DNA from: a candidate division WOR-3 bacterium
GTDB taxonomy: Bacteria; Hydrothermota; Tepidihabitantia; SM23-42; JAOAFX01
Direction of reading: 5' to 3'
Length of the DNA: 48,302 nucleotides
Assembly: GCA_039802005.1 (NCBI GenBank)
Contig: JBDRVV010000021.1
Coordinates: 1-48,302 of the forward strand
A program made the position numbers and the translations under genes. How positions within the stretch are numbered: position 1 is the stretch's first letter; each line of letters starts with the position of its first letter. The notes beneath the pieces were generated by a model. It ran no database searches. It saw only the letters and a list, made by a program, of their open reading frames with translations, and was not told where the DNA came from. Of this stretch, positions 1 through 48,302 are shown one piece after another.

Positions 1-525
1 TTTGTCCTTAAGAATATCAAAAAAACGTATTTGCGGGAATTGAAGTCCTATTTATCAGACCTCCAGAGACCGGATATTGTCTATATTGAACCTCCACCCC
101 GGATACAAAGCGTGAAAAAGGAGAATCTAAGGATTTTAAGAAAGGCTGTTGATTCTGGTTTTGAATATCTGAAGTACAAAAATTTCAATGATTATCGGAA
201 TAAGGAGTTGAGATACTTAAAGAGATTCTGGCATAATGCATTGCCGTTTTTCTGGCTTGAACTGCTGGATATTAATGATATAAAAGCGGACATAAGAGAG
301 AGCGAGGCATTTAATGACAAAAAGGACATCAAATTTTACAATAATGTTATTAAAAAACTAAAAGATTTGCCTTATGTCTATACACGCCGGGCGATTTATA
401 CCAAAAGAATTCATTTAAGACTTTTAAAGTCTATTGTAATGGAAATCCTGCGCCGGCGCAGGGTATATGGAATAACGGAAAGAGCTCTGCAGTTTCACTT
501 GTATATTCATTTTGACGAGATATGA
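1..525 (+). CDS. hypothetical protein, 5' end cut by window edge
   Basis: I do not recognise this protein. The reading frame is open back to base 1, so the TTG at 31 need not be the true start and the gene probably begins outside the window. The visible part is about 174 residues. It is rich in Lys, Arg, Tyr and Leu, predicted mainly helical, and has no signal peptide, membrane segment or known catalytic motif. An aromatic stretch (KRFWHNALPFFWLELL) lies in the middle and an RRRR cluster near the C-terminus. It is followed after 76 bases by the NlpC/P60 gene on the same strand, with no obvious terminator between them. Function cannot be assigned. Confidence 0.6.
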   Translation, partial: FVLKNIKKTYLRELKSYLSDLQRPDIVYIEPPPRIQSVKKENLRILRKAVDSGFEYLKYKNFNDYRNKELRYLKRFWHNALPFFWLELLDINDIKADIRESEAFNDKKDIKFYNNVIKKLKDLPYVYTRRAIYTKRIHLRLLKSIVMEILRRRRVYGITERALQFHLYIHFDEI

Positions 526-601
526 CAGCGGCTTTGCTAATTGGCAAATAAGACAGAAGACCTAAAAAATGGTTGGCCCTTCAATATCTACGAGTTAAAA
601 A

Positions 602-2098
602 ATGATGAATGAGAGTAATTTTTGCGAAGTGAAATCTCATAAGCTCTTGATTTTTCTTATTGGTATTGTTATTTCATTGCATTCATTGCCGGCGCAAACA
701 AAGGAAGATTCCGATACTATGAGTATGGGGCAAAAACTCCTTGAAGCGGCGGAGAAATACATTGGTGCACAGTTTGTGTGGAGCGGGAGGTCAAAAGAGA
801 AGTTGGATTGTATGGGATTGATATTTCTGGCATATAAAGATGTTACTGGTAAAGATTGGAAAAAATTGAGCGTTTATCCATCAAAATTGGTTAAAAGTGG
901 CAACTTAGGAAGACCTGTTGAAGGTCTGGATGGTGTATTGAAGGGGGACTTTGAACATACAAGGTTAAGAAAGGGTGATATAATATATTTTTTGGTTACA
1001 GAAAAAATTTATGATACTGATATTCCGCTTGTTTATATAGATAGTATTCCTTACTGGGTATGGCATATGGGGATATTTGCAGGTTTTGATTCATGTGGGG
1101 TTGCGTTGTGTTTGAATGCAAGGCCCGGGGATAAGGTAGTCATTGAGCCTCTGGAAGATATTTATTTTGATGCTATTTTTGTGACACGGCTTGAGACAAT
1201 AATTGAGTCCCCATCCTCTCAATTTTCTCCTGAAAATTCAGATAATTCACCCTCCCTTAATTCCTCCCATCAAGGGAGGGAATTTCAGATAAGGCCCTCA
1301 AGGGGAGCGGGCAATAGAATTGAATTGCGTGAAGAAATAGTCAAAAACTTGCAAAAATTAATGGCGGATAACAAGGCTGTTGTAATTTATGCAATTGTGG
1401 CGCTATGCGATAATGAACATCAGGGCATTGTGACGGTTCCACCAAGGCTCGGCAATGGTGATGACCCTGGAAATAATTTATACTGGGGTGCGGGTGGTGG
1501 AATAAAGTCATATTTTAAGAAAAGTAAAGAATGGCGAATGGTAGTGAATGTTGAGAATGTCAGTGAGAATATTCTTGAGCGGTGTATACTTAAAAGAAAA
1601 GATAAGAATGTTTATATGATTGCTGATGCCTACAGAGGAGGCGCGATCAAAGAGGCAATCTTTGACTTTCTCAATATGGTTGCAAAGGATACAATTTTAC
1701 GAACAGAAATTGGATTGCCCGTGAATGAAGTGAATTTGGACTTCAAAAATGGTGTGGTGCCACAATTGGTCTGTTATGTTGGGCACAATGGATTATTAGA
1801 TTTTACACTTGATAGCCTACCGAGGCCGTCTGGAAATAATAAACCAAAGGATGTTATAATTCTTGCCTGCCTGAGTAAGAATAGTTTTTATAATATTTTA
1901 GATTCACTTGGTGGTTATCCTTTGTTATGGACAACCAATTTGCTTGCGCCTGAAGCCTATACCTTAAAGTCTGCAATTGATGGCTGGATAGAATTAGAAA
2001 GTGGAGAAGAGATTAAGAGTCGTGCTGCAAAAGAATATAATAGATATCAGAAATGTGGACTAAATGCTGCCAGAAAACTTTTTGCCACAGGTTGGTAA
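602..2098 (+). CDS. secreted NlpC/P60 hydrolase fused to a caspase-like domain
   Basis: 498 residues. Residues 12-31 form a signal peptide ending LPAQ, so the protein is exported. Residues about 45-195 are an NlpC/P60 cell-wall peptidase domain: the catalytic Cys70 lies in LDCMGLIF and the likely His155 in VWHMGIFAGF. Residues 203-240 are a low-complexity linker partly encoded by a dispersed hairpin repeat. Residues about 245-498 form a second domain with ALCDNEHQGIV (268-276), GNGDDPGNNLYWGA, YVGHNGLLDF (His395) and ILACLSK (Cys423). The His-then-Cys order after hydrophobic strands is what caspase/clostripain-fold peptidases show, so I infer a caspase-like fold. Start is uncertain: ATG at 602 or 605, or GTG at 629, which gives a cleaner signal peptide. 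No Shine-Dalgarno is visible. Confidence 0.75.
   Translation: MMNESNFCEVKSHKLLIFLIGIVISLHSLPAQTKEDSDTMSMGQKLLEAAEKYIGAQFVWSGRSKEKLDCMGLIFLAYKDVTGKDWKKLSVYPSKLVKSGNLGRPVEGLDGVLKGDFEHTRLRKGDIIYFLVTEKIYDTDIPLVYIDSIPYWVWHMGIFAGFDSCGVALCLNARPGDKVVIEPLEDIYFDAIFVTRLETIIESPSSQFSPENSDNSPSLNSSHQGREFQIRPSRGAGNRIELREEIVKNLQKLMADNKAVVIYAIVALCDNEHQGIVTVPPRLGNGDDPGNNLYWGAGGGIKSYFKKSKEWRMVVNVENVSENILERCILKRKDKNVYMIADAYRGGAIKEAIFDFLNMVAKDTILRTEIGLPVNEVNLDFKNGVVPQLVCYVGHNGLLDFTLDSLPRPSGNNKPKDVIILACLSKNSFYNILDSLGGYPLLWTTNLLAPEAYTLKSAIDGWIELESGEEIKSRAAKEYNRYQKCGLNAARKLFATGW
1248..1288. repeat. GC-rich hairpin repeat inside a coding sequence
   Basis: CACCCTCCC...CCTCCC-ATCA-AGGGAGG... is the same architecture (a CACCCTC arm, then a CCTCYC/GRGAGG stem-loop) as the copies at 22621-22660 and, inverted, 17656-17702 and 18544-18608. 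Here it is read in frame and encodes about residues 216-230 of the linker between two domains. A further GC-rich piece, CCCTCAAGGGGAGCGGG, continues to about 1311. Confidence 0.6.
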
Positions 2099-2177
2099 AA
2101 AGATAAAACTGTCATGACAAACAAATATTCAAGCCCGTCAGATCCAGTGTTGCTGTTACAATCTTATGAAAAATTAT

Positions 2178-2250
2178 AGCCAGCGAGCAGATTCGAACTG
2201 CTGACCTGCGGTTTACGAAACCGCTGCTCTGCCACCTGAGCTACGCTGGC
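2178..2250 (-). tRNA. tRNA-Thr (anticodon CGT)
   Basis: On the minus strand the acceptor stem GCCAGCG pairs with CGCTGGC. The D arm is GCTC...GAGC. The anticodon arm GCGGT-TTCGTAA-ACCGC gives anticodon CGT, and the T arm is AGCAG-TTCGAAT-CTGCT. The discriminator base is T and CCA is not encoded. A strong promoter lies directly upstream. Confidence 0.95.
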
Positions 2251-2258
2251 AATGAAAT

Positions 2259-2286
2259 ATTATATCAAATTTCCTGAAAAAGTCAA
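2259..2286 (-). promoter_or_regulatory. tRNA-Thr promoter
   Basis: Minus strand: -35 TTGACT (2286-2281), 16-base spacer, -10 TATAAT (2264-2259), 8 bases before the mature tRNA end. Confidence 0.85.
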
Positions 2287-2329
2287 CGAAGATCGGTATG
2301 AAAAATATTTCAAAACTCAATTAAGTAAA

Positions 2330-3205
2330 TTATTCACCTTTTTCTTTTCTTGAAATAAAATAGATACCGACCATTAAGAAAAGCAAACCCAAAAATTGCA
2401 TAATGGTAATGAATTCTTTTAATATAACATATCCCAAGAATGTAGCAAAGAATGGGGTGGAGAGTTCCAAGGCAGAAACCTGGGCGGCTTTGATTCTTTT
2501 TAGTCCTTCATAATACAAAATTGTGCCAACGCCAATTACAAAGCCCAAAAGAACCTGATATATATTTGCTATTTTTATTCCATGGGTCAGCAAAAGATAA
2601 ACAAAAAATATTATTCCGGCAAATATGAATCTATAAAATGCAATGACCTGTGCAGGGAGTTCTCTTAAGTATTTTCTGGTGGTGATGGCGGTTGTTGCCC
2701 AGGCAAAGGTTGCCAGCAGAACTAAAATGTCGCCAAGAGTGCCAAATCTAAGGTTCTTTAGATTATCAACTGTCTTCGCTGATACAAAAATACCAGCAAA
2801 TATCATAAATAAGATCCCAAGATAGTCAAATTTTGTAAGTTTATCTGATTTTAAAAAGAAATAGCCTAAGATTATAATGAAAATTGGTTGGATGTGTCCG
2901 ATGAGGACCGCATTTATTACCATCACCTTAGTGAAGGCGTAAGTGTAAATAAAATCAGCAAACAGGGTTGCGACAAGGGAAAGATATATTAACCATCTGA
3001 ATTCTTTTGGTTTGACCCGCAATTCTCTGGGATTTTTTGTTAGAGTATAGATAGTGATAATAACTAAACAAAATAAAATCCTTGTGGCAAAGGTATTCAA
3101 GACATTGGTTGTTTGGAAAGATAATTTTGCAAATATCGGCTCCAGTGCCCACATTATACTTGCCCCGATGACCGCAATAACACCGATAGTTTTATTCGAA
3201 GGCAT
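2330..3205 (-). CDS. EamA/DMT-family transporter
   Basis: An inner-membrane permease of the drug/metabolite transporter superfamily with about ten hydrophobic helices arranged as two EamA repeats. The first repeat starts IGVIAVIGASIMWALEPIFAKLSF and the second around LGDILVLLATFAWATTAITTRKYL. The substrate is unknown; family members export amino acids, nucleotides or other small metabolites. The frame is open up to 3283, but the start at 3205 (MPSNKTIG) is preferred: it gives the usual N-terminus, and a -10 box TATTAT sits 6 bases upstream with TTGCAT 16 bases further on, predicting a leaderless mRNA. No Shine-Dalgarno is present. The tRNA-Thr gene is downstream on the same strand. Confidence 0.85.
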   Translation of the reverse strand: MPSNKTIGVIAVIGASIMWALEPIFAKLSFQTTNVLNTFATRILFCLVIITIYTLTKNPRELRVKPKEFRWLIYLSLVATLFADFIYTYAFTKVMVINAVLIGHIQPIFIIILGYFFLKSDKLTKFDYLGILFMIFAGIFVSAKTVDNLKNLRFGTLGDILVLLATFAWATTAITTRKYLRELPAQVIAFYRFIFAGIIFFVYLLLTHGIKIANIYQVLLGFVIGVGTILYYEGLKRIKAAQVSALELSTPFFATFLGYVILKEFITIMQFLGLLFLMVGIYFISRKEKGE

Positions 3206-3211
3206 AGAAAT

Positions 3212-3239
3212 ATAATATATATAATCAAAAGATATGCAA
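3212..3239 (-). promoter_or_regulatory. predicted promoter of a leaderless DMT transporter mRNA
   Basis: Minus strand: TTGCAT (3239-3234), 16 bases, TATTAT (3217-3212), then 6 bases to the ATG at 3205. The geometry matches the promoters at 16382-16409 and 31782-31809. Confidence 0.55.
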
Positions 3240-3295
3240 GATACCAAAGATACCTGAAACCATATGGTTAAGTATTTAACCATTTAACAATTTAA

Positions 3296-3341
3296 CAAAT
3301 TGTTTTGAGTTTGGTATTTGGTGCTTGATCTTTGGGATTTA
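3296..3341. repeat. intergenic TTTGGTATTTGG-type repeat
   Basis: A T/G-rich tract (GAGTTTGGTATTTGGTGC..., then TTTGGGATTTAG) resembling the tract at 11012-11063 just before dinB. It fills the gap between lpdA and the DMT gene. Function unknown. Confidence 0.45.
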
Positions 3342-4724
3342 GTTAATTATGTGTATTGCTTTCTTGTAGAAATTTTCTGCAGCTTCACCAATGATTTCAG
3401 TCAGGGTAGGGTGGGGATGGATAATTTCAGAGATGTCGCTGACTTTCAAATCTTTCTCTAATGCGAGAATACCTTCACTAATTAAACTTGGAGATTCTGC
3501 ACCGAGGATATGAAGACCCAGAATCTTGCCATCCTCCTCAGCTACTATTTTCACCATTCCTTCGGTCTCAAGCATTGATAATGCCTTGCCCGAAGCGCGA
3601 TAAGGAAATTTTCCAACCCTTATTTTAAATCCTTTTTCAATCGCCTCTTTTTCGGTAAGTCCAACCGATGATAATGGAGGTATTGTAAAGACACAGGATG
3701 GCACAGCATGGGTTCCTCTCCTATTTTTGATCCCGGCGATAATTTCTGCAACTTCAATACCCTGTTTTGTTGCCTTGTGTGCGAGTAAGGGCGGACCGTT
3801 TATATCACCAATGGCGAAAATGTTTTTTATGCTTGTGCGAAAAGAATCATCAACCAATATATAGCCCTTTTTATCAACTCCAATACCGAGATTTTTGAAT
3901 GCGTAGTCGGTTGGTTTCCTGCCGACAGTTATTAAAATTTTATCAAATTCCTCTATGCTTGTAGATTCGGGCCCTTTAATCTCTGCTTTTATTTTATTAT
4001 TTTCAATTTTGTAACCCTGGACCGTTGATTTTAATAAAATATCAATCCCCTTTTTCTTCAAAATCTTATAAAGATTTTCACAGAGTTCGGTCTCCATACC
4101 CGGTAAAATCTGATCCATAATTTCTACAACTTTAACTTTGCTTCCTAAACTGGAATAGATTGTGGCAAGTTCTAAACCACAGGCACCGGCACCTACGACA
4201 AGGAGTTTTCCTGGAATATCATTTAATTTTAAGGCGTCATCGGTGTTGGTGATAAATTTTCCATCAAATTCAAAACCAGGCAGGGCAATGATTTCAGTTC
4301 CAGTAGCGATTATAATATTTTCTGCTTCAATGTTTTCAACTGTGCCATTGCTTTCTAATTCAACCTTATGTTCAGATACTATTTTTGCCTTTGCCTTCTT
4401 CCATTGAACATTATTATTTTTAAAAAGATATTCAATGCCTGCACGCAATCTTTTTACTACACCTTCAGTATGGTTACGGAGAGTCTGTAGGTCAACTCCG
4501 TTATTTGCTATTTTCAGACCTATTTTCTGCGCCTTCTGTAAATTTTCTATTATTTCTGCAGCAAAACTCAAAGCCTTGGTGGGGATACATCCCCGATTAA
4601 GGCATACCCCACCAAGTTCACCAGATTCTACAACGAGGACATTCTTCTTTAATTGTCCCAGTCTAATTGCACAGGGATAACCACCGGGTCCCGCACCAAT
4701 GACAACCACCTCGTATCTATTCAT
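3339..4724 (-). CDS. lpdA: dihydrolipoyl dehydrogenase (E3)
   Basis: A 461-residue flavoprotein that reoxidises dihydrolipoamide of 2-oxoacid dehydrogenase or glycine-cleavage complexes with NAD. The FAD-binding GAGPGG lies at 10-15 and the redox disulfide in GGVCLNRGCIPTKA (Cys41, Cys46). The NAD-binding LLVVGAGACGLELA is in the middle, the second FAD motif FAIGDINGPPLLAHKA follows, and the C-terminal catalytic pair is in HPHPTLTE (His438, Glu443). Length is normal for the family. It is an orphan here: no E1, E2 or lipoylation gene is adjacent. It lies downstream of rpoD on the same strand, 49 bases away, and may be read through from that operon. No clear Shine-Dalgarno precedes the ATG. Confidence 0.95.
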   Translation of the reverse strand: MNRYEVVVIGAGPGGYPCAIRLGQLKKNVLVVESGELGGVCLNRGCIPTKALSFAAEIIENLQKAQKIGLKIANNGVDLQTLRNHTEGVVKRLRAGIEYLFKNNNVQWKKAKAKIVSEHKVELESNGTVENIEAENIIIATGTEIIALPGFEFDGKFITNTDDALKLNDIPGKLLVVGAGACGLELATIYSSLGSKVKVVEIMDQILPGMETELCENLYKILKKKGIDILLKSTVQGYKIENNKIKAEIKGPESTSIEEFDKILITVGRKPTDYAFKNLGIGVDKKGYILVDDSFRTSIKNIFAIGDINGPPLLAHKATKQGIEVAEIIAGIKNRRGTHAVPSCVFTIPPLSSVGLTEKEAIEKGFKIRVGKFPYRASGKALSMLETEGMVKIVAEEDGKILGLHILGAESPSLISEGILALEKDLKVSDISEIIHPHPTLTEIIGEAAENFYKKAIHIIN

Positions 4725-4730
4725 ATCTGA

Positions 4731-4770
4731 TTTTAGGTATTCAGGTATTTTATTCTTTTAGGCATTTTTT
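4731..4770. repeat. intergenic TTTAGGTATT repeat
   Basis: TTTTAGGTATTCAGGTATTT followed by TTTTAGGCATTTTTT. Closely similar words occur at 10955-10979 (inverted) and 12279-12334. It occupies the rpoD-lpdA gap. Confidence 0.45.
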
Positions 4771-4773
4771 AAA

Positions 4774-6342
4774 TTATTCCATTTCAATTAAATCCTTAAA
4801 TACCTGAAGTTTACGCAGTCTTGTCGGATGACGGAGTTTACGCAGCGCCTTTGCTTCAATCTGTCTAACCCTTTCTCTTGTGATGTTAAACATTCTTCCG
4901 ACTTCCTCAAGGGTCTTCGGTGTTCCATTGCCAAGTCCGAATCTCAGTCGTATAATTTTTTCTTCTCTTTTAGGCAGATCTTTTAAAATCTCATTGAAGC
5001 GATCTTTCAAAATTGAAATTGCAGCCCTTCTTGATGGAGAATCGGACATAGGGTTACTGATGAAGTCCCCTACAAAACTTGACTCTTCGTCGTCGATTGG
5101 TTTGTCAAGTGAGATTGGAATGAGTGAAATATTCTGCACCATTCTTACTTTATCTGTCGGTAAATCCAGGTGCTGGGCTATTTCTTCAATTGTCGGTTCA
5201 CGGCCAAGGTCCTGGGTCATATCTCTTTGGGCACGTGCTACTTTATTCATTGTATCAAGAATATGAGCGGGCACCCTCACTGTCCTTGCCTGGTCACCGA
5301 TTGCCCTTGTAATTGCCTGTCTAATCCACCAGGTTGCGTAAGTAGAGAATTTGTAGCCTTTACGGTAATCAAATTTTTCTACTGCTTTAATTAAACCATT
5401 GTTACCTTCACCCACAAGGTCCGCGAATTCAAGCCCGCGATTCACATATTTTTTGGCAATTGATATAACCAATCTTACATTTCCTTCAATCATACGCTGA
5501 CGCGAACGATTAATCATACTTTCGAGATTTTCAATTATTTTTAACGATATGTGGGCTCGATCAGGCTTATTACCAAGTTCATTAAGTAATCTTCGTTTTT
5601 CTTTTGTAAATGCGTTTATCCCATCTTGATTGCGCAATCTTAATAATGTTTTTTCAATTTTCTCCAGCCGTTCAAGATTTTCTTTGAATTTTTGTATGGC
5701 ACAATTCAACACACTGTGTTGTAACGCAAGTTTTTCAATTGCTTTTCTAACGCGTTCTTCTTTATGAAAGATAATTCCTCTTAGTAATTTTGAACGATCC
5801 CTTTCTGCCTTTTTGTAGTATTTTAATAGAACATTATAATCCTTTTCAAGCGATTTAACACGGCGAATGAATTTCTGCCTTTCAGCCCAGAAAGTATGTT
5901 TATCCATTATTGCTTCAATTTCAACTCGTGATATCTGATCGAGGCTCTTTTTGCCCATTTCCACCTGTTTACATACTGAAATGAGTTCGTACAATGCACA
6001 GGGATAACGGAGGAATTCCTTTACAATCATCCGATATCCTTCTTCGGTTTTTACTGAGAATTCATATTCTTCATCCTTAGTAAGAAGATCATAGCGAGCC
6101 AGTTCACGGAAATAAGCCCGTATCGGTTCTTCAGCTTTTTGGACACTCTTTGGAGCACCTGGTTTGGGAACCTCTTCTTCTTCGCTTTGGACAATGACAA
6201 TATTATTCCTTGCAAGCAAATCAAGGACCTCGTCAATCTCTTCAGGTGTCACATTCTCAGGGATAAGGTTATTAATCTCATTTATAGTAATTTTTCCTGC
6301 TTCTTTTGCTTTTTCAAATATTTTTTGAGAATATTTTACCAT
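4774..6342 (-). CDS. rpoD: primary sigma factor RpoD (sigma-70)
   Basis: 522 residues, the housekeeping sigma factor. Region 1.1-like residues are 1-50. Region 1.2 contains [19 protein letters not shown] highly charged non-conserved region of about 150 residues follows. Region 2 contains [20 protein letters not shown] and the promoter-melting [14 protein letters not shown]. Region 3 contains [12 protein letters not shown]. Region 4 contains [17 protein letters not shown] with the -35-recognition helix [19 protein letters not shown] good Shine-Dalgarno (AAAGGAG) fixes the start. It is the last gene of the rpsU-mutS2-dnaG-rpoD operon, 9 bases after dnaG. It is presumably the factor that reads the TTGACW/TATAAT promoters seen across the window. 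Confidence 0.97.
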
Positions 6343-6351
6343 TTCGCTCCT

Positions 6352-8001
6352 TTATTTTTTAAGTAATTCTTTATATTTTTTTAAAGATTCATTATCTCCG
6401 GATTTTATTGCCTCACTAATTCTTGTTCTTAATTTTGACCTCAAAATGTTCTTTTTATAAAAATTTAATGATTGAACAAAATCATCCTCACTTAACTTTT
6501 CGGAATCAATGAGTGAGGCAAGAAGCCGATTTTTTAAATCTTCTTCAATCTTTAAATCAACTAATTCCTGTACTGAAAAGTTTTCATTTTTTAATAAAGT
6601 TTCAAATATATTTTTCACTCGGGTATCATTAAAATCCTCAGTTGATACAATTTCTTTCACACGATTGAAATATTTTAAATTATTTAGAATTAAAATAATC
6701 AATTTTTCTTCGGGATTATGTTTTTTAATTACCGCGGTCTTTTCCTGCTGCATGGGCTTTTTAGAACTGAAATCCATCCCCACTTTTCTTCTTAAAAGAT
6801 CGATTGGAATATCAAAAACCGTAGCAGTATGTTTCAAGTAACGATCAAGCCTTATTGGATCCTGTATTCTGCCTATGATTTCTATAAGGTCTTTTATTAA
6901 ATTTGCCTCGTCTTCAACACTTTTTATTTTTGATATGCTTCTATAAAATGTGAAAAAGTCGGGTGCAGAGCTGATGAGATTATTAAGGGCATCTAATCCT
7001 TTTTCTTTTATAAATTCATCGGGGTCGTAATCTTCAGGCATAACTACAATGTGAACATCAACCTGGGCATTTATTAATATTCCTATTGCACGGAGTGTTG
7101 CCTTAATCCCTGAGACATCAGCATCAAAAAGTATATTCGCCTTTTTTGCATATCGTGAGATTAACAGCGATTGATTTTCAGTCAATGCAGTTCCAAGCGG
7201 TGCACAAATGTTTTTGATATTAGATTGATAAAGACTTAGAAGGTCGAAATAACCTTCAACAAGTATAGCTTCAGATTTTGACTTCATTGCTTCTTTTGCC
7301 TGAAATAAACCATACAAAATTTCACCTTTTTTGAAGATAGGGGTTTCGGGAGAATTCAAATATTTGGGCTGAATATAATCATCAATTCCTCTTCCACCAA
7401 ATCCGATAACCCTTCCCGCAAGATTGAATATCGGAAAGATAATCCTGTCGTGGAATGTTTCTCTATTCTGTGAAACAAGCCCGGCATTTATAAGCTTTTC
7501 TATGTTTATCCCTTTTTGTCTCATAAATGTGACCAAACCGCCCGAACTTGGTGCATAACCAATTCGGAATTCTTTTAATTTTTCGGGGTCAATCATTCTT
7601 TCTTTAAGATAATTTTGACCTCTTCTACCAATTTCTTTACTGAGGGCGAGTGAATAAAATTGTGTTGCAAGTTCATTCACTTCGTACAATTCTTTATATT
7701 TTAGGTTTTTTGTTGTGTCAATTTCAATTCCGAGGTTTTTTGCAAGTTTACGCAGGGCATCGGGAAAATCAAGATGTTCATATTCCATTAAAAAACTAAT
7801 CGCATTACCGCCCTTTTTGCATCCAAAACAATAATAAATACCTTTTTCCGGACTAACATAGAATGAAGGGGTCTTTTCCGAATGGAATGGACAAAGGGCG
7901 CGGTAATTCTTACCGACTTTCTTTAATTGTATATATTGAGAAATCAAATCTACTATATCGGTCTGCCTGACTATTTCGTCTATTTTATCTCTCTCAACCA
8001 T
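6352..8001 (-). CDS. dnaG: DNA primase
   Basis: 549 residues; synthesises RNA primers at the replication fork. The N-terminal CHC2 zinc finger is intact: Cys37, His40, Cys58 and Cys61 in ALCPFHSEKTPSFYVS and YYCFGCKKGGN. The catalytic core has the RNA-polymerase basic motif FHDRIIFPIFNLAGRVIGFG. The TOPRIM acidic residues lie in EAILVEGYFDLL and ANILFDADVSGIKA; the last varies from the usual DGD-AG to DADVSG but keeps the acids. The C-terminal 150 residues are a divergent helicase-binding region. Its ATG overlaps the TAA of mutS2 (TAATG), so the two are probably translationally coupled. Confidence 0.95.
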   Translation of the reverse strand: MVERDKIDEIVRQTDIVDLISQYIQLKKVGKNYRALCPFHSEKTPSFYVSPEKGIYYCFGCKKGGNAISFLMEYEHLDFPDALRKLAKNLGIEIDTTKNLKYKELYEVNELATQFYSLALSKEIGRRGQNYLKERMIDPEKLKEFRIGYAPSSGGLVTFMRQKGINIEKLINAGLVSQNRETFHDRIIFPIFNLAGRVIGFGGRGIDDYIQPKYLNSPETPIFKKGEILYGLFQAKEAMKSKSEAILVEGYFDLLSLYQSNIKNICAPLGTALTENQSLLISRYAKKANILFDADVSGIKATLRAIGILINAQVDVHIVVMPEDYDPDEFIKEKGLDALNNLISSAPDFFTFYRSISKIKSVEDEANLIKDLIEIIGRIQDPIRLDRYLKHTATVFDIPIDLLRRKVGMDFSSKKPMQQEKTAVIKKHNPEEKLIILILNNLKYFNRVKEIVSTEDFNDTRVKNIFETLLKNENFSVQELVDLKIEEDLKNRLLASLIDSEKLSEDDFVQSLNFYKKNILRSKLRTRISEAIKSGDNESLKKYKELLKK

Positions 8002-9911
8002 TATTTCGCCTCTGGTTCAATTTCTTCTGGTTTTGCCCAGAAAAATAAATTATCAAATCCTATTTTGAACCTTCCCTGATGTTGAGCGAGAACAATACCA
8101 GCCCTGTTTGACCCTTTTATTTTGACCATTTCACCAATCTGTGGATAATAAGGTATTTTTGATTCTTGTTTTTTTAATTCTTTGTTAAAAAATTCTTTTG
8201 TTTCTTTAACCAGCTCAGGTTTTGGCCCTTCTTTTCTCAGTGTTCTCACAAGCTCTTCTATCCTATGTTTTGCTTTAAGTAATTCTTTTTGATACTTTTC
8301 CTTCAATTCCGTCATCTCTTTTTTCTTTTTAGACTGGAATTCAGCGAGTTTGGAATCGTACTCAGAAATCAATCTATTGAGCCTATTTTTTTCTTCCTGA
8401 ACTATCGTCAATTCTTTAGACAAACTTTCAAAAAGTTCGTTTAATGATTCTTTTTCTTTATCCAGATATGACTTTGCTTTTTCAATAACAATTTTATCCA
8501 ATCCCATTTGCTCGGCGAGTTTCAGTGCATTACTTGGTTGGGGAATGCCAAGAATCAGTCGGTAAGTGGGTTTATCGGTAAATTCCATACCAGCATTTAA
8601 CATATCTGCCTTTTTGCTAACATAGATCTTGAGACTTTCGTTGTGGGTTGTCGCCAGAACTATGTTATTTCTTTTCGCCAGTTCTTCCATTATTGCTGAA
8701 GCGAGTGCAGAACCTTCTTCAACAGATGTTTGATTCATTAATTCATCAAGTAGTACAAGGTTATTCGTCTTATTTGAATCAAACGCATTTTTTATCTGTA
8801 AAAGATGTCCCGCGAAAGTTGAGAGATTAGATTCAAGGCTTTGTTCATCACCGATATCTGCAAAAATTTCATCAAAAAAAGGGAGAACGGTCCCCTCGTC
8901 TGCTGGGATAAACATTCCGCATTTTGCCATCATACAGAGTAAGCCAACGGTCTTTAAAACAACGGTCTTTCCCCCGGCATTTGGTCCTGAGATTAATAAA
9001 ACTTTTTTATCAACAGGCATCCCAAGATTTAATGGCACAGTATCTTTTTTTAGATATTTTAATAATGGGTGGAAGCCATTTATTATATTTAGATGGTTGC
9101 CAAAAATAGGCATGGCACAATTGTAATCCGATGCGTAGTTTACTTTTGCAAAGAGCAGGTCAAGACTTGCTGCATAATCAATGTCAGATTCAATATCATC
9201 AATAATTAACTTGATTTTTGAAGTTAACGCCTTGAGTATATTTATGATTTCATCCTGTTCTTCTTTTTCAAGTTCAACGAGTTCAGCCCCAAATTCAACA
9301 ATTTGCATTGGTTCAATAAATATGGTTTCTCCAGAATTTGAATATGCGTGAACAATTCCTGGTAAATTATGTTTAAGATTTGCCTTGACTGGCAATACAT
9401 ACCTGCCATTTCGTTCAACAATATTTAGTTCAGTGAAGAGATGTGGGGTAGAAGTGAGTATTTCTTTTAATTCATTTTTTATTTGGTTATAAAGCGTTCT
9501 TTTTCTCGTTCTAATCTTATAAAGAACCGGTGAGGCGTCATTTTTTATTTCTTTATTATCGTCTATCTTCGCATTTATCTCTTCAATTATATTTTCATAG
9601 TTATGGAATTTATTAAAATAATTTTGCAGCTTTCCTTTTTCGTATCTGTTCCTGAGGGTTCTCAGATGTATGAAAAAGAGGCGCAATGTATGGAAAATAT
9701 CTATTGGCAGGTATGATTGCGCAATTATAAGTGTTTTGAGTTCACCTGGCATAAAGGGGATGTAAAAATCAACCCGTTCTCCCGATTTTCTAATTTCATC
9801 AATCCTTCTCAGCTCATATTCGGCAAGTTCCTGTTTTGTAAATTCGCGTATATTGAGGGCTTTTAATCTACCCGGCTCTGTCTGGCAATAAGCAGCAAGA
9901 ATACTTAACAA
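8001..9911 (-). CDS. mutS2: MutS2-family ATPase without Smr domain
   Basis: At least 636 residues; MutS2 proteins act on branched DNA or on collided ribosomes. Walker A GPNAGGKT is at 309-316, the MutS signature GDEQSLESNLSTFAGHL at 353-369, and Walker B LVLLDEL at 384-390. The usual GAGTDP after Walker B is replaced by MNQTSV. A long coiled coil (about 490-590) precedes a KOW-like tail. The C-terminal Smr nuclease domain of typical MutS2 (about 780 residues) is absent and the tail ends IEPEAK. The annotated TTG start lies inside a conserved helix. Homologous residues (EQVLELPKLLSILAAY) continue upstream in frame to about 9956, where only ATA or ATT codons follow a GGGAGG, so a rare start is likely. 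It lies 39 bases downstream of rpsU. Confidence 0.88.
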   Translation of the reverse strand: MLSILAAYCQTEPGRLKALNIREFTKQELAEYELRRIDEIRKSGERVDFYIPFMPGELKTLIIAQSYLPIDIFHTLRLFFIHLRTLRNRYEKGKLQNYFNKFHNYENIIEEINAKIDDNKEIKNDASPVLYKIRTRKRTLYNQIKNELKEILTSTPHLFTELNIVERNGRYVLPVKANLKHNLPGIVHAYSNSGETIFIEPMQIVEFGAELVELEKEEQDEIINILKALTSKIKLIIDDIESDIDYAASLDLLFAKVNYASDYNCAMPIFGNHLNIINGFHPLLKYLKKDTVPLNLGMPVDKKVLLISGPNAGGKTVVLKTVGLLCMMAKCGMFIPADEGTVLPFFDEIFADIGDEQSLESNLSTFAGHLLQIKNAFDSNKTNNLVLLDELMNQTSVEEGSALASAIMEELAKRNNIVLATTHNESLKIYVSKKADMLNAGMEFTDKPTYRLILGIPQPSNALKLAEQMGLDKIVIEKAKSYLDKEKESLNELFESLSKELTIVQEEKNRLNRLISEYDSKLAEFQSKKKKEMTELKEKYQKELLKAKHRIEELVRTLRKEGPKPELVKETKEFFNKELKKQESKIPYYPQIGEMVKIKGSNRAGIVLAQHQGRFKIGFDNLFFWAKPEEIEPEAK

Positions 9912-9949
9912 TTTGGGAAGTTCAAGAACCTGTTCAGCATGGGTTCTTT

Positions 9950-10144
9950 CTATAATTCCTCCCGTTGTCTTTTAAGTTCTTTCTTTCTTGCCGCGAGTAA
10001 GCGCCGTTTTTTCCTTTCACTCGGTTTTTCATAAACTTCGTGTTTCTTTATTGCACGAAGAATGCCAGCGCGCTCCACTGACTTACGGAATCGGCGCATC
10101 GCATTGTCAAAAGACTCGCCTTCATAGACCACTATCTTGGTCAT
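9950..10144 (-). CDS. rpsU: ribosomal protein bS21
   Basis: 64 residues, small-subunit protein S21. The start TKIVVYEGESFDNAMRRFRK and the Arg/Lys-rich C-terminus are typical. A strong Shine-Dalgarno (AAAGGAGGTG) precedes the ATG. It is first in the macromolecular-synthesis operon rpsU-mutS2-dnaG-rpoD, with its own promoter about 100 bases upstream and divergent from lexA. Confidence 0.96.
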   Translation of the reverse strand: MTKIVVYEGESFDNAMRRFRKSVERAGILRAIKKHEVYEKPSERKKRRLLAARKKELKRQREEL

Positions 10145-10244
10145 TTAGATTAACACCTCCTTTCAGGTTATTATTTTAATAAAAAAAGAAATATAGGGGA
10201 TAAATGCCAAAAATGTGAAAAAAAACCCGCTTCTCACTATATAT

Positions 10245-10272
10245 ATTATATTAAAAAATTGGAGGTTGTCAA
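10245..10272 (-). promoter_or_regulatory. promoter of rpsU-mutS2-dnaG-rpoD
   Basis: Minus strand: TTGACA (10272-10267), 16 bases, TATAAT (10250-10245). The leader to the rpsU ATG is about 95 bases and includes a run of eight T after GCGGG. Confidence 0.8.
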
Positions 10273-10300
10273 GGGTATAAATGCAATTTTACCCCTTGAC
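10268..10300. promoter_or_regulatory. inverted repeat joining two divergent -35 boxes
   Basis: GTCAAGGGTA at the left and TTACCCCTTGAC at the right form an inverted repeat with one extra base in the right arm. Both arms include the -35 boxes of the divergent rpsU and lexA promoters. It may be a regulator site or only the consequence of facing -35 boxes flanked by GGG. Confidence 0.4.
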
Positions 10301-10323
10301 GATTTCAAAATTATGATTATAAT
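10296..10323 (+). promoter_or_regulatory. lexA promoter
   Basis: TTGACG (10296-10301), 16 bases, TATAAT (10318-10323). The downstream palindrome overlaps the expected transcription start. Confidence 0.85.
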
Positions 10324-10324
10324 A

Positions 10325-10350
10325 TATATGTAAACAAATGTTTACATATA
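10325..10350. promoter_or_regulatory. probable LexA operator (SOS box)
   Basis: A near-perfect palindrome centred at 10337.5: arms TATATGTAAACA and TGTTTACATATA around a two-base AA centre. The core AAAC-N4-GTTT resembles the Gram-positive LexA box GAAC-N4-GTTC with G changed to A. It lies at the transcription start of lexA, as expected for autorepression. I saw no second copy before dinB or dnaE2, which fits one co-transcribed cassette. Confidence 0.75.
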
Positions 10351-10388
10351 AATGGTCAATGGGTTAGGTTTGAGATGAAGGAGGTTTT

Positions 10389-10952
10389 ATGGGACAAGAC
10401 AGGAAACAGCAGATTCTTAAGGCAATCCAGGATTTTGTGAGGGATTATGGATATCCTCCGACAATCCGGGAGATTGCCGGGATGGTCGGATTAAAGAGCA
10501 CAAAGGGGGTGAAGGTTCATATTGATAATCTTGCCCGTGATGGTTTGATAACAAAGGTGGGAACGAAAGCAAGGGGGTTAAGGATAGAAGTAAAGAAGAT
10601 ACCGATAGTTGGTAGGGTTGCTGCTGGAACCCCCGAACTTGCATTTGAAGAGATTGAAGGTTATTTTAATCCCCTTTCCTGGCAGGATTGTTTTCTGCTG
10701 AAGGTAAAGGGTGATAGTATGGTGAATGCCCATATATATGATGGTGATCTTGTGGTTGTTAGACCAGATAAAAATGCAGAGGATGGCGACATAATTGTGG
10801 CAAATTTGGAAGGCGAAACAACTATAAAGCGCTTAAGAAGAATAAACGGCAATTTTGTTTTGAAACCGGAGAACGACAATTATCCGACAATAGAAAAGGA
10901 ATTTGAGATAATTGGAAAGGTGATTGGGGTGGTTAGAAAAATAAATATCTAA
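10389..10952 (+). CDS. lexA: SOS repressor LexA
   Basis: 187 residues. The N-terminal winged helix (1-68) contains FVRDYGYPPTIREIAGMVGL and a recognition helix around STKGVKVHIDNLARDGLI. The self-cleavage site is Ala79-Gly80 in RVAAGTP. The catalytic Ser110 is in KGDSMVNAHIYDGD and Lys147 in ETTIKRLRR. All residues for RecA-stimulated autocleavage are present, so the protein should be a functional SOS switch. Shine-Dalgarno AAGGAGG fixes the start. It leads a cassette with dinB and a dnaE2-like gene, and its promoter carries a palindromic operator. Confidence 0.96.
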   Translation: MGQDRKQQILKAIQDFVRDYGYPPTIREIAGMVGLKSTKGVKVHIDNLARDGLITKVGTKARGLRIEVKKIPIVGRVAAGTPELAFEEIEGYFNPLSWQDCFLLKVKGDSMVNAHIYDGDLVVVRPDKNAEDGDIIVANLEGETTIKRLRRINGNFVLKPENDNYPTIEKEFEIIGKVIGVVRKINI

Positions 10953-10954
10953 AA

Positions 10955-11063
10955 GTCCAAAATACCTAAATGCCTAAATCGATTAAAAATTTTAATTTAT
11001 TTTGCTCCTTTGTGTTTGGATTTTGGAATTTGTTTAGGATTTGGTACTTGGTACTTGGGATTT
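10955..11063. repeat. intergenic AT-rich repeat tract between lexA and dinB
   Basis: Two repeat words occur here: AATACCTAAATGCCTAAATC (inverse of the TTTAGGTATT/TTTAGGCATT words at 4731 and 12279) and, from 11012, TTTGGATTTTGG... then GGTACTTGGTACTTGGGATT (compare 3296-3341). The tract runs right up to the dinB start codon. The frame of dinB is open through part of it. Confidence 0.45.
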
Positions 11064-11066
11064 AAT

Positions 11067-12248
11067 ATGTATCTCTGTGTTGATTTAGATGCCTTTTTTG
11101 TCTCGGTTGAGCGGGCATTGAATCCAAAACTTAATGGAAAGCCCGTAGTTGTTGGTGCCCTGCCCGGTGAAAGGGGGGTCGTTGCTTCTGCATCCTATGA
11201 GGCAAGAAACTTGGGCATTAAAGCAGGAATGCCAATATCCAGGGCATATAGACTCTGCCCGGATGGATTATATATAAGACCAAAATTTTCAATTTATGAG
11301 GAGTTTTCACAAAGATTTAAACAAATACTTTATCATTATTCACCGGTCATAGAAATGTCATCTATTGACGAGGCATTTGTTGACATAAGGGGAACAGAGA
11401 GGTTATTTGGTACGCCACTTGAATTAGCAAAAAAATTAAAGCAGGTACTCAGAGATTGTCTAAAACTTCCCTGTTCTATAGGCATTGCCCGTACAAAGGT
11501 AATTGCAAAGGTTGTCTGCGATCATTCAAAACCCGATGGTTTATTGATGATAAAACCCGAAGAGGAAAGAGATTTTCTGTTTCCCCTACCTGTTGATGTT
11601 CTGCCTGGTATTGGACCAAAGACATTTGAGGTGCTGAAAAATTTAAATATCAATACAGTTGGAGAATTCTTTAATACCCCAGATTGGATTCTGGAGACTG
11701 CTATAGGCAAGAATTGTCTTGCTATCAAGTCATTTATTTCAGGTGGGGATTATAAAATTTTGCAAAGTATGAAGTCAACGAGCCAGGAAACAACCCTTAT
11801 AGAGGATACTAAAAATCTGGAATTGATAACCTCTGTGTTTTATGAACTCCTTGAATCACTCTGCCAGAGGTTGAGAGAAAATGGTTTAGGTGCTCGGGTA
11901 TCTACTCTGAAGGTAAGGTTTTCAGATTTTAAAACTATTACCCGCAGGATAAGATTACCATCAAGCACTAATGCCCAGCAGGTGATTTACAAGATTTGTC
12001 TACCTGTATTAAAGGATATATTAAGGGAAAATAAACGGGTAAGGCTTATCGGGATTTCCCTTTCAGGTTTTGAATATAATGGATTCCAGCCTTCAATATT
12101 TTTTAAAGATGAAAACCGATTGGTCAGATTGAATTATGCACTTGATCGGACGCGGTTAAAATTCGGCTTCAATGCAATACTGCCGGCAAAGAAATTTTCT
12201 GTTAAACCCGGCATCCCAGCCAATCCCGGGATAACCTATAATGTTTGA
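11067..12248 (+). CDS. dinB: Y-family DNA polymerase IV
   Basis: 393 residues; an error-prone translesion polymerase. The catalytic acids are intact: Asp6 in CVDLDAFF, and Asp101 and Glu102 in SSIDEAFVDI. Also present are GVVASASYEARNLGIKAGMP, the little-finger domain, and the helix-hairpin-helix LPGIGPKTFEVLKNLNI. The C-terminus has a possible clamp-binding motif QPSIFF followed by ALDRTRLKFGFNAI. Intact catalysis argues for DinB and against the inactive ImuB. The frame extends upstream to a TTG at 11010, but those residues come from the repeat; the ATG at 11067 matches the family N-terminus. There is no Shine-Dalgarno. It lies between lexA and dnaE2, suggesting SOS control. Confidence 0.93.
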   Translation: MYLCVDLDAFFVSVERALNPKLNGKPVVVGALPGERGVVASASYEARNLGIKAGMPISRAYRLCPDGLYIRPKFSIYEEFSQRFKQILYHYSPVIEMSSIDEAFVDIRGTERLFGTPLELAKKLKQVLRDCLKLPCSIGIARTKVIAKVVCDHSKPDGLLMIKPEEERDFLFPLPVDVLPGIGPKTFEVLKNLNINTVGEFFNTPDWILETAIGKNCLAIKSFISGGDYKILQSMKSTSQETTLIEDTKNLELITSVFYELLESLCQRLRENGLGARVSTLKVRFSDFKTITRRIRLPSSTNAQQVIYKICLPVLKDILRENKRVRLIGISLSGFEYNGFQPSIFFKDENRLVRLNYALDRTRLKFGFNAILPAKKFSVKPGIPANPGITYNV

Positions 12249-12278
12249 ATTCCACAATTCAAGCAGTTTTTATGGTTA

Positions 12279-12334
12279 TAGGTATTTAGGTATCCCGTTC
12301 TTCAACGGGACAGGTTTTGGGCTTTTAGGCATTT
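12279..12334. repeat. intergenic repeat with CCCGTT hairpin
   Basis: ATAGGTATTTAGGTATCCCG, then hairpin CCCGTT-CTTC-AACGGG (12294-12309), then GGGCTTTTAGGCATTTT immediately before the dnaE2 ATG. The words match 4731-4770 and 10955-10979. The hairpin resembles CCCCGTA-CTTGA-TACGGGG at 18579-18597. Confidence 0.5.
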
Positions 12335-12335
12335 T

Positions 12336-15080
12336 ATGTATATTCCCCTTCTTTATCATAGCAACTACGGACTTGGTGGTTCTGATTTTAAAACATTGTT
12401 TGAAACACTAAAAGAATATCGTATACCAGGTTGTGGCATTGTGGATGATACTTTTTTCGGATTGAATGAATTTTTAAAATTTGCTAATGATTATGAAATA
12501 AAGCCCATTATCGGCTCAAGAATATCCATATCAAATTGTAGTAGGGGCTTTAGTCAGGTAGATAAAAAATATTTATATCTTTTCATAAAAAATAAGACTG
12601 GTTATATAAACCTGTGCCAGATTCTCACTCATTACGCCTTTAAAAAACTTGATATCAATTTTATAAAAGAACATGCAGGTGGTTTGATTCTTTTATCTAA
12701 TTCTCTAAATCTCATTGATGAGTTGTCATCAGCATTTAAAGATACTTATTTTCTTATATTTCCAGATTCCTGCTTTATACCTAATAAAAAAATTCCTCTT
12801 ATTGGTGCTAATGAAATATTTTATGTCAAAACTCAAGACAGGATTATCTATAGACTTTTGTCCATAATAAAAAAATTTAGAGCCGAAGATAAAAAAATAT
12901 CTTATTTGATTAAACCCGATAAATTTATAAGATTTTATGATATCTATCCTGAAGCGACCAGAAATCTTTTTAAAATTGCCGAAGATTGTATATATATTCC
13001 TCAGGCAGAGTCCTGGATTTTTCCCGAAACAAAAAAGAGATTGATTGAAATTATTAAACCATTTTATCGCAAATTGACCATAAATGAGAAGAGAAGGGTG
13101 GAATTTGAATACAAGATTATAAAAGATATGGGTTTTGAACCATATTTTGGTTTAATCTATGAATTAAAGGAGTTTGCAAGAGAAAAAGGGATTGGGGTGA
13201 ATGTGCGTGGTTCTGCGGCATCTTCTTTTATCTTGTTTCTGCTCGGTCTTTCGGTTGTTAATCCATTAAAATACAATCTACCTTTTGAAAGGTTTTTAAA
13301 TCAAAAACGGAGTGAACCACCAGACATAGATCTTGATGTAGAATTCAGCCAGCGTGAATATTTGATAAATGAAATTTATAAAAAGTTTGGAAATGATTAT
13401 GTCGCAAGAATCGGTATGATAAATAGATTCCAGACCCGGGCTGGCTTCAGGGATTCAGCGCGTGCCTGTGGTATTTCACCATTAGAATTGAAAAGAATCA
13501 AAGACCATTTCGGTGAAAAATTGATTACACAAATAACAGAATTGGCAGAAAGGATTGATGGTTATCCTAAATATTTTGCATCCCATCCCAGTGGTATTGT
13601 TATCACACCTGAACCGGTCTTTAAATATGCTCCACTTTATCCCAGCCCCCAGGGAGCGGTTACCCATTATGACAAGGATGCAATAGGTATTGCGGGGCTC
13701 GTAAAACTTGATATCCTCGGTGTTCGCGGATTCCCTGGATTGTATCTTAAAAAAGAAGAAATAGATTTGACTGACCTTTCGGTATACAGATTTATCTCTG
13801 AAGGGAAGACCCTTGGTTGTTTTCAGATTGAAAGCCCAATGGTAAGGCAGGTCCTGAAAAAGATAAAGCCAAAAAGTCTAATGGATATTGCCAATGCCAT
13901 TGCAATCATAAGACCCGGACCAGCAAGGGGTGGAATGAAAGAAAGATTTTTAAAAAGACTTGGTAGTAAGGAAAGAGTGGATTATCTACATCCCGACCTC
14001 AAAGATATTCTGGAAGAGACCTTAGGTATACCGGTATATCAGGAACAGATTCTTAATATCGCAAATCGCTTCGCGGGTTTCAATCTTGATGATGCCGACC
14101 TTTTAAGGAGGGCAATGACCAAAGAACGGGGTTCAAATTTGATGAACGAAATAAAAGAAAAATTTTTTATTGAGTCCGCAAAACTTGGATATAGCAAAAA
14201 AGAGATTGAACGGGTATGGCAGCGAATCTCGGCGTTCTCTTCATTTGGTTTCAATAAGGCACACAGTCTTACTTATGCTACACTTGCCTATCTCTCTGCA
14301 TATCAGAAATTTTATGCTCCACTGGAATTTTTTTGCAGACTGCTTAATAACGAAGGTGGTTATTATCCAGTATATGCCTACATAAATGAAGCAAGAAGAT
14401 GGGGGATAAAAATCATTGGTCCGGATATAAATAGAAGTGAATATGGATTTTCTATAAAAGATGGCTCACTTGTTGTTGGACTTTGTAGAATAAGGAATCT
14501 ATCCCATACAACGATTAAAAAAATATTAAAATTTAGACCTTTCCAGAATTCTGAAAAATTCTATTCCTTTGTAAAACCAGATATTGAGGAAGGCACAAAC
14601 CTGATAAAATCCGGGGCAATGGATATATTGGGCAAATCATGGACAGAGTTATATTTTAGGCTTTTAAGATTTCTTTATCAAAATAACCAGAAAAAATCAA
14701 CAGGGCAGGAAATCTTTATAAAAGAAGAATGGTCTGATAAAGAATTTAATGATTTTAACCAGCAATTGAAATTAAAGTCCCAATTCAATGTATTGGGATT
14801 CCTTCCCATGATGCATATCTTAGAATTTTTATATCCTGAAAGGCAGATAAAAATTTCCGATATTCGATCAATACAGCATTTGAACAGTTTCACCGGTCTT
14901 ATGATAGCAAAAAGAACGATTCTTACCAGAACGAAAAAATATATGTCATTCTACACAGTGGATGATGAGACCGGTTTTCTTGAAGTTGTTATGTTTGAAA
15001 GACCAAGGGAAGAATCAGAACCGATTCTTCAAATAAAGGGTTATTTAAAAGATGATCTTTTTTATGCCCGACCTGTGTAA
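12336..15080 (+). CDS. dnaE2: DnaE2/ImuC-like error-prone DNA polymerase III alpha
   Basis: 914 residues, shorter than replicative DnaE (about 1100-1160) and in the range of DnaE2. The polymerase acids are present: Asp330 and Asp332 in PPDIDLD, and Asp459 in VKLDILG. FSSFGFNKAHSLTYATLAYLSAYQKF and an OB domain (TGLMIAKRTILTRTKKYMSFYTV) follow. The N-terminal PHP domain is degenerate: the usual HxH reads LLYHSNY and the usual TDHG reads VDDT, so metal-dependent exonuclease activity is unlikely. No beta-tau tail is present. It lies 87 bases after dinB with no Shine-Dalgarno and probably works with DinB as an SOS-induced mutasome. Its last 19 bases overlap the convergent radical SAM gene. Confidence 0.88.
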   Translation: MYIPLLYHSNYGLGGSDFKTLFETLKEYRIPGCGIVDDTFFGLNEFLKFANDYEIKPIIGSRISISNCSRGFSQVDKKYLYLFIKNKTGYINLCQILTHYAFKKLDINFIKEHAGGLILLSNSLNLIDELSSAFKDTYFLIFPDSCFIPNKKIPLIGANEIFYVKTQDRIIYRLLSIIKKFRAEDKKISYLIKPDKFIRFYDIYPEATRNLFKIAEDCIYIPQAESWIFPETKKRLIEIIKPFYRKLTINEKRRVEFEYKIIKDMGFEPYFGLIYELKEFAREKGIGVNVRGSAASSFILFLLGLSVVNPLKYNLPFERFLNQKRSEPPDIDLDVEFSQREYLINEIYKKFGNDYVARIGMINRFQTRAGFRDSARACGISPLELKRIKDHFGEKLITQITELAERIDGYPKYFASHPSGIVITPEPVFKYAPLYPSPQGAVTHYDKDAIGIAGLVKLDILGVRGFPGLYLKKEEIDLTDLSVYRFISEGKTLGCFQIESPMVRQVLKKIKPKSLMDIANAIAIIRPGPARGGMKERFLKRLGSKERVDYLHPDLKDILEETLGIPVYQEQILNIANRFAGFNLDDADLLRRAMTKERGSNLMNEIKEKFFIESAKLGYSKKEIERVWQRISAFSSFGFNKAHSLTYATLAYLSAYQKFYAPLEFFCRLLNNEGGYYPVYAYINEARRWGIKIIGPDINRSEYGFSIKDGSLVVGLCRIRNLSHTTIKKILKFRPFQNSEKFYSFVKPDIEEGTNLIKSGAMDILGKSWTELYFRLLRFLYQNNQKKSTGQEIFIKEEWSDKEFNDFNQQLKLKSQFNVLGFLPMMHILEFLYPERQIKISDIRSIQHLNSFTGLMIAKRTILTRTKKYMSFYTVDDETGFLEVVMFERPREESEPILQIKGYLKDDLFYARPV

Positions 15081-16375
15081 TTACTTGAAGCAGATTCCGG
15101 TGTTATCTTTCTTCCCGCAATATTGTTGAAAACTGCATAAAAGAATTGAACCAATCCCACATTTGATATTTCACTCAATCGTAAGACTCTTTCACAGATA
15201 TTTGATATTGAATAAAATTCTTTTTTTAAAAAATAATAGCCTTCAATTAATTCATCAATTGTCATATTTTTTGGTCTGAATACAACTGTTGAGTGGTTAT
15301 ACTTACTCCAGTCCTCGGTCAGAAGTCTGCCTTCATTTTTGAACCTTTGATAAAGGCGCGTCCCGGGATATGGTGTCAAAATGTTAAAGGTTGCAGTTGT
15401 TATTCTCGCTCTATACAAGAAATCAAGGGTTTTCTCAAATATATCTTCTGTATCATCATCCAGACCAAATACAAAAGAAGGATGGAACAGTATGCCCGCA
15501 TCCTGTATCATTTTTACCGCATCAAGATTTTCCTGAATTGTCTTCAAGGTTTTTTGAAAACCCGCTGAACCCTTCGTTGATATTGATTCAACACCAATGA
15601 ATAATCCGCGACATCCGGATCTATAGCACCATTTCAGTAGTTCAGTGTCTCGGGCAATATTAATCGTGCTCTGCCCACCCCATTCAATCTTCAGGGGTGC
15701 AAGTGCCTGGAATAACTCTTTAGCATATTTTGGATTTCCTACGACATTATCATCAAGATTTAAGAATATCTTTGAACCGGTATTTTCAATATCTCTAATG
15801 ACATTGGGGATTGGGATGTGCCTTATTTTTTTGCCAAATACATCGCTCACTGAACAGAATTCACAATTATACGGGCAACCCCTCGTTGTAAAGAATCCAG
15901 GCCATTTAAAGCCCAGGATAACCGGTTCAAGTTTGAGGTCTCTTCTCGGCAGGGGGGACTTGCTTAAATCAAATGGCCCAGGCCTGTATATCTTTTGAAG
16001 TCCATCATTTTTAAAATCTTCAATCACTTTCTGCCACACACCTTCTGCCTCACCCACTACAACAGAATCCCCAAATTTCAATGCCTCTTCAGGTAAGACC
16101 GAGGCATGGATGCCTCCGAAGACTATCTTCGTGCCTTTTTCTTTTAGTTTCTGGGCAATTTTGTATCCCCTTGGTGCGTTGGCAGTCATTATTGAAATAC
16201 CAGCAAGGTCATATTGTTTGTTAAAATCTATATCACAAATTTGTTCATCAATTACTGTGAGTTCTATATCTGGTGGAGTTAATGCTGCAAGAATATGTAA
16301 AGCAAGTTGGGGTATTTTCAAACCTATCGGCGGTTTCTTATCGGATGAACGCGGTGTTACAAGCAACAATTTCAC
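15062..16375 (-). CDS. B12-binding-domain radical SAM protein
   Basis: 437 residues. Residues 1-135 form a cobalamin-binding-like Rossmann domain (KLLLVTPRSS at the start, VFGGIHASVLPEEAL). From about 150 there is a radical SAM barrel with the cluster motif in TTRGCPYNCEFCS (Cys167, Cys171, Cys174). GLFIGVESIS and HPSFVFGLDDDTEDIFEKTL are typical of the B4040/hopanoid-methylase-like RSMB group. The substrate is unknown; it is probably a methylation or C-C bond rearrangement of a lipid, tetrapyrrole or peptide. The frame opens to a TTG at 16390, but the GTG at 16375 gives the normal start MKLLLV. It lies 6 bases after a -10 TATAAT, so the message is probably leaderless. The 3' end overlaps dnaE2. 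Confidence 0.88.
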   Translation of the reverse strand: MKLLLVTPRSSDKKPPIGLKIPQLALHILAALTPPDIELTVIDEQICDIDFNKQYDLAGISIMTANAPRGYKIAQKLKEKGTKIVFGGIHASVLPEEALKFGDSVVVGEAEGVWQKVIEDFKNDGLQKIYRPGPFDLSKSPLPRRDLKLEPVILGFKWPGFFTTRGCPYNCEFCSVSDVFGKKIRHIPIPNVIRDIENTGSKIFLNLDDNVVGNPKYAKELFQALAPLKIEWGGQSTINIARDTELLKWCYRSGCRGLFIGVESISTKGSAGFQKTLKTIQENLDAVKMIQDAGILFHPSFVFGLDDDTEDIFEKTLDFLYRARITTATFNILTPYPGTRLYQRFKNEGRLLTEDWSKYNHSTVVFRPKNMTIDELIEGYYFLKKEFYSISNICERVLRLSEISNVGLVQFFYAVFNNIAGRKITPESASSNYTGRA

Positions 16376-16381
16376 TTTTAT

Positions 16382-16409
16382 ATTATACAAGTATTAATAA
16401 AAAAGTCAA
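16382..16409 (-). promoter_or_regulatory. promoter of radical SAM gene, leaderless geometry
   Basis: Minus strand: TTGACT (16409-16404), 16 bases, TATAAT (16387-16382), then 6 bases to GTG. Confidence 0.8.
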
Positions 16410-16412
16410 TAG

Positions 16413-16443
16413 AAAAAAGGCAGACCTTTTGGTCTGCCTTTTT
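16413..16443 (-). terminator. Rho-independent terminator
   Basis: Stem GGCAGACC/GGTCTGCC with loop TTTT (plus strand), flanked by A6 and T5, so it can work in both directions. It ends the secreted-protein gene at 16462-17598 and insulates the radical SAM promoter. Confidence 0.9.
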
Positions 16444-16461
16444 ATTATTGTTTAAACTTTT

Positions 16462-17598
16462 TTATTTAATTACAGTTAGCACTGAACTACAGGTATATTT
16501 TCCACAGGATGCTTTTACAAAGTATACACCATTAGCAACCCGGGTGCCCTCTTCATCTTTACCATCCCATATTACCTTATGCACGCCTGCAGATTTATGT
16601 TTATTAACCAATGTTTTTACAGCCTTTCCTGTTTTGTCATAGATAGTGATTTCTGTTTCACCCGACACTGGAATATTATAATTTATTGATACACTATACC
16701 TTAGAATTGAAGGTGTAATAATGATGCTGATATTCCTTGCTGGAGTTTTTTGAGGAATTTCGGCAACTCCATAGACACCAAAAGCTTCAAGCATTCCATA
16801 AACCATATTAAGCCATTCATTATAATTAGATGGATTTCTTCCATCAACCGTCCAGAAAGAAGTTTGAAGGGGTGCTGTATTAGGATAGGCAATGGAGTTA
16901 TACTGGTTATAAGTAAGGTCCTGTATGATATGGTGTGCCTGTGCATCAGGAGTTAATGCATCACACCAGAATCCATTTGATTGATAATCACAATATGTGG
17001 TAAATGTATAACCATTGATCTCAGCAAGACCTTGTATATTCAACGAAGTAGCATCATTACAATAATCTTCACTCACACTGGACAAGTGGAAATTTGTGGC
17101 AAGCCATGCAGTCGGAACACCGCTGTATATAATATCCTGTCCCAATAGCCATACCTTCCCGCCACCATTTATGTAATCTTGAAGATTTGTCTGGTCGGTT
17201 GATGTGAGTGCCATATCATCCCACCAGAAATCATAGCAGTTCCATATAACAAGGTCATAGTTCTGCATTGTCGACAGGTCAGGACCATTTGCAGTTGGGT
17301 CAGTTGTTGGTCCAAACCAGCCATAATTTCCAGTGCCAAGCAGGTCATTCAATGTATTGGTCCATAGCGGGTCGGGTTTTGTGGCAGGTCCAAAACCGGC
17401 ATCTGCAGGGTCTTCTACGAAAAGAATACCACCTCTGGTAAACGATGGTGTGTATGGCGTCGGTTGATTTTCTATAGCTCTTTTAGTCAACCTCTGATAC
17501 TCATTGCTAATCCGCGAGTTCGGGTTTGCATACCCGGAAGAAAAGAATATAAAAAGGACAGCGATTGTTATGACACATATTTTTGTTGATTTGGGCAT
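16462..17598 (-). CDS. secreted protein with C-terminal FlgD/type-A sorting-like domain
   Basis: 378 residues. An N-terminal signal peptide (about 1-24, ending SGYA) precedes an alpha/beta domain containing GGILFVEDPAD, YDLVIWNCYDFWW and LQDYINGGGKVWLLGQDI. This resembles glutamine-amidotransferase/ThuA-like folds but I see no catalytic residues. A similar segment occurs in the large secreted protein at 42733-46080. The last 85 residues (NYNIPVSGETEITIYDKTGK ... VIWDGKDEEG ... NGVYFVKA) form an Ig-like FlgD/type-A sorting domain of the kind used for type IX secretion or cell-surface display. It has a strong Shine-Dalgarno (AAGGAGG), its own promoter and a terminator, so it is monocistronic. 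Function unknown. Confidence 0.8.
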   Translation of the reverse strand: MPKSTKICVITIAVLFIFFSSGYANPNSRISNEYQRLTKRAIENQPTPYTPSFTRGGILFVEDPADAGFGPATKPDPLWTNTLNDLLGTGNYGWFGPTTDPTANGPDLSTMQNYDLVIWNCYDFWWDDMALTSTDQTNLQDYINGGGKVWLLGQDIIYSGVPTAWLATNFHLSSVSEDYCNDATSLNIQGLAEINGYTFTTYCDYQSNGFWCDALTPDAQAHHIIQDLTYNQYNSIAYPNTAPLQTSFWTVDGRNPSNYNEWLNMVYGMLEAFGVYGVAEIPQKTPARNISIIITPSILRYSVSINYNIPVSGETEITIYDKTGKAVKTLVNKHKSAGVHKVIWDGKDEEGTRVANGVYFVKASCGKYTCSSVLTVIK

Positions 17599-17615
17599 AA
17601 AACCTCCTTCTAATT

Positions 17616-17643
17616 ATTATAACTATTTTTATCATAAAGTCAA
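17616..17643 (-). promoter_or_regulatory. promoter of secreted protein gene
   Basis: Minus strand: TTGACT (17643-17638), 16 bases, TATAAT (17621-17616), then a short leader with AGAAGGAGG before the ATG. Confidence 0.85.
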
Positions 17644-17655
17644 TACTGATTCCTC

Positions 17656-17702
17656 CTCTTTTTCCTCCCCCTTTGATGGGGGAGGATTAAGGTGGGGGTG
17701 AT
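17656..17702. repeat. GC-rich hairpin repeat
   Basis: Perfect 9-bp stem TCCTCCCCC (17663-17671) / GGGGGAGGA (17678-17686) with loop TTTGAT, followed by TTAAGGTGGGGGTGATA. It ends 8 bases before the -35 box of the next gene and has the same orientation as the copy at 18544. Confidence 0.75.
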
Positions 17703-17709
17703 AAAAATA

Positions 17710-17738
17710 TTGACACAGTGCAAACATTTCAATATATT
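17710..17738 (+). promoter_or_regulatory. promoter with leaderless geometry
   Basis: TTGACA (17710-17715), 17 bases, TATATT (17733-17738), then 5 bases to the ATG at 17744. Confidence 0.75.
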
Positions 17739-17743
17739 ATTCA

Positions 17744-18499
17744 ATGGCTTTGATAGAGCCTTTAAGATATGCTGAAGAGATTAAGCCGCTAATTGCTCAA
17801 AATAATAGTAGAAAATATTATCGGCTTGTAAGGGCAGGACGCTGGTATGGCGGTATCGCAACTGCTGATTGTTGTGGTTGCAATTTAAAATGTGTCTTTT
17901 GCTGGAGTGATAAACCGAGGGATAACTCTGAGAAGATAGGCAATTTCTATGCACCGGATTATGTTGCGGAAAATCTTATAAAGTGTGCAAGAGAAAATAA
18001 TTATCGTTATGTAAGAATAAGTGGAAATGAGCCGACGATATCCAAAGAGCATGTAATTTCTGTTATATCAATTATTGATAAAACAAAATTTCTTTTTATT
18101 TTAGAAACTAATGGCACACTTCTTGATATTGATTTTGTAAAAAAACTTTCGGCATTCAAAAATTTACACATCCGTGTATCATTAAAAGGAACAACGCCAG
18201 AAGAATTTTCAATGCTAACCAATTCAATACCCGAGACATTTGATTTGGTCTTGGATAATCTTCAGAATCTTGTAAATGCCGGGGTAAGATTTAACCTTGC
18301 GGTAATGTTGTCTTTCAGCCCGGATAAGAATATTATCCAATTGAAAGAACGATTAAAAAAGATTTCTATCAAGATAATTGATGATTTTGAAGAAGAATAT
18401 GTTTTTTTGTATCCGCATGTGATTGAACGATTGAAAAGAACAGGTATAAAGCCCCTGATTGCATACACTCCTGAAGGTATCCCCAAAGAGTTCATCTGA
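17744..18499 (+). CDS. radical SAM protein, activating-enzyme-like
   Basis: 251 residues. The SAM/4Fe-4S motif is CNLKCVFC (Cys46, Cys50, Cys53), preceded by two more cysteines (Cys43, Cys44), within GIATADCCGCNLKCVFCWSD. RISGNEPTIS (91-100) occupies the place of the GGEP motif, and FILETNGTLLD and NLHIRVSLKGTTPEEF follow. The pattern is closest to the compact activating-enzyme or wyosine-type radical SAM proteins known in archaea. I cannot name the substrate. The start is fixed by the adjacent -10 box, predicting a leaderless message. It is followed by a hairpin repeat and rtcA on the same strand. Confidence 0.82.
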   Translation: MALIEPLRYAEEIKPLIAQNNSRKYYRLVRAGRWYGGIATADCCGCNLKCVFCWSDKPRDNSEKIGNFYAPDYVAENLIKCARENNYRYVRISGNEPTISKEHVISVISIIDKTKFLFILETNGTLLDIDFVKKLSAFKNLHIRVSLKGTTPEEFSMLTNSIPETFDLVLDNLQNLVNAGVRFNLAVMLSFSPDKNIIQLKERLKKISIKIIDDFEEEYVFLYPHVIERLKRTGIKPLIAYTPEGIPKEFI

Positions 18500-18543
18500 T
18501 ACTATGTTAGAGATTGATGTTCTACAAATATTTTCCTTTTTTT

Positions 18544-18608
18544 CCCCCTCTCCCTTTATGGGAGAGGGGAAGAGCCTGCCCCGTACTTGATACGGGGGTG
18601 AGGGTGAA
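18544..18608. repeat. double hairpin GC-rich repeat abutting rtcA start
   Basis: First hairpin: CCCCTCTCCC (18545-18554) / GGGAGAGGGG (18560-18569), 10 perfect bp. Second: CCCCGTA (18579-18585) / TACGGGG (18591-18597). GTGAGGGTGAA follows directly before the rtcA ATG, so the repeat end may supply a weak GAGG ribosome-binding site. Same family as 17656, 22621 and 1248. Confidence 0.8.
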
Positions 18609-19637
18609 ATGATAGAAATTGATGGTTCATACTTGGAAGGCGGTGGTCAGATCATTCGGACTGCGATTGCCCTTTCTACACTTACAAAAAAGTCCGTAAA
18701 AATCTACAACATAAGAAAAGGCAGGGAAAAACCCGGATTGAAACCACAACACCTTGAAGGAATAAAGGTATCAGCAAAAATTTGTAATGCCGAATTAACT
18801 GGAGCTGAATTGAATTCAACAGAAATAAGTTTTATCCCCGGTGCGATAAAAGGTGGATTCTATGAGATTGATACCAAGACTGCCGGTGCAATAACATTAA
18901 TATTGCAGACACTGGTGCCAATTGGTATTTTTGCTCCAGGGATTTTACGACTCAATATAAAAGGTGGAACAGCGGTACCATTCAGTCCGACAATCCTTTA
19001 TTTTATGGATGTCTTTTGTTTCTATCTAAAAAAAATGGGAATAGATATTTCAGTTGATATAAAGCGGCACGGATTTTATCCACAGGGTGGGGGAGAGGTA
19101 TCGGTCATTATCAATCCGGGTATTCTGCAAGCCGTTGATTTTGTTGACCCTGGTGAGTTCAAAAAAGTTGATGTCATATCAATCTCTTCACGACATCTTA
19201 AAGAAGCACGGGTTGCTGAAAGACTTATCAGTGGATTTCAGAGCATATATCCGGAAGCAAATTTCAAATATAAATATGTTGACACTGATTCTGCAGGTTG
19301 TTTTATCCATTCCGTTGCAATATTTGAAAGTAGTATTATTGGAGTTGATGGTTTAGGTGAAAAGGGAAAACCTGCTGAAAGAATCGGAGAGGAGACTGCA
19401 AAAAGATTAAAAGAAATTTTAAAAAGCACGCCCGCGGTAGATGAATATATGGTTGACCAGATTATACCATATATGGCACTTGCAACTTACCAAACAGGCA
19501 GAACAACCGCAACAAAATTTTCTGAATTAACGCTCCATGCCCAGACCAATAGCTGGGTTGTCAAAAAATTTCTTCCGGTTGAATTTGAGATTGATAAGAA
19601 TATTTTGAGATGTGTGAAAATCGAGAACTGCGGATAA
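18609..19637 (+). CDS. rtcA: RNA 3'-terminal phosphate cyclase
   Basis: 342 residues; converts RNA 3'-phosphate ends to 2',3'-cyclic phosphates using ATP through an enzyme-AMP intermediate. The start IEIDGSYLEGGGQIIRTAIA is diagnostic and GLKPQHLEGIK follows. HGFYPQGGGEVSV lies in the core. The adenylated histidine is about His310 in ELTLHAQTNSWVVKKF. Length is normal. The usual partner rtcB and the rtcR regulator are not adjacent. The ATG is immediately preceded by the end of the hairpin repeat. It converges with the cysteine-desulfurase-like gene, 5 bases away. Confidence 0.95.
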   Translation: MIEIDGSYLEGGGQIIRTAIALSTLTKKSVKIYNIRKGREKPGLKPQHLEGIKVSAKICNAELTGAELNSTEISFIPGAIKGGFYEIDTKTAGAITLILQTLVPIGIFAPGILRLNIKGGTAVPFSPTILYFMDVFCFYLKKMGIDISVDIKRHGFYPQGGGEVSVIINPGILQAVDFVDPGEFKKVDVISISSRHLKEARVAERLISGFQSIYPEANFKYKYVDTDSAGCFIHSVAIFESSIIGVDGLGEKGKPAERIGEETAKRLKEILKSTPAVDEYMVDQIIPYMALATYQTGRTTATKFSELTLHAQTNSWVVKKFLPVEFEIDKNILRCVKIENCG

Positions 19638-19642
19638 AAAAG

Positions 19643-20872
19643 CTATTCTACTTCGTGATGGTGGTCGTAATCGGTGCCGGGTCCGGCTTCCATTCTCTTG
19701 CCGGTTTTTAAAAAATAGGCATAAAGTGGCGACATATTTCGTAGTTGTGCAACTATTGGTGGAAATTCATTGAGAATGTAGTCTATATCTTGCTCCGTAT
19801 TATATTTTGAAAGCACCATCAATACCGAGCCCTGGGCAACTGCCGGGTCAAGGTTTATTGCCTGCAATACATGGGACATCTTCAATGCCCTTGATGTGCA
19901 AGCGGAACCACTTGTTACATAGATTCCTTTCTGGTCTAAAAATAGTAGCATCCCTTCGCCTTCTACAAATTCAACCGAAAAGTTTACATTATTGGGTAGA
20001 CGCATTTCGGGATGACCATTCAGATATATATATTCAATCCTTTTGGGTAATTCTTCAATCAATTTTTTCTGTAACAATTCAATCTTTTTTCGGTTTATAT
20101 CCATTTCTGTGATAGCAATCTCACATGCTTTGCCAAATCCTACGATTGCTGGTATGTTTTCTGTACCTGCCCTTCTACCGGATTCCTGGATTCCACCATC
20201 AATGAGTGGGATGATACGAATTCCTTTCTTCAAATATAATGCACCTGCTCCTTTTGGACCATAAATCGTTGCACCAGCAAGACTGAGTAAGTCAACACCG
20301 AGTTCATTCACATCAACAGGTATTATGCCGGCACTGGCAACTGCATCGGTGTGGAAAAGTGCACCTGCGTTGTGCACAATTTTAGAAAGTTCTTTTATCG
20401 GCTGTATCGTACCAATTTCAGGGTTCGCATGCTGGATTGAGACAAGTATTGTATCATTTCTTAAATTTTTTTCTAACTCATCCGGAGCGATAAACCCGTA
20501 TTTATCAACCGGTAAATATGTTATCTCAAATCCTTCCTGTCCAAGTCGCTTTGCCGCCTGCAATACCGAAAAATGTTCAATACTTGAGATTATGATATGT
20601 TTGCCTTTTTGTCTCTGGGCATAGGCAACACCTTTAATCGCAAGATTATTTGATTCTGACCCGCAGGAAGTGAAGATTATTTCTTCGGGACGGGCATTTA
20701 TCAATTTTGCCACATCTGATCGAGCATTTTCAAGGACATCCTTTGCACGCTGACCCAATGAATGCATGCTCTGGGCATTGCCATAATCTTCTTTCAGAAA
20801 TGGAAGCATTGCATCAAAGACACGCTCATCAATTCTGGTTGCTGAACCATTATCAAGATAGACTTGTTTCAT
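19643..20872 (-). CDS. NifS/IscS-family protein lacking the PLP lysine
   Basis: 409 residues, class-V aminotransferase fold, clearly in the cysteine desulfurase family (SCGSESNNLAIKG, SSIEHFSVL, HANPEIGTIQPI, HTDAVAS, SGRRAGTENIPAIVGF). The persulfide loop is intact: SGSACTS with Cys325. However, the PLP Schiff-base motif S-A/G-H-K is replaced by LAGATIYGPKG, with Thr202 where Lys should be. The substrate-carboxylate Arg is Leu351 (GSVLMVLS), and the Gln after HTDA is Ala. Ordinary desulfurase chemistry is therefore unlikely; a scaffold or sulfur-carrier role is inferred. Archaeoglobus fulgidus IscS is a known lysine-less relative. The C-terminus is DYDHHHEVE, a possible metal site. It is the last gene of the sulfur-relay operon. 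Confidence 0.85.
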   Translation of the reverse strand: MKQVYLDNGSATRIDERVFDAMLPFLKEDYGNAQSMHSLGQRAKDVLENARSDVAKLINARPEEIIFTSCGSESNNLAIKGVAYAQRQKGKHIIISSIEHFSVLQAAKRLGQEGFEITYLPVDKYGFIAPDELEKNLRNDTILVSIQHANPEIGTIQPIKELSKIVHNAGALFHTDAVASAGIIPVDVNELGVDLLSLAGATIYGPKGAGALYLKKGIRIIPLIDGGIQESGRRAGTENIPAIVGFGKACEIAITEMDINRKKIELLQKKLIEELPKRIEYIYLNGHPEMRLPNNVNFSVEFVEGEGMLLFLDQKGIYVTSGSACTSRALKMSHVLQAINLDPAVAQGSVLMVLSKYNTEQDIDYILNEFPPIVAQLRNMSPLYAYFLKTGKRMEAGPGTDYDHHHEVE

Positions 20873-20874
20873 TT

Positions 20875-21381
20875 TTATTTTAAAAGGCAGGTTTTAAGGT
20901 CTTTGCTTGATAGACACTTTTTGAGGTTATTCAAACGGCATATATCTGATTGAGTTTCTTTTATCAATTTATTGATAATTTTCAATTCCTGCTTGCGGAC
21001 GAAATTTTTCATTTCATAAAGTATTAGTAGAGAATCTTTTTCATATTCAATCGCGGTGTCTACTGCATCGGCATTCGTTTTTATCTTTTTCAGTAAGTCT
21101 TTCTTTTTCACATTATTGAACTTATGCTTTTTAAGTAACGCCTGAACATACATAGAATACTCATCCGGATATAACTCAAAAGGCTGGCAGACTTCAATCT
21201 TTTTGAGAATCTCCTGTAATTCATTTAATTGTTTCTCTTCTCTATCAGCAAGCCATTTGAAGGTCTCTTTTACATCGCTTGACTTCGTTCTTTTTGCTAC
21301 TTTCTTATAAAACTCAAGTCCTCTTTTCCTTGCTTCAATACTTATTTCAATCACTTCGCTTGCACAGAAAAGATTTGCCAT
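20875..21381 (-). CDS. ferritin-like/rubrerythrin-related four-helix protein
   Basis: 168 residues, all helical. EVIEISIEARKRGLEFYKKVAKRT, WLADREEKQLNELQEIL and AIEYEKDSLLILYEM match the helices of the ferritin-like (rubrerythrin/DUF2202-type) diiron fold. The usual ExxH reads EEKQ, so one histidine ligand may be missing. There is no rubredoxin domain; several cysteines occur (C6, and a C-terminal set in SDICRLNNLKKCLSSKDLKTCLL). It lies 2 bases from the IscS-like gene and 9 bases from the hemerythrin gene, so all three are probably cotranscribed. Expected role: oxygen or peroxide protection or metal handling (inference). Confidence 0.65.
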   Translation of the reverse strand: MANLFCASEVIEISIEARKRGLEFYKKVAKRTKSSDVKETFKWLADREEKQLNELQEILKKIEVCQPFELYPDEYSMYVQALLKKHKFNNVKKKDLLKKIKTNADAVDTAIEYEKDSLLILYEMKNFVRKQELKIINKLIKETQSDICRLNNLKKCLSSKDLKTCLLK

Positions 21382-21390
21382 AAATCCTCC

Positions 21391-22608
21391 CTATAATAAC
21401 CTCTTCTCACCGGTTATCTTCTGAATTTCGGTAATATCCTGTGTCACTTCAAGACACCCAAGATATTCACCATTTTTATTTCTTACTGCAAAATATCTTA
21501 TGTATATCAATCTTCCACCCATATTAATCCAGAAATCTGCTGAATCTCTTTTTTTGTTTCTGAAATCCTCAAGGATTTGATTGACCACATGGACACTTTT
21601 TTGTGGATGACATTGTTGCACTTTTCTTCCAATCACTGCCTTGGTTCTCGTAAAAATCCGGTCTTTTGTCTGGCTAAAATATGCTACAGTGTCGTCTTTG
21701 TTAACAAATGTAATGTCAACAGGTAGTGTATTTAATGTATTTTCAAGCTCTTCAATAGTGAAACTACCCGTCTCAAGATTTACCATGCCTTCAGTCATGA
21801 TTGCTCTCCCTTCACCGGTGGGTGTTGAGGCTTTATCGCCTACATCCGGTGTAAAACAACAATACCCAATTTCATCAAATTGTTTCTTAGCCTCTTGCCA
21901 TTCTTCTTCATTGATAACTTTCATTGCAGTAGGAAATAGAATGTTATTCTCTTTATAAAAATGGCTTGCCAGCATTTCATTGATATTCATTCCTGTTTTT
22001 TCAATTTTTTGGACAAATTCTCTATAATCTAAAACCTCTTTCTTTTCAAGTATAGCGTAAAATTCTTTTTTCATTTCTCTGATTTTATCATGCTCTGTCC
22101 ACATAATCGCAGGTGGTTGGGTAATACCATGTTTTTCAAGATAAGGGAAGAGAACATTTTCTTCTCGCAAATAGTGTTTCTCTGAATCCTTAAAATGGGT
22201 TGCAATATGCTCCAAAAAATCAATCTGTTCTTTAATTTCTATAAATAAGCTTTTTGTTTTTAATATCTGAACTACATTTTTAATTTCAGCAGCATAGGAT
22301 AGCAATAATTTATGTTCTTCCATTAGTATGTTGATTGGATGTCCACTTGGTGCAATAGGTTTTTCTTTTTCAAGGGATTCTTTAAACATTGCAATATGAA
22401 CATCACAGAGTTTGTGGATTTCTTCAACAGACATACCTTCTTTAATGAGTTCTTCTTCAATTTTGGCGATTTCTTCAGCAGTCACACCCTTAACGATATC
22501 AGCAAATTTTTTCTTTACTTCTTCAAGGTTAGCCCCGCTATGCAGTTGCTTTATTATTTCTTTTATTTGCTCTTTCTTTTCTTTGTTTTTACCGAATATT
22601 TCACTCAT
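21391..22608 (-). CDS. DUF438-hemerythrin-PAS protein
   Basis: 405 residues, cytoplasmic. Residues about 10-80 match the DUF438 region (IIKQLHSGANLEEVKKKFAD ... EIHKLCDVHIAMFK). The next 150 residues form a hemerythrin-like HHE domain with GHPINILMEEHKLL, HIATHFKDSEKHYLREENVLFPYLEKHG, EHDKI and LASHFYKENNILFP, giving a set of diiron ligands. The C-terminal 120 residues form a PAS domain (LNTLPVDITFVNKDDTVAYF ... GCLEVTQDITEIQ). Probable sensor of O2, NO or redox state. The frame opens 7 codons further into the hairpin repeat (GTG at 22629), but the ATG at 22608 has the Shine-Dalgarno GGAAGGAG and is chosen. Confidence 0.88.
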   Translation of the reverse strand: MSEIFGKNKEKKEQIKEIIKQLHSGANLEEVKKKFADIVKGVTAEEIAKIEEELIKEGMSVEEIHKLCDVHIAMFKESLEKEKPIAPSGHPINILMEEHKLLLSYAAEIKNVVQILKTKSLFIEIKEQIDFLEHIATHFKDSEKHYLREENVLFPYLEKHGITQPPAIMWTEHDKIREMKKEFYAILEKKEVLDYREFVQKIEKTGMNINEMLASHFYKENNILFPTAMKVINEEEWQEAKKQFDEIGYCCFTPDVGDKASTPTGEGRAIMTEGMVNLETGSFTIEELENTLNTLPVDITFVNKDDTVAYFSQTKDRIFTRTKAVIGRKVQQCHPQKSVHVVNQILEDFRNKKRDSADFWINMGGRLIYIRYFAVRNKNGEYLGCLEVTQDITEIQKITGEKRLL

Positions 22609-22620
22609 TATAACTCCTTC

Positions 22621-22660
22621 CACCCTCACCTTGTCCTCTCCCTCAAGGGAGAGGAAAGCC
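22621..22660. repeat. GC-rich hairpin repeat within operon
   Basis: CACCCTCACCTTG, then stem CCTCTCCC (22635-22642) / GGGAGAGG (22647-22654) with loop TCAA. On the minus strand it reads hairpin, then CAAGGTGAGGGTG, ending 12 bases before the DUF438 start codon. It separates the dsr/tus genes from the hemerythrin-ferritin-IscS part of the cluster. Confidence 0.8.
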
Positions 22661-22679
22661 GAGGATCTCGTTATAACCT

Positions 22680-22940
22680 CTATATCGTTACTGTTCTGTT
22701 ATAAGCAAAAAATAAATCAACAAGTCTATCATAATCAAGTGTCTCCCAATCCGTCTCAATACCGCGTGCTTCTAAATCTGCTTTTAATACATACTTTTGA
22801 CAATCCAGTTCTACTTTATGTTTAGCAATATAAACTCCATTATGAATAAAGACAATACAATCTGATTTATCTATTAATTTTTTTACGAAATTTATATTTT
22901 GGTCGTTCGGAGTTTGGCTAAAAAGATAAAGGGTTTTCAT
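22680..22940 (-). CDS. DsrH/TusB-like sulfur relay protein
   Basis: 86 residues. It starts MKTLYLFSQTPND, has DCIVFIHNGVYIAKH (24-41), KADLEARGIE and the terminal DYDRLVDLFFAYNRTVTI, the layout of the DsrH/TusB family. Cysteines at 28 and 47. DsrH joins DsrE and DsrF in a hexameric sulfur-transfer complex. The gene starts 3 bases after dsrF ends. Confidence 0.8.
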   Translation of the reverse strand: MKTLYLFSQTPNDQNINFVKKLIDKSDCIVFIHNGVYIAKHKVELDCQKYVLKADLEARGIETDWETLDYDRLVDLFFAYNRTVTI

Positions 22941-22943
22941 AAT

Positions 22944-23294
22944 TCAAAATGTCAACACAACATCAGCAGTATCAATCTTTTCTTTTAATTGTGCTATAGA
23001 TATGACATTTGTAGACACAAGTTCTTCAATTTTAATGTTCCTTTCTTCAATTGAATCCTTATCAAGAAACAGATTTATGTTGTATTCGGCAATATTTTTG
23101 TAAACTTCTGCGATTGGTTTCATCTGGAGTTTTTCTGGGGATTGATTTTTTATTGCTGAATAAACACCGTCACCGATTAGTATTAAATCGACCACTGTAT
23201 CTGAGAATGCTAATCCTAAACCAGCGCGGAACGCCTCAGCATTGACTGATGAGCCATAAGGTGGTTTTGTGCTTAATATAACTACTTTTTTCAT
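22944..23294 (-). CDS. DsrF/TusC-like sulfur relay protein
   Basis: 116 residues. KKVVILSTKPPYGSSVNAEAFRAGLGLAF is the diagnostic N-terminus of the DsrF/TusC family, followed by VDLILIGDGVYSAI. It contains no cysteine at all, so like other DsrF proteins it is probably structural. Its ATG overlaps the end of the dsrE-like gene by 4 bases, indicating coupling. Confidence 0.82.
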   Translation of the reverse strand: MKKVVILSTKPPYGSSVNAEAFRAGLGLAFSDTVVDLILIGDGVYSAIKNQSPEKLQMKPIAEVYKNIAEYNINLFLDKDSIEERNIKIEELVSTNVISIAQLKEKIDTADVVLTF

Positions 23295-23662
23295 TGGTCA
23301 ATTCCAAAACTTATAAATCGGTCACATTCTTCAATCATTTCAGCCAGTGTTGCAATACCGGTCAGTTTTGTTCCTTCTATGACATTTTCACGAAATAACC
23401 CACGAAAGTGTGCACAGTCACCACAGGCAACAATCTTCGCTCCTAAATCAGCGAGTTCCTTCATCATGGATGGGATGTGCCTTTCACCTGGTGATTTTAT
23501 ATTTTTGTTTAATGCGATCACACCATCAAGATAAAGAAAGATATCAACATTAATACCTTTTTCAATCGCTGCCTTGCTCAAATGATAGACAGTATCCAGA
23601 TGTTCAAATGTATACGGTCCACCAATGACAAGAAAACCGATTCTTTTATTCTGTTTTTCCAT
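23291..23662 (-). CDS. DsrE/TusD-like sulfurtransferase
   Basis: 123 residues, DsrE/DsrF/TusD fold: IGFLVIGGPYTFEHLDTVYHLSKAAIEKG, then VDIFLYLDGVIALN. The probable sulfur-carrying cysteines are Cys80 and Cys83 in KIVACGDCAHFRG, within the family active-site loop. With the DsrF- and DsrH-like neighbours it should form the DsrEFH/TusBCD complex. It starts 4 bases after the dsrE2 gene. Confidence 0.83.
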   Translation of the reverse strand: MEKQNKRIGFLVIGGPYTFEHLDTVYHLSKAAIEKGINVDIFLYLDGVIALNKNIKSPGERHIPSMMKELADLGAKIVACGDCAHFRGLFRENVIEGTKLTGIATLAEMIEECDRFISFGIDQ

Positions 23663-23666
23663 AATT

Positions 23667-24146
23667 TTAAATAAAAAGTGTTATCTGCGCTTTTGAGGCA
23701 TTTTCAAGATATGTCGCCACTCCGACCACGCCTTTTAGCCCATCAATCAGTTCTTCTTTTTTCAAACCCATCACATTCATTGACATTTCACAGGCATAAA
23801 GATTCACACCAAGTTGTATTGCTATGTCAATGAGTTCGGGTAATGATGCAACCTTCTTTTTCTTCATCACATCCTTCATCATATTCGTTCCTATACCCAA
23901 CATATTCATTTTGGATAATGCAAGATTGTCAGCGCCTTTTGGTAACATCATCCCGAACATTTTCTCAATAAGTGATTTTCCTTTGACCTTTACCCCTTTT
24001 TTCCGCAAGGCACTCAGACCCCAGAAGGTGAAGAACATATCAACCTCCATTCCTGAGGCTGCAGCACCTGTGCCAATAATAAATGCGGCAAGGCATTTAT
24101 CAAGTTCACCGCTGAATACAATTATTGATACCCTGTCTTTAGCCAT
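23667..24146 (-). CDS. DsrE2-type sulfur carrier
   Basis: 159 residues, DsrE/DsrF/DrsH superfamily. RVSIIVFSGELDKCLAAFII at the N-terminus, MEVDMFFTFWGLSALRK, and the conserved cysteine Cys119 in NLYACEMSMNVMGL, which carries persulfide in DsrE2 proteins. Its Met- and Lys-rich middle is usual for this group. In lithotrophs DsrE2 works with TusA, which here is the next gene upstream. It is sometimes labelled peroxiredoxin-like in databases, but there is no thioredoxin fold. Confidence 0.85.
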   Translation of the reverse strand: MAKDRVSIIVFSGELDKCLAAFIIGTGAAASGMEVDMFFTFWGLSALRKKGVKVKGKSLIEKMFGMMLPKGADNLALSKMNMLGIGTNMMKDVMKKKKVASLPELIDIAIQLGVNLYACEMSMNVMGLKKEELIDGLKGVVGVATYLENASKAQITLFI

Positions 24147-24156
24147 TTTACTCCTT

Positions 24157-24390
24157 TCACTTTGTTTTTTGAATATATGCCTTTATTTCTTCAGCCCCTT
24201 CTTTAATTTCAATCAATTTTTGTTCGGTCTTTCTGCACCAGGCTTCGACATCAGGCACAAAAGAAGGGTCGGATGCTACAACTTCAATAATTTCGCCAAT
24301 TTTCATTTCTTTCATAGCCTGGGACAACTTCACAATTGGCATCGGACAGGAAAGCCCCCTGGCATCAAGAGTTTTTGTTATATTTTCCAT
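24157..24390 (-). CDS. tusA: TusA-family sulfur carrier
   Basis: 77 residues. KTLDARGLSCPMPIVKLSQAMKEM contains the CPxP motif with the persulfide Cys15. TusA passes sulfur from a cysteine desulfurase to TusBCD/DsrEFH or to molybdenum-cofactor and tRNA-thiolation enzymes. It is the first gene of the operon, with a strong promoter and a short leader containing CGAGG. Spacing to dsrE2 is 10 bases. Confidence 0.93.
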   Translation of the reverse strand: MENITKTLDARGLSCPMPIVKLSQAMKEMKIGEIIEVVASDPSFVPDVEAWCRKTEQKLIEIKEGAEEIKAYIQKTK

Positions 24391-24404
24391 AGCAACCTCG
24401 TATA

Positions 24405-24432
24405 ATTATATCCGAAAATTATTGTTAGTCAA
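24405..24432 (-). promoter_or_regulatory. promoter of tusA-dsr operon
   Basis: Minus strand: TTGACT (24432-24427), 16 bases, TATAAT (24410-24405), 14 bases before the tusA ATG. Confidence 0.85.
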
Positions 24433-24456
24433 CAGAAGTGAGAGGAGATAATGAAC

Positions 24457-24484
24457 TTGACTTTTTTTAAAAATTATATATGAT
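24457..24484 (+). promoter_or_regulatory. promoter of envelope coiled-coil genes
   Basis: TTGACT (24457-24462), 16 bases, TATGAT (24479-24484). It is divergent from the tusA promoter, with the two -35 boxes 24 bases apart. Confidence 0.75.
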
Positions 24485-24513
24485 TATTTATGCCAATCCA
24501 AGAAGGAGGTTTT

Positions 24514-24774
24514 ATGAAAAAATATGTCTGTTTCCTTCTTCTTGCTCTAATATTTTGGGGTTGTGGACCAAAATGGGCAAAGAAGGAGACAATGGATGCT
24601 CTGAACGAAGCGCGTGCTGCACTAAAATCTGCTGAAGCAAGATTATCAGAACTTGAGAATACAAAGGCACAATTACTTGCTCAAAAGGCTGAACTTGAAC
24701 AGGAAATTGCGAATCTCTCTGCTGAGGTAGATGCGCTACAGACAAAGATAGACTCCCGTTGCAAGAAGAAATAG
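24514..24774 (+). CDS. small coiled-coil lipoprotein
   Basis: 86 residues. MKKYVCFLLLALIFWGC is a lipoprotein signal with the lipobox cysteine at position 17. The rest (ALNEARAALKSAEARLSELE onward) is one continuous heptad coiled coil ending in RCKKK, resembling Lpp- or OmpP-like periplasmic spacers. The frame opens 8 codons earlier, but the ATG at 24514 has the Shine-Dalgarno AAGGAGG. It is probably cotranscribed with the LysM protein 9 bases downstream, which has a similar coiled coil. Likely role: envelope spacing or peptidoglycan linkage (inference). Confidence 0.82.
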   Translation: MKKYVCFLLLALIFWGCGPKWAKKETMDALNEARAALKSAEARLSELENTKAQLLAQKAELEQEIANLSAEVDALQTKIDSRCKKK

Positions 24775-24783
24775 GAGGTTGAA

Positions 24784-25374
24784 ATGAGAAAAATGACAAT
24801 TTTAATACTTTTATTGCTTCCCTTTACAATAATTTTTGCGCAAGAGAAACTGACTGAAGAACAGGCGCAGGCAGAGTTACTGCGAGTAAAAGAACAATTA
24901 CAACAGACAGAAGCAAAAATTTCAACTCTTGAATCCGAAGTAGCGAATTTAAAAGCAGAGATTTCTGGTCTGGAATCAAGGCGCGATGAACTGAAGAACA
25001 AACTTGCAGAATTGAAAGAGACCTGGAAAAGATGCCAATACGGTAGGTATAAGGTTAACGAAGGTGACTGGCTTTCTAAGATTGCAAGTATGCGCAATGT
25101 TTATGCTGATGGCAAAAAATGGCCTATGATATACGAAGCCAATAAGGATAAAATTAAAAACCCGAATTTGATATATCCGGGTTGGATTTTATTGATTCCC
25201 ACCCTTGATTCATATACCGTGCTTCCGGGCGACTGTCTATGGATGATTGCCTCATATCTCTCAATATATTCGGATGCAAAGAAATGGCCTGAAATATATG
25301 AGGCAAACAAAGATAAGATTAAAGATCCTGATTTGATACACCCGAAACAGGTTATTACTATCCCGCGTGAATAA
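24784..25374 (+). CDS. secreted coiled-coil protein with two LysM domains
   Basis: 196 residues. Signal peptide 1-19 (ending IIFAQ), coiled coil about 24-80, then two LysM peptidoglycan-binding modules: YKVNEGDWLSKIASM (from about 88) and YTVLPGDCLWMIASYL (from about 141). Each is followed by the near-identical KKWPxIYEANKDKIKxPxLI and ends in IPT or IPRE. Shine-Dalgarno AGGAGG. It probably anchors to the cell wall. The preceding lipoprotein shares its coiled-coil style and operon. Confidence 0.88.
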   Translation: MRKMTILILLLLPFTIIFAQEKLTEEQAQAELLRVKEQLQQTEAKISTLESEVANLKAEISGLESRRDELKNKLAELKETWKRCQYGRYKVNEGDWLSKIASMRNVYADGKKWPMIYEANKDKIKNPNLIYPGWILLIPTLDSYTVLPGDCLWMIASYLSIYSDAKKWPEIYEANKDKIKDPDLIHPKQVITIPRE

Positions 25375-25384
25375 AAATTGAAAA

Positions 25385-25410
25385 GGAGGATAGTTAGTTA
25401 GCTCTCCTCC
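25385..25410 (+). other. hairpin between LysM gene and phoH
   Basis: GGAGGA (25385-25390) can pair with TCCTCC (25405-25410) across a 14-base loop. There is no T run directly after it, so it is a weak terminator candidate. It also contains a Shine-Dalgarno-like GGAGG that would be masked in the hairpin. Confidence 0.4.
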
Positions 25411-25433
25411 CCTGATTAAGAACAAATAATTTT

Positions 25434-26336
25434 TTGAAAGCAGCAATTTCATTAAGTGGTTATGATCCTGCATATATTTTAGGTATGCAGGATGAACTAT
25501 TGAAATATGTACAGGGTGAATTCGGTATTATTGTTGTATTTCGTAATGAAACAATATATTTAAAAGGACCCAACGAAAAGGTAAAGAAAGCGAAAGTCTT
25601 TATACAGGATGTATTGAAGTCTTATCCTAAGCCTTTTACCCCCCAGAAATATGTTCAATCAGATGAAGAAGAAGGATTAAGTACAATTATAACACCCAAG
25701 CGCACCGTGCGTGCAAGGAGCCCTGGACAGGAATCGTATTTAAAAGCAATAGATGAATTTGACATTGTTGTCAGTATTGGACCTGCAGGAACAGGAAAGA
25801 CATACCTTGGTGTGGCAAAAGCAGTTTCCTATTTGATGGATAAAAAAGTAGAGCGGATCATTTTAACCCGTCCAGCAGTTGAAGCTGGGGAGTCACTTGG
25901 TTTTCTTCCTGGTGCCATTGAAGAAAAGGTTGATCCATATCTGCGTCCCCTATTTGACGCATTAAATGATTTTCTGCCATATGACCGCATAAGAAAATAT
26001 CTTGATATGAAAGTTATCGAAGTCGCACCGCTTGCCTATATGCGGGGGAGAACACTGAATGATGCCTTTATAATACTTGATGAAGCCCAGAATACTACAG
26101 GAATGCAGATGAAAATGTTTTTAACCAGGATGGGATGGAGGTCAAAGGTGGTAGTTACCGGAGATATAACTCAGATTGACCTTCCAACTAATGTTCTTTC
26201 CGGACTTGTTGAAATACAACAACTATTATCTAGTATAAAAGGTATTAAATTTGTCTATCTGAATGAAAATGATGTTGTAAGACATAAACTTGTGCAGGAC
26301 ATAATTCGTGCTTATGAAAATAAAAATTCATTATAA
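25434..26336 (+). CDS. phoH: PhoH-family ATPase
   Basis: 300 residues. An N-terminal KH-like segment (about 5-62) precedes a PhoH P-loop domain: Walker A GPAGTGKT (116-123), [16 protein letters not shown], Walker [25 protein letters not shown] and [12 protein letters not shown]. PhoH-like proteins act in RNA metabolism and stress response, and in many bacteria the gene sits before ybeY, as here. The start is TTG at 25434 without a Shine-Dalgarno; homology begins about there, so an upstream start is unlikely. The 3' end overlaps the pgpH-like gene by 23 bases. Confidence 0.93.
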
Positions 26337-28386
26337 ATATATTCTTCTAATCGCAGTGCTTTTTTATTTAAATATAATCTTTTTGCCACCATTGGGGGGA
26401 AGACGTTTTAATTTTAAGGAAGGGGAGATTGCTACCGAAGACATAATTGCACCTTATGATTTTTCTATACCCAAGACCGAAGATGAACTAATTGAGGAAA
26501 GGAGTGCAATTGCTCAGCGCCTTCCCCCTGTGTATGATTATAATTATGGTGTTGTCAAAAATTTAGAGACGACGATCGGCGGTCTGGAAAAAATGATCGA
26601 CACACTTAAAAACGTGTATAATCGCGATTCAGTTATCTATTTAATTCAAAGAGAATTTGGTTTACCAAGGGATTTAGTACAGTACCTGTTAAAGAATGAC
26701 TACAAATATACCCTCCGAAAATTATTAAAGGAATTAGGCTTTTACCTTTCCAAAGGTATTATTTCAGATAAATCCATTCCTTATAAGATTTTGATAGTGA
26801 TAAGGGGAGACAAAGAAACATTAATATCAATTGATGAAATTTATTCAATCGCTGAAGCAGAGAGCATCCTCTGTATAAAGGTACCAAATGAATATAGACA
26901 ATTAGTTAAATTTTTCATTAAAGCAAATATAATTTTTAACAAACAGGAGACAGAAAGAAGGATTGACGAAGTTTATGCGAATGTTAAAAAGACCAAGGGC
27001 GAAGTATTGAAGGGTGAATTGATTGTTGAAAAACATAAAAAAATTGAACGTAGTGCAATAGAAAAACTAATGGCGCTCGAAAAGACTTACACTGCTTCCG
27101 GGACACGTGCAATTTTAAAGACACTCATCTTCCGTAATTTACTTTTTATCGGTCTATTTTTATTGTTTTTGTACTACAGCCGCCAGGCGAATTTAGAATT
27201 ATTTAAAGAAAAAAACTTGTATTTTGTACTTTTACTATTAGTAATCTATGTGGCTGTAGGCAAGATTACTTACGAAACAGGAACGATTTACCTGCTACCC
27301 ATTTCTTTTTTCATATTTTTATTCTCGGTCTTTTTTAATTTCTATGCAGGTTTTTTTATAGCGTTTTTTTTAAGTTCAATTTTTGGAATTATATATAATT
27401 CATTACCGACATTTGTCTTCCTCTTGATAACTGGTGTTGTCGCAAATTTAATTGTGCGTTCTTTAAAAAGCAGATATCTGTTATATCGCCCTGTGCTGTA
27501 TTTAAGCCTTGCTAATATTGTTGTTATTTTTTTTATTGATAATTACCTCACAAGAACCGGTATAAATATAATAAATATGGGACTGGGAATATTGAATGCC
27601 TTTATAAGTGTTGTTGCACTGGCAATATTCCTGCCACTTTTTGAACACTTTTTTGATTTTACAACTGATTTTACTTTGATAGAACTTGGTAATTTAAATC
27701 TTCCAATATTCAAAGAGATGTCAGTGCGTGCACCGGGAACTTATCATCATTCAGTTGTCGTCGGTAACCTTGCTGAAGCGGGTGCGAGTGCCATTGGTGC
27801 TGATCCAGTCCTTGCACGTGTTGGTGCATATTATCATGATATTGGAAAGTTAAAAAAACCAGAATATTTTATTGAAAATCAGATTGGGCAGAAAAATCCC
27901 CATGATAATCTAAAACCACAGATGAGTGCCCTTGTTATAATATCACATGTCAAAGATGGCTTTGAAATGGGTAAGGATATGAAATTGCCCAAAAAGATTC
28001 TTTCAATAATTTCCGAACATCACGGAACATCCCGGATTGAAAGTTTTTATAGAAAAGCCCTCCATTCTGCAGAAAAAATAAGCGAAGATGTTTTCAATTA
28101 TCCTGGCCCGAAGCCTAAGACCAAAGAGGCAGCACTTGTAATGCTCGCTGATTCAGTGGAGGCAGCAGCGCGCGCAGAAAAAAATATTACCGTCACTAAA
28201 TTGCAGAAAATTTTAAAAGATAGTTTTGATAAAAAATTCAACGAAGGTCAGCTTGATGATTGCCCTATAAGCAGGGTTGACCTTGAACATATAAAGACTG
28301 CATTTCTGCCTATATTGTTAGGAATCTTCCATCCGAGGATTGATTATGAAAATGAAACTAAAGAAGATAATAATAAAAATTTATAA
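26314..28386 (+). CDS. 7TM-HD membrane phosphohydrolase (PgpH-like)
   Basis: 690 residues. An N-terminal transmembrane helix is followed by an extracytoplasmic 7TMR-HDED-like domain to about 265, and then about seven transmembrane helices (residues 268-440). A cytoplasmic HD domain follows with [17 protein letters not shown], the metal-binding YYHDIGK at about His507-Asp508, IISEHHGT and ADSVEAAAR. This architecture matches PgpH c-di-AMP phosphodiesterases. The c-di-AMP substrate is inferred from the family. Translation is probably coupled to phoH (23-base overlap), and ybeY overlaps its 3' end. The ATG at 26314 is preferred to the GTG two codons earlier. Confidence 0.9.
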
Positions 28387-28750
28387 TCTGATAGATAATA
28401 AAATTTGTGATACATTGAGATTAAAAAATTTTACGAGGTATGTTTTAGAAAAAGAAAAATTTTATGATTTAACTTCAGTTAATGTTGTAATTGCTGACGC
28501 ATCTTATCTTAAAGAGTTAAACAAAAAGTTTTTTAAACGTAATAAAACGACAAATGTAATTTCTTTCAACCTTGGCAATCTTGGTGAGATTTACATATCA
28601 ATGGACGCAGTAATTTTTCCTGAAGATTTGTATTATTATCTGGTGCACGGTCTATTACATATTGCTGGTTATGACCATAAAACAAAAAAAGCTGAAATGT
28701 TGATGGATAAAAAATGTAGGGAATATATAAAGAAATTTCTATCTGATTGA
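28346..28750 (+). CDS. ybeY: endoribonuclease YbeY
   Basis: 134 residues, a zinc-dependent RNase for 16S rRNA maturation and ribosome quality control. TTNVISFNLG and the diagnostic HGLLHIAGYDH (three His ligands) are present. It overlaps the pgpH-like gene by 41 bases, and a GAGG eight bases upstream supports the ATG at 28346; the ATG at 28352 is possible. The phoH-pgpH-ybeY order is a widely conserved cluster. Confidence 0.94.
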   Translation: MKMKLKKIIIKIYNLIDNKICDTLRLKNFTRYVLEKEKFYDLTSVNVVIADASYLKELNKKFFKRNKTTNVISFNLGNLGEIYISMDAVIFPEDLYYYLVHGLLHIAGYDHKTKKAEMLMDKKCREYIKKFLSD

Positions 28751-28765
28751 TTAATTAAAAAAATT

Positions 28766-29737
28766 ATGATTTTGTACTGGGTTATAATCTTTGTTTTAAT
28801 TATTTGTAGTGCTTTCTTTTCGGGCATGGAAGCGGCAGTTTTTTCCATAAGTAAATTTCGTGTCAAGAGTCTATTGTTTGATAATGTAAAAGGTGCAAAG
28901 AGTTTATCTCGCATAAAAGATAATTCTGGTAAGACGCTTTCCACATTACTATTATTGAATGACCTGGTTAATATCGGCGCATCTTCTGTTGCAACAATAA
29001 TAATAAGTCAGGTATTGCAAAATTATCAGCTAAGCCCGGTGTTCTTTTATTTCTCTGAGATATTTATAATGACATTCGTCCTTTTACTTTTTGGTGAAAT
29101 TACACCCAAAACTATTTTTCTTAACAATGCAGAGTTTTTTTCATTAAAATTAAGTTTTATTATTGAATTTCTTAACAAAATAACAATCCCATTCACAAAA
29201 ATTACAACTGCAATCACACATACTATTATTCCTGCTAAACGAAGTGTGTATATTTCAGAAGAGGATATAAAAAAAATGTTGGTTGAGGCAAAAAAATTAA
29301 AAATTCTTGATGAGACAGAAGAACAATTAGGGTATAGAATACTTAAATTCGGAAAAGCCCTTGTTGAAGAGATAATGGTTCCATTAAAGAATGTAATTGG
29401 ATTGTATATGAATGAGTCGGTGGATGATGCAATCAATTTAATGAAAAAAACAGGACATTTACGTATCTGCGTGTATGATAATGAGAATAAGGTAATAGGA
29501 GTATTATATGCCAAAGACATTATTCTGAAAAATTTAAAAAGCAATACCCCGGTTTCAGCGTGTATGCGTAAGCCATTTTTTGTCCTAAATACAAAACCGA
29601 TCGACGAATTACTTGCTGAATTTAGAAAAAAAGGAGTGCATTTTGCCGTGGTGTGTGATAATGAAGGGGAATTTTTAGGTATTGTTACCCTGAATGATGT
29701 TTTTAAATATCTTTTTGGTGATATTCCTGGGGTTTGA
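28766..29737 (+). CDS. DUF21-CBS membrane protein (CNNM/CorC family)
   Basis: 323 residues. An N-terminal DUF21 transporter domain has about four membrane helices (ILYWVIIFVLIICSAFFSGMEAAVFS, FGEITPKTIF). Two CBS modules follow (about 190-310: EIMVPLKNVIG ... GVLYAKDII ... FLGIVTLNDVFKYLFG). The C-terminal CorC/HlyC domain found in many relatives is absent. Family members transport or regulate Mg2+ or other divalent ions. It is followed one base later by a paralogue. Confidence 0.88.
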   Translation: MILYWVIIFVLIICSAFFSGMEAAVFSISKFRVKSLLFDNVKGAKSLSRIKDNSGKTLSTLLLLNDLVNIGASSVATIIISQVLQNYQLSPVFFYFSEIFIMTFVLLLFGEITPKTIFLNNAEFFSLKLSFIIEFLNKITIPFTKITTAITHTIIPAKRSVYISEEDIKKMLVEAKKLKILDETEEQLGYRILKFGKALVEEIMVPLKNVIGLYMNESVDDAINLMKKTGHLRICVYDNENKVIGVLYAKDIILKNLKSNTPVSACMRKPFFVLNTKPIDELLAEFRKKGVHFAVVCDNEGEFLGIVTLNDVFKYLFGDIPGV

Positions 29738-29738
29738 T

Positions 29739-30665
29739 ATGCTACTAATTTTACTTGCTATAATATTAGTCCTGCTAATCGGAATCTTTACTTCATCAGA
29801 AACTGCCTTTCTTTGTGTAGATAAAACGAAGGTCTTCTATTCTGCAGAAGAGAAAAAATCCTGGGCTATGATAACAAAAAAATTTATTCAAAAACCTGCA
29901 GAATTTTTTTCAACGATACTTGTTTGCGAAGATTTTCTTATTGTGATTGCTTCCAATCTTATGGCAATATATTTTATTAGCAACCATGGTGAAAATTGGG
30001 TTTTTCTTTCTACTATTATATTATCTTTTTTCTCTTTGATATTCGGTCAATTGATACCTAAATCCATAGCCCTGTTATATCCGGAAAGAACACTTATGAT
30101 AACCGCAAGAATGATTGTTTTTTTCAAAACTCTGCTTCTACCTATTGTTACATTATTTGCAGGAATAAGCCAGAGTCTTGCCAGCCTATTTAAAACGCAT
30201 TCCATTGGCGCAATCATCCGCCATCAGGACATAGTCTTTGCGATAAGTGAATATGAAAAAGATACAAGTTTGCTTGCTGCAAGATTGTTTGATTTTTCGA
30301 AAAGAAAAGTTTTTGAAATTATGGTTCCAATAAATATGGCATTGGTCTGTAGAAAGGGTGAAGATTTTAAGAAATTGTGTTTTGAATCCGACAGGATATT
30401 CAGATATGTCCCTATACTGGATATGGAAAAAAATGAAGTTATCGGTATAATTAATACAAAAGACTACTTCCTTTACGGTTCAGTTCAAATTAAATCGCCA
30501 TTTTTCATAAACGAAAACGAGAAATGTATGCAGGTATTTTTAAAGATGAAAGAGAAAAAAGAACATATAGCTGTTATTCAAGATAGAAACCTTAAGGCGG
30601 TTGGAATAATCACCATTTACGACCTTATTGAAGAACTCGTGGGTGCAATAAGAGAAGAGCGGTAA
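29739..30665 (+). CDS. DUF21-CBS membrane protein, second paralogue
   Basis: 308 residues. It has the same layout as its upstream neighbour: DUF21 with IGIFTSSETAFLCVDKTKVF and FGQLIPKSIALLYPE, then CBS modules (EIMVPINMALVC ... NEVIGIINTKDYF ... AVGIITIYDLIEELVG). Sequence identity to the neighbour looks low, so the tandem is old; the pair may form a heterodimer, as reported for similar clostridial and Bacillus tandems (inference). The ATG at 29739 follows the previous stop by one base; the upstream frame extension overlaps the neighbour and is rejected. Confidence 0.86.
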   Translation: MLLILLAIILVLLIGIFTSSETAFLCVDKTKVFYSAEEKKSWAMITKKFIQKPAEFFSTILVCEDFLIVIASNLMAIYFISNHGENWVFLSTIILSFFSLIFGQLIPKSIALLYPERTLMITARMIVFFKTLLLPIVTLFAGISQSLASLFKTHSIGAIIRHQDIVFAISEYEKDTSLLAARLFDFSKRKVFEIMVPINMALVCRKGEDFKKLCFESDRIFRYVPILDMEKNEVIGIINTKDYFLYGSVQIKSPFFINENEKCMQVFLKMKEKKEHIAVIQDRNLKAVGIITIYDLIEELVGAIREER

Positions 30666-30673
30666 ATAAACTA

Positions 30674-30701
30674 TTGACTTTGTTAAAAAATTTAATATAA
30701 T
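30674..30701 (+). promoter_or_regulatory. tRNA-Phe promoter
   Basis: TTGACT (30674-30679), 16 bases, TATAAT (30696-30701), 11 bases before the mature tRNA. Confidence 0.88.
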
Positions 30702-30712
30702 AAACAATCTTT

Positions 30713-30785
30713 GCCAGGGTAGCTCAGTTGGTAGAGCACCGGACTGAAAATCCGGGTGTCCGCAGTTCGATTCTGCGCCCTGGCA
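30713..30785 (+). tRNA. tRNA-Phe (anticodon GAA)
   Basis: Acceptor GCCAGGG pairs with CCCTGGC. D arm GCTC...GAGC. Anticodon arm CCGGA-CTGAAAA-TCCGG gives GAA. T arm CGCAG-TTCGATT-CTGCG. Discriminator A; CCA is not encoded. Confidence 0.97.
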
Positions 30786-30875
30786 TTTTTATTATCAATG
30801 AATAAACATAAATTGGTTGATTGTGGGGTTTTTGGTTTCAGGGAAAAATAATATCATACATTTTTATTGATTATT

Positions 30876-31772
30876 ATGGCGAAGTATATAGGTGAAATTG
30901 CGGCATTGGGAACTTCTTTTTGCTGGGCGTTTGGTTCAATTTTTTTTACTATCGCATCAAGATTGATTGGTCCAAATGAGGTAAACCGTATCAGATTAGT
31001 TTTGGGAATGTTATTTCTGATGTTAACTCACTTTTTTTTGTTTGGAAGTCCAATACCTGCAAATGCTTGTCGTCAACATTGGTTCTGGTTTGGAATATCA
31101 GGTTTAATTGGTTTTACAATCGGTGATACCTTTTTATTTCGTGGATATGTTTTGATAGGACCACGCCTGACAATGTTGCTGATGTCACTTTCTCCAATTT
31201 TTGGATCGATGCTCGCCTGGATTTTTCTTGGCGAAAATTTAAATTTAATAGAAGTTTCAGGAATTGTGATTACGATCGCAGGAATTTCATTGGTGCTTTA
31301 TGAAAAAAGAGAGACAGACCAAAAAAACAAAGAATTTTTGGCAGGTGTCTTTTGTGGTTTGGGTGCTTCTTTATGCCAGGCACTCGGTTATTTTGCGTCG
31401 AAAAAAGGACTCTTGTATAACAATTTTCCGGCATTGTCTGGAAATTTAATCAGAATTATGTCAGGTGCCATTTTTATATGGATTATTGCTTTATTCCAAA
31501 AACAGGCTTTTAGAACTGTTTTGCGTTTATCCAATAAGAAAGCTGATATTGCAATGCTGGGTGGTGCTATATTCGGACCATTTATCGGTGTCTGGCTTTC
31601 TCTAATTGCTATACAGCATAGTTATATAGGTATCGCATCTACATTGATGGCACTCCCTCCGGTGATTTTAATTCCTCTTTCGCATTGGATATTTAAGGAA
31701 CGTGTTACTTATATTGCGATCATTGGTACTTTAATAGCAGTATGCGGAGTTTCGCTAATTTTTCTTAGATAA
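30876..31772 (+). CDS. EamA/DMT-family transporter
   Basis: 298 residues, about ten transmembrane helices in two EamA repeats (YIGEIAALGTSFCWAFGSIFFT and FLAGVFCGLGASLCQALGYF). The motif LFRGYVLIGPRLTMLLMSLSPIFGSML is typical of this permease group. It differs clearly from the DMT protein at 2330-3205. Substrate unknown. The ATG at 30876 is chosen over a TTG three codons earlier. No Shine-Dalgarno and no convincing promoter were seen in the 90 bases after tRNA-Phe. Confidence 0.85.
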   Translation: MAKYIGEIAALGTSFCWAFGSIFFTIASRLIGPNEVNRIRLVLGMLFLMLTHFFLFGSPIPANACRQHWFWFGISGLIGFTIGDTFLFRGYVLIGPRLTMLLMSLSPIFGSMLAWIFLGENLNLIEVSGIVITIAGISLVLYEKRETDQKNKEFLAGVFCGLGASLCQALGYFASKKGLLYNNFPALSGNLIRIMSGAIFIWIIALFQKQAFRTVLRLSNKKADIAMLGGAIFGPFIGVWLSLIAIQHSYIGIASTLMALPPVILIPLSHWIFKERVTYIAIIGTLIAVCGVSLIFLR

Positions 31773-31781
31773 ACATTTTAA

Positions 31782-31809
31782 TTGACAAACATTAAAATTT
31801 CGATAAAAT
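31782..31809 (+). promoter_or_regulatory. promoter of chemosensory operon, near-leaderless
   Basis: TTGACA (31782-31787), 16 bases, TAAAAT (31804-31809), 8 bases before the ATG at 31818. No Shine-Dalgarno is present. Confidence 0.75.
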
Positions 31810-31817
31810 AATACTAT

Positions 31818-34800
31818 ATGGCTGACAATTTAAGGAATACTATAATTGATAGGCTTAAACCTCTTTTTATTCAGTATGATTCAAATTTTCAAGATTTTTT
31901 ATCCACCGGTCAAAGGATTGATACTGGACTTCAAACTAACTCAGAAATTTTGAGTGAAATCCGTCACCGTTTCAATAATTTATCTGCAACCGTAGAACTC
32001 GTTCTTGAAGGTGTAGTTGTATTTGATGCTGAAATAAAAAAGACGCACGAATTTTTGAAAAAAAGCATTGAGAATTTTAAAGAATCTGTGTTAATATCAG
32101 AGAAAATAAGTTCAGACCTTAATAATATTGCTGAGGTTTTAAAGAAAATCCAACTCGGTGTTAGGAATCTTGCAGAGACTATTTACAACATCAATTTTGT
32201 TTCCGAATCAATAGAGGTTGCATCAAGAAATGCGGGGATAACCGCTTTTCATGCCGGGAGAGAGGGCAGGGGTTTTGAGGTAATTGCGCGAGAAATGACA
32301 GATTTAGTTCGAAATGCCCAGGGACCGACTAAAATCATTCCTGTAATATCTAACGAATTATTAAAAAATATCGACGAATTAAATCAGGATTTAAAAAAGA
32401 TTAGGGATGTAATTGCATATTTAAGAGAGATTGCTGATAAGTTTTTGAATATCAATAACGAATTACTTGCCTTAATTCCGTATCTTGAAAATTCTATTCG
32501 GGATATATCTAACAGTGTATCTACACAGAAGGATCTGTATATTAATTTACAAAAAGAAAGTGATAAATTGCCTGAATATCTTAGTGATATTTATCGTATC
32601 ATCAGAACAACTGCAATAACTGAAATGTTTTTGGGCGCATTTTTTCAACACCTTAATAATATAAAGAACAACTTGATTATTGCCGACGACGAGCAGAATT
32701 TCTATTATCTATTCAACACCATAAAACAAGTTTTGGAAAATGAACCAAGATTGGAGGGAGAACACGAGCACTTTTTCAATTTAGAATTAAGGAAGCTTGA
32801 AATGCATACTTCAGAAAGATTGATAATACAGTTTGTTTCGGAGGCAAAACACCTCAACGAAGTAATAGGAGTAATATCTGATCGGATAAAATCTTGGACA
32901 AAAACCCACAATTTTGCAAATGAAACATTGAGCCGTGCTAAAGTATTTTATCAAGATATTGGTGAATTACTGCATTCTTTAAATGAAAAATCTAATAAGT
33001 TAAAAAATCTTATAACTAAAATAGAAAGGCCGGTTCAGGAATTAAAAAGGATTACTGAACGCTCTCGTCTTTTGGGTTTATATGCGGGTATTGAAAGTGC
33101 ACGTAGTGGGAAATTTGCAGAGGAACTCGGGGTTGTTACTAATGAAATCAAGACGCTTTCAACGAGGTCTTCTGAATTTGTTGGGAGCATTGATTCTGTT
33201 GTTGGCGAGATACTGAAAGACATTAATCATCTAATTTCTTATTTTGTCAGGACAACTGAAGATGTTGAATTTGGCTTGGAATCTCTGACCATCTCAATGG
33301 AAGCAGTGGGAGAAAGCAGTAAAGTTCTTGATAATATTTCAGCACTTTCTCAAGAAATGTTTTCGTCCACAGCGGAAATGGTAAATCAGTGTAGAATGCT
33401 TGGAGAACATTACCGAAATTTTGATACTGAGTATCACAAAATAAATGAATATTTTTCTTCATATGGAACAACAATAAAATCAGGAGAAGAATTAACAAAG
33501 AAGATGAAGGCAATTATAAATGAGTTTAAAAAAGATATCTTTTTACTTACGACCAAAAGGAAAAAGATCGTATTGCGTGCGACTGAAGACCCAATAACGC
33601 TTGACCCTGCTATAAAAACAGATACTACAAGCCATCAGGTAATTGAGCAAATATTTACCGGTCTTTACACTTTTGATCAGTTTAACCACCTTATTCCCGG
33701 TGTTGCATTTGCATTTACTGTTTCTGAAGATGGAAGGATTTGGGACTTTCGTCTTAAGAAAGGGGTAAAATTTCATAACGGAATTGAAGTGCAGGCAAAG
33801 GATATTTTGTTTTCATTAAATAAAGTAAAAAAAGGTCCTAATGCAAATTTTATTGAGTATCTCACTGAGATCGCTGTTATTGACCCTTATCATATCAGAT
33901 TTATATTGAAATTTCCCTATGTTCCATTTCTCGCAAATCTTGCCTGCGGTGTATGTGATATAGTTCCTTCTGATTTTAATCCGGACAGACCGGTTGGCTG
34001 TGGTCCATATAAACTTGTTTCTTATGAGAAGAACAACGAAATTGTTCTTGAGGCATTTGATGAATTCTATGACGGTAAACCACCGATTGACGAATGTGTT
34101 ATTAAAATAGTTCATGACGACACAGAAGCAATAGAATTATTTAAAAGAGGTGAAATTTCCATTCTTAATTTAACCTCAAATATGCTACAAGAATTTTCGC
34201 AGGAAGATGTATATACAGGACCTGGCTTATCTACTCAGTATCTTGCCATAAACTTTTCTAAAAAAAGTCCGTTTTTAGATTTGAATGTGCGCAGAGCAAT
34301 GAATTATGCCTTTGATCGAGACTATTATTGTCGCACATTATTAAAAGGGAAGGCAATACCCGCACATGGAGTATATCCACCTGGATTACCAGGATATAAT
34401 AGTAATCTTCAAATATACCAGTATGATATTAAAAAAGCGCGGGATTTAATGCGGCAGGCAGGATTCGGAGGTGGAATACCTGAGGAATTTGTCCTTGATG
34501 TCCGCGCGGGCGTTGATAATGTGAAAAGGGCAGAATTCATAAAAGATTCATTTGCCAAGATTGGTATCCATCTCCAAATAAATCCCCTGCCCTGGGATGA
34601 GTTTTTGAATAAAACATATAGTGGAAATAGTTTGCTTAGTTTGAGGGGGTGGGTATCAGACAATGGTGATCCAGATAATTTTGTCTATACACTATTCCAT
34701 TCAAAGAATTTTGGCGCGAGTGGTAACACATCTTTTTATGCTAATGAAGAACTCGATAAATTGATTGAGTCAGCCCGGGCTGAACAGATCCCCAGAAGAA

Positions 34801-34961
34801 GAATTGAACTATATCAAAAGATAGAGAATTTTATTGTAGAAAATGCGCTCTGGGTTTTCGTTTCTCACGGAGTCGATTGCTACGCAGTCCAAAAAAATAT
34901 AAAGGGTTTTACAGTTGACCCATTTGGTTTGGTCCGTTTTCGTAACCTTTTTTGCTTATAA
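31818..34961 (+). CDS. soluble chemoreceptor-like protein fused to SBP_bac_5 domain
   Basis: 1047 residues with no signal peptide or transmembrane helix, so apparently cytoplasmic. Residues 1-580 are helical coiled coil holding two segments like the MCP signalling hairpin. The first is about 133-166, with SRNAGITAFHAGREGRGFEV then IAREMTDLVR. The second is about 413-455, with ERSRLLGLYAGIESARSG then VTNEIKTLSTRS. Residues 583-1047 are a complete family-5 solute-binding domain (DppA/OppA type): EDPITLDPAIKTDT, LKKGVKFHNGIEVQAKDILF, VRRAMNYAFDRDYY and GDPDNFVYTLFHSKNFG. The order is receptor first, binding domain last. Intracellular SBP_bac_5 sensing is known in the regulator SgrR. CheW follows 2 bases later. 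A peptide or similar small-molecule ligand is inferred. Confidence 0.88.
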   Translation: MADNLRNTIIDRLKPLFIQYDSNFQDFLSTGQRIDTGLQTNSEILSEIRHRFNNLSATVELVLEGVVVFDAEIKKTHEFLKKSIENFKESVLISEKISSDLNNIAEVLKKIQLGVRNLAETIYNINFVSESIEVASRNAGITAFHAGREGRGFEVIAREMTDLVRNAQGPTKIIPVISNELLKNIDELNQDLKKIRDVIAYLREIADKFLNINNELLALIPYLENSIRDISNSVSTQKDLYINLQKESDKLPEYLSDIYRIIRTTAITEMFLGAFFQHLNNIKNNLIIADDEQNFYYLFNTIKQVLENEPRLEGEHEHFFNLELRKLEMHTSERLIIQFVSEAKHLNEVIGVISDRIKSWTKTHNFANETLSRAKVFYQDIGELLHSLNEKSNKLKNLITKIERPVQELKRITERSRLLGLYAGIESARSGKFAEELGVVTNEIKTLSTRSSEFVGSIDSVVGEILKDINHLISYFVRTTEDVEFGLESLTISMEAVGESSKVLDNISALSQEMFSSTAEMVNQCRMLGEHYRNFDTEYHKINEYFSSYGTTIKSGEELTKKMKAIINEFKKDIFLLTTKRKKIVLRATEDPITLDPAIKTDTTSHQVIEQIFTGLYTFDQFNHLIPGVAFAFTVSEDGRIWDFRLKKGVKFHNGIEVQAKDILFSLNKVKKGPNANFIEYLTEIAVIDPYHIRFILKFPYVPFLANLACGVCDIVPSDFNPDRPVGCGPYKLVSYEKNNEIVLEAFDEFYDGKPPIDECVIKIVHDDTEAIELFKRGEISILNLTSNMLQEFSQEDVYTGPGLSTQYLAINFSKKSPFLDLNVRRAMNYAFDRDYYCRTLLKGKAIPAHGVYPPGLPGYNSNLQIYQYDIKKARDLMRQAGFGGGIPEEFVLDVRAGVDNVKRAEFIKDSFAKIGIHLQINPLPWDEFLNKTYSGNSLLSLRGWVSDNGDPDNFVYTLFHSKNFGASGNTSFYANEELDKLIESARAEQIPRRRIELYQKIENFIVENALWVFVSHGVDCYAVQKNIKGFTVDPFGLVRFRNLFCL

Positions 34962-34963
34962 TT

Positions 34964-35383
34964 ATGGATACATTAATCATTTTTAAGGTTGCCGATGAAT
35001 CAATCGGCTTGGATATAAAGAAGGTGCGGGAGGTTACAGAATTATCTTCTTATGTCCCCGTACCAAAAGCACCGGATTTTTTAACTGGACTGGCAAATAT
35101 AAGGGGTGAGGTTGTGCCGGTCATTTCCTTACGCAAACGTCTTGGTATCGCTGGTGATGAACTGTGCAATATATTATTGGTTGTTGAAGAAGAAGACAGA
35201 ATTGCTGGTTTGCGAATAGATCGTTTGCTTGGAACAAAAAAGATTGATGAAAAATTGATAAATAGAAATTCCGAATTGCTCTCTACGAAAAAAGATAAGG
35301 ATTTCTTCCTTGGTGCTTATGAGACTGAAGAAAAGCCAATTTTAATATTAAACTTACCCCGAATTTTTGCAAAAGAGACATAA
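34964..35383 (+). CDS. cheW: CheW adaptor
   Basis: 139 residues, one CheW (SH3-like) domain: LIIFKVADESIGLDIKKVRE, VPVPKAPDFLTGLANIRGEV then VPVISLRKRLG, and a C-terminal LNLPRIF. It couples receptor tips to CheA. The ATG at 34964 follows the receptor stop by 2 bases; the frame extends 4 codons upstream into the receptor gene, which I reject. Confidence 0.93.
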   Translation: MDTLIIFKVADESIGLDIKKVREVTELSSYVPVPKAPDFLTGLANIRGEVVPVISLRKRLGIAGDELCNILLVVEEEDRIAGLRIDRLLGTKKIDEKLINRNSELLSTKKDKDFFLGAYETEEKPILILNLPRIFAKET

Positions 35384-35391
35384 AAAAGATA

Positions 35392-35419
35392 TTGACTTTT
35401 TAAAAAATTAAGATAAAAT
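35392..35419 (+). promoter_or_regulatory. internal promoter before cheY
   Basis: TTGACT (35392-35397), 16 bases, TAAAAT (35414-35419), 9 bases before an ATG at 35429. It allows cheY-cheA-cheC and the TPR genes to be expressed apart from the receptor. Confidence 0.7.
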
Positions 35420-35428
35420 TAATTTACT

Positions 35429-35494
35429 ATGGTTTTCAGAAGAAGAGTAAAGGGTTCATTATTCAGGGGTTTGAGGAAAAAGGAGGTTAAATGA
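35429..35494 (+). CDS. leaderless 21-codon micro-ORF coupled to cheY
   Basis: The ORF begins MVFRRRVKG and ends LRKKEVK: 21 residues, ten of them Arg or Lys and one acidic. Its ATG is at the predicted transcription start and its TGA overlaps the cheY ATG (ATGA), while the cheY Shine-Dalgarno AAAGGAGG lies inside it. It may be a leader peptide that couples or tunes cheY translation, or a small basic protein. Chance cannot be excluded for so short a frame. Confidence 0.45.
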   Translation: MVFRRRVKGSLFRGLRKKEVK

Positions 35495-35850
35495 GAATAC
35501 TGGTGGTGGACGACGCTATGTTTATGCGTCGGATGCTAACCGATATTTTAGAAAAAGGTGGGCATACTGTTTGTGGTGAGGCATCAACTGGTAAAGAAGC
35601 GGTGGAGCGATATAAAGAGTTAAAGCCGGATCTTGTTACTATGGACATTATTATGCCGGATATGAGCGGGATTGAAGCGGTTAAAGAAATAAAAAAGATT
35701 GATCCGAAGGCGAAAATTTTAATGGTATCAGCAATGGGACAGCAGGCACTTGTGCTTGAAGCCGTTCAAGCAGGTGCAATAGACTATGTGGTAAAACCCT
35801 TTCAACCTTCAAGGGTTCTTGAGTCTATTGAACGGATTATGAAGAAATAA
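35491..35850 (+). CDS. cheY: CheY-like response regulator
   Basis: 119 residues, a single receiver domain. The acidic pocket is Asp7-Asp8, the phospho-acceptor Asp52 is in VTMDIIMPD, with Ser80 in LMVSAMGQ and Lys102 in VVKPF. There is no output domain, so it acts as a diffusible signal from CheA. A good Shine-Dalgarno (AAAGGAGG) lies within the preceding micro-ORF. With no flagellar motor genes nearby, its target is unknown; it may act on the TPR/roadblock proteins of the cluster (inference). Confidence 0.95.
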   Translation: MRILVVDDAMFMRRMLTDILEKGGHTVCGEASTGKEAVERYKELKPDLVTMDIIMPDMSGIEAVKEIKKIDPKAKILMVSAMGQQALVLEAVQAGAIDYVVKPFQPSRVLESIERIMKK

Positions 35851-35867
35851 ATTAATAATATATAAAA

Positions 35868-37376
35868 ATGTTGGAAGAATATCTATCCCTTTTTATCAGC
35901 GAGACTGAATCGTATATAAAGCAACTTGAAAAGGATCTTTTGATCCTTGAGAAGGATGGGAAAAACCGAGATTCAATACTTGAGGTTTTTAGAATTTTAC
36001 ACACAATTAAAGGAATGGCACAGACAATGGGTTTTGAAGAACTCGGTAATCTGGCTCATTCAGTTGAAGACCTACTCACCGAACCTAAAACAAAAGGGGA
36101 GATAGATAGGAAGACGGTCGAGTTTCTCTTTATCATAGTTGATTACTTCTCACAGTTTTTAAAATCAATAAAAAATAATGCCGTTGTGCCACCAGCGAGT
36201 GAATTGTTGACAATTTGTGAAGAAATTAAACAGGGAAAGGAAGTTACATTAAAAAAAGCGGTTGTTGAAGATGCTGAACTTGGTGAGATTAGAGTGAAAA
36301 TGTCAAAGATTGACAATTTATTTAATCTTACGAATGAATTACTCATAATAAAATCTCGTCTTGTTAAACTAAGTTCGGAGTCAAAAGATAGTGAACTTCA
36401 AAATCTTAGCGAGAATGCGGCAAGGTTAATATCTGCATTGCAGGATGAAATGATGCGATTGCGAATGCTTCCATTATCAACAGTATTTGAATTTTTCCCG
36501 CGCTGGCTAAGGGATGAGGCAAAAAAACAGAATAAAGAGATTGAATTTTTAATAATTGGCAGTGAAATTGAGGTTGACCGCTCAATCATAGATGTTCTTA
36601 AGGAACCAATTATGCATCTTTTAAGAAATGCTATTGACCATGGGATAGAAAAGAAAGGCAGAATAATTTTGAATGCAACGAGAGAAAAAGAATTTATTAG
36701 AATCAGTGTTTCCGATGATGGAAGGGGAATCGATTCAGAACAGATAAGAAGATTGATTGTTGAAAAGAATCTCGTTGATTATGATACTGCCCAAAAGTTA
36801 GGAGTTGAAGAATTGCTTAAATTTTTATTAAGACCTGATTTTTCAACAAAAAAGGATGTATCAAAAGTTTCAGGAAGGGGAATAGGGCTTGATATAGTCA
36901 ATTCATTTGTTAAGGAATTGGGCGGTAGACTTGAGATAAAATCAGAAAAAGGGAAGGGCTCAACATTTATCATTGAACTTCCTATCAGCCTTGCGGTGAT
37001 TCGTGCCTTTGTTTTGGGGATGGATGGCCAACGTTATGCACTTCCGCTTAATTTTGTGCAGGAGACTTTCTATATTGATGATAGTAGTATACAGACTGTA
37101 TGTAAGCATGAACTTTTTAAACTCAGAAATAGTATATTACCTCTTGTCAGAATATCTGAAATGTTGAATTGTGTAACGAAATCGGGAAAAAAATCAGTAA
37201 TTGTCGTTGATTATGAAGGAAAAAAAAGAGGATTTATTGTTGATGAAATATTGAGTGAGGATGAAATTGTTGTTAAAAAAGCAGACAAATTTTTGCCTTC
37301 TTCACTATATTCGGGTTGTTCAATTTATGGAGATGGCAAACCTATATTGATACTTGATCCGAGGGGGTTTGAATGA
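35868..37376 (+). CDS. cheA: chemotaxis histidine kinase CheA
   Basis: 502 residues, compact. The P1 Hpt domain carries the phospho-histidine His45 in ILHTIKGMAQTMGFEEL. A short linker (about 105-138) replaces P2, so CheY/CheB docking is not by a standard P2 domain. P3 dimerisation lies about 140-200 and the P4 ATPase about 205-372: N box LRNAIDHGIE, G1 DDGRGID and G2 SGRGIGLDIV. The P5 CheW-like domain (375-502) ends DPRGFE. All catalytic boxes are present. Its stop overlaps the cheC ATG (ATGA). There is no clear Shine-Dalgarno, and it starts 17 bases after cheY. Confidence 0.95.
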   Translation: MLEEYLSLFISETESYIKQLEKDLLILEKDGKNRDSILEVFRILHTIKGMAQTMGFEELGNLAHSVEDLLTEPKTKGEIDRKTVEFLFIIVDYFSQFLKSIKNNAVVPPASELLTICEEIKQGKEVTLKKAVVEDAELGEIRVKMSKIDNLFNLTNELLIIKSRLVKLSSESKDSELQNLSENAARLISALQDEMMRLRMLPLSTVFEFFPRWLRDEAKKQNKEIEFLIIGSEIEVDRSIIDVLKEPIMHLLRNAIDHGIEKKGRIILNATREKEFIRISVSDDGRGIDSEQIRRLIVEKNLVDYDTAQKLGVEELLKFLLRPDFSTKKDVSKVSGRGIGLDIVNSFVKELGGRLEIKSEKGKGSTFIIELPISLAVIRAFVLGMDGQRYALPLNFVQETFYIDDSSIQTVCKHELFKLRNSILPLVRISEMLNCVTKSGKKSVIVVDYEGKKRGFIVDEILSEDEIVVKKADKFLPSSLYSGCSIYGDGKPILILDPRGFE

Positions 37377-37984
37377 TTGATGCAAAAAATCTTACCGTAA
37401 AGCAGATTGATGCTCTAACCGAAGTCGCCAATATTGGAGGCGGACATGCAGCCACATCATTATCTCAGTTACTTGGTAAAAAGGTAATGATTCGTGTTCC
37501 GAAACTTTATACTGGTCAACTTGAAGAAGTGATATTGAAGATTGCCGACCCTAACGATGTTGTCGCATCAGTTTTATTATATTTCCTTGGTGATTTGACA
37601 GGTAGAACGCTACTTATATACCCTTATGAAGATGCCCAGGAATTAACAAGACTATTGATGCCCGAAGGACACGAAAGTACAATTGAACTTCAAGAATCTT
37701 TACTAAAAGAAGTTTCAAATATATTGTCCTGTGCCTATATGAACGCCCTTGGCGAATTGCTGGGACTTTTGATTCTCCCTTCAGTTCCCGGGATGATAAT
37801 TGATATGGTCGGTGCAGTTCTCTCCAGTGTAATTGTTGAATTCGGTAATGAGAAGGATTTTATTTTCTGCATTGAGACTCAATTTGATTTTGGAGATTTC
37901 AATAAGCCACTTTCTGCCTATTTTCTATTGCTCCCTGATAATTCAAGTTTAGAAGTTATGTTAAAAAAACTAAATTTGCTATAA
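37373..37984 (+). CDS. cheC: CheC-family phosphatase
   Basis: 203 residues with both CheC active-site repeats: Glu17-x-x-Asn20 in LTEVANIGGGHAATSLS and Glu113-x-x-Asn116 in LKEVSNILSCAYMNALGEL. Both sites appear intact, so it should dephosphorylate CheY-P. CheD, the usual CheC partner, is absent here. Its ATG overlaps cheA and it is followed one base later by the large TPR gene. Confidence 0.92.
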   Translation: MIDAKNLTVKQIDALTEVANIGGGHAATSLSQLLGKKVMIRVPKLYTGQLEEVILKIADPNDVVASVLLYFLGDLTGRTLLIYPYEDAQELTRLLMPEGHESTIELQESLLKEVSNILSCAYMNALGELLGLLILPSVPGMIIDMVGAVLSSVIVEFGNEKDFIFCIETQFDFGDFNKPLSAYFLLLPDNSSLEVMLKKLNLL

Positions 37985-37985
37985 A

Positions 37986-40382
37986 ATGATTTCACCAGAA
38001 GAATATAAAGTATTGAAAAGTTTTGCTGAAAGAATCCCGGATAATGACCCGGGTGCACACAACAATCTTGCAGTTGTTTATTATAATAAAGGACTTTATG
38101 AAGAAGCAATTCAGGAATTAGAAAAGGCATTAAGCATTGATCCAAACTTCACGCTTGCAAGGAATAATTTAGAGATTATTTTGAAGAAATCTGGAAAACT
38201 TGATAGCAAGGTAAAGGAACTTGCACATCATATTGATGTGGAGCCATTTGATGAAATAAAAACTCTTGAACTCGCTGATACATACAGGAAATTGAATCGA
38301 TATTCTCAGGCTATAATCTACTACCGCAAGGTTCTTGATTTTAATCCAGGTTCTTACGAAGCACATTTTGGTCTTGGTATTACGCTCAGAAATCTCGGTA
38401 AATATGACGATGCCCTTGAGGAGATAAAAAAGAGCCTTGAAATAAAAATTTCTCCTGAAGGTTATCGCCTGCTTGGTGAAATATATTTCAATAAAGGGAT
38501 TATAGATCTTGCGATTAAAAATTTTCAGGAAGCAATAATGCTTGATCCGGCTTCTGCCGAAGCCCATTTCTTTTTAGGTTTTGCCTTGGGTGAGAAGGGA
38601 ATGCACAAGGAAGGCAGGGAAGAAATTAAAAAGGCAATTCAATTAAATCCTGCACTTGCTCAATTTGAGCCCAATCTACCAATTGAATTAAAAGAACACA
38701 AAGGTTATCTTGATTTTCTAAAAGAGCAACTGGGGGTCCCCAAGAGTTCAGTTAATGAGTTTCAGGCTCATTACAATCTGGGTATGACATACCGGAATAA
38801 GGGGTTGTTTACTGAGGCAAAAAGAGAATTTGAAGAGGCGTTGAAATTTAAAGAAGATGACTCAGAATTACTCGCCTCGCTGGGAGAGGTGAATCTTTTT
38901 TTAAATAAACTGGATGATGCTTATAATTATTTTTCTCGCTGTCTCGAACTTGATTCACTGTCGGTGAGGGGTCTGAATGGCTTGGGATCTGTTTACTTAA
39001 AGAAAAATAACTATGAGCAGGCTAAAGCCTGTTTTGAGAAAGTAATTGCGGTTGATAAAAATTATATTCAAGGACTTGCAAACCTCGGGCTCGCCAATTA
39101 TTTATTAAATCAAATTGAAGAAGCGGTGAAAATTTTTAATGCAGCTATAGAGCAAGGTAGTGAAGATGCAAAATACAATCTGGGTATGTATCTTTATAAA
39201 AAGGGAGACTATGAGCAGGTATTAAAACTCTTCAAAGATGAATCTATTGACAGCAATTTTTTCCGTGGCGTGGTTTATGCTGAGTTAGGAAGGGATGATG
39301 AGGCAGTGACTTCATTTAAAAATATTATCAATGTTTTGCCGAGTTATGCGGGTGCATATTATAACCTGGGTTTTTTACTAATGAAAATGGGACAATTTGA
39401 AGATGGCCTATCAAATATCCGAAGAGGCATGGAGATTGAACCAAACTATGAAAAAGAAAAATATCGTATTGCAATTGCACCAGAATTATATGAATATGGT
39501 TTATACTACATACCATCCAGAATAGAAGAGAAATTTGAAGAGAAAATTGCTGAAGAAGTTGAAGAATTTTTCCCAACCCTTGAAGTTCCCACACCTCAGG
39601 ATTATATACAGGAAGCAGAAAATTTGTTGAGAAAAAATGAATTTGATAAGGCTTTGAATATGGTTGATGAAGCACTTAAACTCGTTCCTGAAATGAACGA
39701 AGCAGTTATACTCAAATCCAAAATTTTATTTCAAGCGGGTAATATAGATGATGCAATTAATCAACTGGAAAGTTTTACCAAAAAACATCCTGATGACATT
39801 GATTCTATTTTGACACTTGCGAATATGTTAAAGACACTTGGTAGATTAAAGCAGGCGAAAGAAAAATATCGCAGTCTTTTGATGATACAAAATGACAATC
39901 CGGACTGGCTAAGAGAACTGGCTTCATTAAGTTTTACCTTGAATGAGCTGGATGATGCTTTGATTATTTACAACCAATTGTACGAAAAAAATCCAATGGA
40001 TACTTCAGTTAATTTAGGACTATTGAATATACACCTGAAGAAAAAGGATTTTGAAAAGGCGGAAAAATATATTGATATGCTGGAAAAAGATAAACCTGAA
40101 ATTTATGATTTTTACGCTTCGGCAGGGTTGTATTATCTTGAGAAGAATGACCGCACTAAGGCAAAGAACTATTTTCAGCGGGCAGTAGAACTTGAACCCT
40201 CAAAACCAGTTCCCTATTATAATCTCGGTATTATCGCAGTTCAAGAAGGTAAGTTTGATGAAGCATGCGGCTACTGGAAAAAGGCAATGCTTTTAAGCCC
40301 GGATGAAGAACTGGCAAGTAAAATTACCCATTGTTTGAATATAACTATGGAGATGATGGAATTCTTAAAAGGTGGTTTATAG
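37986..40382 (+). CDS. large TPR-repeat protein of chemosensory cluster
   Basis: 798 residues, almost entirely tetratricopeptide repeats (for example NNLAVVYYNKGLYEEAIQEL, AHYNLGMTYRNKGLFTEAKR, PYYNLGIIAVQEGKFDEACG). There are about eight or more repeats before and six or more after an acidic break at about 512-545 (EEKFEEKIAEEVEEF). No signal peptide or membrane segment. TPR arrays are protein-binding scaffolds. Its place directly after cheC and before the TPR-roadblock gene suggests it organises or receives output from the Che proteins (inference). Translationally close: 1-base gap. Confidence 0.85.
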   Translation: MISPEEYKVLKSFAERIPDNDPGAHNNLAVVYYNKGLYEEAIQELEKALSIDPNFTLARNNLEIILKKSGKLDSKVKELAHHIDVEPFDEIKTLELADTYRKLNRYSQAIIYYRKVLDFNPGSYEAHFGLGITLRNLGKYDDALEEIKKSLEIKISPEGYRLLGEIYFNKGIIDLAIKNFQEAIMLDPASAEAHFFLGFALGEKGMHKEGREEIKKAIQLNPALAQFEPNLPIELKEHKGYLDFLKEQLGVPKSSVNEFQAHYNLGMTYRNKGLFTEAKREFEEALKFKEDDSELLASLGEVNLFLNKLDDAYNYFSRCLELDSLSVRGLNGLGSVYLKKNNYEQAKACFEKVIAVDKNYIQGLANLGLANYLLNQIEEAVKIFNAAIEQGSEDAKYNLGMYLYKKGDYEQVLKLFKDESIDSNFFRGVVYAELGRDDEAVTSFKNIINVLPSYAGAYYNLGFLLMKMGQFEDGLSNIRRGMEIEPNYEKEKYRIAIAPELYEYGLYYIPSRIEEKFEEKIAEEVEEFFPTLEVPTPQDYIQEAENLLRKNEFDKALNMVDEALKLVPEMNEAVILKSKILFQAGNIDDAINQLESFTKKHPDDIDSILTLANMLKTLGRLKQAKEKYRSLLMIQNDNPDWLRELASLSFTLNELDDALIIYNQLYEKNPMDTSVNLGLLNIHLKKKDFEKAEKYIDMLEKDKPEIYDFYASAGLYYLEKNDRTKAKNYFQRAVELEPSKPVPYYNLGIIAVQEGKFDEACGYWKKAMLLSPDEELASKITHCLNITMEMMEFLKGGL

Positions 40383-40403
40383 GTTAAGGAGGTAAGATTA
40401 GAT

Positions 40404-41474
40404 ATGGCAGATGAACTTGCAATGGATTCTAAGGCACTTATATTTGCTACGCTGGCAGACGTTTATTTAACTTCGGGAATGATTGATGAGGCAATATCAA
40501 TTTTAAAAGATGGGTTGAGTAGAAATCCCAATTATACACTCGGAAAAATAATTTTGGGAAGGGCATATTATCTTAAAGGTGATACAGAACAGGCACTGAA
40601 AATTCTTGAAGAAATATATGAACAGGCGAAAGAGAGTGAAAACGAAAATCTTTATTTAGGCCATATCTATAAAAAACTCGGTGATTATGAAAAGGCAATC
40701 AAATTTTATGAAGTAACATTAAAGATAAATCCTGAAAATAAAGAAGCAAAGCAAGAACTTGATTTGTTAAAGCCGAAGCCAGAGATGGTAGAGGTTACAA
40801 AAGAGCCGGTGATTGAAAAGCCATTTGAAACTATTACGCCTGAAATGGTTGCAGTCCCGAAAGAAGAAATTTCAAAACCAGAACTGCCGATAGAAGAAGT
40901 TATTGAAAAGATAGAGCCTGAAAAAGAAAAGATAACTGAACTAAAACCCGAAATCAAACCTGAAGACATTTCAAAGGCTGAACAGATTGAGGTTGTTCCT
41001 GTTCAGGAACCCGTTGTTGAGGAAACCTTGAAAAAAGAAGAGGCAGAGATTACTCCTGTTTTGCCAGAAATAGGGCTTGAACCCGTGGTTGTAGAGAAAG
41101 AAATTGAAAAAGCCAGTCCGCTTGATGCCTTGAATGAACCTATGAAAAAATTAATTGATATAAAGTCTGTAAAGGGTGCATTTATATTATCAAGGGATGG
41201 ACTACTCATTCAGAGTTATTATCCAGATAGGGATGATATAGAAGAAATCTGTGCGCTTGTTGCTGGCGTTTTCAATGATGCTGATAATGCCTTTACATTT
41301 TTAAAAGCAGGTAGTTTAGAAAAATTTATAATTGAAAAAAGTGATGAGACAATCTGTGTTATTACTGCAGGTGAATCGTTGTTATGTATAATAACAAAAC
41401 CTGAAGCAAAACCGGGTCTTGTCTTTGTTTATGCTCGCAAAATTATTGAAGAAATTAGAAAAATACTGGGGTAA
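40404..41474 (+). CDS. TPR - acidic linker - roadblock/LC7 protein
   Basis: 356 residues. Residues 1-125 hold three or four TPRs (ALIFATLADVYLTSGMIDEA, NLYLGHIYKKLGDYEKAIKF). Residues 125-240 are a Glu/Pro/Lys-rich disordered linker. Residues about 245-356 form a roadblock/LC7 domain (SVKGAFILSRDGLLIQSYYP ... EEICALVAGVFNDADNAF). Roadblock domains such as MglB regulate small Ras-like GTPases such as MglA in polarity and gliding. No GTPase lies in the window. A Shine-Dalgarno-like AAGGAGG lies 11 bases before the ATG. The next gene is a second roadblock protein, a possible dimer partner. Confidence 0.85.
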   Translation: MADELAMDSKALIFATLADVYLTSGMIDEAISILKDGLSRNPNYTLGKIILGRAYYLKGDTEQALKILEEIYEQAKESENENLYLGHIYKKLGDYEKAIKFYEVTLKINPENKEAKQELDLLKPKPEMVEVTKEPVIEKPFETITPEMVAVPKEEISKPELPIEEVIEKIEPEKEKITELKPEIKPEDISKAEQIEVVPVQEPVVEETLKKEEAEITPVLPEIGLEPVVVEKEIEKASPLDALNEPMKKLIDIKSVKGAFILSRDGLLIQSYYPDRDDIEEICALVAGVFNDADNAFTFLKAGSLEKFIIEKSDETICVITAGESLLCIITKPEAKPGLVFVYARKIIEEIRKILG

Positions 41475-41477
41475 GTT

Positions 41478-41777
41478 ATGGATTTATCACAAATTATAAA
41501 AATTCCGAAAGTTTTAGGTGTTGGACTTGCAACCTATGATGGTTTCATAGTAGATAGTCAGTTTGTTCATGGTTATGATTCCGAAAAATTCGGAGCAATG
41601 TCCGCAAAGATTGTTAATCAGATCAAGAAAAATTTTGTGCAGGAAGATGCCTCAATAATTCTTTATACCGATGCAATAATTTTCCTCGCAAAAGCCAAGA
41701 GTGAGGGTATACTTTTCGTCATTGCAGACAAAGATGCAAATTTAGGTCTGATTAAAATAAAATTCGAAAAGATGTAG
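41478..41777 (+). CDS. small roadblock/LC7-like protein
   Basis: 99 residues, one domain of the roadblock/profilin-like fold: IIKIPKVLGVGLATYDGFIV ... AKIVNQIKKNFVQEDASIIL then LFVIADKDANLGLIK. It starts 3 bases after the TPR-roadblock gene and is probably its partner. It closes the chemosensory operon and is followed by a hairpin at 41779. Confidence 0.75.
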   Translation: MDLSQIIKIPKVLGVGLATYDGFIVDSQFVHGYDSEKFGAMSAKIVNQIKKNFVQEDASIILYTDAIIFLAKAKSEGILFVIADKDANLGLIKIKFEKM

Positions 41778-41778
41778 G

Positions 41779-41796
41779 GCAAACCTTCAGGTTTGC
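41779..41796 (+). terminator. hairpin after chemosensory operon
   Basis: Perfect 7-bp stem GCAAACC-TTCA-GGTTTGC starting just after the roadblock stop codon. The downstream tract GGTTATTTATAAC is only moderately T-rich, so termination may be partial. Confidence 0.5.
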
Positions 41797-41822
41797 GGTT
41801 ATTTATAACTCATTAGTTTTCT

Positions 41823-42521
41823 ATGAAAAGACTTGCCTTGATTTTAATATTATCTTTGAGTTGCACCCAGAATACAAAAAAGGAATCACCCTGGTATGAA
41901 ATTGCACGCCGGCAGATGGTGGATGAACAGATTATCGCCCGTGGAATTAAAGACTCAAATGTGATAAATGCGATGCTAAAAGTTGGGAGACACAAATTTG
42001 TACCAGAGGAGTACGAAAAATATGCTTATACCGATGGGCCGTTGCCGATTGGTGAAGGACAGACAATTTCTCAACCATATATCGTTGCACTTATGACTGA
42101 AGTTTTGCAATTAAAAGGCAGGGAAAGGGTTTTGGAAATTGGAACAGGTTCTGGTTATCAGGCAGCGATTCTTTCTTTGATTGTAAAAGAAGTATATACT
42201 ATAGAAATAATTCCTTCCCTTGCCGAATCTGCCAAGAAACGGCTTGAAAGTTTTGGTTATAAAAATGTCTATGTAAAATGTGGAGACGGATTTATGGGGT
42301 GGCCCGAAAAGGCACCTTTTGATTGTATAATCATTACCTGCGCTGCACCAAGAGTTCCAGAACCATTGATTGAACAACTCACCGAAAATGGTAGACTTGT
42401 GATGCCCGAAGGCGATGAATTTCAGATGCTTGTTTTATACAAAAAAATAAATGGTAAATTAGAAAAAAAGGAACTCATACCCGTCCGCTTCGTTCCAATG
42501 AAAGGGAAGATAAGGGAATAG
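41823..42521 (+). CDS. pcm: protein-L-isoaspartate O-methyltransferase, predicted lipoprotein
   Basis: 232 residues. The PIMT core is complete: MVDEQIIARGIKD, VPEEYEKYAYTDGPLPIGEG, QTISQPYIVALMTE, SAM-binding VLEIGTGSGYQAA (about 102-114), and VKCGDGFMGWPEKAPFDCII. It methylates isoaspartyl residues as the first step of repair. Unusually, the N-terminus MKRLALILILSLSC is a lipoprotein-type signal with a lipobox cysteine at 14, so the enzyme may be exported, where SAM is not normally available. An alternative is a cytoplasmic start further in, at the Met of RRQMVDEQ, but that would cut the usual N-terminus short. No Shine-Dalgarno is obvious. Confidence 0.88.
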   Translation: MKRLALILILSLSCTQNTKKESPWYEIARRQMVDEQIIARGIKDSNVINAMLKVGRHKFVPEEYEKYAYTDGPLPIGEGQTISQPYIVALMTEVLQLKGRERVLEIGTGSGYQAAILSLIVKEVYTIEIIPSLAESAKKRLESFGYKNVYVKCGDGFMGWPEKAPFDCIIITCAAPRVPEPLIEQLTENGRLVMPEGDEFQMLVLYKKINGKLEKKELIPVRFVPMKGKIRE

Positions 42522-42539
42522 TATTAAAAAAAATAATTC

Positions 42540-42567
42540 TTGACAAGAAAAGAAGTGTAAATATAAT
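42540..42567 (+). promoter_or_regulatory. promoter of large secreted protein
   Basis: TTGACA (42540-42545), 16 bases, TATAAT (42562-42567). It leaves an unusually long leader of about 160 bases; I recognise no riboswitch in it. A small stem GTTC-TCA-GAAC lies at about 42671-42681. Confidence 0.85.
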
Positions 42568-42732
42568 TTAAACAGGTTGGGGATGTAAATTGTTTTCGTA
42601 ATTAAATGCTATTGAAGTTTTAACAGATATTTTGTGAGCTTTTATATAGGTTTTATTCCTACATATAGAGGTTCTCAGAACATCTGGAAAATGATTTGCC
42701 AAAAAATTTTGGTGATTATTAAGGAGGTTATG

Positions 42733-45700
42733 ATGAAGAAACTTTTGTTGTTAATTTTGATTATCACACCTTTTATCCTTTGGGCACAAGTAGATGTTGA
42801 TTCCATATACCTATGGGATAACGACCGTGGAAAATCAATGCAATATTTTCCTGTGGTTGGTGCACGAAATTGGGGGGCATTCATCGGCTGGCAGGATTCA
42901 AGATGGAATGACTATGATATCTATAGGCAGCAAGTGCGCTGGAGTGGTAGTATGATTGGGGGTAACACAATGGTAAGCATTGATTCTTTCTGTCAGTATC
43001 AACAAATTTATCCGGATCTGGAAGGTAATCCCAGCAATCAATGCGTCTTCGTTTGGGAGGATTCAATGTATCAACCCGGTAATCAAAGGCCAACTGAAAT
43101 AAAGGCAAGGATTTATAATAATATACCATTTACAGTTTATTCTGGTTCTCGGTCTCAAAAGCGACCTTCAGTTTCTTGCAAAAATGATGGACAATTTGTT
43201 ATTTCATTTACAAACTACGATCCTGGTAATTATCCACGGATAGATTGGCGCCTTTATGATGCTAATGGCAGTCTATTAAATAGTGGTATTGCGAAATTGA
43301 TTGATTCTTTGAGGCATCATATTCCAATTTCCCGTGTGGCTTTTTGTGATTCGGGATTTGTTGTCGTTTATGATGATTCCAGCGGTGATGGTAGTCAGCG
43401 TTCAGTATATTTGCAATATCGCAATAGAAACGGTGATCTTATAGCAGAAAGAATAAGGGTAAGCAATACTGGTGGTAATGAAGATTATCCTGCAGTCTCC
43501 GTTAACCAGTATGGATTTGGTGCGATTGTCTGGCAATACTGGTATGGTGCCGCTGATATTGATATTTATTGCAGAACCTTCCAGATGAGGCCCGGTACTA
43601 ATAATATTACCCTTAGCCCAGAGATTGCTATTACAACAACCACTAATAATTCACGCTTTCCACGTGTTACGGTTTTTCCTAATAATGATTATTTTATTGT
43701 ATGGGATGAATTTCGTAGCGTTGGAACCGGTTTCGACATCATGGGACGTGCCTGGATTGGTTCAAGTTTAAAGCCGGAGTTCACTATAAATCAAGACACC
43801 CTTAATCAGGGTTATCCTGATGTGGAATGCAAAAATACAGATAGTTGTATTGTAGCCTGGGTGAGCCAGGAACGTCTGACAATTATGGGTAAAAATTATT
43901 TTGATATTTTTTGTCGTGCGTATTTCAAAACTAATGATAATATGATACCTCTTGGTGACACAATTCGTATAACTCCATATGATACCATAGGAGGAAGAAA
44001 AGGCTGGTATTTTGATGACGAAAATTATGATAATCCTTTGACTTCTGACTGGAACGAAGATCCGATTGATGAACCTGATTCAATATTTCTTGACCTTGAT
44101 TCAGCGATCGTTGACCAGATAATGGAATTAAATACGAATGGACAATATCGCATATTTAATGAAGATACTTTGGCAGGGCGTCAAAAGTCAAGGGATTTAC
44201 TCAATTATGATGCAGTCTTTGTAAACCTTGGCTATAGAACAGATGAAGCATCCGCCGGTGTGATAAACACCACCGAACAGGCAACGCTTGTTGATTATAT
44301 AAATAGTAGACAGCCAACAATGATTGAAGGCAGTGATTTTGGCGAGATGTATAATGGAACTGCGTTATTCAATAAGTATGGCGCAAATTATCTCGGACCA
44401 GGTGCATCATACATACAGGGTAACATAGATACACTTTATGGTGTTACGGGAACTTCATTCGCAGATGAAACTTTAAAATTCAATTACAAAACTCTGGTAG
44501 ATAACTATCCGGATTCAATCAGTGCCAAATCAGGGTATGAATTAATTCTTAGGGGGAGTGGTGCAACGGATAGATGGGCAACCGGTAGGGCGGTTGGCTC
44601 CGGGACATACTGGAAAGAACATAGCGAACCAATTCAGGATAGTTTCAAAGTTTATGCCACTTTCCCATTGAGTGGAATAAGAGGTACAGTTCATCCTCAT
44701 ACTTATGCTGAATTTTATCGCAGATTACTCGGTTATTTAGGATTACACTGCCAGCCCGAACCAATAACTACATTGACCGCCACCACCGGGTCTTCAGAAG
44801 GAAGGGTAACGATGACCTGGAGAGTCGTCTCAGATGATAAACCAAATGAATCCGCCGAAGGAAATTATAAACTCAAATTTTCACGCACTAAAATAACTTC
44901 CGAAACCGCGTTCAACGATTCCACAGAAACATATTATCAGACATGGAATACCGCATCACAGCCTGTTAAGACTTTAATCACCCAGAACCTGATAGGATTA
45001 CCACCAATGGATACACTTGTCTTTGCGTTAAAAGTCAGTGATGAAGAATCATTGTGGAGTGCATTGGGGGCAGAACCAAGGGCAGTTGTTGCGGGAGATT
45101 CGGTTACCCCGCATACGATTATCTTTGGAACGAATTATGTTAAGGATTTTTCAAATAAATACGAATTCATTGATAGACGCAGAAAAAATGATACCGGAAC
45201 GGATTTTGACTCCCTTTTTGTTACCTGGAATTATCCGAATTCACCGGCTTTGTTTGAGTTTGGTTTTGCAAGGTGCAATTTTAATACCGAAGGAGATTTG
45301 TTTATTTATGTTGATACAAAGTCAGGTGGCGCGGATAGCACCGTACCCTATAATGGAACTACAGGCAGGTCTGGTTTCTTTAAAACCGCGGTGGATAGCT
45401 TCAGACCAGATTATTGCTTAATTATAGAAAATGCAAATATTAGACGATACAGAAAATGGGTTGCAACGAAGGATGGGCGAGGCTCTTGGGTTTCTGTTGA
45501 TTCCGGTGGCACCGTTGTCGTGGAAGATAATGTAGTAAATAATTTTATGTATACGGAGGGTTATATACGTTATGATACGATGTCGTATACCGCAGGTAAT
45601 TCCTTTAAGCTCGTTGTTTTGATGACTGAAGAAACCACAAATAATATTATAAACGCATTTCCTATTTCTAATCCTCTTGGCACATACAAAAATATTGTTC

Positions 45701-46080
45701 AATATTATTCCTGGGGTTCTGATGGTTTAACTTCAGGAAAAGTTCCAGCCCGTAGACAACTGATTGGAATTGAAGAGGAAATGAATCCAAAATCTAAAAT
45801 TTTAAATTCACGATTATTGGCATTTCCAAATCCATTCTACAAAAAGACTAAAATATTTCTGCCCGCAAAATATGTTGCAACGCAGGATATTTCTTTAAAA
45901 ATTTATGATGTAAGTGGTCGGCTTGTGAAAGAATTTAGCAATTTAATCATTAAGGAATCTGATTATGTAGTCTGGGATGGCTTGGATAATAATAATGATT
46001 TGCTACCGCCGGGAATTTATTTCTGTAGGTTTGCAATACGAGATAAGGATGAAATAATTAAGATTATCTATCTGAAATAG
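42733..46080 (+). CDS. large secreted protein with C-terminal FlgD/type-A sorting-like domain
   Basis: 1115 residues. Signal peptide KKLLLLILIITPFILWAQ. The N-terminal 400 residues have repeated blades with W, D and YP motifs (GAFIGWQDSRWNDYDIYRQQ; YPDLEGNPSNQCVFVWED; GFGAIVWQYWYGAADIDIYC), suggesting a beta-propeller. A middle domain (YDAVFVNLGYRTDEA ... LVDYINSRQPTMIEGSDFGE) resembles the domain in the secreted protein at 16462-17598. Fibronectin-like segments follow, and the last 85 residues (FPNPF, LKIYDVSGRLVKEF, WDGLDNNNDLLPPGIYFCRF) form a type-A sorting/FlgD-like domain. The frame opens at 42634, but AAGGAGG just before 42730-42733 fixes the start. Surface or secreted, function unknown. 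Confidence 0.85.
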   Translation: MKKLLLLILIITPFILWAQVDVDSIYLWDNDRGKSMQYFPVVGARNWGAFIGWQDSRWNDYDIYRQQVRWSGSMIGGNTMVSIDSFCQYQQIYPDLEGNPSNQCVFVWEDSMYQPGNQRPTEIKARIYNNIPFTVYSGSRSQKRPSVSCKNDGQFVISFTNYDPGNYPRIDWRLYDANGSLLNSGIAKLIDSLRHHIPISRVAFCDSGFVVVYDDSSGDGSQRSVYLQYRNRNGDLIAERIRVSNTGGNEDYPAVSVNQYGFGAIVWQYWYGAADIDIYCRTFQMRPGTNNITLSPEIAITTTTNNSRFPRVTVFPNNDYFIVWDEFRSVGTGFDIMGRAWIGSSLKPEFTINQDTLNQGYPDVECKNTDSCIVAWVSQERLTIMGKNYFDIFCRAYFKTNDNMIPLGDTIRITPYDTIGGRKGWYFDDENYDNPLTSDWNEDPIDEPDSIFLDLDSAIVDQIMELNTNGQYRIFNEDTLAGRQKSRDLLNYDAVFVNLGYRTDEASAGVINTTEQATLVDYINSRQPTMIEGSDFGEMYNGTALFNKYGANYLGPGASYIQGNIDTLYGVTGTSFADETLKFNYKTLVDNYPDSISAKSGYELILRGSGATDRWATGRAVGSGTYWKEHSEPIQDSFKVYATFPLSGIRGTVHPHTYAEFYRRLLGYLGLHCQPEPITTLTATTGSSEGRVTMTWRVVSDDKPNESAEGNYKLKFSRTKITSETAFNDSTETYYQTWNTASQPVKTLITQNLIGLPPMDTLVFALKVSDEESLWSALGAEPRAVVAGDSVTPHTIIFGTNYVKDFSNKYEFIDRRRKNDTGTDFDSLFVTWNYPNSPALFEFGFARCNFNTEGDLFIYVDTKSGGADSTVPYNGTTGRSGFFKTAVDSFRPDYCLIIENANIRRYRKWVATKDGRGSWVSVDSGGTVVVEDNVVNNFMYTEGYIRYDTMSYTAGNSFKLVVLMTEETTNNIINAFPISNPLGTYKNIVQYYSWGSDGLTSGKVPARRQLIGIEEEMNPKSKILNSRLLAFPNPFYKKTKIFLPAKYVATQDISLKIYDVSGRLVKEFSNLIIKESDYVVWDGLDNNNDLLPPGIYFCRFAIRDKDEIIKIIYLK

Positions 46081-46088
46081 CTGTTGGA

Positions 46089-48302
46089 TTAGTCTGAAAA
46101 CTTTGATAAATTTTTCTTGTTTCCCTGGCTAAATTCTTTGGTCATTTCCTTAACAATTTTTTTGTAGTTTTTAAAATATTCTTCAGAATCTTTGTTTTTT
46201 CCAAGTCTTCTGTATATTTCTCCAGTAATTAATAGTGATTCTGCCAATAATTGCTTACTGCTACACTGATTGGCAAGTTCATTAGCCTTCATCAGAAGGT
46301 TAAGTGCTTTTACATATTCAGTTATTTTAACTAATCTTTTTGCATTGATTAGATAAACAAAGGATTCAAGTATTCTATCACCGAGTTCCTGCGCAAGTCT
46401 TAGAGTTTTCTCCAAAGTTTTTTCTCCCTGATTTGATAAACCGATATTGAATTGAACTTCTGATAATTTGGCATTGGTCCAGGCAAATAATCTTTTATTG
46501 CCGATCTGTCTTGTTAAATCAGACAATTGTTCAAGGATTGGTTGTGCATTTTCATATTTCTTTGTATTGATAATCCCATCTGCTTTTGCATCAAGCACAA
46601 GTGAAAGAATTTCTAAATCATTTACTTCTCTTGCTTTCTTCTCAATATCGTTTAACATTTGCTCAATTTCTTTAGTATAACCTATTTTTATTTTTACAAT
46701 TTCTTTAGCGAGTAAAGAAATAATTCGGTTCCTTCGATCTCCGATTCCTTCAAAGATATTTATACTTTGTGATAATTCATCAATTGCTTCTTTGTAATTG
46801 CCAGAATAGTAATAATCCAAGCCCAGAGAGCGGTGTGCCAGTGCTTCATTAAAAGGATCCTGGATCTTTTTTGCAATTTCTACCGCTTTTTTATGATAAC
46901 CTGTTGCTTGCATCAAATTCCCTTGATATAGATGAACATCCCCAATATTTATATTTAATACAATATTCTGTTGTGGTTCGCCGAGCATCTGTACTATTGC
47001 CAAAGATTTTGAAAAATATTCATACGCTTTATCTAATTGCCACATTCTTCCATATACTTCTCCTATGCTACCCAGCGCTAATGATTCCATAAGCCTATCT
47101 CCATATTTTACTGATAGATCAATCAGATTTTTCAAATTTGATAGACATTTATCAATATCTCCCGCCAGCATTTGTGAAATTGCAATCTGATGTAAACTGC
47201 GCAAAGTATTTTCTTTATCACCGATATCTTCAAAAATACTATGTGCTATACTGTAATATTTAATTGCACTAATCAAGTTGTCCTTTCTTTCGGCAACATT
47301 ACCTAAATTTAGATTTGCTAATGCCATACTTCTTCTATCTCCAAATTCAATACACAGATTTATAACATTTAAAAAACACCTTTCAGCCATGTTTAAATTA
47401 CCGATATGCATATAGTAGTTGCCCAAATTATTTTCAGCAAGCGCTTGGATGTTTTTATTTCCTATTTTCTGAGCTGTTTTTCTTGCTTTCAGCAAATAAT
47501 TTAAAGCCTTTTTGGGTTGTCCCATTTGCCGCAGGATTTCACCCATGTTTAGATTGGCGCCTGCTTCGTCTGTTGATGATTTAAGTTTGCGAGCGATGGT
47601 CAATGAAAGTTTTTGATATTTTACTGCATTAAACAAATTTCCAGTTAATCGTAATACTAAACTACTTCTTCTAAGAATTTCCATCTTGTCACGCAACTCT
47701 TCAGATGATAATTCTTTTTTGTGAAGTAATTCCAGTGCCTGGTCAAAGAAGTTCAAAGTTTCTTTTAAAGCATAGAGACGATATGATTTATCAGCCGCTG
47801 ATTTCAAATAATGAACTCCTTTTCGCTCATCATTAGAACGGGCGAAGTGGTGGGCGAGTCTCTCTAAATTTTCAAAAATCTTTTCTTCGGGGATTCTTTC
47901 TAATTCTCTACCAATTTCTGTGTGGAGTTCTTTTCTTTTTGTTTTCAAAAGTGAATTATAAACCACTTCATATGTCGTAGGGGTGGTAAATTCATAGGTA
48001 TTGGTTTCAGACTTTGAAACCAAAAATCCTTCAAAGTGTTCTAATCTTTCAAGTTCTTCAACCAAATTACTTTCTGAAATTTTTAAAATTTTAGACAAAA
48101 TGGTGGGTTCAAATGATCTACCTAAAACTGACGCATATTGGAGTATTCTTCTATCCAATTCACTCATTCTATCTATCTGGTCTAAAATAACTGAAGAGAC
48201 AGATTCTGCAACTTCTAATTTTTTGAAGCGCTCTGTTGGAACATAACCTTCCTTTGTTCTTCTTATCCCATTTTTAATCATTAACATTTTTAAAATCTCG
48301 GT
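46089..48302 (-). CDS. TPR signalling protein, N-terminus cut by window edge
   Basis: At least 737 residues; the frame is open to the window end, so the ATG at 48287 is probably internal. Residues about 20-150 of the visible part (VILDQIDRMSELDRRILQYA ... LVEELERLEHFEGFLVS ... RKELHTEIGRELE) look like the winged-helix region that follows the AAA/STAND ATPase of large regulators (MalT- or cyclase-associated type). The rest is about twelve TPRs (ALANLNLGNVAERKDNLISA, LAHRSLGLDYYYSGNYKEAI). The missing part probably carries an ATPase and a kinase or cyclase domain (inference). It converges with the secreted-protein gene, 8 bases away. Confidence 0.78.
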   Translation of the reverse strand, partial: TEILKMLMIKNGIRRTKEGYVPTERFKKLEVAESVSSVILDQIDRMSELDRRILQYASVLGRSFEPTILSKILKISESNLVEELERLEHFEGFLVSKSETNTYEFTTPTTYEVVYNSLLKTKRKELHTEIGRELERIPEEKIFENLERLAHHFARSNDERKGVHYLKSAADKSYRLYALKETLNFFDQALELLHKKELSSEELRDKMEILRRSSLVLRLTGNLFNAVKYQKLSLTIARKLKSSTDEAGANLNMGEILRQMGQPKKALNYLLKARKTAQKIGNKNIQALAENNLGNYYMHIGNLNMAERCFLNVINLCIEFGDRRSMALANLNLGNVAERKDNLISAIKYYSIAHSIFEDIGDKENTLRSLHQIAISQMLAGDIDKCLSNLKNLIDLSVKYGDRLMESLALGSIGEVYGRMWQLDKAYEYFSKSLAIVQMLGEPQQNIVLNINIGDVHLYQGNLMQATGYHKKAVEIAKKIQDPFNEALAHRSLGLDYYYSGNYKEAIDELSQSINIFEGIGDRRNRIISLLAKEIVKIKIGYTKEIEQMLNDIEKKAREVNDLEILSLVLDAKADGIINTKKYENAQPILEQLSDLTRQIGNKRLFAWTNAKLSEVQFNIGLSNQGEKTLEKTLRLAQELGDRILESFVYLINAKRLVKITEYVKALNLLMKANELANQCSSKQLLAESLLITGEIYRRLGKNKDSEEYFKNYKKIVKEMTKEFSQGNKKNLSKFSD

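Follow-up and report, generated by a model that had tools for sequence, protein, structure and literature searches.

ISC-type iron-sulfur (Fe-S) cluster assembly is usually considered to require a cysteine desulfurase for its sulfur, with the IscS protein of Archaeoglobus fulgidus ranking as an archaeal curiosity. In this protein (PDB 4EB5, 4EB7 and 4HVK; D199K mutant 4R5F), whose residues were taken from the PDB alignment, the PLP-binding lysine is replaced by aspartate, the substrate-binding arginine by leucine and a glutamine by alanine, with the persulfide cysteine being kept. It is reported to be devoid of desulfurase activity (PMC7585200), and its complex, which is drawn with PLP, has a [2Fe-2S] cluster held by three IscU cysteines and Cys321 of IscS (PMC9769115). 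IscS1 of Methanosarcina acetivorans has also been described as being without the catalytic lysine and suggested to be A. fulgidus-like (PMC7585200), so that the pairing of an inactive IscS with IscU is already known from the former organism and suggested for the latter. Two further papers cite a minimal iron-sulfur (MIS) system of anaerobes, MisS/MisU, as a two-protein IscS-IscU system (PMC12442378, PMC9973013). In Methanococcus maripaludis Fe-S synthesis is fed by sulfide, with no desulfurase.

Here we describe a bacterial counterpart encoded by a contig of 48,302 nucleotides from a candidate division WOR-3 bacterium (hereafter the window, meaning this entire stretch). It shares with A. fulgidus IscS the loss of all three of the above residues and the retention of the cysteine; its likeness to M. 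acetivorans IscS1/IscU1 concerns the published description of the latter, and that to MisS/MisU, as a two-protein system of anaerobes, follows the account of the papers citing them. Our literature search recovered no account of a bacterial lysine-less IscS; an earlier description is possible, Marinoni 2012, Yamanaka 2013, Pagnier 2014 and Garcia 2022 having been available through citations only. The bacterial breadth of the family, a signature in its IscU, its linkage to sulfur carriers and a zinc-ribbon partner all appear to be new.

An IscS homologue with an altered active site

The gene and the positions considered below are as follows:

19643..20872, minus strand: lysine-less IscS/NifS homologue of 409 residues, defined by its ORF, profile matches, alignment and an AlphaFold2 model
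20336..20338, minus strand: codon GCC for Ala179, at the position of Gln183 near PLP O3' (window codon and alignment)
20267..20269, minus strand: codon ACG (reverse complement) for Thr202, at the position of the Schiff-base Lys206 (window codon and alignment)
19898..19900, minus strand: codon TGC for Cys325 in the loop SGSACTS, the persulfide or cluster-ligand cysteine (window codon and alignment)
19820..19822, minus strand: codon TTG for Leu351, at the position of the substrate-carboxylate Arg356 (window codon and alignment)
19646..19723, minus strand: C-terminal tail of residues 384-409 carrying the motif GKRMEAGPGTDYDHHH, a conserved feature of the subclade to which the window protein belongs

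The reference residues follow what we take to be the sequence and numbering of Escherichia coli IscS. The frame runs intact from ATG to stop over 409 codons with no internal stop codon, and the codons and alignment bear out the three substitutions, as well as the retained fold and SGSACTS loop, that a preliminary description of this DNA had proposed. Additionally, Ala201 occupies the position of His205 of E. coli IscS, and Cys325 pairs with Cys321 of A. fulgidus IscS. His100, Asn150, Asp176, Ser197, Thr237 and Cys325 are retained, the E. coli equivalents thus preserved including His104, Asn155, Asp180, Thr243 and the persulfide cysteine. Profile searches recovered a match to PF00266 (Aminotran_5; 272 bits), placing the protein in the IscS fold of the fold-type I, class-V aminotransferases. 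Of the two more specific models only the broad subfamily NF002806 was passed (307.9 versus 304 bits), with the score against the NifS equivalog TIGR03402 (505.9 bits) lying under its cut-off of 530.75. Hence, the protein shares its fold and cysteine loop with canonical NifS/IscS (TIGR03402, E. coli IscS and a second copy in the window genome) but differs in being without the lysine, the arginine and the histidine preceding the lysine, and in falling under the equivalog cut-off.

The AlphaFold2 model (mean pLDDT 90.3, with the cysteine loop and tail below 50) is closest to IscS/NFS1 structures, superimposing on A. fulgidus IscS (4eb5) with an rmsd of 1.1 Å over 377 residues (Z 56.2, 48% identity), and human NFS1 equals the latter as a match by Z. 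The histidine-bearing tail noticed earlier is real and constitutes a conserved subclade motif, GxRxxAGPGTDYEHxH, in which G391 and R393 are present in 33/33 members, AGPGTDY in 28-31/33, and H404 and H406 in 24/33; its location corresponds to the region in which other IscS proteins come close to IscU. The AGPGTDYEHxH portion has been lost or altered in some members, namely two from Endomicrobiaceae (L040:5992-7203 and L039:5983-7224) and one from WOR-3 (L099).

The absence of the catalytic residues might by itself be explained by a decaying paralogue or an assembly error. However, two congeneric genomes (84-87% identity) share both Thr202 and Leu351, a sister-genus genome (69% identity) has Gln and Val at these positions, and all 69 non-redundant lysine-less relatives recovered are without the arginine too, which together rule out a sequencing error, including one at codons 199-202 that the preliminary description had named as its refuter. 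Comparison with the two congeners yields a dN/dS of about 0.05 (0.075/1.66 and 0.104/2.28, with dS near saturation). This, along with the congeners themselves and the surrounding clade, rules out a lone pseudogene, and an independent recent loss within the genus is likewise ruled out by the whole surrounding clade being without the lysine. Given the intact frame, the low dN/dS, the invariant cysteine loop and the retention of the gene across several phyla, decay or misassembly is already contradicted and has a negligible probability.

Coupled loss of catalytic residues and conservation of the cofactor cradle

Homologues similar to the window protein were collected, and thinning at 95% identity left 131 non-redundant sequences. 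Both the lysine and the arginine are present in 62 of them and both absent in the other 69, with no intermediates, a perfect coupling that is valid for this similarity-based sample. Thus, the equivalents of Lys206 and of Arg356 each occur in 0/69 members of the lysine-less set versus 62/62 canonical proteins, and these two positions, together with the histidine preceding the lysine, drift over many residues in the former. Conversely, the persulfide cysteine, the PLP-stacking histidine and the pyridine-nitrogen aspartate (Asp180) are each conserved in 69/69, and the equivalents of His104, Asp180 and Thr243 are nearly invariant. A PDB chain (9wfy_A), one of several cysteine desulfurase variants whose structures were solved as a series, has Leu in place of the PLP lysine and Val in place of the substrate arginine, the very pair of residues lost in the natural clade.

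A search of the lysine-less rows for a substitute lysine found none that was invariant or even at least 90% conserved across all of them. Lys207 of the GPKG motif also occurs in canonical proteins, and some lysine-less members have R or Q there. With no lysine invariant across these proteins, there is no obvious replacement for the PLP lysine of the kind, another lysine in the PLP pocket, that had been named as potentially refuting the earlier reading. Two candidate markers were discarded: the SPL motif, taken as an indicator of IscU docking, lacked discriminating power, and an HK..GPKG DNA pattern for canonical copies proved incomplete and was left out of the counts because those of two families read HK..APKG.

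Because the stacking histidine and the pyridine-nitrogen aspartate are conserved throughout the set, lysine-less IscS probably still binds its cofactor non-covalently. Such conservation would fit PLP or PMP being held for structural reasons, with the cysteine still in use and catalysis absent. It speaks against a purely structural role of the protein, in which the PLP cradle (His, Asp, Thr) would not be required unless PLP or PMP were still bound. The earlier proposal that the chemistry had been dropped and the sulfur-carrying part kept is therefore supported by the coupled losses and the invariant cysteine, with the refinement that the cradle has not simply been abandoned. The near-invariance of the cradle and the presence of PLP in the drawn A. 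fulgidus complex could also be accommodated by a slow cysteine desulfuration with non-covalent PLP and another residue serving as base. This appears quite unlikely, in that the substrate arginine is gone from every lysine-less member, no lysine is invariant, and A. fulgidus IscS, which carries the same substitutions, is reportedly inactive.

Phyletic spread and descent

The lysine-less proteins span WOR-3, Elusimicrobiota, Latescibacterota, Desantisbacteria, Aminicenantes, Zixibacteria, an actinobacterial MAG and Archaeoglobaceae, i.e. they form a widespread family present in many anaerobes rather than a peculiarity of the window genome. In a quick tree of the IscS homologues built from the unmasked alignment, all lysine-less rows fall on one side of a single branch (SH-aLRT 92). 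A second quick tree, built from more rows and after masking of the four trait columns, recovered two strongly supported lysine-less groups, one A. fulgidus-like with 12 rows and the other bacterial with 53, and left the canonical rows lying between them unresolved. As a tree forced to contain a single lysine-less clade scores better than the free tree found (by 15.1 lnL units; AU p 0.786), a single ancestral loss of the lysine is compatible with the data, though not proven by them. The window protein itself lies in a subclade of 31-37 rows together with Elusimicrobiota. The archaeal A. fulgidus IscS differs from it in belonging to the smaller group and in being without the AGPGTDYEHxH tail. 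The alignment and tree that had been suggested as a check are thus compatible with a loss shared by a clade that includes A. fulgidus IscS.

The probable IscU partner and a possible zinc-ribbon component

In 40/54 loci the lysine-less gene is followed, at a distance of no more than 1.5 kb, by a gene for IscU, and in the Archaeoglobaceae IscU is encoded adjacent to the relatives of A. fulgidus IscS. In an IscU tree the 57 lysine-less-linked proteins (excepting the long-branched L073) and nine unlinked ones form one group that includes no canonical-linked IscU. This group is distinguished by a signature, HCSN, in which the His-Cys-Ser at the third cluster ligand is immediately followed by an asparagine (57/57 lysine-less-linked versus 0/39 canonical-linked proteins), and by an alanine three residues beyond that asparagine (56/57 versus 0/39). 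The search for iscU elsewhere in the window genome, also suggested earlier, found a single copy, on contig C17 and unlinked to the window gene. Since the C17 protein belongs to the lysine-less-linked group and possesses both signature residues, it probably forms a split pair with the window gene.

Many iscU genes of these lysine-less systems, including that on C17, are directly followed by a gene for a cysteine-rich double zinc-ribbon protein of about 60 residues:

L122:7097-7276, plus strand: double zinc-ribbon gene of the window genome (G000, contig C17), directly 3' of iscU

The same arrangement is seen at L126, L125, L123, L041, L016, L012, L014, L100, L101 and others, while at L109, L110, L111, L103, L118, L026, L028 and L043-L045 IscU carries the zinc ribbon as a C-terminal fusion. 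Within the sample the ribbon occurs only in lysine-less or unlinked loci and never beside a canonical IscS; none was detected alongside the relatives of A. fulgidus IscS. The protein is possibly a third assembly component, serving as an iron or electron donor. In loci from other members of the order to which the window genome belongs (L155:1465-2259, L145:1126-1881 and L160:1111-1917), the IscU adjoining the lysine-less IscS bears a C-terminal extension resembling a portion of thioredoxin reductase (TIGR01292, E 9.5e-16, residues 144-264), a possible reductase fusion for persulfide reduction.

These contextual associations suggest that the window protein is a non-desulfurase IscS functioning as an obligate IscU partner when Fe-S clusters are assembled, a reading to which we assign a probability of roughly 0.7. 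It accords with the earlier proposal of an acceptor, scaffold or metal-site assembly role analogous to that of A. fulgidus IscS, with the loss apparently shared by a clade and IscU as the partner. Against it stand the unlinked iscU of the window genome and the presence there of a canonical NifS that could itself feed IscU.

Sulfur-carrier linkage and gene neighborhoods

As the preliminary description had recognized, the gene closes a tusA-dsrE operon, being the eighth of eight closely spaced co-oriented genes. The seven preceding it, listed from the operon's first gene, are:

24157..24390, minus strand: TusA sulfur carrier with a CPMP motif, first gene of the operon (profile matches)
23667..24146, minus strand: DsrE2-type sulfur carrier (profile matches)
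23291..23662, minus strand: DsrE/TusD-like protein (profile matches)
22944..23294, minus strand: DsrF/TusC-like protein (profile matches)
22680..22940, minus strand: DsrH/TusB-like protein (profile matches)
21391..22629, minus strand: protein with DUF438, hemerythrin HHE and PAS domains
20875..21381, minus strand: ferritin-like or DUF2383-type protein (weak match, below the Pfam cut-off)

The hemerythrin/DUF438/PAS protein, which shows a weak similarity to YtfE, and the ferritin-like protein are encoded after dsrH and before the IscS homologue; conceivably, the two donate or sense iron when clusters are assembled or repaired. More generally, lysine-less iscS genes often adjoin genes for flavodiiron protein, rubrerythrin, desulfoferrodoxin, hybrid cluster protein or Fur-type regulators (L013, L018, L021, L024, L025, L027, L031 and others), constituting an oxygen/NO-stress setting, and a flavodiiron protein is encoded within 3 kb of 14/54 lysine-less versus 0/46 canonical genes.

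The window operon with its tusA, dsrE2 and dsrEFH genes and without iscU, along with the binding of TusA by IscS in E. coli (structure 3lvj), might alternatively point to a sulfur-trafficking adaptor for DsrEFH/TusA, acting for example in tRNA thiolation or sulfur metabolism rather than in Fe-S assembly. We consider this improbable, as iscU is the constant neighbor in the clade, the unlinked IscU of the window genome falls in the lysine-less-linked group, and mnmA instead accompanies the canonical copies (within 3 kb of 9/46 of these versus 1/54 lysine-less genes).

Of the 54 lysine-less genes, 20 have a TusA or DsrE2 gene within 3 kb, as against none of the 46 canonical genes (Fisher p about 1e-6, a statistic that ignores kinship among loci, which are not phylogenetically independent). 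The arrangements differ between lineages: in Archaeoglobaceae and several families of the window phylum tusA lies directly upstream in the order tusA-iscS-iscU, in Elusimicrobiota the carriers follow iscU in the order iscS-iscU-dsrE2-tusA, and in the window the full operon is present. Such linkage raises the possibility that the carriers provide the sulfur, with the proportion of linked loci, about a third, and their kinship speaking against it. The main rival, which cannot be separated from carrier supply by sequence, retains the IscU partnership but has free sulfide as the sole sulfur source and Cys325 purely as a cluster ligand, the nearby TusA and DsrE2 being unrelated sulfur-stress or trafficking genes. 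This corresponds to the published view of A. fulgidus IscS, has a parallel in the desulfurase-free, sulfide-fed Fe-S synthesis of Methanococcus maripaludis, and would be in keeping with the anaerobic lifestyle of these organisms and the absence of nearby TusA/DsrE2 in about two thirds of the lysine-less loci. Weighing against it is the linkage to these carriers in at least two different arrangements and in none of the 46 canonical copies. We regard it as a serious possibility, if on balance a doubtful one.

Other desulfurases and SUF components

A hidden SUF system was considered for the window genome (97.6% complete), but no match to SufB/D was found there, with control genomes being positive in 14/14 cases; likewise, none was found in 16/18 other sampled lysine-less carriers. 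The window genome does encode a canonical NifS, on contig C31, which has 50% identity to the window protein and adjoins mnmA. It also encodes a SufS-like protein of 486 residues (contig C2, L217:1363-2823) with a lysine and a cysteine-rich loop, which scores far under the SufS cut-off.

In G101 (82% complete), in G102 (96%) and in G159, a Geoglobus MAG, a canonical NifS query matches only the lysine-less copy, and a family-wide scan recovered, among the strong matches translated, no further member having a lysine as well as a persulfide loop. In G102 and G101 the lysine-less copy is the sole family member with a persulfide loop, and SufB/D were not found. Judging from their gene content and subject to completeness, all three genomes would assemble Fe-S clusters without a recognizable cysteine desulfurase.

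Functional implications

The coupled losses, the conserved cysteine, the clade membership, the co-inheritance with IscU and the operon are features of the sequences themselves; from them we infer the absence of activity, the role of the cysteine and the sulfur source of the window protein. As the catalytic residues have been lost and the family travels with IscU, clusters are probably built with sulfur obtained in another way. The best reading is of lysine-less IscS as an assembly platform, acting as a persulfide acceptor or cluster ligand for IscU, with the sulfur coming from carriers or sulfide. In such a mechanism the protein would retain the IscS fold and persulfide cysteine, with both the internal aldimine and the grip on the cysteine substrate being impossible, and IscU would dock onto this shell. 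Cys325, on its flexible loop, could then take sulfane sulfur from a TusA, DsrE2 or DsrEFH carrier and hand it on to IscU; alternatively, it may be the fourth ligand of a nascent [2Fe-2S] cluster supplied by sulfide, as proposed for A. fulgidus IscS. The most economical route would be one in which sulfane sulfur on TusA/DsrE2 passes to Cys325 or straight to IscU. Cysteine desulfuration in the window genome would be left to the canonical NifS beside mnmA, and perhaps also to the SufS-like protein.

More broadly, we tentatively propose, at somewhat less than even odds, that these genes represent a widespread bacterial Fe-S machine that dispenses with cysteine desulfuration at the scaffold. It would consist of an inactive IscS, an IscU with the HCSN signature and the double zinc ribbon, with TusA/DsrE2 bringing in sulfane sulfur or sulfide, and in some genomes, such as G102, which has neither a recognizable cysteine desulfurase nor SufB/D, it would be the only Fe-S system. 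If inactive IscS proteins are indeed co-inherited with a recognizable type of IscU in SUF-less genomes of many anaerobic bacterial phyla, IscS can be an assembly platform independent of its own enzyme activity. The HCSN motif of IscU would then serve as a sequence signature for finding such systems, bacterial proteins would become available to work on, and the association of TusA/DsrE2 carriers with Fe-S assembly would offer a testable connection between the two.
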